This document shows positions 1 through 37,744 of a stretch of 37,744 nt of DNA, in pieces. The stretch covers positions 1-37,744 of the forward strand of contig JACRCE010000079.1 of NCBI GenBank assembly GCA_016213015.1, written 5' to 3'. Origin of the DNA: Deltaproteobacteria bacterium (GTDB lineage Bacteria > Desulfobacterota > GWC2-55-46). The notes under the pieces were generated by a model. The model was not told the DNA's origin. It did not search any database and saw only the letters and a list, made by a program, of their open reading frames with translations. Both the position numbers and the translations under genes were made by a program. How positions within the stretch are numbered: the stretch's first letter is position 1; the number at the start of each line of letters is the position of its first letter.

Positions 1-487
1 CCGCACGGGGGCGTGGATTGAAACGTGCCGGCCTGCTTGGTTACATCAAACGACAGCGTGTCGCCCCCCGCACGGGGGCGTGGATTGAAACGGAGTCATC
101 GCGCGCAACGCTGGAGAACATTGGATGTCGCCCCCCGCACGGGGGCGTGGATTGAACCGTTACCGGCAGGGCGCGCTCGGACAAAGGGACCAGTCGCCCC
201 CCGCACGGGGGCGTGGATTGAAACAGGCGACAAAGGCGCACACGCGCACGGAACTGCCGTCGCCCCCCGCACGGGGGCGTGGATTGAAACGGCGCTCACG
301 CGGAAAAGGTGGACGCTCTCGAGTGTCGCCCCCCGCACGGGGGCGTGGATTGAAACAAACAGAGGACGAGCGGTTCGGCCACTACCTGCGTCGCCCCCCG
401 CACGGGGGCGTGGATTGAAACGGAGTCATAGCGCGCAACGCTGGAGAACATTGGAGTCGCCCCCCGCACGGGGGCGTGGATTGAAAC
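1..487 (+). CRISPR. CRISPR array, type I-C-like repeats, 5' end cut by window
   Basis: There are eight repeat copies: a partial one at 1-24 and full 32-nt copies at 60-91, 127-158, 193-224, 259-290, 325-356, 390-421 and 456-487. They are separated by seven spacers of 33-35 nt. The repeat starts GTCGCCCCC, forms a stem of CGCCCCC with GGGGGCG around a CGCAC loop, and ends in GTGGATTGAAAC. This is the classic type I-C form, so crRNA transcription should run left to right and the leader and cas genes should lie left of base 1. All full copies are identical except 127-158, which ends GAACC instead of GAAAC. Spacer 2 (92-126) and spacer 7 (422-455) are near-identical. No repeat follows 487, so this is the old, leader-distal end of the array. 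The subtype is inferred from the repeat alone; no cas gene is visible. Confidence 0.97.
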
Positions 488-556
488 ATTATCTGCGCCT
501 TGCACGTCTCGGCCTTGTGAGGGCAAAGTTGAAAAGGGATAACGACTACAATCTGA

Positions 557-688
557 TTGAGGTGGGGCTACATACTCAAGAAATTCGACGATTCAAACCA
601 CAGGGAGCTTGCGAAGCGGACGGGATACAGCCTCAGGCGAGTGTATCACATCTTGCGTTCGACAAGGCGCCCGAGCGCGAACTTGTGA
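557..688 (+). pseudogene. Remnant of a Mor-like (Mu-type phage) transcription activator
   Basis: A short frame reads GYILKKFDDSNHRELAKRTG followed by YSLRRVYHILR and a stop at 686-688. The pattern of an acidic/aromatic helix, then NHRELAKRTGYS, then a recognition helix RRVYHIL is that of the C-terminal helix-turn-helix of the phage Mu Mor/C activator family, which switches on middle genes in Mu-like phages. There is no proper start: a TGA lies at 554-556. A neighbouring frame just upstream (about 519-565) carries a charged stretch that could be the preceding part, which would imply a frameshift. The fragment lies directly behind the CRISPR array and overlaps the 3' end of the antitoxin on the other strand by about 40 bases. 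The family assignment is by eye from a short motif, and another HTH family is possible. Confidence 0.5.
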
Positions 689-942
689 AGTACGCTCGAC
701 ATAAGCGTTTGATACGGGATGCCTTCCTCGAAAGCCTTCACGCGAATAGCCTCTATATCCATCGAGGCCATTCGGATGTTGACGTTCTTGTCCTTGCGGG
801 TTTGAGCCTTCGCGTATTGCGCGTAGCGGCGCACCTCGGCTTTCAGGTTCTTTACGGATTTCCAATTGCCCTCTTCGTAGTTTTTTTGAAGCGCCAGCTC
901 CTCTTTGTCGAGTTTGATTTTTTCAGGGTTGATCTTACGCAT
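646..942 (-). CDS. CopG/BrnA-like ribbon-helix-helix antitoxin
   Basis: This 98-residue protein has a charged, Lys/Glu-rich N-terminal half (about residues 1-50), which would be the toxin-binding arm. Its C-terminal half reads VNIRMASMDIEAIRVKAFEE then GIPYQTLMSSVLHKFALGRL. That strand followed by two helices is the ribbon-helix-helix pattern of CopG-family antitoxins paired with BrnT-like toxins. The protein should bind DNA as a dimer, neutralise the upstream-encoded toxin and repress the operon. The ATG at 940-942 lies inside the last codons of the toxin gene (8-nt overlap), so the order is toxin then antitoxin, as in brnTA. The 3' end runs over a phage-like remnant on the plus strand. The function is inferred from family features. 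Confidence 0.8.
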   Translation of the reverse strand: MRKINPEKIKLDKEELALQKNYEEGNWKSVKNLKAEVRRYAQYAKAQTRKDKNVNIRMASMDIEAIRVKAFEEGIPYQTLMSSVLHKFALGRLVERKM

Positions 943-1225
943 CGGTCTTAGCCTCCTTGCGGTAAAGTTTTGCAGCCTTCCGGCTCGGTATTACGGTTTT
1001 TAAGATTATCTCCCTGTCGGTTTCAAAAAAGGGCACAAGCCAGACATATTCCTTCAGCTCGACGACGTACATCCGTTGTCCGGGATATTTTGTCTGGTCA
1101 GGACTGAAGACTATGTCCATCTCTCGGCCGAGTTCAACGATGAGATAAACCTCCTCAAACGAGACCCCCCTTATTTTTTTCAGCCTCTCGTTTTTACCGG
1201 CATCCCATGTGTATCTCTTGTTCAC
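935..1225 (-). CDS. BrnT-like ribonuclease toxin
   Basis: This 96-residue protein begins YTWDAGKNERLKKIRGVSFE, matching the BrnT pattern of an N-terminal W/D-K-N helix followed by GVSFEE. It then has strand segments RMYVVELKEYVWLVPF and a C-terminal IILKTVIPSRKAAKLYRK. BrnT toxins have a RelE-like fold and cleave RNA, and the Lys/Arg-rich C-terminal helix fits that. The start is a GTG (1223-1225) with only a weak upstream ribosome-binding sequence. No better in-frame start is visible, because the nearby ATG is out of frame and meets TGA at once. The antitoxin gene overlaps the 3' end by 8 nt. The IPSRKA ending resembles the BrnT-related subgroup that pairs with CopG-type antitoxins rather than the best-studied Brucella form. 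Confidence 0.8.
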   Translation of the reverse strand: MNKRYTWDAGKNERLKKIRGVSFEEVYLIVELGREMDIVFSPDQTKYPGQRMYVVELKEYVWLVPFFETDREIILKTVIPSRKAAKLYRKEAKTDA

Positions 1226-1231
1226 ATGTCC

Positions 1232-1260
1232 AGAGTATCACAATGTATACCTTTTGTCAA
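1232..1260 (-). promoter_or_regulatory. Possible promoter of the toxin-antitoxin operon
   Basis: On the minus strand a perfect TTGACA (1255-1260) is followed after 17 nt by TACTCT (1232-1237), a weak -10. Transcription would then start almost at the GTG codon, giving a leaderless or near-leaderless mRNA. A GATACT alternative with a TG extension has only a 15-nt spacer. The -35 is convincing and the -10 is not. Confidence 0.4.
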
Positions 1261-1277
1261 TTGGCATTGAAGCAGAT

Positions 1278-1295
1278 TTATGAACCGGTTCATAA
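1278..1295. promoter_or_regulatory. Perfect 18-bp palindrome, candidate operator
   Basis: The sequence TTATGAACCGGTTCATAA is a perfect inverted repeat. It lies just upstream of the putative -35 of the toxin-antitoxin operon and about 53 bp from the toxin start. A symmetric site of this length fits a dimeric regulator such as the ribbon-helix-helix antitoxin, but no second copy is present in the window to support this. Confidence 0.5.
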
Positions 1296-1392
1296 GACTG
1301 TTTACGGCCCGGCGTGTTATAACGTAAAAAAACCTTGATGGATCAGTTAGCATTGCTTGCCGTCATGGCCGCATCGCGCATCCCGGTGTGCG

Positions 1393-1420
1393 GGTTCAGG
1401 TTTGCAACCTGAACCTTTTT
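1393..1420 (+). repeat. REP-like palindrome with T-run (left copy)
   Basis: The arms GGTTCAGGTT (1393-1402) and AACCTGAACC (1406-1415) pair perfectly around TGC and are followed by TTTTT, so it could also act as a rho-independent terminator on the plus strand. Its CAGGTT/AACCTG core and the GCGGG flank recur, inverted, at 1486-1512. Confidence 0.7.
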
Positions 1421-1485
1421 GATTCGTAATTAAAAACGAACGATTGCACCTGTCAACTATCTTTTGTGCCATACACGAAATCCGC

Positions 1486-1512
1486 GGAGCAGGTTACAAA
1501 CCTGCTCCCGCC
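1486..1512. repeat. REP-like palindrome (right copy, inverted relative to the left copy)
   Basis: The arms GGAGCAGGTT (1486-1495) and AACCTGCTCC (1499-1508) pair perfectly around ACA and are followed by CGCC. Read on the minus strand it begins GGCGGGAGCAGGTT, resembling the left copy, which begins GCGGGTTCAGGTT. The two thus form an inverted pair about 70 bp apart, like a bacterial interspersed mosaic element. The right copy abuts the recognisable start of the decayed phage nuclease. Confidence 0.65.
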
Positions 1513-2164
1513 AAGGAGGACGTTGGCGACATTGACCTTGTACGGACTTGCGAAGATAGCACAGAAGCACCCGGAAATACTTGATATAAATCTTCAAGAT
1601 GTTCTATCGCCGATGGTTATCAGATCGAGATAGGCTAACAGGATAAACCTTGAATCACCTGACCATAGGGCAGGGGTAAAATTAGATTGGGAGGGCAAAG
1701 AAAAACGTTGGTTGGTAACTGCTTTCAAAAAGAAGGATACATCTCATGCCAAAGGGTGGTCAGGCGTCTCTGGCAATAAAGGCGGCGAGCCGACGCCCTC
1801 ACCGCGAGACGTATCTGCCTCAAATATACCCACTTCCTCCGGCGAAGTCAAGGCTTCTGATAAGCCCGCCGACGCCCCTGACGCCGCAGGGCAGGCCGAA
1901 GCAGGGGCAGGGGCAAAACCAAGCGCGCACACTTCCGTAGACGGCAAGACGGGCATCCAAAACATACACAACGACCCCATAGAGGCAACGGGCGAGTGGC
2001 TGCTTGAAGACAACCCTGACATGGCCTTCCATGCCGGAACCGACAAGACGGGGGAGTCGGGGATGAAGACCGCCCGTGAATTATACCAAACAAATGCCTG
2101 CCCGCAAACCACAACGCCGCAACTCATCCCTCCAGTATCTTTTTCACCAACTCCGCAAGTTTAG
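1510..2164 (+). pseudogene. Decayed phage barnase/EndoU/RelE-like nuclease tail (PBECR type)
   Basis: The recognisable text is KEDVGDIDLV (1513-1542), then in the next frame YGLAKIAQKHPEIL (1541 on) to an in-frame TAG at 1631-1633. In the same frame ANRINLESPDHRAGVKLDWE and GKEKRWLVTAFKKKD follow. The sequence GDIDLV, a KHPE helix, an NRI strand, DHRA and a W-L-TAF-KK ending is that of the phage-encoded barnase/EndoU/colicin E5-D/RelE-like nuclease domain. That domain is often the C-terminal module of Mu-like head-morphogenesis or neighbouring proteins. One frameshift or deletion (around 1541) and one nonsense codon break it, so it is a remnant. The rest, from about 1750, is a low-complexity Pro/Ala/Ser-rich tail that stays open to a TAA-type end at 2164. 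The last 41 bases overlap the end of the opposing PilZ gene. The family name comes from recall of the motif, not a search. Confidence 0.65.
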
Positions 2165-2852
2165 CCGGTGTGGTCGTCATCTTTGAAAATATCTGCTCAA
2201 TGCCGAATGAGCAGATCATCTGGACCTCTTGAGGCGTTATACTGCCGGAAAGGACAACGATCTTGACGTCTTTATATGCCGCGTCTGCTCTTAAGAGTTG
2301 CAGGAATCTTACGCCTCCCATTTTTTCCATTACAAGGTCGAGAAGTATCAGGTCCGGTTTTTCTTTAGCCATCTGTTGCAATGCCTCGACGCCGTTTGAC
2401 GCCTCCCTTACGATGAAATTAGCGAGTACAAGCCTGTTCTTATACGTTGTCCTTGATCCGAGCGAGGCGTCTACTATGAGTATCTTCTTCCGTTTGTCAA
2501 TATTCGCAGCGTCTTGTCCGAGGGGGTGAGCGTTGATATTTTCCTCGATATATTTTTTCAATCTTTCTTTTACAGGCTCCGCCATATTCACGAATACGAT
2601 TCCAAGTCCCACGCCGGGTTGCAAAAACCTGACCTGCGCCTTTACACTGAGCAGGGCCTCGCCCGGCTTTAAGGCAAACTGCACCTCGATGAACTTATCC
2701 TTTGGAAACGGGATATGCGTATAGATAAACATCCCGCCTTCGCTCATATCCAGCGCATAACCCTTGACAGTAGTGTTTATCAGAACATCTTTTTTCAGGA
2801 AAAGCCTGACCTGTTTTCTGTCATTAATACCGCCTCCCGGCTTATTATCCAT
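2124..2852 (-). CDS. PilZ domain - response receiver fusion protein
   Basis: This 242-residue cytoplasmic protein has a PilZ domain at about 8-105, with the c-di-GMP-binding RxxxR (R12, R16) and DMSEGG (35-40). A receiver domain follows at about 121-242. In the receiver the phosphorylatable Asp is D172 (in LILLDLVM), D128 is part of the acidic pocket, S202 is the switch residue and K224 is the conserved lysine. One of the usual two pocket acids is replaced, since the pocket reads IVDAS rather than xDD. The protein has no output domain. It could join c-di-GMP and phosphorelay signals to act on a partner, plausibly the pilus or motility apparatus encoded further right. The ATG has a good AGGAGA site 6 nt upstream and a near-consensus promoter. 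It is transcribed as a single gene, and its 3' end overlaps a phage remnant on the opposite strand. Confidence 0.9.
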   Translation of the reverse strand: MDNKPGGGINDRKQVRLFLKKDVLINTTVKGYALDMSEGGMFIYTHIPFPKDKFIEVQFALKPGEALLSVKAQVRFLQPGVGLGIVFVNMAEPVKERLKKYIEENINAHPLGQDAANIDKRKKILIVDASLGSRTTYKNRLVLANFIVREASNGVEALQQMAKEKPDLILLDLVMEKMGGVRFLQLLRADAAYKDVKIVVLSGSITPQEVQMICSFGIEQIFSKMTTTPAKLAELVKKILEG

Positions 2853-2885
2853 TGCGTTTCTCCTGTATGTGTGTGAGATATTTTG

Positions 2886-2914
2886 ATGTTATCATCGTAG
2901 ACAAAACCTGTCAA
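2886..2914 (-). promoter_or_regulatory. Sigma-70-type promoter of the PilZ-receiver gene
   Basis: On the minus strand TTGACA (2909-2914), a 17-nt spacer and TAACAT (2886-2891) precede the AGGAGA site and ATG of the gene. A CATAAT/ATTATG inverted repeat lies further upstream near 2951-2970. Confidence 0.65.
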
Positions 2915-3026
2915 ACGCAGTTTCGACGGCCGATTCGGCGCAGTTTAATATGTCGCATAATGGATATTATGTCAAATCATGTCGAGCGTTGAATAGCATA
3001 GAAAAAAATACTGCAAGCAACGCGCT

Positions 3027-3923
3027 CTACCCTCGCGGATGTTTCTTCTTATGAAGCGCCTTCAGCCTTTCCGTTGTTACATGCGTATAAATCTGAGTGG
3101 ATGATATATCCGAGTGTCCAAGCATGGCCTGTACCATGCGAAGGTCCGCGCCGCCTTCAAGGAGATGCGTGGCGAACGAATGACGCAATACATGCGGCTT
3201 GATGCGGGACTTATCTATTCCGGCCTTCATAGCATAATTCTTTATCATCACCCAGAAGTTTTGCCTTGTCATCCTCGATCCTCTTGCGGTTATGAACAGG
3301 GACTTTTGCGTCATGGCGCGTTTGCCGATACTCGGCCTCGATTCGACGATATAACGCCTCAGCCAGTACATGGCCGCTTCTCCGAGCGGCACAAGCCTCT
3401 CCTTTGCGCCCTTGCCGAATGTGTTCAGGTAACCGGCCTGAAGATTCAAGTCGTTTAGCCTGAGAGATACAAGCTCGGAAACCCTGAGCCCCGTCGCGTA
3501 CAAGGTCTCAAGCATGGCCTTGTCCCTCATTCCGCGAACGGTTCCGATACTTGGCGCGGCAAGCAGAGCGTCCACGTCGTTAACCGCCAGAAATTCAGGA
3601 AGACGTTTTTGCGCCTTCGGGATGTCAATATCATCGCAAGGCGACGATTTGAGAAGGCCTGTCCTGAGAGAATGCTTGTACAGACCCCGGAGCGCAATAA
3701 GGGCGCGCGTGTAGGAACGCGCCGATGAGCCGTTTGACTTGAGATATTTCAGAAAACCCCTGACGTCGTCGGAAGACGCCTCGATTATGCCCTTTGAAAC
3801 GCCGGAGAGATAAGACGCATACCTTGCCATGTCCCTTGCGTAAGACTCTCGCGTGTTTTTTGAAAGCCCCCTTTCCACGACAAGGTGCGTAAGATAGGAG
3901 TCTATCAATCGAGCGTCGTCCAT
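3027..3923 (-). CDS. xerD: Tyrosine recombinase XerD
   Basis: The 298-residue length is typical. XerD, with XerC, resolves chromosome dimers at dif. The SAM-like core-binding domain covers about 1-95 and the catalytic domain about 105-290. Catalytic residues are visible: R147 (ATGLRVSEL), K171 (FGKGAKER), H244 and R247 (HVLRHSFATH), H270 (MLGHSD) and the nucleophile Y279 (TQIYTHV). The C-terminus ERLKALHKKKHPRG matches the XerD ending. The ATG overlaps the glnD stop in a TGATG junction, implying translational coupling in a glnD-xerD operon. This argues that it is a housekeeping recombinase and not a phage integrase, despite the phage debris about 1 kb downstream. XerC and XerD are hard to separate by eye, but the tail favours XerD. 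Confidence 0.93.
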   Translation of the reverse strand: MDDARLIDSYLTHLVVERGLSKNTRESYARDMARYASYLSGVSKGIIEASSDDVRGFLKYLKSNGSSARSYTRALIALRGLYKHSLRTGLLKSSPCDDIDIPKAQKRLPEFLAVNDVDALLAAPSIGTVRGMRDKAMLETLYATGLRVSELVSLRLNDLNLQAGYLNTFGKGAKERLVPLGEAAMYWLRRYIVESRPSIGKRAMTQKSLFITARGSRMTRQNFWVMIKNYAMKAGIDKSRIKPHVLRHSFATHLLEGGADLRMVQAMLGHSDISSTQIYTHVTTERLKALHKKKHPRG

Positions 3924-6583
3924 CAGCTGTTTTCCGTAATTGCCTTGAAAAGGGAGTCGACTATTTCTTTGAGCTTTTCCTTATAGTATATCTTCTGCCC
4001 GAAGATGTCCTTGACGTAGAATATGTCCGCGGCCTCGTCGCCCTTGGTGTTTATCTTCGCGATATAGATATAGAGTCCTATGAGAGACGCCGCGCTCGTG
4101 ATGTCGTAGAGAAGCCCGATCCGGTTCTGAGTATGTATGTCTATCACGGTGTATGCGTCCGAGACCTCGTTGTCTATCTCTATCCGCGTCGGTACGCGCG
4201 GCTTGGCCTTCTTGTCCAATATGCTGACATGGCGTTTGCCGGCAAGCACGGCTACCTTGACCCTGCCGGTTATCACGTCGTAAAGATCGCTCTCTATCTT
4301 TTTGAGCTTGCCGGCGTCGGTTATCAGTTCGCCTGAGCGGCTTACGACCTGAAGCACGTCGAGGGCGACGCCGTTTTTCATCGTATTGATCTGCGCCCCG
4401 AGTATGTCCCCGCCGTTTGCGGCGATGACTCCGGTTATCATCGAAAACAGGCCGTGCGTGTCGTGCGTAAGTATTATGAGCTCCGTATAGGCCCTTGCCT
4501 CGTCCTGGCGCACCTTCAGAATAAACGACGCGGCGCCGAATCCGCCGTACAATTCGATATGAGCGGCAATGAAGGCCGGAGAGGTCGTAAGAAAATATCT
4601 CTTGGGGAGGAGGTCGAAATAGTCATCGACGATTGCGTCGCTCAAGCCCATCAGGGAGAGCCTATCCACAACGCCTTTGCGTATCGCGCCGACCCTTGCT
4701 TCAACGTCCTCCGGCTCGAACGTCCCGCGCTCCAGAACGGTCAGGGCCTTGAAGTACAACTCCTGAAACAGCGCGCCCTTCCATTGGCTCCAGACCTCGG
4801 GCCCGACCGCCCTTACGTCGGCGAAGGTCAGGAGGTAGAGCATGTTGAGCCGCTCGACGTCGCCGACCTTTTGCGCGAACTCCATGACGAGTTTCTCGTC
4901 ATGGATGTCCCTGTACTGGGCAAGATCGGCAAGGATAAGATGCTCTCTAACGAGGAGCCTTACGATGCCGCTGTCCTCGTCCGTCAGACCCATGCGAGCG
5001 CATATGCCCTCAGTCATGTCGGCGCCTCTCTGGGCATGCCCCTTCCCCCTGCCCTTGCCTATGTCGTGAAAGAGAACGGCAAGCAGAAGGAGTTCGGGTT
5101 TTTTAAGCTCCTCGAAGATAGTCGCGAGCAGATGAAATTGCGATTTGTATTCGCCCTTGAGGCGCTCGATCTCGCGTATAGCGAAGAGCGTATGGGCGTC
5201 TACCGTGTAAACATGGTATAAGTCATGCTGGACGCGGCAGCTTACCTCGGCGAACTCTGGAATGTAGCGCTCCAGAATCCTGAGCCTGTGCATCTCGGAG
5301 AGCGTCTTGTACGCGCCGGCATTTTTAAGGAGATCGAGAAATAACCGGTCCGCGGCCCGGGAAGACCTCAGTCGTTCGCCGCTCTTCGACGCATACTCCA
5401 TCATGACGTCAACGGCGCTCTGGTCTATCGCGACGCCTCTCTCCTGAGCGCGCGCAAATGCCTTGAAAACAATGGACGCGTCGGTTGATCCCGAAAACGC
5501 CTCCTTATCGGCGATCTTGAGCGCGCCTTCCGAAATCTCGAACACGTCGTCGATCAGCGTTTTTTTTCTGAAATTGAAAAAGCCTTTTTTCTCTTCCCTC
5601 GCGGCGCATCTGGAGAAAACAAGACACGAGTAGTGGCTTATGTTCGATGCGCTTTTGTAGTACCGGTGCATGAATGACTCCACCGCAAGGGCGGCCTCCG
5701 TCTGCTTGAAACCCAGTATGGCGGCTATGCGCTCCTGATGATCGAAGGTAAGCTGGTCGGTCTTTCTGCTGCTTCCGAGATGGAGTTCGTTTCTTACCCA
5801 CAGGAGAAAATCAAAGGACTCCCTGAGCAGAGCTTCGTCCTTGTCCGATATGAGTCCTTTGACGGCGTTGGCGTTGCCGCCGTGTTTCGCCTTGACGGCC
5901 CAGAGCGCGGCATGAAAGTCCCTAAGCCCGCCCTCGCCTTCCTTTATGTTCGGTTCGAGTATATAGACAGACTCTCCGTACCTTGCGTGCCTTTGCGCCG
6001 TCTCCTCGGCCTTGTCCTTGATGAACGCCTCTATGCCTTTTTCGCTGAACAGTTTTTCCCTTACGGCGACATTCAATTCGTTGAACAGGGTCTCGTCCCC
6101 CATGAGGAGTCTCGAATCGAGGAGCGAGGTCTTTGTCTTGAGGTCTTCCTTTGAAAGGGCTATGCACTCCTCGACGGAACGTATGCTGAAGGCCATGTCG
6201 AGGCCGGTGTCCCACAGCACGTAGAGCATATCCTGCGTGAGTTTTTCAAGCCTTGGCGTAAGCTTCCCGGCGTGCACGAGCATCAGGTCTATGTCCGAAC
6301 GGAAGTTCAACTCGCTTCTTCCGTAACCGCCGAGCGCCGCGAGCGCTATGGGCTGAGAGCGATCCGTCGCCGCACCGGCGCTTTGCGACATCACCGAATA
6401 GAGCGTGCATAGAACGGCGTCTATCGCGCCGGCGTACGCCGCGCAGACGTCAAGTCCGCTTGATCCGGCCTGATGCCTTTCGCGAAGACGTGAAAAAGCC
6501 CGCGCAAGGAAATCTTTTATCGCCGTGGCAGGCGCCGGATTGGAGGTTAATGCCGACGCAAGTTGGAAATCGTAAGCGGACAT
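3923..6583 (-). CDS. glnD: PII uridylyltransferase / uridylyl-removing enzyme GlnD
   Basis: This 886-residue bifunctional enzyme attaches UMP to and removes it from the PII nitrogen-regulation protein in response to glutamine. The nucleotidyltransferase domain has GGYGRSEL (85-92) and SDIDL with the metal-binding D97 and D99. The conserved EPNIKEGEGGLRDF lies at 210-223. The HD domain for UMP removal shows H457 and FHDIGKGRGKGH (H506, D507, H516). Two ACT domains that sense glutamine lie at roughly 695-780 and 805-880. Length and domain order are those of full GlnD. No PII gene is in the window. A heptad-repeat hairpin lies between the upstream amidase gene and this start, and no strong ribosome-binding site is visible before the ATG. 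Confidence 0.96.
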   Translation of the reverse strand: MSAYDFQLASALTSNPAPATAIKDFLARAFSRLRERHQAGSSGLDVCAAYAGAIDAVLCTLYSVMSQSAGAATDRSQPIALAALGGYGRSELNFRSDIDLMLVHAGKLTPRLEKLTQDMLYVLWDTGLDMAFSIRSVEECIALSKEDLKTKTSLLDSRLLMGDETLFNELNVAVREKLFSEKGIEAFIKDKAEETAQRHARYGESVYILEPNIKEGEGGLRDFHAALWAVKAKHGGNANAVKGLISDKDEALLRESFDFLLWVRNELHLGSSRKTDQLTFDHQERIAAILGFKQTEAALAVESFMHRYYKSASNISHYSCLVFSRCAAREEKKGFFNFRKKTLIDDVFEISEGALKIADKEAFSGSTDASIVFKAFARAQERGVAIDQSAVDVMMEYASKSGERLRSSRAADRLFLDLLKNAGAYKTLSEMHRLRILERYIPEFAEVSCRVQHDLYHVYTVDAHTLFAIREIERLKGEYKSQFHLLATIFEELKKPELLLLAVLFHDIGKGRGKGHAQRGADMTEGICARMGLTDEDSGIVRLLVREHLILADLAQYRDIHDEKLVMEFAQKVGDVERLNMLYLLTFADVRAVGPEVWSQWKGALFQELYFKALTVLERGTFEPEDVEARVGAIRKGVVDRLSLMGLSDAIVDDYFDLLPKRYFLTTSPAFIAAHIELYGGFGAASFILKVRQDEARAYTELIILTHDTHGLFSMITGVIAANGGDILGAQINTMKNGVALDVLQVVSRSGELITDAGKLKKIESDLYDVITGRVKVAVLAGKRHVSILDKKAKPRVPTRIEIDNEVSDAYTVIDIHTQNRIGLLYDITSAASLIGLYIYIAKINTKGDEAADIFYVKDIFGQKIYYKEKLKEIVDSLFKAITENS

Positions 6584-6602
6584 GGGAAGTATCTGTTTAA
6601 GC

Positions 6603-6679
6603 GTTATCGGTTACCGGTTGACGGTTATCGGTTAAGGTAAAATAATTATCCTTAAACCGTCTACCGATAACGGATAACT
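6603..6679. repeat. Heptad hairpin A (GGTTNNN units), behind the amidase stop
   Basis: The plus-strand left arm reads as 7-nt units: GGTTACC, GGTTGAC, GGTTATC, GGTTAAG. The right arm (about 6647-6679) is its imperfect complement. It starts 7 nt after the stop codon of the amidase gene as transcribed and ends before glnD. There is no T-run, so it is not a plain terminator. Confidence 0.85.
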
Positions 6680-6685
6680 GTTTTA

Positions 6686-7870
6686 TTAAAGCGTTGCCGC
6701 GCCGTTCAGATAGGCGGCAACCCCGTCGTATATGCCGTCAGTGATGGCGCGCAGATACTTCTCGTCCTTCATGCGTTTTTCATCGGTCGGATTGCTTATG
6801 AACGAGACCTCGACGAGGATGCTCGGCATCTTCGTGCCGACGAGCACGTAAAACGGCGCGCCCTTGACCCCGTTGCTCTTCACGCCGTCGTAGTCCTTGG
6901 CGAGCCTTGCGACGAGCTTGGAGTTTACCTCGGAGGCGAGCTTCGATGAATCGTTCATCTTTGCGGTCTTGATGAGGTCGTTCAATATGAATTCCAAGTC
7001 GCTTACCGAGCGCGTTGACGTGGCGTTCTCGCGCGCCGCGACCCTTCTCGACTCTTCGTCTCTTGAGATGTTGAGGATGTAGGTCTCGACGCCGGAAGCC
7101 GTCCTCCTCGGGCTCGCGTTGACGTGTATGGAGATGAAGAGGTCCGCGTCCTTGCTGTTGGCGATGGCGGTGCGTTCCTCAAGCGGGATGAATACGTCCT
7201 TGTCCCGCGTCATTACGACGTTGCCTTCAAACCGGCCTGCAAGCTTCGACTTTAATAACTGCGCGAGTTTGAGCGTAACGTCCTTTTCCTGCAACCCTCC
7301 CTTGCCCACCGCCCCTGAGTCCTTGCCTCCGTGTCCGGCGTCGATGACGATCCTTTTTACCTTCAGGCCGAGTTGCTGGGAAAGAGAGGGCGTTTGGGAC
7401 TCGGCCTCTTTAGGCGGTTGTGCCTTCGATGCGCCTTTTTTCCCGGTTACGTCAATGATTATCCTATACGGGTCGTTCAAATGGAATATCTTGAACTCTT
7501 CAATCGACTCTATGTCGAGAACAACCCTTACGGTGTCCTTGTCGAACTCCGCCGCCCTCGCCGCCTTCAAAAGCCCGTCGTGTATCGGTATCTCCCTTTG
7601 AATATCCTTGCCGAGCCTTGCGCCCTTGATGTCAACGTAGAGCCTCCTCCACGGTATATTGATGGACGGGTCTTTTTTGAGTAGCCTGTGCGAATATTCG
7701 GCCTTGCCGTTAAGCGTGATCGCTATGCGGGTGTACGAGGGGTTTGACCAGTGTTTTATCTCCGTTACGCCCGCCTTTTGAACGGCGCCGTAACAAACGT
7801 CGGCGAGTTCGGGATGAAGGATACATGCCAGAAGCGCAAAGGCGATTATCAACAGGCCGATCTTTCTCAA
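6686..7870 (-). CDS. amiC: N-acetylmuramoyl-L-alanine amidase (AMIN + Amidase_3)
   Basis: This is a periplasmic zinc amidase of 394 residues that cuts the bond between N-acetylmuramic acid and the stem peptide during cell separation. A signal peptide covers about 1-25. An AMIN domain (about 33-140) targets it to peptidoglycan or the division site. After a Pro/Ser linker, the amidase_3 domain covers about 172-390. Zinc ligands are H180 (DAGHGG), E195 (LQEKD) and H249 (SIHVN), and the catalytic Glu is E354 (LVEVSF). The start is TTG (7868-7870), 3 nt after the mutS stop, so it is co-transcribed with mutS. The start is placed there because the signal peptide needs the MRK residues. A heptad hairpin follows its stop. 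AmiA/B/C naming follows domain order; the exact paralogue is uncertain. Confidence 0.93.
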   Translation of the reverse strand: MRKIGLLIIAFALLACILHPELADVCYGAVQKAGVTEIKHWSNPSYTRIAITLNGKAEYSHRLLKKDPSINIPWRRLYVDIKGARLGKDIQREIPIHDGLLKAARAAEFDKDTVRVVLDIESIEEFKIFHLNDPYRIIIDVTGKKGASKAQPPKEAESQTPSLSQQLGLKVKRIVIDAGHGGKDSGAVGKGGLQEKDVTLKLAQLLKSKLAGRFEGNVVMTRDKDVFIPLEERTAIANSKDADLFISIHVNASPRRTASGVETYILNISRDEESRRVAARENATSTRSVSDLEFILNDLIKTAKMNDSSKLASEVNSKLVARLAKDYDGVKSNGVKGAPFYVLVGTKMPSILVEVSFISNPTDEKRMKDEKYLRAITDGIYDGVAAYLNGAATL

Positions 7871-7873
7871 TTT

Positions 7874-10471
7874 TCAAGCATCCCTTTTTTTAGAGGCAGC
7901 CTTGAGTTTATCCAAGAGTTTAAGCGCCTCAAGCGGCGTAAGATTATCTATGTTCAGACGCTTGAGTTCCTCGCGTATCGGGTCCTCTTTTACGGGTTTA
8001 TCGGGTTTCGCTACGCCCCTCCCCTTATCAGCCGTGGCGATCCTCGGGGAGCCGTTCTCGGTCAGCTCGCCGGCTTCAAGATTGGCCAATACGGTCTGTG
8101 CGCGTTCGATTATCTCGTCAGGCATCCCGGCAAGCCTTGCAACGTGTATGCCGAAACTCTGGCTTGCCGCGCCCTGCAAGACCTTGCGAAGGAAGATGAT
8201 CTTTGAGTTCCACTCCTTCACCGCCATATTATAATTTTTGACGCCTTGTTTTGTCAAGGAAAGCTCGGTAAGCTCATGGTAGTGGGTTGCGAAAAGCGTC
8301 CTTGCCCTGACCCTCGCGTTATCATGCAGATGCTCGACTACGGCCCAAGCGATGGACAGGCCGTCGAAGGTCGACGTGCCGCGCCCGATCTCGTCAAGGA
8401 TGATGAAACTCCTGTCCGTGGCGTTGTTGAGGATGGCGGAGGTCTCGTTCATCTCGACCATGAAGGTGGATTGACCGGACGCAAGGTCGTCGGATGCGCC
8501 TATGCGCGTGAATATCCTGTCAACGACGCCGATGCGGGCGCGCCGGGCCGGCACGAAAGACCCCGCCTGCGCCAGTAAAACTATGAGCGCGTTCTGTCTG
8601 AGATAGGTGGATTTCCCGGCCATATTGGGGCCCGTCAAAATGATTATCCGGTTTTCACCGTCGTCGAGGAACAGGTCGTTTGCCACGAACTCCCCGTCGC
8701 CCGACGCCTCGACGACCGGATGTCTGCCGCCTTCAATTTCGATGACTTCCGATGAGTCCACCATCGGCCGCGAATAATCAAGCTCGACGCTCGCCTGAGC
8801 AAACGAGGCAAGCGCGTCAATCACGGCGACGTCGTCCGCCACGGCGAGGAGAGGCGCGGCAAAAGGGACAAGCCGGTCAAGCAGCTGCATGTAGATGTCG
8901 GATTCAAGACCGGCTGCCTTTTCCTCGGCGCTCAAGACCTTTTCCTCCAGCTCCTTGAGCGCCGGGGTTATGAAACGCTCCGCGTTGACGAGGGTCTGCT
9001 TTCTGACGTAGTGCGGCGGGACGTTTGAAATATTGGCGTTGGTCACCTCGATGTAATAACCGAAGACCCTGTTAAAACCCACCTTGAGCGTGTTTATACC
9101 CGTCGCCTTTTTTTCAGCGGCTTCGATCTCCATTATACGGCCCTTGCCGCCCGATGCAAAGCCGCGCAGTTCGTCGAGCGCGGCGGCGTAACCGTCCCGT
9201 ATAATGCCCTTTTCCCTGACTGAAGGCGGGGGGTTGTCGACAAGCGTGGAGCCTATGATGCTTGCGGCCTCGCTCAGGCGCTCAAACTGCCCGCCATGCA
9301 GGCAAAGCAGTGGAGCCCTTGCTTGGCTGAGGATGCGCCTCAAGTCCGGTATCCGTTCAAGCGTTGATTTGAGGCAGACAAGGTCCCTTGGATTCGCCCT
9401 CCTGAGGGAGATGCGCGCGGTAAGCCTCTCGATGTCGTAGATTCCGTCAAGGCAGTTTGCAAGCCGGGCAAGCGTGTCTCTGTTGCCGTGAAGTTCGGCG
9501 ACGGCGTCAAGCCTTTTTTCTATCTCAGGGACCGCCTTGAGCGGCTGGACAAGCCATGACTTCAAGCGTCTTGCCCCCATCGCGGTCTTTGTCCTGTCCA
9601 TAAGCTCAAGGAGCGTGCCGGCCCTTGAACCATCACGCTGATTTTCGGTTAACTCAAGATTTTTTCTTGCAGCGTTGTCAAGCACGAGATAATCACCGAG
9701 ATCATAAGGCGCGCATTTTTTTACGTGCGCCAGAGAGGATTTCTGCGTCTCCTTTATGTAATGGAGAAGCGCGCCCGCGGCCGAGACGCCCTCGCGCATA
9801 TCCTTCAATCCGAAACCGTCAAGCGACTGCGTGCCGTAGTGAGTGACGAGCCTTGCATAAGCCGCCTCGAAGTTGAAATCATAAGATGATACGACGCTCA
9901 TTTTCTTAAAAGACGTCGCCGGCCCGTTAAGCGCGCCCGCGGTCTCGCTCGAGACGACCATCTCCAGCGGGTTTAAGCGCCGTATCTCTTCCAAGAGATG
10001 CGCCTTGTCTGGAAACTCGGTAAGACGAAACTCGCCGGTAGAGGCGTCCATGTACGCAAAGCCGTTCCTTGAGCGTCCCAGCTCGACGGCAACGATGAAG
10101 TTATTGGCGCTTGCCTCAAGCAGTTCGTCTTCAAAGGCGATGCCGGGCGTTATTACCCTTGTTACGGCCCTCTCGATCAGGCCCTTGGCGTCCTTAGGAT
10201 CGGTAACCTGTTCGCATATCGCTACCTTGCAGCCTTCCTTGATCAGCCGCGCTATGTACGTGGATGCGGCATGATACGGCACGCCGCACATGGGTATGCT
10301 TTTTTCCCTGTCCCGCGACGTGAGCGCGATGCCGAGGATGTTAGACGCGGCCAAAGCGTCGTCGAAAAACATCTCGTAAAAGTCGCCCATGCGGAAGAAC
10401 AGGATGGCGTCGGCGTACCTCGACTTTATGTCAAGGTACTGCCTCATGGCGGGCGTGATGGAGTTGGACAT
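7874..10471 (-). CDS. mutS: DNA mismatch repair protein MutS
   Basis: The protein has 865 residues, the normal length for MutS, which recognises mismatches and small loops and starts repair with MutL. The mismatch-reading FYE motif is F31-Y32-E33. The connector and lever/clamp regions follow to about 560. The ATPase has Walker A GPNMAGKST (614-622) and Walker B ILDEIGRGTS with D693 and E694. A C-terminal helical tail ends in LTPLEALKLLDKLKAASKK, as in MutS with a dimer/tetramer helix. A charged linker lies at about 800-835. No MutL gene is in the window. The ATG at 10469-10471 lacks a clear ribosome-binding site. The gene lies downstream of a heptad hairpin that separates it from the GH57 gene. 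Confidence 0.97.
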   Translation of the reverse strand: MSNSITPAMRQYLDIKSRYADAILFFRMGDFYEMFFDDALAASNILGIALTSRDREKSIPMCGVPYHAASTYIARLIKEGCKVAICEQVTDPKDAKGLIERAVTRVITPGIAFEDELLEASANNFIVAVELGRSRNGFAYMDASTGEFRLTEFPDKAHLLEEIRRLNPLEMVVSSETAGALNGPATSFKKMSVVSSYDFNFEAAYARLVTHYGTQSLDGFGLKDMREGVSAAGALLHYIKETQKSSLAHVKKCAPYDLGDYLVLDNAARKNLELTENQRDGSRAGTLLELMDRTKTAMGARRLKSWLVQPLKAVPEIEKRLDAVAELHGNRDTLARLANCLDGIYDIERLTARISLRRANPRDLVCLKSTLERIPDLRRILSQARAPLLCLHGGQFERLSEAASIIGSTLVDNPPPSVREKGIIRDGYAAALDELRGFASGGKGRIMEIEAAEKKATGINTLKVGFNRVFGYYIEVTNANISNVPPHYVRKQTLVNAERFITPALKELEEKVLSAEEKAAGLESDIYMQLLDRLVPFAAPLLAVADDVAVIDALASFAQASVELDYSRPMVDSSEVIEIEGGRHPVVEASGDGEFVANDLFLDDGENRIIILTGPNMAGKSTYLRQNALIVLLAQAGSFVPARRARIGVVDRIFTRIGASDDLASGQSTFMVEMNETSAILNNATDRSFIILDEIGRGTSTFDGLSIAWAVVEHLHDNARVRARTLFATHYHELTELSLTKQGVKNYNMAVKEWNSKIIFLRKVLQGAASQSFGIHVARLAGMPDEIIERAQTVLANLEAGELTENGSPRIATADKGRGVAKPDKPVKEDPIREELKRLNIDNLTPLEALKLLDKLKAASKKRDA

Positions 10472-10498
10472 GATATAGGCTGTTATCGGTTATCGGTT

Positions 10499-10557
10499 GG
10501 CGGTTATCAGTGAAGGGTTAAGAATAATTATTCTTAACCCGATAACCGATAACCGCC
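10499..10557. repeat. Heptad hairpin B with 26-bp perfect palindromic core
   Basis: The core 10515-10540 (GGGTTAAGAATAA plus its exact complement) is a perfect 26-bp palindrome. Outside it both arms are made of GGTTATC, GGCGGTTATC and related 7-nt units; the left side of the run starts near 10482. The hairpin begins 7 nt behind the GH57 stop and ends about 27 nt before mutS. No T-run follows on the minus strand. Confidence 0.88.
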
Positions 10558-10563
10558 TTTACC

Positions 10564-12798
10564 TTAAACGCACCAGTTCTCGGTCTCAAAGTTCTCTTGA
10601 GGCACGTCAATGACGAGAAAACCCTTCTGAGGCCATCTCTCCCGCCCATTTACGGCTGAATCGATATGTATGAAAAACTGCGTTTGAACCCCCGGCGAGA
10701 GTCCGGTAAGCGCGTGAGCGAGTTTCAGTTCGACAACTGAATTCGCGCCGACCTCGCCTGCAGGCCCCGCCTCGATCCACTGCCCAGCCCCTATGTCCTT
10801 TTCATATAAAACGACTTTTGCGGCCGTCCCTTTGACTACGCCGTTTACCTTGACCGGTTTCGGTTTCATAAACGTTATGGAAAAGTTCCAGTCCTTCCCG
10901 GCAAGGGATACGTCACCGGTGTAATCAAAACGAAGGAAGAGTGCGTCCACGGAAAAACCGAACGATATGCCGTCTATAAAGCCGCTCATATCGGTTGCCC
11001 TGTGCATGGCGGCGCCTGCGCCGCGCGATGCGATCCTGCCGGCGGCAAGCCACTCGAAGTAATCGGTTATTTCGCCGTCTATAACGGGATTCATATAAGC
11101 GGTCGGGACAACGGACGGTCTTATCGCGACCGCGCTCATTATGACCGGGATGTCGAGATAGTCCGGCGGTTCCATGCCGATGAGCTTATATACCTTTTTG
11201 ACATGGAGTCTGAACAGGTGGTCGAAATGCTCGTCGCACATCGTCGAATGATCGTCGCCGTACCACCAGAACCAGTCGCTGCCCTCGGCGATGTATATCT
11301 GATCCCATGCCTCTTTTATCGCCTGAGCGGACGATGAGTCTGCCGCCCCTGACCTCGAATCGAGCGATGTCTGATGCGCGACGAGAGCGGCCCTGGCCTC
11401 GGCTATATAATCCCACGCGGTGTTGTCCTCCTGATGGCCTATCCATATCTTGAAGTTGTGGTTTATCCATGATCCCGGGTATATCCACTCAAGCGGCTCG
11501 GCAACCGGATTTTGCGCCAGAAATTCGCTGACGGTAACGCACTTCAAGCTGTCATTGGCGTTGAGCCTGGAATAAAGCGCGGAAAAGAAGTCGTGCCCGT
11601 CGTTTTTGAAACTCTCCCATGCGTTCTCGCCGTCGAGAATTATGCTTACAAGATGATTTTCAGGATCGGGCAAGGACGCTTGGACGTTATAGAGCCTTGT
11701 CAGCAGGTCTGAGGCCGCGGCCTCCGCGTCCATGCGCGCGTAATCGAAGCCTATGCGGTCGGAGAGGACATGGTCTCTGAATATGGCGACAACGCTTCCC
11801 TGCCCGGCATGGATAGTATACGGTTTATACAGGAAGGCGTCGTAACAGTTGCCGAAGGCGTCCCGCCTGACGGCCTGCCTCAGCGACAGGGCCAGTATAT
11901 CCTCGTCCGTGGCGATCCAGCGTATCCCCTCGCCCGTTATGAGCGGCATGACCTCCATGCTCACCGACCCTTCCGACGGCCATATCCCCTGAGGCGGCCT
12001 TCCGAATGTCTCCTTGTACAGCGCGATGCCTTTTCTTAGTTGCGCCAGAGCGTCCTCGGGATGAGAAAAACGCTCCTTCGGCAGGTTGACGCCGGGCATG
12101 GCCTTTCTTGCCGAATAAGAGTCGCAAAGGAGCGGCATGATGGGATGATAGTACGGCGTAGTGGAGACCTCGATGATCCCCGCCTCCTGCAGATCGCGGT
12201 ACTTGGGCAGTATCATCCTGATTATGTCGATCTGCTTGTCAAGGACGACCCTCTTGTCCTCCTCCGTATAGCCTGCGCCCTTTTTGAAGAGCGCGTCAAG
12301 GGATGAGTCCCTCGAGCGTATGAGCGGGTCTATCCATATAAGGTTGAAAAGAACCTGCAGATCCAGAAAGTCCTGCTCCACGAAGTACCTGACCACGCCT
12401 TTGACGTCCTCCGGCGCGCTCGAATGGGAGCGTTTCAATAAAAGGTCCCTGTATCTCGGAACCGGCAGTATCATGTTGTCCCAGTTCGCCTGAAAAAAAT
12501 TCTGGAGTATGAAGACCTTGTCGTCGAATGTGAGCTCGCCGGCCCTTTTGGCGCTCAGTTGGCGGTATTTGTCCTTGGCGTTTCCCGATGCATAGTCGTT
12601 TAACTGTTCGATGAGAGACGGCACGAGGTTGAAGGTCTGATGGACGTGGGGGAAGTCGTCCAGCAGGGCGGCCATGTCATAGTAGTCCTTGGTGCCGTGA
12701 TACAGCGTCCACGGCATAAGGTACTCGCCGCTTAAAGGGTCTTTGTAGAGCGGCTGGTGCATGTGCCAGACAAAGGCTATGTTGAGCCGCTTGTCCAT
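10564..12798 (-). CDS. Glycoside hydrolase family 57 protein
   Basis: This 744-residue protein is a GH57 alpha-glucan-active enzyme (alpha-amylase, glucanotransferase or branching type). Conserved regions seen are WHMHQPLY (11-18), AGIIEVSTTPYYHP (206-219), GIWPSEGS (271-278) with E276 as candidate nucleophile, FRDHVLSDRIGF (340-351) with an Asp as candidate acid/base, ILDGENAWESF (387-397) and WFWWYGDDH (509-517). The C-terminal part (about 545-744) is a beta-rich accessory region. There is no signal peptide, so it should be cytoplasmic, probably acting on glycogen. The exact reaction cannot be read from the sequence. It follows the PQQ-repeat lipoprotein gene by 3 nt, with GGAG 6 nt before its ATG, so the two are co-translated. 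Confidence 0.9.
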   Translation of the reverse strand: MDKRLNIAFVWHMHQPLYKDPLSGEYLMPWTLYHGTKDYYDMAALLDDFPHVHQTFNLVPSLIEQLNDYASGNAKDKYRQLSAKRAGELTFDDKVFILQNFFQANWDNMILPVPRYRDLLLKRSHSSAPEDVKGVVRYFVEQDFLDLQVLFNLIWIDPLIRSRDSSLDALFKKGAGYTEEDKRVVLDKQIDIIRMILPKYRDLQEAGIIEVSTTPYYHPIMPLLCDSYSARKAMPGVNLPKERFSHPEDALAQLRKGIALYKETFGRPPQGIWPSEGSVSMEVMPLITGEGIRWIATDEDILALSLRQAVRRDAFGNCYDAFLYKPYTIHAGQGSVVAIFRDHVLSDRIGFDYARMDAEAAASDLLTRLYNVQASLPDPENHLVSIILDGENAWESFKNDGHDFFSALYSRLNANDSLKCVTVSEFLAQNPVAEPLEWIYPGSWINHNFKIWIGHQEDNTAWDYIAEARAALVAHQTSLDSRSGAADSSSAQAIKEAWDQIYIAEGSDWFWWYGDDHSTMCDEHFDHLFRLHVKKVYKLIGMEPPDYLDIPVIMSAVAIRPSVVPTAYMNPVIDGEITDYFEWLAAGRIASRGAGAAMHRATDMSGFIDGISFGFSVDALFLRFDYTGDVSLAGKDWNFSITFMKPKPVKVNGVVKGTAAKVVLYEKDIGAGQWIEAGPAGEVGANSVVELKLAHALTGLSPGVQTQFFIHIDSAVNGRERWPQKGFLVIDVPQENFETENWCV

Positions 12799-12801
12799 CG
12801 G

Positions 12802-14034
12802 CTACTCCGGCGCGAGGACGGTAAGCGCCCCGCGGTCGGTGATCAAGGCGACACGGTCGTAAGCCGAGGCCGCTGCCGCGTTGACGCTTGACGATAACTC
12901 TTTGCTCCAGACTATTCGTCCGTCGTCAAGGCTGATGGCCTCTATAGCGCCGACCTTTTTTTCAAACCAGCCGGTGTTCCAAAAGGATTTGGTATGGTTT
13001 ATTGCCACAAACAGGAACGCCTGAGACGCAAACAGCGTTGAGATTGTCTTATCCTTCAACTCCCGCTTCCACAGTACCACGCCTGTGCCCCTGTCCAGAG
13101 ATACGACCATCCCCTCTCCGGCCATCACTATGCGCCTCGAGTCCGGGACCACGAACTCCTGCGCCTTTATCAGGTTGAAGCTGTTTTTCGTATTCCCGGT
13201 TTCCGAGTCCAGCTCCTCCACTACGCCGCCTCTCTTTAGGGCGTAGACGGAGCCCTCAAAAAGCAACGGAGTTGCGCGCCTTACGATCGCCCCGTCAAAG
13301 TCCTCGCGGAGCTTTCTCGCCCACAACTCCTTACCGTTGATTGCAGATACGCACACAAGATACCCGTCGGAAAAAAAATGATACAGCCTCTTTTTTTCCG
13401 CGTCATAAGCCGGTGAGTTGGTCAACCGCGGCGCAACGGTCTGGTAGGTCCCCCGCGTGTACACCCATTGCTTGGAGCCGTCGGAGGCGGACAGCGCGTA
13501 TATCCTGTCGTCCGAGGCCGAAAAATAGACGCTCCCGTCGCTGATTACCGGGGACGACAATATCTCGGACTTAGCCTGAAAATGCCACAAAGGGTTGCCG
13601 TTTTTTTTATCCAGACAGCGAAGGACGCCGGCCGTTGAACCGAAACAAACCATGTCTCCTTGAACGGTAGGCGCGGCTTCGATAGAGGCGTCCGCGTCGA
13701 AGCTCCATAAGACGCTCCCTGTATCGAGGCCGATCGCGTAGAACTCCTCGCCGCTCGAACCGGTATAAAGCACGTTGTCGACTATAGCCGGGGAGGAAAA
13801 CTCCTGAGGCTCGTATACGTCGATCAGCTTGAAAGCGGATATGTCTTTTGACCACGCATTATCAAGCGGTCCCTTGAGCGTCGTCATGGCTGCAAGGTTC
13901 CTTCGATCGTAATCGGACAGGTGCGTTCCCCATTGTTTGAACGCATAATCCGGCAGAGGCTTTGTTGCGCAGCCGGCCAGAAAAAGCGCGGCAAGCATAT
14001 AAAAGGTTTTTTTACAAAGAGATTTTTTTGACAA
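12802..14034 (-). CDS. PQQ-like beta-propeller lipoprotein (BamB-like)
   Basis: The 410-residue protein begins with a short basic N-terminus and a lipobox LAGC (C22), so it is a lipoprotein, probably in the outer membrane. The rest consists of repeated PQQ-type blades: ENG-like turns with GSVLWSFD, GNPLWHFQ, GSKQWVYT, GKELWARK, GVVLWKRE and GRIVWSKE, about seven in all. This is the BamB/YfgL architecture. BamB supports beta-barrel assembly, but many such propellers are simply scaffolds or binding proteins, and the GH57 and PHP neighbours do not point to BAM. The start is TTG (14032-14034), overlapping the PHP gene by 23 nt. The internal ATG at codon 13 would leave too short a signal peptide. 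Confidence 0.82.
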   Translation of the reverse strand: MSKKSLCKKTFYMLAALFLAGCATKPLPDYAFKQWGTHLSDYDRRNLAAMTTLKGPLDNAWSKDISAFKLIDVYEPQEFSSPAIVDNVLYTGSSGEEFYAIGLDTGSVLWSFDADASIEAAPTVQGDMVCFGSTAGVLRCLDKKNGNPLWHFQAKSEILSSPVISDGSVYFSASDDRIYALSASDGSKQWVYTRGTYQTVAPRLTNSPAYDAEKKRLYHFFSDGYLVCVSAINGKELWARKLREDFDGAIVRRATPLLFEGSVYALKRGGVVEELDSETGNTKNSFNLIKAQEFVVPDSRRIVMAGEGMVVSLDRGTGVVLWKRELKDKTISTLFASQAFLFVAINHTKSFWNTGWFEKKVGAIEAISLDDGRIVWSKELSSSVNAAAASAYDRVALITDRGALTVLAPE

Positions 14035-14659
14035 AACGCTTGGCGTCCTCCCGGATATTCTTAAAATCCCCTTCGTTGAGCCCGGCCCCGAGAGCGACCT
14101 TCATTGCCGTTTCAGCGTCAATCAGATCGCCCGGCGCATGGGCGTCGGTGTTAATAAGGAGCTTAACGCCGGTCTTTTTCGCCATCGCGGCCACGCGGCC
14201 GTTGGACAGGCTGTGCCCACCCCTCGTTGTCAGCTCGAAAAAGACCTTATTTTCAACGGCAAGGGCGCATTGCTCTTCGTCAACCATGCCGGGATGCGCC
14301 AGTATGTCCACACCGGCCTTTATATAAGCAAGATTCGTTCCTTGGGCCACAGGCTCAACCAGCGTTTCGCCATGCCCGACTACTATGAGCGCGCCGAGCT
14401 TTCTCGCCTTCTTTACCATCGCTCCGATGCGCTCAGGAGGTATATGCGTAAGCTCTACGCCCGCGATGGCCGTTATCCCCGAGAGCGTCCATGCCTTACA
14501 GACCGCCCTCAGACCTTTGATGATTACGGCTATATTCGACTCGTCGGCGTGATCGGTTATCGCAATGGCCTTGCAGCCCTTGACCCATGCCCTGCGAATA
14601 AGCTCTGACGGGATAAGAACGCCGTCGGACAAGAGACTATGTGTGTGCAGGTCTATCAT
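14012..14659 (-). CDS. PHP-domain metal-dependent hydrolase
   Basis: This 215-residue protein consists of one PHP domain, a trinuclear-metal phosphoesterase fold. Metal ligands are visible at IDLHTH (H5, H7), D12, ITDH (D36, H37), GVEL (E69), GHGE (H96), LAHPG (H122) and NTDAH (D172, H174). Relatives include histidinol phosphatase and nucleotidase-type PHP enzymes; the substrate cannot be told. It overlaps the PQQ lipoprotein gene by 23 nt and so heads a PHP-lipoprotein-GH57 operon. The ATG at 14657-14659 lacks a strong ribosome-binding site. A broken restriction gene lies immediately upstream. Confidence 0.88.
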   Translation of the reverse strand: MIDLHTHSLLSDGVLIPSELIRRAWVKGCKAIAITDHADESNIAVIIKGLRAVCKAWTLSGITAIAGVELTHIPPERIGAMVKKARKLGALIVVGHGETLVEPVAQGTNLAYIKAGVDILAHPGMVDEEQCALAVENKVFFELTTRGGHSLSNGRVAAMAKKTGVKLLINTDAHAPGDLIDAETAMKVALGAGLNEGDFKNIREDAKRFVKKISL

Positions 14660-14661
14660 TG

Positions 14662-14687
14662 AACCGTACCGATTATCGGTTGTCCGT
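14662..14687. repeat. Short member of the heptad hairpin family (G)
   Basis: ACCGAT and ATCGGT form a short stem. The right side continues as GGTTGTC and CGTTTTC, in step with the 7-nt units of the other hairpins. It lies between the remnant endonuclease stop (14690) and the PHP start (14659). It is weaker than the other members. Confidence 0.55.
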
Positions 14688-14689
14688 TT

Positions 14690-15321
14690 TCAATCTTGTT
14701 TTTCTTCCCAAACTTTTCTTATTTTCTTGAAATGGGCGATGCGCTCGGTAATCTTGCCTATTTCTTTGGGATAGAATTCAAGCATTGTATCGCATAACTC
14801 CAACATCCATAGCCTTCTGCTGTTATTCGGGATAATCTTCACCACATTCGCGTTTGCGATTTGAATTTGGCCCCAGCCGAGCGCGCCGATAGTTAAACAA
14901 TCCCAGTCGAAAAACTCAATTGGGCAAAATGTTACCTTCTCAAACTCCGCCCGCATGCCGTTAATCATGTAGTCGATTTTCAAAAGCGAAAAACAATTTG
15001 TGTCCTCCTCGTAGAAGCGCGACAACCTTTCAACCTATGTCAGATTGGGCATATTGAATTTTGTATCGAGTCGATGTGTTTTAACGTCAACCACTCCGCC
15101 ATAGCGCGCCGCGCGAAGGATGATGAGTATTCATCAACAAGATCGCCAAGAATCGTTTTGAAATTTTCCGCGATAATCTCTTCGATCGCATCGCCAACGG
15201 CGCGTGGGCTGTTTATTGTTCTGGCTGAAAGAAAATTCGTTTGATCATTCAAAAATTTCTTGAGCTTTTTTTCTATGTTCTTCCTATGTGCGTTATTATA
15301 AAAGATTCGACTCTTTTTCAT
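14690..15321 (-). pseudogene. Type II restriction endonuclease, disrupted (PD-(D/E)XK type)
   Basis: The first piece (15321 down to about 15092) reads from MKKSRIFYNN to SFARRAMAEW. The match then continues in another frame as VDVKTHRLDTKFNMPNLT, a TAG at 15035-15037, then VERLSRFYEE and on to GALGWGQIQIAN and KIRKVWEEKQD at 14690. The DVK of VDVKTH is the D-x-K part of a PD-(D/E)XK nuclease centre. So one gene of about 210 codons has been broken by a frameshift, probably with loss of several codons, at 15091-15096 and by a nonsense codon. The start overlaps the methyltransferase stop by 4 nt, as in a coupled R-M operon. The partner is intact, so the cell can lose cutting activity safely. The endonuclease family is from recalled motif similarity; the recognition site is unknown. 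The segment is visibly AT-richer than its neighbours. Confidence 0.85.
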
Positions 15322-16331
15322 ACAAGTTTGTCGTTGAATAAATTCTTCGTCATCTCGATTTTATGTTTCTTTCCGTTGCCGTTCATCTGCACGTTAAGCG
15401 TATTTCTTTCCCAAAAAATTCCGTCGGAATATCCTTGTATAGTTTTATCTTGCAGCGCATTTTCCAAGCGTTTTTCGGCCAAACAACAATACAATTCATC
15501 AATATCTATCCCGACATATCGGCGCCCCAATTTTTGCGCGACAACGGAGGTTGTGCCGGCGCCTGAAAACGGATCAAAAACAACGTCATCCGGCTTTGAA
15601 CTTGCCAAGATTATCTTTGCTGCGAGTTTTTCCGGTTTTTGGGTCGGGTGGTCCGTGTTTTCAGGCATGGACCAAAACGGAAGGGTAATGTCCGTCCACA
15701 CGTTTGATGGGTGAGTAATCCTATATTTTCCATCGCCATTATCTTCCCAGTCTTTAGGTTTTCCATTCTCATCATTGTATGGCGCAATAACCCTACGCTT
15801 TATCTTTACCGCCTCGACATCGAAATGATAGTTGTCGGATAAGGTGCAAAACCAAATATCTTCGCAACAATTTTTCCAGTTTGATTTTGCGCCGCGTCCC
15901 TTTTCCCGTTCAAAAACAATGCGATTGCGAATTTGAAAATACCTTTTCGCTACGTTAAAGATTGCGCCGGACGATGTCCAATCGCCACAGATATAAACCG
16001 AGGCGTTAGGTTTTAAGAGACGAATAATTTTCTGCACCCAGGAGTTGAGCCACTCCTCGTATTTTTCGGATTCCATTGCCTTGAACGAAGTCAGATTGAA
16101 CGTCTTATTCAGATTGTATGGCGGATCGACAAAGGCCAAATCAACAAAACTATTCGGCAGATAATTCAATGCCTCAAAAACATCTTGATGTATCGTCTTG
16201 TTTTCAATCTCGCTCAAAGATACGGGTTTATCCAATCTGATTAAACGTTTTTTGAGCCGCGCAATATCCGTATCATTCAGGGTTATGGTGCGATTTCGCG
16301 GCGCCCTTTGTTTGTTTATTGCTTCTTTCAT
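15318..16331 (-). CDS. DNA methyltransferase of a type II R-M system (beta class, likely N6-adenine)
   Basis: The protein has 337 residues. Catalytic motif IV is DPPY (69-72, in AFVDPPYNLN), and the S-adenosylmethionine-binding motif I, DPFSGAGT (253-260), comes later. The order IV, target-recognition region (about 130-225), X (HPTQKP, 228-233), I is the beta class. DPPY usually marks N6-adenine methylation; a few such enzymes methylate N4-cytosine. It appears complete. Its ATG has AGGGAA just upstream. The downstream endonuclease is broken, so the enzyme is now a solitary methyltransferase that may only mark the genome. Lower GC than both flanks and a dispersed repeat immediately upstream suggest acquisition by transfer. 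Confidence 0.93.
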   Translation of the reverse strand: MKEAINKQRAPRNRTITLNDTDIARLKKRLIRLDKPVSLSEIENKTIHQDVFEALNYLPNSFVDLAFVDPPYNLNKTFNLTSFKAMESEKYEEWLNSWVQKIIRLLKPNASVYICGDWTSSGAIFNVAKRYFQIRNRIVFEREKGRGAKSNWKNCCEDIWFCTLSDNYHFDVEAVKIKRRVIAPYNDENGKPKDWEDNGDGKYRITHPSNVWTDITLPFWSMPENTDHPTQKPEKLAAKIILASSKPDDVVFDPFSGAGTTSVVAQKLGRRYVGIDIDELYCCLAEKRLENALQDKTIQGYSDGIFWERNTLNVQMNGNGKKHKIEMTKNLFNDKLV

Positions 16332-16342
16332 AGTTCCCTATC

Positions 16343-16528
16343 AGGCCGCTCAAAAGCGCCCATCTGCGGCGTTGTCTGCGTCGCTCCTCAACTAGCGACG
16401 CACAACCCCCGATAGAAACATTCCCTCGATAGAGACATTCGAGGGCAGGCTTGGGCAGGCTCCGTGCGTCTCATTCGTCGCTCCCCTATTACATAGGGGC
16501 CTTGCATCTGAGCGTTTTTGAGCGGCCT
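16343..16528. repeat. Composite intergenic repeat with long terminal inverted arms
   Basis: The outer arms are 16343-16367 (AGGCCGCTCAAAAGCG...) and 16504-16528 (...GCGTTTTTGAGCGGCCT), which pair imperfectly. Inside are a hairpin TGCGTCGCT/AGCGACGCA (16377-16402) and a segment 16403-16460, which recurs inverted at 18119-18166. No open frame is present. It looks like a non-coding dispersed element (MITE- or REP-like) filling the gap between the methyltransferase and the receiver-PATAN gene. Confidence 0.7.
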
Positions 16529-16546
16529 TCGGCAGTATTCGGCAAA

Positions 16547-18103
16547 TCAGGCCGTAACGTAATCCTCTTTAATTATATTGCTGAACAAGGCGTAAAAGAC
16601 CTCGAAGATCATCTCCTTGTCCATCCTGAATATCGGCTCGTCGAGTTTGAGGTTGAAGGCCTTCTTGTACTTGAGGTTCAAGGTCTGGCGCGGCGCTCCG
16701 GCGTCGTCCGTCGCAATATCGGCAAAGACGTGCGCCACGGCTATTCTGCGATGGAGCAGTATGTCCTGCTTGGCCGCTACCATCTCTTTGATCTCCTTGC
16801 CTCCTTCGTCGTCCCAGAGCAATATCATGCCCACGAGGTTCGATGCAAAGGACGTCCATAGCGGGCCCGTGCCCCTGACCGTTGGAATGGCGAAGATATT
16901 TATATCCATGCCGCCGTAAAGTTTCAATACCGCTACTGGGCCGAGAGGGTTTTCCTTCGACGTCTGTATGTAAGAAGATTTGTAGGTTACGGTAAAGCCG
17001 GGTATGCGTCTGCAAAGATCGAGAAACGACGTGATGAGACCGCCAGACGAGGCGATGAGGAATATCTTGCCGTTTGCCGCGCCGCCGGAGTCGCTGAATC
17101 TGCTCAATATCTTTTCGCGTATGCTCACCGCCTGATCGCGCGTAAGGAACTCCAGCGCGTCAACCGGGCCTTCGCCGGGCTTGAACTTGAGCTCCTCGAT
17201 GATGCCGCGCGCGATCATGCCGACGATGGTCTTGTATACCTCGTAGTCGGTCGCGGCGCTGTTTTCTACTATGTCCTCCACCCTTTGGCTGGTCTTAAGA
17301 AGCTCCATGATTTCATAGATTATCGGCTGAAGCCCCTGCGGCATCGCAGAGGCGTCTATCTTCGAGGTCAGGACGGCCTTCTTGTCCGGGAACTGAGATT
17401 CGTTTTTCTTGAACTCGTCCATCTGCCTCATCCCCTCCATGAGGACGTTGCCGGAGGAGGCGGCTATCTTCCTTGTGACGGCTATCGGACTCGGTATGAA
17501 TTCGAACTTTCCCTCGTTCCACTGAAGGAGCCTGAATAGCGCCTTTTCCTTTTCGACGTTGCCGACGACGGCGTTGTAGATATGCCCTTCCTTGATGAAG
17601 ACGCTTCCGGCCGCGTCGCCGGAGGTGATCTTCAACACCCCTTCCTTCTTGTTGAGATGCAGAAATTGCAGTATGTCCGCCAGCGACATCTGCCTAAGCC
17701 GCCCCTCTATCTCGCCGCTGCCGAAGCCGACGCCGTCCTTCAATGAGAGCGTCTGACGTATCCTCGCGTGGAGTTCCTCCATATTCAGCGGCCTTATGAG
17801 GAATATGTCCGCTCCCGAGCGGAAGCCTTTTACGTCCATTATCGAGTCGGATATGAAAAGGAACGGTATCTTCGAGGCGCGCGGGTTGTTTCTCAGTATC
17901 TGAAATAGCTTATCTCCGGCGATTACCGGCAGATCCGCGTCGACTATGATAATGGCGGGGACGCTCTGGAGGGCCGATTCAAGGGCGCGGGCGCCGTCCT
18001 TTGCCGTCATGGTCTCATATCCCATGCCGAAGAGGTAGGCGGTGAACGCCTTCGACTCCTCCTCGTTTTTCAACGCAAGCAGTATCCTGTTTTTTTCGGT
18101 CAT
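16547..18103 (-). CDS. Receiver-like - PATAN (DUF4388) - degenerate GTPase-like protein
   Basis: The protein has 518 residues from the ATG at 18101-18103. A longer reading to 18220 would overlap the upstream gene and add a non-conserved tail. Residues 1-120 form a receiver-like domain with D55 (IIIVDADLP) at the phosphorylation position. The usual acidic pair is absent (LLALKNEE) and the conserved Lys is R104 (FLIRPLN), so phosphorylation is doubtful. A PATAN/DUF4388 domain lies at about 130-230 (SLADILQFLHLNKKEGVLKI, then SVFIKEGHIYNAVVG). The C-terminal part (about 350-500) resembles a small-GTPase fold, but the P-loop position reads IASSGGLITSF without GKS/T, so it should not bind GTP normally. 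It is probably a signalling scaffold. Copies of a dispersed repeat lie on both sides of the gene. Confidence 0.8.
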   Translation of the reverse strand: MTEKNRILLALKNEEESKAFTAYLFGMGYETMTAKDGARALESALQSVPAIIIVDADLPVIAGDKLFQILRNNPRASKIPFLFISDSIMDVKGFRSGADIFLIRPLNMEELHARIRQTLSLKDGVGFGSGEIEGRLRQMSLADILQFLHLNKKEGVLKITSGDAAGSVFIKEGHIYNAVVGNVEKEKALFRLLQWNEGKFEFIPSPIAVTRKIAASSGNVLMEGMRQMDEFKKNESQFPDKKAVLTSKIDASAMPQGLQPIIYEIMELLKTSQRVEDIVENSAATDYEVYKTIVGMIARGIIEELKFKPGEGPVDALEFLTRDQAVSIREKILSRFSDSGGAANGKIFLIASSGGLITSFLDLCRRIPGFTVTYKSSYIQTSKENPLGPVAVLKLYGGMDINIFAIPTVRGTGPLWTSFASNLVGMILLWDDEGGKEIKEMVAAKQDILLHRRIAVAHVFADIATDDAGAPRQTLNLKYKKAFNLKLDEPIFRMDKEMIFEVFYALFSNIIKEDYVTA

Positions 18104-18118
18104 CTCTTGTTTATTCCC

Positions 18119-18166
18119 GCCTGCCCTCGTGTGCCTGCCCTCGAATGTCTCTCTATCGGGGGTTTG
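18119..18166. repeat. Second copy of dispersed intergenic repeat (inverted relative to 16403-16460)
   Basis: It shares 20 identical nt, GCCTGCCCTCGAATGTCTCT, and 13 nt, TCTATCGGGGGTT, with the complement of 16403-16460. The other copy has about 17 extra nt between these blocks. A partial tandem CCTGCCCTCG doubles the start. It lies between the degenerate GGDEF-like gene and the receiver-PATAN start. Confidence 0.8.
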
Positions 18167-18191
18167 AAGCGGTGGATGGAGCGCGGTCGTT

Positions 18192-19238
18192 TTACAACTG
18201 TTCCTGCAACGAATATTCAACCTGAAATTTATTGATAAGCCCGTCGACGAGATAATGATCGGATGAATGGAAACAGGAGTAAGTCGAACCCCAGTTTTCC
18301 TTGCAAACGAGGCAGTAGCCTGAATCCTCCGTAAGATAAAACGAGAAGAAGACCTCTTTCAGGCGCGGGTCGTCTATGAATATAGGCGTGGCGTTTTTGA
18401 TGTCCCTGAAGGAATCATCCCCCTGGCCGACCACAAATACCTTGGTTGAAAGCGTACCTATGTGCCCAAGCATGCTCATCATCGGAAAGGCGGTGGTCTG
18501 TCCTCTCGATGAAAAATAGGCTATGCCCCTTTTGTGGGGGGCTGCGACAATCTCCCTGATTATCAGCTCGTTTATCTGATCTATGAACGACTCCTGTAGG
18601 GGATACCCGCCGCCCGCGTCGAAACTGGAGTTGTCGAAGCCCTTATAGGACGAACCGGTCAACTCGCCGATAATCTCCCAGAAGAGCTTGGTGGCAAACC
18701 CCTTTTTTTCCCACAGCGATTCCTTCTTCTCGGACATCCGTTTTGCCGCGGTGCTCAGGAGCGCGCCGTAGCCCTTGCCGTCCTTGGGAAAGGTGGCCTG
18801 CGAGAATATCAGCTTCTTGACAGGAGGAGGTTCGTTGACGAGGTAGTTGTTTATCGCCCTTGACAGCTTCCTTATCGAAATGAGAGAGCCGAAGTAATCG
18901 GTCTCGGGCAGTATTGCCGCAACCTGCCTCTCGTCTATCATGCCGACGACGTCGCATGAACGCATCGAGTCGAGCACCATCGGACTCAACCGTTTCAAAA
19001 ACTCCTGAACGTCCTCGTCGGCAAGCGGCTTCGACCCGCCATCGACGTTCATAAGCACGACGGAAAAGGAGCTATGGTACCTTCCGGCCCTAAGGGACTC
19101 CAGCTTGCCGTATTCGTTTACGAAAAAGGTGTCGTAGAACCTGCCTGCCGCGGCTTTTCCCTTGCCGTCAGTCATCGCGTCGGTTATCATTTTTAAGCCG
19201 CTCTCCGTGAAAGATAGACTGTTAGGCTGCAGGTTCAC
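18192..19238 (-). CDS. Uncharacterised protein with a degenerate GGDEF-like domain
   Basis: I do not recognise a named family. The 348-residue protein has no signal peptide or membrane segment. Residues about 55-170 look like a GGDEF-type fold: FSVVLMNVD strand, a helix, then RSCDVVGMIDERQVAAILPE where a GGDEF protein would have D-x-x-x-R-x-GGDEF-x-x-LLP. The signature loop reads MIDER, so diguanylate cyclase activity is unlikely. The C-terminal half (about 225-345) has an alternating pattern, with KRGIAYFSSRGQTTAF and KVFVVGQGDDSFRD, which could be a DICT-like sensor; this is a guess. The start could be GTG at 19236-19238 (AGGTG upstream) or ATG codons 17 or 22. It lies 88 nt upstream of the receiver-PATAN gene, so the two may form a signalling pair. 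Confidence 0.65.
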   Translation of the reverse strand: MNLQPNSLSFTESGLKMITDAMTDGKGKAAAGRFYDTFFVNEYGKLESLRAGRYHSSFSVVLMNVDGGSKPLADEDVQEFLKRLSPMVLDSMRSCDVVGMIDERQVAAILPETDYFGSLISIRKLSRAINNYLVNEPPPVKKLIFSQATFPKDGKGYGALLSTAAKRMSEKKESLWEKKGFATKLFWEIIGELTGSSYKGFDNSSFDAGGGYPLQESFIDQINELIIREIVAAPHKRGIAYFSSRGQTTAFPMMSMLGHIGTLSTKVFVVGQGDDSFRDIKNATPIFIDDPRLKEVFFSFYLTEDSGYCLVCKENWGSTYSCFHSSDHYLVDGLINKFQVEYSLQEQL

Positions 19239-19247
19239 GTCGCACCT

Positions 19248-19265
19248 GACAGTCTACAGACTGTC
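19248..19265. other. Small hairpin between DUF151 gene and next gene
   Basis: GACAGTC and GACTGTC pair perfectly around TACA and are followed on the plus strand by TTTCT. It lies in the short gap behind the DUF151 stop and before the GTG start of the next gene, so it may act as an attenuator or mRNA end stabiliser. Confidence 0.45.
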
Positions 19266-19268
19266 TTT

Positions 19269-19763
19269 CTACATCTTGTACTTTCCGAACTCTTCCGGGG
19301 CTAACTTGTCCAACTCCTTTGCAGTGTCTCCCTCGGCCTCATTTTTAGAGACGGCGCCGCGCATATCCACATGCTTCGACTTCTCCAGCACCGCCATCTC
19401 CACGAATATCGGAGAGCTGGTCCTGAGCGCGATGGCTATCGCGTCGGACGGCCTTGCGTCGACTCTCAACGCGCCGTTTTGCGTGGCCATGTGTATGGTG
19501 GCATAGAATATATTGTCCTTGAGGTCTATTACCTCGATCCTCGTAACCAGCGCGCTGACATTTTTCAGTATGTCCTTTATCAGGTCGTGCGTCATGGGCC
19601 TCGAGAAATGTACGTGCTCAAGCTCCGAGGCGATAGCGCTCGCCTCAAGCGAGCCTATCCACACCGGCAGGACGTTCTTTTCTTCCGCGTCCTTCAGGAT
19701 TACAACGGGCGCATTGGTGTAAGGGTCCATCGCAAGCCCGAAGACCTTCATTTCAAGCAGCAT
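19269..19763 (-). CDS. DUF151 bifunctional nuclease family protein
   Basis: The 164-residue protein contains the BFN/DUF151 core. The N-terminal half has MKVFGLAMDPYTNAPVVILK and VLPVWIGSLEASAIASELE, and the middle has RPMTHDLIKDIL. The second half has IFYATIHMATQNGALRVDAR and PSDAIAIALRTSSPIFV. Family members have been described with DNase and RNase activity in a few organisms, but the physiological role is uncertain. The acidic tail (about 130-164) is variable. The ATG has AAGGAG 6 nt upstream. It lies about 60 nt after miaB in the same direction. This miaB-DUF151 neighbourhood is common in several deep-branching bacteria. Confidence 0.92.
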   Translation of the reverse strand: MLLEMKVFGLAMDPYTNAPVVILKDAEEKNVLPVWIGSLEASAIASELEHVHFSRPMTHDLIKDILKNVSALVTRIEVIDLKDNIFYATIHMATQNGALRVDARPSDAIAIALRTSSPIFVEMAVLEKSKHVDMRGAVSKNEAEGDTAKELDKLAPEEFGKYKM

Positions 19764-19821
19764 AATGCGCTCCTTTCTTGCCTCGGATTGTGCTAACGAA
19801 TACGGCTTGCCTCGCGCCCCG

Positions 19822-21171
19822 TCAACAGACGCATGCCGCCATCCCCGCGCCGTCGCATACTACGCCGCGAAGCGAATTGGCGTAAGCGTCGGTAATCATA
19901 ATATCAACCGTTGCGCCGCATGGCGCATCGTTGCTTGCCGGAAAATGCACCAGCCGATTGCATCGGCTCCTGCCCTGCATGTCCTTGTCCCTGCCGATCC
20001 CGTCAACCATCACCTCTAACACCGCGCCTGTCATGGCGCGATTTAGTTCGATCGATATGGCCTTTTGCTCCTCTTGCAGGAGTCTTAGCCTTGTGTGCCT
20101 CAGGTCTTCGGGCAGATGTCCGTCCAAGGACATGGCGGACGTGCCGGGGCGGGGCGAATACGCGAATGAATAGATATTGTCGAAACGCACAGTCCTTAAA
20201 AGCTCCATAGTGTCTCGAAAATCAGCGTCCGTTTCGCCTGGAAACCCCGCGATGATGTCGGTTGTAATCGCCATATCCGGGTACAATCGTTTTATCGCCA
20301 TGACCTTCGACAGATAGTCCTCCCGCGTGTACGCGCGCCGCATCCGGCTTAACACCTCGTTTGAGCCGGATTGAACGGGCAGATGAAGATGCCTGCACAG
20401 CTTCGGCTCCTCGCCGAACAGACCGATAAGCGCGGGAGATATATCCTTTGGATGCGAGGTCATGAACCGCACCCGCTCTATGCCCGCTATTGTCGCCGTC
20501 TTCCGCAGGAGTTCGACAAAACCCAGCGCGCCCGTCAGATAAGAGTTGACGTTCTGACCGAGGTACATGACCTCTTTGACGCCGCGGCCCGCAAGCGCTT
20601 GAACCTCGCGCAGCACGTCGTCAATCGGCCTCGACGTCTCGGCCCCTCTTGTATACGGCACGACGCAATACGAACAGAGGTTGTCGCATCCGCGCATTAT
20701 GGCGACCGACGCCTTATGATTATCCGGGCCGTCCGGTAGTCGAACGAGCTCATTACCGCCGGCCTCGTCGTTGAAATCAACTGCTATTGTTTTTGCCCCT
20801 GACCGGGCCCTTTCATCGAGAAGCGCCTTAAGCTTATGTATGTTATGCGTACCGAAAACGACGTCCACGAACGGCGCGCGTTTGAAGATGAGCGCGCCAA
20901 GCTGTTGAGCCATGCACCCGCTTACCGCTATGACGAGAGAGCGCCTTTGTTCCTTCAGAATCCTGAATCTGCCGAGCGTCGAGTATACCTTATGTTCGGC
21001 CTTGTCCCTGATGCTGCATGTGTTGATTACTATCAGGTCCGAGCGCTCCGGCGCATCGGTTTTGTTGTAGCCCATGCCCTCAAGCATGGCAAGCATCCGC
21101 GCCGAATCATGATCGTTCATCCGGCAACCGAACGTCTCTATGTATACGAGCTTTCGCGGGTTAATGGGCAA
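19822..21171 (-). CDS. miaB: tRNA-2-methylthio-N6-dimethylallyladenosine synthase MiaB
   Basis: MiaB is a radical-SAM methylthiotransferase that adds the 2-methylthio group to i6A37 in tRNAs. The UPF0004 domain contains ETFGCRMNDHDS and cysteines that hold the auxiliary iron-sulfur cluster (C25, C61, C95 in the longest frame). The radical-SAM cluster is C171-x3-C175-x2-C178 (RGCDNLCSYC). A TRAM RNA-binding domain ends the protein. The GCxMN motif separates it from RimO. The longest frame starts at a TTG at 21196-21198. I prefer the TTG at 21169-21171 (449 residues, starting MPINPRKLVYIETFG), because GGAGG lies about 10 nt before it and the extra residues are Lys/Gly-rich filler. That GGAGG lies inside a stable hairpin. 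Confidence 0.95.
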   Translation of the reverse strand: MPINPRKLVYIETFGCRMNDHDSARMLAMLEGMGYNKTDAPERSDLIVINTCSIRDKAEHKVYSTLGRFRILKEQRRSLVIAVSGCMAQQLGALIFKRAPFVDVVFGTHNIHKLKALLDERARSGAKTIAVDFNDEAGGNELVRLPDGPDNHKASVAIMRGCDNLCSYCVVPYTRGAETSRPIDDVLREVQALAGRGVKEVMYLGQNVNSYLTGALGFVELLRKTATIAGIERVRFMTSHPKDISPALIGLFGEEPKLCRHLHLPVQSGSNEVLSRMRRAYTREDYLSKVMAIKRLYPDMAITTDIIAGFPGETDADFRDTMELLRTVRFDNIYSFAYSPRPGTSAMSLDGHLPEDLRHTRLRLLQEEQKAISIELNRAMTGAVLEVMVDGIGRDKDMQGRSRCNRLVHFPASNDAPCGATVDIMITDAYANSLRGVVCDGAGMAACVC

Positions 21172-21181
21172 TTCCTTTTCC

Positions 21182-21206
21182 CCTCCCCTTTTTTTCAAAG
21201 GGGAGG
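21182..21206. promoter_or_regulatory. Hairpin covering the miaB ribosome-binding site
   Basis: CCTCCCCTTT (21182-21191) and AAAGGGGAGG (21197-21206) are exact complements around a 5-nt loop. On the minus-strand mRNA the 3' arm contains the GGAGG assigned to miaB. The sequence also resembles a dispersed CTCCCC/GGGGAG palindrome, so it may be a repeat more than a regulator. Confidence 0.5.
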
Positions 21207-21276
21207 CAGGAGGGGTTTATCCGTTACCCCGTGCATAATACATCTTATGATTTTTGAAGGGTTTAAGCAAGGATTA

Positions 21277-21353
21277 ACTACCGTGAACCGTGACCGTTGG
21301 CCGTGACCGTAAAAGATTCTTTTACACGGTTCACGGTCACGGTTCACGGTAGT
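21277..21353. repeat. Heptad hairpin C, directly behind the SPOR gene stop
   Basis: The left arm ACTACCGTGAACCGTGACCG and what follows pair with a right arm built of CACGGTT, CACGGT, CACGGTT and CACGGTA (equivalent to GGTTCAC units). The tip is TAAAAGA/TCTTTTA. The stem starts 1 nt after the SPOR stop codon. Confidence 0.88.
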
Positions 21354-22031
21354 TCACGGCTTTGCGTATTTGGAGAGTTCCTTTTTAGCAGGCTTCACCA
21401 CCCACGGGGTATCGATCTTGAACTGGGTCTTTATCTTTTCAGCGGCCTTTTCGGCGTCGGATTGCGTTTTATAAAAACCCGCGCGTACGCGATACCACTC
21501 GGTATCATCCTTTGTAAACTCCGTCACATAAGACTTATATCCGGCCAGTTTAAGCGCCTTTGCAAAACCTTTGGCCTCGTCTTTCGTCGTAAACGAGGCG
21601 GCGTTGACTACCCATGATTTTCCTGTGTATTTAGTCGCTTTTACGGCTCTTGACGGCCTTGCATCGGACTTTGCCGCTTGTGCCGGCTTTGCCTGTGGAG
21701 CCGCGGCAGGCGGCGAGGCCGGTTCGGCCTTTACAACGGCCTTTGGTTTCTCGGATGGAGGCGGCGATGGTGTCTCAATGGCAGGGGCGGGCTTCACATC
21801 GGTCTTTGCCGTTGCAGGCGGTTTTGCAGGCACGTCCGTGGTTGCCGTTGGTTTGGCGGTATCGTCAGGCAACGTTATCTTCGCCTTTTGCGAGATGACA
21901 TGAGGACCCGGGGCCGGTTTTTCTCCGCCGAACGGTACGAACGTAATCACAAGCACCACCGCGAGCGCTATGACAACTACAACAAGGATGATAATCTTCT
22001 TTTTATCTTTCAGCGTATCAGAAAGGCTCAA
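21354..22031 (-). CDS. Inner-membrane SPOR-domain protein at the end of the pil operon
   Basis: The 225-residue protein has a short cytoplasmic start and one membrane segment (about 12-32). A long Pro/Ala/Lys-rich periplasmic linker follows (about 37-132), then a C-terminal SPOR domain (about 138-215, from KSWVVNAASF to WYRVRAGFYK). SPOR domains bind glycan strands lacking stem peptides, usually at division sites. The start is TTG (22029-22031) with GGAGGT 6 nt upstream. It overlaps the pilQ stop in TTGA, so translation is coupled to pilQ. Its place behind pilQ suggests it helps seat or open the wall for the secretin; this is inference. A heptad hairpin follows immediately. Confidence 0.9.
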   Translation of the reverse strand: MSLSDTLKDKKKIIILVVVVIALAVVLVITFVPFGGEKPAPGPHVISQKAKITLPDDTAKPTATTDVPAKPPATAKTDVKPAPAIETPSPPPSEKPKAVVKAEPASPPAAAPQAKPAQAAKSDARPSRAVKATKYTGKSWVVNAASFTTKDEAKGFAKALKLAGYKSYVTEFTKDDTEWYRVRAGFYKTQSDAEKAAEKIKTQFKIDTPWVVKPAKKELSKYAKP

Positions 22032-23353
22032 TTTCGCACCTCCGTGTTAGCGCTATCGCTGTTCATGATAGTAGGCGTTATAAATACGAGCAGTTCTTCG
22101 TTCAACTGAGTCTTTGTGTTGCTCTTGAACATATTGCCAAGAAGAGGAATACTTTCAAGAAAAGGCACCGCGTCGTTCTGATCCGAGGTGATGTTCTTAT
22201 AAAGGCCGCCTATCACGATCGTCTCTCCATCACGAACAAGTATCGAGGTTGACGCGCTTTTCGTAGTAACGCCCGGTATTCCATCCACTATGTGCGCGTA
22301 GTCAGGGTCGCTTTTACTGGTCTTGATGTCGAGCAGTATCATGCCGTCGGCTGATATCCTCGGCGTAACCGTCAAGTCGATGCCGGTTTTTATCTCCTGT
22401 AGTCCGGTCGTCGCGCTTTGAGACGTGGCGGCCGTCGTCGTCAGAAACTGATCGAGCTTGACCCTGAACGTAAGACCGCTGTGTATGGTTGCCGCTTTAT
22501 TGTTCAGCGTCGCCACGCGAGGTCTCGATATTATCTTCAACTCGCCCTTTGACTGCGCCGCAAGCAGTTGCAGGTCGAGAGAAAGATTGCTCGCGAGGCT
22601 GTTGAGAACGAGGTTCACGCCGGCGGCGGTTGCCGAGGTCGGCAGTTCAACCGCGAAGTTGGGCGCTGAACCGGTCATCGGAAGCATGGAACTTCCCCCC
22701 GCGACGTTGCTGCCGGATACATAAGACCCCCCCCAGTGAAAACCCAACTGGCGGGTAAAATTATCGCTCGCCTCTACTATCCTTGCCTCTATGACAACCT
22801 GCGCCGTCTGAGTGTCTATGACCTTGATGAGTGAGCGTATCCTTGGAAGGTTTCTCGGCAGGTCTCGCACAAGCACGGAGTTTGTTCGCGCATCAGGGAA
22901 GGCCGCGCCGTCCGTGCCAAGACTGCCTTTAAGACGCTCGACAACGGTTGAAGGCTCGGCATGATTCAGAAAGATTATCTCGGCAATCATTTCGTCCGAC
23001 GTGTCAACCTTGGCGCCGACCCAAAAAACGTTGCTCTGAATCGTATAGGTAAGGTTATTGGCCTTTATTATCATCTCAAGGGCGTCTTTGAATGGGATGT
23101 CCTTGAAGCTAAGGCTTGTCTTACCCGACACGCCTTCGCCTATTATGAGGTTAAGACCGCTCTGCTGGGCAAGGGCGCGAAGCACGTCGGTCAGTTCCGC
23201 GTCCCTGACCTCTATGGAAAAGCTTCTTGCGTCCTTTTCCATAGCCTCCCTCGCGTCAACGGCAAAGGCGGGAGTCCATAGCGCGAGGCACGCCAAGATG
23301 AACGTGGCAAGCGGCGTTGCAACTATGCGCGAGCCAATATTATTTCGCCGCAT
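22028..23353 (-). CDS. pilQ: Type IV pilus secretin PilQ (short form)
   Basis: The protein has 441 residues from the ATG at 23351-23353 (GGAG 7 nt upstream; the codon before it is a TTG). A signal peptide ends near AFAVDA. An STN-type domain follows (about 40-105, FSIEVRDAELTDVLRALAQQ), then one N1-like domain (about 120-180, EIIFLNHAEPSTVVERLK). The secretin pore domain runs from about 185 to 430 (VVIEARIVEASDNFTRQLGF, ELKIISRPRVATLNNKAA, GETIVIGGLYKN, PLLGNMFKS, ELLVFITPTIM). It forms the outer-membrane channel for the pilus. It lacks the N-terminal AMIN domains of longer PilQ proteins, so wall binding may come from the SPOR protein encoded next. It overlaps pilP by 14 nt. Confidence 0.95.
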   Translation of the reverse strand: MRRNNIGSRIVATPLATFILACLALWTPAFAVDAREAMEKDARSFSIEVRDAELTDVLRALAQQSGLNLIIGEGVSGKTSLSFKDIPFKDALEMIIKANNLTYTIQSNVFWVGAKVDTSDEMIAEIIFLNHAEPSTVVERLKGSLGTDGAAFPDARTNSVLVRDLPRNLPRIRSLIKVIDTQTAQVVIEARIVEASDNFTRQLGFHWGGSYVSGSNVAGGSSMLPMTGSAPNFAVELPTSATAAGVNLVLNSLASNLSLDLQLLAAQSKGELKIISRPRVATLNNKAATIHSGLTFRVKLDQFLTTTAATSQSATTGLQEIKTGIDLTVTPRISADGMILLDIKTSKSDPDYAHIVDGIPGVTTKSASTSILVRDGETIVIGGLYKNITSDQNDAVPFLESIPLLGNMFKSNTKTQLNEELLVFITPTIMNSDSANTEVRN

Positions 23354-23777
23354 CAAGGGACTCCGTGGCGCCGGCTATGTCAAGCCGTATCTTGCCTGCG
23401 CTTGTTTGAAGTATAACATGCCTCCGGCCTATATCAATGACTTTTTGCCCTGAAACCTCGCTGTCCTTGTATACGATACGCCCGTTTATAATAGCGGACG
23501 GGCTTTCGGCATTATAAAAGATGGCGGTCAGCCGCATATCATGCGGGGTGGCCGTCGCCCCTGCCTGTAAAAAAGGGTCTCTTCCCCATTTGACGCGACT
23601 ATCCTTTGTCAACGGCAGAGCGGCCTTATGAGACAGCGACGCCTCTTGTCCGCCGACGGCCCTTGTAGCGCCATAAGAAAATATCAGGAACGCCGTCGCT
23701 ATCGCGGCGAAAAGAACGTTTCCCAGCTTTAACCATGCATGGACAAGCATACGATTGAGGCCGTCGTTATCCGTCAT
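23340..23777 (-). CDS. pilP: PilP-like pilus alignment protein
   Basis: The 145-residue protein has an N-terminal membrane anchor (about 17-40), a flexible part and the hallmark VKWGRDPFLQ (62-71), followed by a small beta domain (about 78-138: LTAIFYNAESPSAIINGRIV, GRRHVILQTSAGKIRLDI). PilP links the inner-membrane PilNO pair to the PilQ secretin in the periplasm. It has no lipobox, so a transmembrane helix replaces the usual lipid anchor. The ATG has GAGGA about 7 nt upstream. Position between pilO and pilQ supports the call more than sequence similarity. Confidence 0.82.
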   Translation of the reverse strand: MTDNDGLNRMLVHAWLKLGNVLFAAIATAFLIFSYGATRAVGGQEASLSHKAALPLTKDSRVKWGRDPFLQAGATATPHDMRLTAIFYNAESPSAIINGRIVYKDSEVSGQKVIDIGRRHVILQTSAGKIRLDIAGATESLDAAK

Positions 23778-23808
23778 TAAAATATCCTCATGTCTGCAAA
23801 GGATTCAT

Positions 23809-23850
23809 GGTTAAAGACGGTTCATGGTTAACCTTGAACCGTCTTTAACC
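23809..23850. repeat. Heptad hairpin F, 16-bp perfect stem behind the pilO stop
   Basis: GGTTAAAGACGGTTCA (23809-23824) and its exact complement (23835-23850) flank a 10-nt loop that itself contains GGTTAACC. The units GGTTCAT and GGTTAAC fit the 7-nt pattern. It lies about 20 nt after the pilO stop and before pilP. Confidence 0.88.
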
Positions 23851-23870
23851 GTCTTCTCAACCTTATTATC

Positions 23871-24494
23871 TCACCGTCCGCCTTTGAGCACATAAGCGCT
23901 CAGATAGATATGCGCCGCAAGGGCCATGGACGCCCCGTCCTTATTTTCCAGCAGGAAGTTGTCTACGATGATTATCCTTTTAAGATTCTCAATCATGTCG
24001 AGGTAGTCCCCGAAAGAGGTGAACCCGCACTCGAGGACGACGTGAAAGGGCATCCTGGCAAGTTCTCCCTTGTCCTCGACCGCCTGAGGCTTGATTGAAA
24101 CTATGCGAACCCCTTTTTTGCCGGAGTTCGCGTTTATCTCGGCAAGTATGCCGGACAACTGCTTCTCGGACGGCAGACGCAATTTGAGATTTACAAGCCT
24201 CTCTTCGAGCGCGGCTAGATCGGACGAGGCGTCCGCAACCGCAACGCGCATCTTCTCCGACGAGGCCGCCTCGGCCTGTATGCGCGTTATGTCGGCGCGC
24301 AGTTGAACTATCTTTGCGTCGCGCGCGATCGCTTCCGCCGCGTTTGCCCGATAAACGAACCTGTAAAAAGCAAACGTGGAAACGATAAAAATACAAACGG
24401 CGATAAACTCCGGCCTGAACAGTTTGAGCGAGGCGGAGTCGACCGACTTGAACGTCTTGAGCGAGCCGAAAAAACTAATCATGGAGTATGTCAT
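23871..24494 (-). CDS. pilO: Type IV pilus inner-membrane protein PilO
   Basis: The 207-residue protein has one membrane segment (about 30-50, FIAVCIFIVSTFAFYRFVYR). A coiled coil follows (about 55-110, with QLRADITRIQAEAASSEKMR and LAALEERLVNLKLRLPSEKQ), then a ferredoxin-like periplasmic domain (about 112-205). This is the PilO layout; it pairs with PilN to form the inner ring that aligns the pilus. The ATG at 24492-24494 has AGAGGA just upstream and overlaps pilN by 20 nt; an ATG four codons later is possible. The phrase GDYLDMIENLKRIIIVDNFL is typical of PilO. Confidence 0.9.
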   Translation of the reverse strand: MTYSMISFFGSLKTFKSVDSASLKLFRPEFIAVCIFIVSTFAFYRFVYRANAAEAIARDAKIVQLRADITRIQAEAASSEKMRVAVADASSDLAALEERLVNLKLRLPSEKQLSGILAEINANSGKKGVRIVSIKPQAVEDKGELARMPFHVVLECGFTSFGDYLDMIENLKRIIIVDNFLLENKDGASMALAAHIYLSAYVLKGGR

Positions 24495-25077
24495 CTATCC
24501 TCTTAACGTCGGCGATAACCTCGAAATCATAAAGAGAATCCTTGGAGCCTTCTCGTTTCTGCGCGTATACGAGTTGAACGTCGTGAAAGTATCCGGCGTT
24601 TTCAAGCGTGAAAACAAGATCGCTTACGCCCTTGTTGGACGCGGCGGAGCCGGTGAAACGGATCTTCTTGCCGCCGGCCTCCGATGCGTCGCTTGTAGAC
24701 AAACTCTTGAGCCACACGTTGGCGGGTATGTCGCGGCTCATGCGCTTTAAGAGGGCCGCCCACGAGATCCTCTTGAGAGATAAGTCGCCGGAGATGGAGA
24801 GCCTCTTTTTTATGTCATCCTCCGACTTTTGAATGTCCGTAAAACGTTTTGAAAGCTCTGAATACTGCAAACTCATGGCTACAAGGCCGTCCCGTTGCTT
24901 TATGAGCGATTGTTCATCGCTCGACTTTGCATCGAGGGTCATCTTTTGGTTCATATATATAATCGCTACGATAACTACATACAGCACGGCAATTACGCGC
25001 AGTCCGGTTTTATATACGGACAGTCGTTCTTGCCTCAGGATGTCCTCTGGAACGAGGTTGATGCCTTTAACGCGCAA
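24475..25077 (-). CDS. pilN: Type IV pilus assembly protein PilN
   Basis: The 200-residue protein starts MRVKGINLVPEDILRQER. The INLVP motif is the cytoplasmic PilM-binding signature of PilN. One membrane segment (about 26-44), a coiled coil (about 50-100) and a periplasmic alpha/beta domain (about 105-195, WAALLKRMSRDIPANVWLKS) follow. It binds PilM inside the cell and PilO outside. It lies 6 nt after pilM and overlaps pilO by 20 nt, as in a coupled pilMNO operon. Confidence 0.93.
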   Translation of the reverse strand: MRVKGINLVPEDILRQERLSVYKTGLRVIAVLYVVIVAIIYMNQKMTLDAKSSDEQSLIKQRDGLVAMSLQYSELSKRFTDIQKSEDDIKKRLSISGDLSLKRISWAALLKRMSRDIPANVWLKSLSTSDASEAGGKKIRFTGSAASNKGVSDLVFTLENAGYFHDVQLVYAQKREGSKDSLYDFEVIADVKRIDDILHD

Positions 25078-25083
25078 GGTCTG

Positions 25084-26127
25084 TCATTCCTTCCAGCGAA
25101 GCCTTACCGCCATGCCCGTTGCCACGGTAAACGAGGCTTGAACCGGCTTTATTCTCTGCGCCTCCGTTGTTCCGCGCATCTTGAAACCCCTGAACGGGTC
25201 GTTGACGAACGAAGGTATCCCGAGCGTCTCGGTAACAAAGCCGTCGATGCCGGGTATCTGGGCCGTGCCGCCGCACAGAAACAGTTTTGACGTCGCCCCT
25301 CCTCTGAACTGCGCCTGATAATAGTCTAAAGACCTGTGCACCTCTGAACAGAGCCTCTCAAGCGCGAGCTTCATGAAATGCGTCGCTCCGTCCACGTCCG
25401 TCTGCCTGACGTGGACGGCCTCGGTGAACTTCAACCCCTCGGCCTCCTCCGTCTCCATTTTCATTCCGTCGGCGACGGCCTTGGTAATATCCTCTCCGCC
25501 GAAGGCTATCTCGCGCACGAATACGAGCATCTTATCTCTCAGTATCACAAGTGTGCTTTTGAGGCGGCCTATGTCGAGCGCCGCATAGTTGACCTTGTCC
25601 TGCCATTCCTCGTGAGAATCGAACGCGAAAAGCAGGGCCGTTGGAACGGTGTCGAGCACGCGAATCTTCAACCCTGCGTTTTTGTAAAGCGATATAGCCG
25701 CCTCGGACTCGCTCCTATCGGCGGCAAAGGCGATTATAGACAACATGTTCTCGCCCGGCCTTGCGCTCTTACCCGCAAGGCAGTAGTCGGACACGTAATC
25801 TCCGGCGATGGCGCCCTCTTTTTTCAACTCCCACCTGACCGCCTCCTTGAGGTCGCTCTCCGGCATCGGAGGCAGGTACAGGTGTCTGAATATCAAAGAC
25901 CTCCCCGTCATGAGCGCTGAAACGCCCTTGCCTGAGAGCCTCTGGGCGCTCACAAGGCCGGAAAGAAAACCGCCGGATATGGCGGCGTTGCCCGCCTCCT
26001 GCGCGGGCAGCTTGATATACGCGGCGCCCTCGACCGCAAAGGCGCCCGGCGAACCGGAAAGGCCGACCACCTTCGCCGAGTACGAGCCGATGTCAACGGC
26101 TATCAGGTCTTTCCCGAAGATGCTCAT
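25084..26127 (-). CDS. pilM: Type IV pilus actin-like protein PilM
   Basis: The 347-residue protein is a cytoplasmic actin-fold ATPase that holds the PilN N-terminus and links the PilNO ring to the motor. Nucleotide-binding strands are seen at AVDIGSYSAKVVGL (10-23), YAALDIGRLKSTLVIL (about 186-201) and LFLCGGTAQIPGID (about 283-296). Length and order match PilM. The ATG overlaps the stop of the TPR gene in ATGA, so they are coupled. Confidence 0.93.
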   Translation of the reverse strand: MSIFGKDLIAVDIGSYSAKVVGLSGSPGAFAVEGAAYIKLPAQEAGNAAISGGFLSGLVSAQRLSGKGVSALMTGRSLIFRHLYLPPMPESDLKEAVRWELKKEGAIAGDYVSDYCLAGKSARPGENMLSIIAFAADRSESEAAISLYKNAGLKIRVLDTVPTALLFAFDSHEEWQDKVNYAALDIGRLKSTLVILRDKMLVFVREIAFGGEDITKAVADGMKMETEEAEGLKFTEAVHVRQTDVDGATHFMKLALERLCSEVHRSLDYYQAQFRGGATSKLFLCGGTAQIPGIDGFVTETLGIPSFVNDPFRGFKMRGTTEAQRIKPVQASFTVATGMAVRLRWKE

Positions 26128-26885
26128 CGCGCTTTACTCGGCAACACTCTATGGCTTGCCGCCTCGTCTTTCAAGATGACGATCTTTTTCCTCACGTCCG
26201 CGTTCAAAAGTTCGTTTGAGCCAAGTTGCAGGAATTTTTCATATTGCGGTATCGCATCGGAGGCAAAGCCGGCCGACTCATAAGATATCGCCAGGTTAAG
26301 CTGTGCGTCGGCATAATCCGGCTTTATAGAGACGGCCTTTTTCAAAAGTTCAACGGCCTGAGCAGGTCTTCCCCGCTGGACGAGAAGAGAGCCGTAGTTG
26401 TTAAGCGCCTCGGGATAGTCCGGGGCGAGCCTCAACGCGGTCTTGAGCTGTTCCTCGGCCTCTGCAGGATTGTTGAGCGCTACCGATGCAAGCCCCGCGT
26501 TGTTAAAGGCCACGGCGTCGTTCGGGTTGGCCGCGATTGCGGCCTTGAACTCCGAGAGTGCCTCTTCATATCGCCCAGTCTCGTACATCCGTATGCCTTT
26601 TTGCTTATGACTCTGCAAATCAACGTTCTGGACAACGGACGCTGAGGACGGTTTTTCCACGGCAAAGGACTGGACGACAGGCGCGTGTTGCACGGGCGAG
26701 AAGTAATACCATCCGGCGAGCACCGCAATGACCAGCACGGCAAGAGCAACCAATGCCTTGTAAAGACGATCGTCTCTGAGCTTGAAAGAGTTGCCGAGCG
26801 TCCGCGCGGAAACGCTCGCGGACTGGGCGCTCGGCGCGCCCGACTCGGTCTCGACTTTTTTCAACGCCTGATGTATTAGGCTCAT
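26124..26885 (-). CDS. Membrane-anchored TPR protein with GspB/ExeB-like N-terminus
   Basis: The protein has 253 residues from the ATG at 26883-26885, which overlaps the ATPase stop in ATGA. A longer frame starting 11 codons earlier is not needed. It begins MSLIHQALKKVE, like GspB/ExeB-type partners of ExeA ATPases. A membrane segment lies at about 43-61, a linker follows, and about four TPR repeats cover about 92-225 (GIRMYETGRYEEALSEFKAA, AVAFNNAGLASVALNNPAEA, EALNNYGSLLVQRGRPAQAV, ADAQLNLAISYESAGFASDA). It probably serves as a periplasmic docking factor for secretin assembly, working with the ATPase. The ExeB-TPR fusion reading is inference. Confidence 0.82.
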   Translation of the reverse strand: MSLIHQALKKVETESGAPSAQSASVSARTLGNSFKLRDDRLYKALVALAVLVIAVLAGWYYFSPVQHAPVVQSFAVEKPSSASVVQNVDLQSHKQKGIRMYETGRYEEALSEFKAAIAANPNDAVAFNNAGLASVALNNPAEAEEQLKTALRLAPDYPEALNNYGSLLVQRGRPAQAVELLKKAVSIKPDYADAQLNLAISYESAGFASDAIPQYEKFLQLGSNELLNADVRKKIVILKDEAASHRVLPSKAR

Positions 26886-27832
26886 AATTTCAATTTCTGA
26901 AAAACTGGGGGACCCCATATCACGCCGGCCACAAAACCAACCACGAGTATTGATAAGGCGATATGGGGCATGTAGCGTTCATACGCGGGGATCAACCTGT
27001 CGGGAATAAAAGGCACGTAGCCCTCCTTTTCAAGCTCGGCCAGCGCGTCCGTAACATGCCTTTCGTCAACCATCCGTTTTTCAGCGACAAAGGCCGCTGT
27101 CATGGCCCTGTCGCAGATGATGTTGATCATGCGCGGCACGCCAAGGCTCCGATAATGTATGGCGGCGATCGCCTCCTGCGTGAACTGCACCGTACCCTTC
27201 CCGCCGGCCGCAAAAAGGCGCGTCTGGATATACGCGGGCGTGTCCGCGAGCGGCAACGGGGAAAGCGAGCATCTTACTATAATGCGCTGATTCAACTGTC
27301 TGAGTTCGGGAAGGGCGAGTTTCCCCAGAAGTTCGGGCTGTCCGACAAGGACTATCTGCAAGAGCTTGTCCTTCTCGGTCTCAAGATTGGATAAGAGCCT
27401 CACCATCTCCAGAGTGGTTTCGCTCAGGTTTTGCGCCTCGTCAATGATGACTAAGGCCCTGCCCTTATTCGAGGCTATCCTCAGAAGAAACTCGTTGAGC
27501 TTGTCGAGGTGCTCCTTTACCGTATCTTTATCCACCGTAATGCCGAAGTCCGATATGATAGTCTTTAACAGCTCATGGTCAGACACTATCGGATTCAGTA
27601 TCAGCGCGCTTTCCGTCTTTTTATCGAGCTTTCCGAGCAGGGCGCGGCAAAGCGTGGTCTTTCCGGTGCCGACCTCTCCGGTCAGGAGGATAAACCCTTT
27701 TTTTTCCTTAATGCCGTACAACAGCAGGTCTATGGCCTCCGCGTGAGAGCCGCTCATGTACAAAAAATGCGGATCAGGCGTTATGTGAAACGGCTTCTCC
27801 GTAAGATAGAAAAATCTCTCGTACATGTTCAA
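26882..27832 (-). CDS. ExeA/GspA-like AAA ATPase with C-terminal membrane anchor
   Basis: The 316-residue protein starts YERFFYLTEKPFHITPDPHF, the standard opening of ExeA-family ATPases. Walker A is GEVGTGKTT (52-60), Walker B ALVIIDEAQ (126-134), and a sensor region around QPELLGKL follows. A membrane segment covers about 290-308, leaving only a few residues beyond it. ExeA of Aeromonas carries a C-terminal peptidoglycan-binding domain after the membrane segment; here it is missing. ExeAB helps the secretin pass through the wall, so this ATPase probably serves PilQ. The first gene of the ATPase-TPR-pilMNOPQ-SPOR operon, it has its own promoter upstream. A start at codon 3 is equally possible. 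Confidence 0.9.
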   Translation of the reverse strand: MNMYERFFYLTEKPFHITPDPHFLYMSGSHAEAIDLLLYGIKEKKGFILLTGEVGTGKTTLCRALLGKLDKKTESALILNPIVSDHELLKTIISDFGITVDKDTVKEHLDKLNEFLLRIASNKGRALVIIDEAQNLSETTLEMVRLLSNLETEKDKLLQIVLVGQPELLGKLALPELRQLNQRIIVRCSLSPLPLADTPAYIQTRLFAAGGKGTVQFTQEAIAAIHYRSLGVPRMINIICDRAMTAAFVAEKRMVDERHVTDALAELEKEGYVPFIPDRLIPAYERYMPHIALSILVVGFVAGVIWGPPVFQKLKL

Positions 27833-27866
27833 TCCTTATAATCCCGGTGCGTCTTCACATAACATC

Positions 27867-27895
27867 TTTTTACTGTGGAAACGGCATAAAGTCAA
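27867..27895 (-). promoter_or_regulatory. Promoter of the ExeA-TPR-pilMNOPQ operon, with inverted repeat
   Basis: On the minus strand TTGACT (27890-27895), a 17-nt spacer and TAAAAA (27867-27872) precede the ATPase start. An inverted repeat CATAAAG/CTTTATG (27885-27891 and 27902-27908) overlaps the -35, as an operator would. Confidence 0.55.
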
Positions 27896-27949
27896 TAAAA
27901 TCTTTATGTTTTAAGCTGTTACGCTATTGTTGATGGAAAATGGACGGCA

Positions 27950-28168
27950 TCAGCCCTTTAACCGCAGATAATAGGCCACGAAGAAAAAAAGGAAACTTGC
28001 CGCGACGAGCGTTATGCCGAACCCTATCCTATGGGAGAAGGCCGTATCGTCGAAATCGGACACCATGCTCTTGCTCTTTTCGTTGAGACTGCGAAGGGTT
28101 TCAGGCGCAAACAGGAAGAGTATGCCGGCGACGAGCGTGATGGCGCCGATAATGATGAGATACGACAT
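27950..28168 (-). CDS. Small two-helix membrane protein
   Basis: The 72-residue protein consists of two membrane helices (about 3-21 and 49-67) joined by a charged loop LRSLNEKSKSMVSDFDDTAF. I recognise no family. The ATG has a strong GGAGGT 4 nt upstream, which supports real translation. It lies between the GT39-like gene and the ATPase in the pilus cluster. It could be a small accessory membrane protein of that cluster; nothing more can be said. Confidence 0.75.
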   Translation of the reverse strand: MSYLIIIGAITLVAGILFLFAPETLRSLNEKSKSMVSDFDDTAFSHRIGFGITLVAASFLFFFVAYYLRLKG

Positions 28169-28271
28169 CAGACCTCCGCGCTTGAATCAATGACGGGAAA
28201 ACCGTTTGAGGCTGAAGTCATTATATAATGTCGGGTCAAAAGGTCAAGGGCTTTGAAGGCCGTGATAATAC

Positions 28272-28333
28272 AATGAACCGCGACCGTTTACCGTGTAAAA
28301 GAAAAATCCTTTTCACGGTTCACGTACACGGTC
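28272..28333. repeat. Heptad hairpin D, behind the GT39-like gene stop
   Basis: The arms contain ACCGCG, ACCGTTT, ACCGTGT on the left and CACGGTT, CACG, ACACGGT on the right, paired imperfectly around a TAAAAG/CTTTT tip. It starts about 2 nt after the stop codon of the upstream gene. It is the least perfect of the long members. Confidence 0.8.
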
Positions 28334-28334
28334 T

Positions 28335-30029
28335 TTAATCAAACCTGTAAATGAATATCGAATAGCCGATCGTATCGACCGGACGTATCTCCTTGAAAAG
28401 CGCGTATAGGTTACTGTCTCGAAGATATACGCCCTGAAGCATTGTCGCGCTTATTGCGAACCAGCCCTTGAGCTCGATCGTCTCCTTTACATTTTTCGGA
28501 TTAAAGACGACGTAGCTCGGCAGGTAGTCGTAATCTATCCCGAAGTCGGCCGGGTCGTTGAGCCCGAAGTAGGCCAGCTTGATCTTTTTTATTCCATGTT
28601 CGTCCATGTAGCTCTTGAGTCCTCCGAGGTCTTGCCCCCAGTCGAGGTTCGAGTCCACGAGGTATTTGTATCCGTTCTTCGGCCCGCCGATGAACTCGTT
28701 AAAGTAGGCGAGTTGATGCGGGAATATGGAGATGGCCGCCCATGCGTACCAGATGCAACATAGATAAAAGACGGCTCGTCCGGCCCGTCGGCTTTCCGTT
28801 TTTATGTTTGCAACGCTCCCGATGAGCATGATGAGAAATGGATAGGCGGGCAGGACGTGGCGCGCGCCGATATTGACCTTCTGAATCGAGAAGACGGCGA
28901 AGATGAGGACAACGGGCAACAAGACCATCGCTGTCCTTGCCCTGTATTCCTTGTCCTTTAGCGAATAGAGTATGGCCGCTGAAAGGAGTATCAATGCCGG
29001 TATCGGCGTCTTGATGAAAAACGCGACAAGGAAATAATACCACCAGCCGGTCGTTGAATATCCGCCCATGAGGAACGCGGACTTGCCGCCGCCCGAGCCG
29101 GACAGCACGCCGTTGACGCCGTAAAGATACGCCTCCGGCGCAAATTTGATTGAGCGCAAAAAGGTGAAAAGCGGCTCGAATCTGCTCGAAGCGAATTTGC
29201 CCCAGTAAAGCGGCACGTAATTATCCCCGGCTGAAAGGAACCTGAAGCCGTATATCGCCCATATCCCGATGTAGACGATGATGCAGATCGAGAGATATGC
29301 AATTGCCGCTCTTGTCCAGCCCTCCCTTCTTGCCGTGAAAACATACGAGAGGGCAACGAGCGGAACGAGCAAAAAGGCGGTGTGTTTCGTGGTAAAGGCA
29401 AAGGTCAGCGCGACCGATGCAAAGAGAACTCGCTTTACCGATGCGCCGTCAACCACAAGGCAATAAAGATAATAACTTGAGATAAAGAAAAAGGCGGCTA
29501 TGGGCAGGTCCGTGGTCGCAAGGCTCGCATGGGCAAGAAAGTCGGGACTTAGCGCATATAGAAACAACGCGAGTATCGCGCCGTTATATCCCCAAAGTCT
29601 TTTCGACCAAAAAAATAGATACAGCCCGAGGATTACGCCGAGCATGACGTTTGACAACCGGCTCAGAAACAAGATCGTCCGGCCGGCGGTCTTGTTCTTA
29701 TAGATGAACTTTATCGAATATGGAAAGAAGTCGGAATCAGGGGACTCTTCAGGCATTACCTTTTTGTCGAAGTCGAGGTCAAGCGCCGCGTAAGGAAGAA
29801 AACCTGTCAACAGCCGTCCGAATGCCGGATGGTGCAGGGGGGACAGGTAGTCCATGCCGTCCTTGAGATAGGCATAACCGGCGAGTATGTGCGCGGACTC
29901 GTCCCAGGTGTTGGATTTTTTCAAAGCGATGTGCACGGACTGGGCAACGAAAAGAGCCAGCAGAAATATCACGATGCCATACCAAGCGATCGGACGGACA
30001 TATCGGGAGCCGAGGAGGTTTTTATTCAC
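28335..30029 (-). CDS. Polytopic GT-C glycosyltransferase-like protein (GT39/PMT/ArnT type)
   Basis: The 564-residue protein has about ten to twelve membrane helices and a soluble C-terminal part (about 440-564). After the first helix comes SNTWDESAHILAGYAYLK, with D43-E44 in the first periplasmic loop, where PMT/ArnT-type transferases have their catalytic acid. These enzymes move a sugar from a polyprenyl-phosphate donor to a protein or lipid. The start is GTG (30027-30029) and overlaps the YfhO-like gene by 8 nt. Its place inside the pilus cluster suggests it may modify pilins or another surface protein. The acceptor is unknown. Confidence 0.8.
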   Translation of the reverse strand: MNKNLLGSRYVRPIAWYGIVIFLLALFVAQSVHIALKKSNTWDESAHILAGYAYLKDGMDYLSPLHHPAFGRLLTGFLPYAALDLDFDKKVMPEESPDSDFFPYSIKFIYKNKTAGRTILFLSRLSNVMLGVILGLYLFFWSKRLWGYNGAILALFLYALSPDFLAHASLATTDLPIAAFFFISSYYLYCLVVDGASVKRVLFASVALTFAFTTKHTAFLLVPLVALSYVFTARREGWTRAAIAYLSICIIVYIGIWAIYGFRFLSAGDNYVPLYWGKFASSRFEPLFTFLRSIKFAPEAYLYGVNGVLSGSGGGKSAFLMGGYSTTGWWYYFLVAFFIKTPIPALILLSAAILYSLKDKEYRARTAMVLLPVVLIFAVFSIQKVNIGARHVLPAYPFLIMLIGSVANIKTESRRAGRAVFYLCCIWYAWAAISIFPHQLAYFNEFIGGPKNGYKYLVDSNLDWGQDLGGLKSYMDEHGIKKIKLAYFGLNDPADFGIDYDYLPSYVVFNPKNVKETIELKGWFAISATMLQGVYLRDSNLYALFKEIRPVDTIGYSIFIYRFD

Positions 30030-32424
30030 GACCTTTGCCCTTTCTTCTTGTAATCAGCAGAGCCGACAGGCCGATGCCCGTCAAAGAACTTACGAACGCG
30101 CCGACGATAAAGAAGGCCGGCCTGTACGCGAATCTTACGACGTGAGCGCCCTTGTCAACGGCAACACCCCTCAAGCCGCAGTCGGCCTTGAGAACCTTTC
30201 TTTCCTCGCCGTCCACGTAAACCATCCAGCCCGGATACCAGCTCTCGCTTGCGACAAGAACGCCTCTTTCCAGCATGTTCACCTCAAGATCAACGGAGTT
30301 GTTGGCGTAAGCCGCGACGTTTACGGAGGCCGTTTGCGACCGCCGCTCTTCCCGCCTTCCGTCAGGCCACGGTTCCTCGAAAAGTAGCGCCTCTTTTGAC
30401 GGCAAAAATGTCTTCGCGGAAACGCGCTTGAGACATTGTTCATTGTCAGGCACGACCGAGTATGAATCGGCCACAAAAAATCTGGGCAGGTAGTTGAGGT
30501 TCTCGTAGACCTTAATAGTGCCCATCCGTTCAAGCTCTTTCGATTGCCTGACGCCTTTTTTGAGGCCGATTATCTTCTTGAGCCTGAACTCCTTTGATTC
30601 TATCATCGGCATTGAGACCATGTACTTGACGTTGAGCATGGCAAGCATGTTGGTGGCGTCCGGCGCCGTCTGTTGGATAAGCGCGCCGTACAATGCGTCG
30701 TAGTCGTGCCTGCGGATAACGTCGAATCCGTCGGCGTTGAAGACCCTGTGTTCAAGGTTATAGCCCCTGAGCCTTTCCTTATCTATGTTCATATTATCAA
30801 GAAACTCCTCGTCGAACTCGCCGTTGTTTTTGATGACCATGGCTTCGTTTAAGGTCTTAGGGGTAACGAACACGCGGTAGAGGGACTTGTCCGTCTCAAG
30901 GAATTCCATGACGCGGCTTTTCTTATGGTACTCGGATGCAACCGAGGTAAAGTAGTATCCTTCGTGCGCGAAGAATAGATCAACGGACAGGAGAAGGAGA
31001 ACGGCATAAGGGAATATCCTCTTAAACCTCAACGATCTGAAGGCCGCATACACGGCTATGGACGCGAGGATGAAAAAGACAAGCGCCCTTTTCGTGTTGA
31101 AGATGTTTATCTCTATATGATTGTAAGCCGGATGTTCGATGCCGCGCTCTTTCAATAAAACCCATGCCCACGACTCGAAGTAATCGAGCGCGCCAAGGGA
31201 AAAAGCGGCGGCTACGGACATGACAAGAAGCGCAAGGGCTATGCGGCCGACCGTCTTTTCCTTGTGGTCAATCCCCTTTACGAATGCGTCGAACCCGATA
31301 CCCGCGGCAACCGAGACGAATAGAAAAGTGATGAAAAGAAACTTGACCGGGTATCTTATCTTGTTGAAGACGGGGACGTAAGAATAAAGATAATAATACA
31401 ATGGCGTATTATTGCCCATTGCAAGGATAATGGAAAAAAGCATCGCTATCAGGAAGGGCGCGGCCTTTGCCTTATATTCCCTCGCAAAAAACAGCGCGAA
31501 TATGAATGGGATGGAGCCGGTATATACGGTCTTCAACCAACTCTGGTTGGCCCAGTACTTGGCGTCCGATACGCCGTAGCCGAACGGGTCCGGGATAAAG
31601 AACTGTACGAAGTCCTTGAAGGCGAACGACCACGTGGATGCCTCGAAAAAGGTAAGCCCCTGAGAGCGCGTGGACTGAAAGACCAGTTCGAGAAATGGCA
31701 ACAGTTGCGCCGCGGACAACAACGCGAAAACGACGATGGCGGCAAGGAAGAGGGCCAAGCGGCGCGGAGCCGACGGCAATGTTTGTTTGACGTCGTCGTT
31801 GATAAGCAATATGCCCGGAATAAGCGCTAAAAAAAATAAAAGCCCGATCGTCGCAAAGATGGTCTCGATGCCTCCGCCGAGGAACATCATTGTCAAGGAG
31901 AATCCGGTAAGAGAGGCATAGCCGAAAGACGAGCCGCGAATCGTCCTTAAAAAAAAGAAGACGACAAGCGGCGCCCAGACAACGGAAAAAAGCGTGCTCA
32001 TCACGTTGTGCGCCGAAAAAAGATACCCGCTCAACATGAAGGTAAGCGCGCCGATGAGCGAGCCGATTACGCTTGCCCTCAATTCGCGCAGGAGAAGAAA
32101 AGCGAATATCCCGGCAAGCGCGAAATGCAGCGTGAGTATCCAGTTGAAGGTAATATCAAACGGCAGGAAGATAAGCGGCCAGTTGAGCGGATAGAGCGCC
32201 CCGGGCTGAAGCGAGGCAAGGAGCGGATGGCCGCCGTAGAAGTATGGATTCCAGAGCGGAAACTCCCCTGCCCTGATTATGTCCGTCCACAGTATGCGCG
32301 GCGGAATGAAAAAGACGCCGAGGTCTCTTTCAGTCAGAAGATGCGCGCCGTCGAGCACCGGGAGAAAATATCCCAATGACAGAAGGATTATGTATAAAAA
32401 GGCAAGAAAATAGGCAAGGCGCAT
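30022..32424 (-). CDS. YfhO-like polytopic membrane protein
   Basis: The 800-residue protein has about a dozen or more membrane helices in the first 560 residues and a C-terminal soluble part (about 580-760), then a final membrane helix. The N-terminal LTERDLGVFFIPPRILW (about 30-46) and FPLWNPYFYGGHPLLASLQP are hallmarks of the YfhO family (bacterial GT-C-like). Gram-positive YfhO is linked to glycosylation of wall polymers. Here it probably acts with the overlapping GT39-like gene in sugar transfer at the outer face of the inner membrane. The ATG lies just behind the pilin terminator and has no clear ribosome-binding site, so expression may be low or depend on read-through. Confidence 0.85.
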   Translation of the reverse strand: MRLAYFLAFLYIILLSLGYFLPVLDGAHLLTERDLGVFFIPPRILWTDIIRAGEFPLWNPYFYGGHPLLASLQPGALYPLNWPLIFLPFDITFNWILTLHFALAGIFAFLLLRELRASVIGSLIGALTFMLSGYLFSAHNVMSTLFSVVWAPLVVFFFLRTIRGSSFGYASLTGFSLTMMFLGGGIETIFATIGLLFFLALIPGILLINDDVKQTLPSAPRRLALFLAAIVVFALLSAAQLLPFLELVFQSTRSQGLTFFEASTWSFAFKDFVQFFIPDPFGYGVSDAKYWANQSWLKTVYTGSIPFIFALFFAREYKAKAAPFLIAMLFSIILAMGNNTPLYYYLYSYVPVFNKIRYPVKFLFITFLFVSVAAGIGFDAFVKGIDHKEKTVGRIALALLVMSVAAAFSLGALDYFESWAWVLLKERGIEHPAYNHIEINIFNTKRALVFFILASIAVYAAFRSLRFKRIFPYAVLLLLSVDLFFAHEGYYFTSVASEYHKKSRVMEFLETDKSLYRVFVTPKTLNEAMVIKNNGEFDEEFLDNMNIDKERLRGYNLEHRVFNADGFDVIRRHDYDALYGALIQQTAPDATNMLAMLNVKYMVSMPMIESKEFRLKKIIGLKKGVRQSKELERMGTIKVYENLNYLPRFFVADSYSVVPDNEQCLKRVSAKTFLPSKEALLFEEPWPDGRREERRSQTASVNVAAYANNSVDLEVNMLERGVLVASESWYPGWMVYVDGEERKVLKADCGLRGVAVDKGAHVVRFAYRPAFFIVGAFVSSLTGIGLSALLITRRKGKGRE

Positions 32425-32438
32425 GAGCGGGCATAAAA

Positions 32439-32488
32439 AACCCGTTATCGCCTTTACGCTTTGAACGGCGTTTCGGCAATAACGGGTT
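32439..32488 (-). terminator. Rho-independent terminator behind the pilin pair
   Basis: On the minus strand AACCCGTTAT at 32479-32488 and its complement at 32439-32448 pair; the stem continues with GCC/GGC after one mismatch. A small inner hairpin caps it, and TTTTTT (32435-32440) follows. It should end most transcripts from the pilin genes 30 nt after the last stop. Confidence 0.85.
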
Positions 32489-32516
32489 CAGGTCTTTAAG
32501 ATAACGTTTTTTTAGC

Positions 32517-32933
32517 TCAGAAGTTATACCTGGTAGTGGGACTGGCGGTGCTGCTGCCCGACGTATAGGTCATGGTGTAAGGCATGCCGCCCACCGTTAT
32601 CGTGATCAAAGAACCGGTTACGTTGTTCGGCGACGACGTTGCGTCGCTCACCGCTATGGTAACGCCGCTTATGCCCGCGGCGGCGAGCACCATGTTCGTA
32701 TTGGCAGGGGACTCCGTTGCCCCAAGGGTATATACCGTGCCTTTAAGGAGATATTGCGAATGCAACACGCTTGCCGCGCCGCTGATAGAGCCGCCTACGC
32801 CCTTTGCGGTGGCCGATCTTGCATCCGACTGCAGGTCTATAAACCTCGGTATCGCGACGGCGGCAAGGATGCCGAGTATCAGGATGACCATTATAAGCTC
32901 TATCAGGGTGAAGCCTCTCGTGTTTCTTATCAT
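32517..32933 (-). CDS. Type IV pilin (second of tandem pair)
   Basis: The 138-residue prepilin has a 7-residue leader cut at G7/F8 before FTLIELIMVILILGILAAVA, with the invariant Glu at mature position 5. After the long helix, the globular part is small (about 110 mature residues outside the helix start) and contains no cysteine, so there is no D-region disulfide. AAGGAGG lies 5 nt before the ATG. It is 26 nt downstream of a 76 % identical paralogue (105 of 138 residues by hand alignment). The difference is largest at residues 94-100 and in the last ten residues, which may be surface exposed. Either could be the major pilin. Confidence 0.93.
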   Translation of the reverse strand: MIRNTRGFTLIELIMVILILGILAAVAIPRFIDLQSDARSATAKGVGGSISGAASVLHSQYLLKGTVYTLGATESPANTNMVLAAAGISGVTIAVSDATSSPNNVTGSLITITVGGMPYTMTYTSGSSTASPTTRYNF

Positions 32934-32958
32934 TGCAACCTCCTTGGGGTTTATTAGA

Positions 32959-33375
32959 TCAGAAGTTGTTCCTTATTCTCGGTCCCGTGGTGGCGCTGCC
33001 CGACGTATAGGTCATCGTGTAAGGCGTGCCGCCCACCGTTATCGTAACAAGAGAAGGGGTAACGTTGTTCGGCGACGACGTTGGCACTGCCGCGAGGATC
33101 GTTACACCTGAGATACCTGCCGCGCCGAGCACCATGTTCGTATCGGCCGGGGACTCTGTTGCCCCAAGCGTGTATACCGTGCCTCTGAGGAGATACTGCG
33201 CATGCAACACGTTGGCCGCTCCGCTGACCGCGCCTGATATGCCTTTAGCGGTGGCCAGCTTTGCATCCGCCTGCAGGTCAACGAACCTCGGCACAGCGAC
33301 AGCGGCAAGGATGCCGAGTATCAGAATGACCATCACGAGTTCAATCAACGTGAAACCACTCATGTTCTTTGGCAT
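32959..33375 (-). CDS. pilA: Type IV pilin (first of tandem pair)
   Basis: The 138-residue prepilin has leader MPKNMSG, cut before FTLIELVMVILILGILAAVA. A cysteine-free globular part follows, closely like the second copy (VYTLGATESPA, PYTMTYTSGS shared). It should be the main fibre subunit, because it has its own near-consensus promoter and an AAGGAGG site 5-6 nt before the ATG. The two copies have the same length and arose by tandem duplication. The shared cluster with pilB and pilC supports a type IVa-like pilus rather than a secretion pseudopilus, but the short globular part would also fit a pseudopilin. Confidence 0.9.
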   Translation of the reverse strand: MPKNMSGFTLIELVMVILILGILAAVAVPRFVDLQADAKLATAKGISGAVSGAANVLHAQYLLRGTVYTLGATESPADTNMVLGAAGISGVTILAAVPTSSPNNVTPSLVTITVGGTPYTMTYTSGSATTGPRIRNNF

Positions 33376-33412
33376 TATCGCCTCCTTGGTTTACATACAA
33401 GCATTATTATGG

Positions 33413-33440
33413 TTTATAACAAAAGCTCTTATGCTGTCAA
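33413..33440 (-). promoter_or_regulatory. Strong sigma-70-type promoter of the pilin pair
   Basis: On the minus strand TTGACA (33435-33440), a 16-nt spacer and TATAAA (33413-33418) lie about 40 nt before the pilin ATG. This is one mismatch from consensus overall. No sigma-54 GG-N10-GC pattern is seen here, unlike many pilA promoters. Confidence 0.8.
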
Positions 33441-33456
33441 GACTTTTTATAGAGCC

Positions 33457-33879
33457 TCACCACGTCTCGTACCCTTTTGTCGTTGAGCGCACCCTGCCGG
33501 TTTTCGCGTCAAGGCTATAGCGGTTGCCGAACGGATCGAGCGGAACCCCGTCATTATCCGTTGTCATGCCCTCGACATATTTACCGTGAAATTCGATGCT
33601 GAACTCCTCGCCTTCTATGGAATGCTTCGGAGAGGCCGCCTTTTTTTCAAAAAGCTCCTGAAGCGTTCCGGGGAGTTTTTTGTTATAAAGCGCATAGTTG
33701 TTTACCGCGCTCCTCAGGTTCGCAAGCTCCATCCTGATGGCTATCTCCTTTATCGGCCTGACGGACGAGTAAAACCTGTCCACAAAAAGCAACAACAATA
33801 TGCCGATCCCGGCAAGGATAAGCATTGTCTCAAGGATTGTGCGGCCGTTGTCGTTGAAGGAGACACGCTTATCTGACAT
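33457..33879 (-). CDS. Pilin-like / pseudopilin-like protein
   Basis: The protein has 140 residues from the ATG at 33877-33879, 2 nt after the pilC stop (AAGAGA upstream). A longer frame reaching back into pilC is not supported. Its start, VSFNDNGRTILETMLILAGI then GILLLLF, resembles a prepilin signal (G before R-T-I-L-E, with Glu at +5) but has Arg in place of the aromatic or hydrophobic residue at +1. The soluble part ends with PLDPFGNRYSLDAKTGRVRS, like the GspG calcium-site tail. It is probably a minor pilin or pseudopilin. Confidence 0.75.
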   Translation of the reverse strand: MSDKRVSFNDNGRTILETMLILAGIGILLLLFVDRFYSSVRPIKEIAIRMELANLRSAVNNYALYNKKLPGTLQELFEKKAASPKHSIEGEEFSIEFHGKYVEGMTTDNDGVPLDPFGNRYSLDAKTGRVRSTTKGYETW

Positions 33880-33881
33880 GC

Positions 33882-35102
33882 CTATCTCTTGACTACCTTG
33901 ATTATGTCCCACATCGGCAGGAATATGGCAAGGGCAAGGAACAGTACGATGACGAAAATGAAACCGAGGAGCACGGGCTCGAGCGTGGTCGTAAGATTTC
34001 TTATGGAGGCGTCCACCTCCTGATCGTAATACTCGGCGACCTTGTCGAGCATCTCGTCGAGGTTGCCGGTGTCCTCGCCCACGGCCACCATCTGCACGAC
34101 AAGCGGCGGAAAATGCTTGGCAACGCTCATTGGAGCGGAGAGCGTTTTACCGGCCCTTACGTCAACCTCGATCGATTTTATCTCGGCGGAAAGCGCCTTA
34201 TTCTCAACGGCGCGGGACGCGATGTCAAGCGACTGGAGTATCGGCAGACCGCTCTTGTAAAGCGAACCGAGCACGCGGGAGAACCTTGATAAGACGGACT
34301 TAAGGAGTATAGGCCCGAAGATGGGAAGCTTGAGCTTAACGCCGTCCCACCTGAGAGCGCCCGACGGCGTTAAGACGTAAAACCTCCATGCAATGAAGAC
34401 TGCGGCAACCGCGATTATGCCGATGTGCCAGTACGAGGTGAAGACGTTCGATATGTGTATCAGCATCCTCGTCGGCAGAGGCAGAGTCACGTTGAAGGAG
34501 GCGTACATCTTAACAAACCTCGGCACCACAAAGTACATGAGCACCGTTATCGCTATGACAAGCGCGCCCACGACGATCTTGGGGTATAAAGTGGCGCTCT
34601 TGACCTTTGCCCTGTTCTCGGCGTTCTTCTCGAGCATGGAGGCTATCCTGCCAAGCACGTCATCGAGGATGCCGCCCGCCTCGCCCGCCTCCACCATGTG
34701 CGGATAAAACTCAGGGAATACCCTTTTATGCTTCGCTATCGCGACGGAGAGGCTCGACCCGGCCTCCACGTCCGTCCTTATCGTCTTGATTATTGCCGCA
34801 AATTTTTTCGAGCCTGCCTGAAGCTCAAGCGTTGAAAGCGCCCTCATAAGCGGCACGCCCGCGCCGAAAAGGGTAGCCATCTGGCGGGAAAAGATGATAA
34901 TCTCCTGCTCAGGAACTTCCTTTACGTCAATGTACCTTCTGAAAACGTCAAGGGAAGGCAACCTCATCCCGACGTCCACGCGAATAGGGATAAGCCCCAT
35001 CCCGTCGAGCGCGGCCTCAAGCTGTCCCTTGTCAACGGCCTCAAGGCTGCCTGTAATCAGCGCGCCCTGTCTGTCCCTTGCCTTGTAAGTAAAAAATGCC
35101 AT
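33882..35102 (-). CDS. pilC: Type IV pilus platform protein PilC (GspF family)
   Basis: The 406-residue inner-membrane protein has two T2SSF domains (about 70-195 and 270-395) and three to four membrane helices (about 170-190, 220-240, 375-398). Hallmarks are FSRQMATLFGAGVPLMRAL, FPEFYPHMVEAGEAGGILDD and the second-domain counterpart FPPLVVQMVAVGEDTGNLDE. It forms the rotating platform that passes pilins into the fibre. It is followed closely by the pseudopilin gene and preceded by a heptad hairpin. No clear ribosome-binding site is visible before the ATG. Confidence 0.95.
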   Translation of the reverse strand: MAFFTYKARDRQGALITGSLEAVDKGQLEAALDGMGLIPIRVDVGMRLPSLDVFRRYIDVKEVPEQEIIIFSRQMATLFGAGVPLMRALSTLELQAGSKKFAAIIKTIRTDVEAGSSLSVAIAKHKRVFPEFYPHMVEAGEAGGILDDVLGRIASMLEKNAENRAKVKSATLYPKIVVGALVIAITVLMYFVVPRFVKMYASFNVTLPLPTRMLIHISNVFTSYWHIGIIAVAAVFIAWRFYVLTPSGALRWDGVKLKLPIFGPILLKSVLSRFSRVLGSLYKSGLPILQSLDIASRAVENKALSAEIKSIEVDVRAGKTLSAPMSVAKHFPPLVVQMVAVGEDTGNLDEMLDKVAEYYDQEVDASIRNLTTTLEPVLLGFIFVIVLFLALAIFLPMWDIIKVVKR

Positions 35103-35116
35103 GTTGTACCGTTGAT

Positions 35117-35186
35117 AAGGCCGTGACCGTTGTCCGTGACCGTGTAAAAGAAAGGATCATTCCACGGTCACGGTTCACGGTCTTTA
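35117..35186. repeat. Heptad hairpin E, behind the pilB stop
   Basis: The left arm has two 13-nt units, CCGTGACCGTTGT and CCGTGACCGTGTA. The right arm is CACGGTCACGGTTCACGGTC. The tip contains TAAAAGAAAGGAT. It begins 3 nt after the pilB stop and ends 14 nt before the pilC start region. Confidence 0.88.
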
Positions 35187-35188
35187 AG

Positions 35189-36895
35189 TTAATCGGCCAC
35201 CGACTGCGTAGCCTGAATAATCTCCTCAATCGTGGTATACCCGGCCTCCACCGCGCGTATGCCCTCTTGCCTGAGCGTGCGAAAGCCCCTATTGGAGGCC
35301 ACGGAGACGAGCGTTGAGCTGTCCTTCCGCGCCACTATCGAAGAACGCAGGACGTCATCCGGCATGAGCACCTCGAATATGCCGAGCCTGCCTTTAAGAC
35401 CGCTCCCCTTGCACGCGGCGCAACCAATGCCCTTGTAGAACTTGACGTTTCCTGCCTGCGCTTGAGGGTCTAATTCCTTCAGCATCACAGGGTCGGCGTC
35501 ATATACCTGTTTGCATGAATCGCATATCCTTCTCACGAGCCTCTGCCCCACGATGCAGGTAATCGCCGACGATATGAGGTAAGGCTCTATCCCCATGTCG
35601 AGAAGCCTCGTTACAGTGCCGACCGCGTCGTTGGTATGTATGGTGGATATGACAAGATGACCGGTAAGCGCCGCGTGTATGGCTATCTCGGCCGTTTCCT
35701 TGTCGCGTATCTCTCCTATCATCACGATGTCCGGGTCCTGCCTCAGGATATGGCGAAGCGCCCCGGCGAATGTAACGCCGGCCTTTGGATTGACCTGCAC
35801 CTGATTGATCCTTTTCAGATGATATTCGACAGGGTCCTCCACGGTAACAAGGTTTTTGTCCATCGTATTGAGGATGTTCATCAGGGTGTAGGCCGTTGTC
35901 GTCTTACCCGAGCCGGTCGGGCCTGTAAGCAGCATCAAACCGAACGGCCTTTTCATAACACGCGAGAGCACGTCAAGGGTCTCGGGAAAGGGCGTGAGGT
36001 GGTTCAAATCCAATATCATGGCCGATTTATCAAGAAGCCTTAAAACGGCCTTTTCGCCGAATATCGTGGGGAGCGTCGAAAGCCGGATGTCTATGTCCCT
36101 GCCGCCGATCTTCGACAAGAACCTTCCATCCTGCGGTACGCGCTTTTCCGCGATGTTCACGTCTCCGAGTATCTTTATCCTCGATATTATCGCCGGGTGG
36201 AGCTTCAAGGGCAGGTTGATGGACTCGTGCAAAAGCCCGTCCACGCGCAGGCGCACCCGGAGCGTGTCCTCGTCAGGCTCTATGTGTATGTCGGATGCGT
36301 TCTCCATGACGGCGCGGGCGATAAGGAGGTCTACAAGCTGAATAACGGACGCCTCGGCCGCGATCTTCTCAAGCTTTTCAGGCAGGTCCTCCTCGCCCTT
36401 CAAAAGCTCAAGCCCGGACGCCTGCACCCGTTTTATCATGTCCTCAAGGGAGACCTCCATCGCGTAATAGATGTTGATGGCCCTTCCAATCTCGGCCTCG
36501 GTGGACACTAACGGCTTTATCTGAAGTCCGGTTATGCGCCTCAGCTCGTCTATGGCAAAGACGTTCAATGGGTCGAGCATGGCGACGTTCAAGATGTCGG
36601 CCTCGACCGACACCGGTATGACCATATAGCGCCTTGCGACCGATTCGGGTATGAGTTTTACGGTCTTCGTCGGAACAGTTATGGTGGAGAGCATTACGAA
36701 GGGAAGCCGGTATTGATCCGCGAGCGCGGCCGCGATGTCTTTTTCCGTCGCATACCCGAGCTTGACGATGACGTTCCCGACCCTCGTATTGGTGCGCTTG
36801 CCCACGACAAGCGCCTCGTCGAGCTGTCCGGGCGTCAGGACGCGCTTTTCAACGAGTATCTCGCCGAGTGGTTTGACCTTCCTGATTACGGCCAT
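35189..36895 (-). CDS. pilB: Type IV pilus extension ATPase PilB (GspE family)
   Basis: The 568-residue motor has an N-terminal MshEN domain (about 5-150), able in relatives to bind c-di-GMP. The ATPase domain follows: Walker A GPTGSGKT (325-332), Asp box VEDPVE (352-357), Walker B VMIGEIRD (391-398) and His box (407-422). The zinc tetracysteine is C458, C461, C492, C495. This matches full-length PilB. It powers pilus extension. The PilZ-receiver protein at 2124-2852 is another possible c-di-GMP link. The ATG has AAGGAG 9 nt upstream and a near-consensus promoter. It is the first gene of the pilus cluster. Confidence 0.96.
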   Translation of the reverse strand: MAVIRKVKPLGEILVEKRVLTPGQLDEALVVGKRTNTRVGNVIVKLGYATEKDIAAALADQYRLPFVMLSTITVPTKTVKLIPESVARRYMVIPVSVEADILNVAMLDPLNVFAIDELRRITGLQIKPLVSTEAEIGRAINIYYAMEVSLEDMIKRVQASGLELLKGEEDLPEKLEKIAAEASVIQLVDLLIARAVMENASDIHIEPDEDTLRVRLRVDGLLHESINLPLKLHPAIISRIKILGDVNIAEKRVPQDGRFLSKIGGRDIDIRLSTLPTIFGEKAVLRLLDKSAMILDLNHLTPFPETLDVLSRVMKRPFGLMLLTGPTGSGKTTTAYTLMNILNTMDKNLVTVEDPVEYHLKRINQVQVNPKAGVTFAGALRHILRQDPDIVMIGEIRDKETAEIAIHAALTGHLVISTIHTNDAVGTVTRLLDMGIEPYLISSAITCIVGQRLVRRICDSCKQVYDADPVMLKELDPQAQAGNVKFYKGIGCAACKGSGLKGRLGIFEVLMPDDVLRSSIVARKDSSTLVSVASNRGFRTLRQEGIRAVEAGYTTIEEIIQATQSVAD

Positions 36896-36955
36896 GCGTT
36901 GAGACTCCTTATGGAAGAAACAGGGTATGCGCGAATCTGATGCGTCTTATGGAAG

Positions 36956-36983
36956 GTTATAATATGGGGCGGAAGGTTGTCAA
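36956..36983 (-). promoter_or_regulatory. Promoter of pilB
   Basis: On the minus strand TTGACA (36978-36983), a 16-nt spacer and TATAAC (36956-36961) lie about 60 nt before the pilB ATG. It is divergent from the toxin-antitoxin promoter about 95 nt away. Confidence 0.75.
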
Positions 36984-37075
36984 AGGTTTTTTACTATGAC
37001 TTGCATCTTGAGCAATCGGTCGTAGCAAAAAACAGAGGATGGAGCAATGGAAAAATCCCTTCCGGATTATTCCCA

Positions 37076-37104
37076 TTGTCAAATCGGACTTTTTATGGTA
37101 TCTT
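37076..37104 (+). promoter_or_regulatory. Promoter of the right toxin-antitoxin operon
   Basis: TTGTCA (37076-37081), a 17-nt spacer and TATCTT (37099-37104) precede the AGGAGA site (37113-37118) and the antitoxin ATG. The short leader and AT-rich spacer fit an autoregulated toxin-antitoxin promoter. Confidence 0.65.
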
Positions 37105-37125
37105 ATTCGGACAGGAGATAAAATA

Positions 37126-37416
37126 ATGAAGATTGCCGAAGACATCAGACCGATTACATACCTTAAGTCGAAAGCGGCCGATCTGCTTATCCAGATTAAC
37201 GATACGCACAGACCGGTCATCATAACGCAAAACGGCGAGCCGCGCGCCGTCTTGCAAGACCCTCTTTCCTATGAACGCATGAGGGCTGCTATCGGCATAA
37301 TGCGTCTCCTTTCGCAGGGAGAAAAAGACATACGGCTTGGAAAGACTTCGGAGCAAGACGACGTCTTTAACCGTTTAAGAGATAAACTCAAAGCCAAAAA
37401 AAGAGCCGGCGGCTAA
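37126..37416 (+). CDS. Phd/YefM-family antitoxin
   Basis: The protein has 96 residues from the ATG at 37126-37128, which has AGGAGA 7 nt upstream. A longer frame from 37039 would run through the promoter. The N-terminal half, DIRPITYLKSKAADLLIQIN followed by RPVIITQNGEPRAVLQDPLS, is the Phd/YefM DNA-binding fold. The C-terminal half is the charged toxin-binding helix region (KDIRLGKTSEQDDVFNRL). It neutralises the next gene product and represses the operon. The stop overlaps the toxin start in TAATG. Confidence 0.92.
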   Translation: MKIAEDIRPITYLKSKAADLLIQINDTHRPVIITQNGEPRAVLQDPLSYERMRAAIGIMRLLSQGEKDIRLGKTSEQDDVFNRLRDKLKAKKRAGG

Positions 37417-37739
37417 TGAGCAACTATGCCGTCAGATGGACATCTGCGGCAAGGGCTGATTTGGAGGCCATCATCGGCTTTATCGCCGAAGACAGTCCTG
37501 ATGCGGCGCTCCACATTTTAGAAAAACTCCGGAAAAAGGCCCTTGACCTGAATAACATGCCCAAAAGAGGCAGGCTCGTCCCGGAACTCAAGGCGCAAGG
37601 CATAATCATTTATCGGGAACTAATCCTTGCTCCATGGCGGATTATTTACAAAATAACCGACAAGACCGTTTACGTGCTTGCCGTCCTTGATTCCCGCCGC
37701 AATCTTGAAGACATACTTCTCGACAGATTCGTTGATTAA
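37416..37739 (+). CDS. ParE/RelE-family toxin
   Basis: The 107-residue protein has VRWTSAARADLEAIIGFIAE, a helix, then PKRGRLVPELKAQGIIIYRE and PWRIIYKITDKTVYVLAVLD, ending SRRNLEDILLDRF. This order of strands and the R-x-L-V-P-E and WRIIY patterns are those of the ParE branch, whose members mostly poison gyrase, while RelE relatives cleave mRNA. The target cannot be settled by eye. It is complete, ending with TAA 5 nt before the window end, and is coupled to its antitoxin. Confidence 0.92.
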   Translation: MSNYAVRWTSAARADLEAIIGFIAEDSPDAALHILEKLRKKALDLNNMPKRGRLVPELKAQGIIIYRELILAPWRIIYKITDKTVYVLAVLDSRRNLEDILLDRFVD

Positions 37740-37744
37740 GGTTA

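Follow-up and report, generated by a model that had tools for sequence, protein, structure and literature searches.

Two spacers of a type I-C CRISPR array from a deltaproteobacterial genome, the oldest one and a more recent one, very probably stem from two separate uptakes at one site of a mobile element that circulated in two variants. The window, i.e. the whole stretch of DNA that was analyzed, is a complete contig of 37,744 bases (contig C46 of genome G000) and comes from a draft genome of 2.27 Mb in 117 contigs. The nearest match of the MutS protein of this genome is found in a deltaproteobacterial metagenome genome, GWB2_55_19 (59% identity), and the lineage is uncultured.

The array fills bases 1-487 of the window and comprises one truncated repeat, seven full 32-nt repeats and seven spacers (Table 1). 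As the contig starts within the array, the assembly lacks its leader side. The repeats belong to the 32-nt GTCGC...GCGTGGATTGAAAC class, whose spacers measure 33-37 nt, which places the array in type I-C. An ORF called mechanically across the array (25-951) was discarded as an artefact of the repeat units of ~66 nt.

Table 1. Components of the CRISPR array at the left edge of the window
Feature	Position	Strand	Remark
Truncated repeat	1-24	+	Contig edge, leader-side continuation unassembled
Spacer 1, 35 nt	25-59	+	Most leader-proximal of the visible spacers
CRISPR repeat GTCGCCCCCCGCACGGGGGCGTGGATTGAAAC, 32 nt, type I-C-like	60-91	+	Same class beside the cas operon in relative G021
Spacer 2, 35 nt, GGAGTCATCGCGCGCAACGCTGGAGAACATTGGAT	92-126	+	Newer of the two twins; carries C at base 9 and one additional 3' T
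Variant repeat, end GAACC instead of GAAAC	127-158	+	
Spacers 3-6	159-192, 225-258, 291-324, 357-389	+	Separated by repeats; no relation to the twin pair
Repeat ahead of spacer 7	390-421	+	
Spacer 7, 34 nt, GGAGTCATAGCGCGCAACGCTGGAGAACATTGGA	422-455	+	A allele at base 9; last, oldest spacer
Terminal repeat	456-487	+	Followed by unique sequence, hence trailer end

The relative G021 carries a complete type I-C operon (cas5d, csd1/cas8c, cas7, cas4, cas1, cas2) directly before an array of the same repeat class, upstream of it and on the same strand. Csd1 is encoded by the same contig as the array in G021, G037 and G057. Since the operon of G021 is located upstream and since degenerate repeats are found at the right end of the array in G004, G021 and G037, the window array has its leader on the left, with spacer 7 as its oldest spacer. 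A search of the 2.27-Mb draft genome itself gave no match to Csd1, Cas1 or Cas7; the contig breaks within the array, where the operon would lie. Therefore, an assembly gap is more likely than a true absence of the cas operon. By analogy with the relatives, the machinery of the window array is probably a type I-C Cas4-Cas1-Cas2 set.

Solitary I-C-like repeats are also found outside arrays, both in the source genome (C100:2862-2893, C41:1792-1826, C59:6955-6989 and C112:31030-31061) and in relatives (L011, L012, L013, L014, L016, L017 and L022). Several of them sit shortly upstream of what look like gene starts, including one in G010 that precedes an undecaprenyl diphosphate synthase-like start, and the flank of a solitary repeat is common to G016 and G008. 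A control search with the reversed pattern retrieved none. These solitary repeats could be lone repeat units or a dispersed repeat-derived element. Just past the array, a short ORF (557-688, plus strand) weakly resembles the end of the Mor transcription activator family, with a score below the threshold, and is perhaps a remnant. Positions 646-942 and 935-1225 (minus strand) give weak matches to a CopG-type antitoxin and a BrnT toxin, both below the Pfam cut-off, and this pair beside the array is a probable BrnT/BrnA-like toxin-antitoxin system. The window also encodes an N6/N4 DNA methylase of restriction-modification type (15318-16331, minus strand).

Spacers 2 and 7 agree at 33 of 34 aligned bases; base 9 is C in spacer 2 and A in spacer 7, and spacer 2 is one T longer at its 3' end. 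They have the PAM-side end in common, and their far end varies by one base. Since the second-best pair among the seven spacers of the array matches at 16 positions only, this likeness is not due to chance. Spacers 3 to 6, located between the twins, are unrelated to one another and to spacers 2 and 7. Furthermore, spacers 1 and 6, which are neighbours of the twins, are dissimilar and no spacer follows spacer 7; hence, the twins are part neither of a collinear block nor of an adjacent pair. Unit duplication is expected to yield letter-identical copies of equal length, and spacers 2 and 7 are neither. Within their own genome, the only two places matching them with at most three mismatches are the spacers themselves, and this genome is therefore without self-target. 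The sequence-only reading had given the letters, the coordinates (92-126 and 422-455), the C/A SNP and the extra 3' T of the pair, all of which proved exact when the sequence was read again; its statement that four unrelated spacers lie between the twins is borne out by pairwise comparison of the spacers.

The origin of the pair was tested on 63 arrays of the same repeat class and from the same phylum, which contain 2,339 spacers. To count as a twin pair, two spacers had to be in register on one strand, with an offset of no more than 1 and an overlap of 30 nt or more. The survey contains 52 twin pairs, 36 identical and 16 with mismatches (SNP twins); two of these 16 pairs have one spacer in common (G119 spacer 142). 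Adjacent copies or collinear blocks account for 19 of the 36 identical pairs, and the other 17 are dispersed, as are all SNP twins (16/16 versus 17/36, Fisher p = 0.00013). Equal length is found in 18 of the 19 adjacent or block duplicates, all of them letter-identical, and this constitutes the signature of duplication; G077 spacers 293-296/298-301 are an example of such a block. The only adjacent identical pair with unequal length (32 versus 36 nt) is formed by spacers 3 and 4 of array L128 (G109:C25), which are identical over 32 bases. Lengths are unequal in 12 of the 16 SNP twins, a proportion matching that of unrelated spacers of one array (0.67-0.70). Moreover, the PAM-side end is common to 15 of the 16, with variation at the far end, as in spacers 2 and 7. 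Since SNP twins are dispersed, mostly of unequal length and aligned on the PAM side, whereas duplicates are letter-identical, we read spacers 2 and 7 as the result of re-acquisition and not as a mutated duplicate. Judged by sequence, the pair would carry every feature of the re-acquisition class.

Re-sampling of sites is also shown by ten opposite-strand pairs in the survey, as unit duplication cannot yield them. For instance, spacer 3 of array L048 (G004:C12), in the same family, is over 32 bases the reverse complement of spacer 5 apart from two mismatches; one site was thus sampled on either strand and in two variant forms. In addition, G284 has two further SNP twins on two different contigs, one of them also unequal in length. 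A one-base difference at the end of a spacer could in principle also come from mutation within the array. Only one pair with internal indels exists in the survey, and the length differences are therefore not explained by indels within arrays. Under re-acquisition, the cell lineage would have met two sequence variants of one mobile element at different times. The Cas adaptation machinery would have chosen the same PAM-adjacent end twice, and the far end may have been cut one base apart at the two uptakes, giving spacers of 34 and 35 nt.

A mechanistic extension of these two acquisitions, which is not a competitor to them, is escape followed by replacement: a mutation of base 9 of the target would have deprived spacer 7 of its effect, and primed adaptation would then have added the changed site as spacer 2. 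The base-9 change may have weakened spacer 7, and imperfect (primed) recognition may have promoted the new uptake. We regard this scenario as possible rather than probable. In 13 of 16 non-redundant SNP twins, cross-contig ones included, the SNPs lie on average in the PAM-proximal half (binomial p = 0.02), a lean that is not significant by the rank test (signed rank p = 0.056) and to which several twins per genome contribute. Mismatches between twin spacers, which come from G077, G229, G119, G235, G309, G367, G087, G431 and G284, are most often located at bases 7-16. This PAM-proximal lean weakly suggests selection by interference. The classical seed consists of bases 1-8, and base 9 lies just beyond it, which speaks against an escape mutation. 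So do 11 identical-sequence pairs of different length, which correspond to re-uptake without any change of the target. Unchanged sites are re-sampled about as often as changed ones, and since they are re-sampled too, a target mutation is not needed for a second uptake. In favour of escape, type I-C arrays of Legionella carry older spacers with mismatches in the PAM or seed and newer, perfect spacers at overlapping sites (PMC5071653). As a general proposal, that target escape shapes same-site re-acquisition in type I-C arrays, with SNPs concentrating PAM-proximally (bases 7-16), is tentative and rather doubtful.

As for the origin of the pair itself, the repeat-spacer unit of spacer 7 may have been copied within the array by replication slippage or recombination and then modified by a substitution and a one-base insertion. 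Block and adjacent copies do occur in the surveyed arrays, where 18 pairs are identical and of equal length. However, this route requires that one unit was copied over four others, or that a block copy was followed by a deletion, in addition to the SNP and to the end indel. Besides, no SNP twin is adjacent or in a block in the 63 arrays, genuine duplicates agree in every letter and internal indels hardly occur. Therefore, duplication within the array is very unlikely here. Recombination is known to occur between arrays, and if two strains had each taken up the site, it could have brought both spacers together and would derive the two alleles from two lineages, but it adds an event with no gain in explanation. 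Neither a donor array nor a closer relative harboring this same array was found among 59 relatives or 48 genomes of the order, and we consider this origin highly improbable. An assembly artefact, in which strain-variant reads of a single spacer were placed twice, is scarcely credible in spite of the 117-contig draft and the contig break within this array, as the sequences next to the two copies are unique and differ on either side, and twins of the same kind are also present in near-complete genomes made up of large contigs, such as G077 C1 (3.66 Mb).

No protospacer of spacer 2 or 7 was found in IMG/VR with the full spacer carrying either allele, its 20-mer core or degenerate-codon patterns, in genome contigs queried with a 24-mer, in phage and plasmid records compared with spacer 2 by blastn, or for either allele in 48 genomes of the order with up to three mismatches. 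The best hits of the degenerate patterns have 16-23 of 35 bases in common, which is the level expected by chance. Likewise, no target was found for spacers 1, 5 and 6 among phages, for the codon pattern of spacer 6 in IMG/VR, or for three twin spacers of relatives in viral collections. A match to the Dam methylase of phage SEN4/SEN5 (E = 0.6) was rejected as due to chance, its frame having a stop in the spacer 7 allele. The SNP leaves the encoded residue unchanged in two of six frames; this was also dropped as a sign of a coding target, since 77% of the single changes possible in this spacer are silent in one or more open frames. TTC is the usual type I-C PAM (PMC8482600). A mobile element as the source of spacers 2 and 7, and a PAM beside their base 1, are inferred. 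The sequence-only reading expected protospacers with the two alleles and a TTC-type PAM, and none appeared in the viral, phage, plasmid and genome collections searched. Its proposal that two uptakes shared a PAM-side end is supported by the comparison with the 63 arrays, whereas the phage or plasmid origin, the TTC PAM and the escape stay at the level of proposals.

The spacer 2/7 pair is a known and fairly ordinary phenomenon, which had been correctly recognized from the sequence. In Legionella pneumophila ST222, a type I-C array carries overlapping spacers of different age against LME-1 (PMC5071653, Fig. 7B). The explanation put forward there is primed re-acquisition, with an escape variant as the source, and the study also mentions single arrays in which spacers are the same or overlap (PMC5071653). 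The type I-C repeat of Legionella (GTCGCGCCCCGTGCGGGCGCGTGGATTGAAAC) is of the same kind as that of the window array, and in both cases an older and a newer spacer correspond to one region, with mismatches in the older one in Legionella. Unlike for the window pair, the target element is known in Legionella and the mismatches affect the PAM or the seed, whereas the change is at base 9 here. In a single array of Ca. Methanomassiliicoccus intestinalis, sp59 and sp63 differ by one mismatch and one extra nucleotide, and an opposite-orientation overlap is also found in this array (PMC6336856). That host is an archaeon with another CRISPR subtype, and the pair was mentioned in passing without a test of its origin. 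Desulfofustis carries reverse-complement spacers for one phage protospacer (PMC10370329). As in the window, one site was independently re-sampled, but from opposite strands, with an identical target and known phages. Repeated spacer blocks are conventionally taken as duplication (review PMC8047081); block duplication also gives repeated spacers, but as identical and usually contiguous copies.

The window pair can thus be viewed as a further natural record of a host that encountered one invader in two variants. The survey provides a rule: SNP twins of unequal length with a common PAM-side end point to re-acquisition, whereas identical copies of equal length that are adjacent or in blocks point to duplication. 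This rule offers a simple way of mining target polymorphism from arrays, for which the target itself is not required. If target escape does shape same-site re-acquisition, arrays would also record the target positions that are important for interference in nature.
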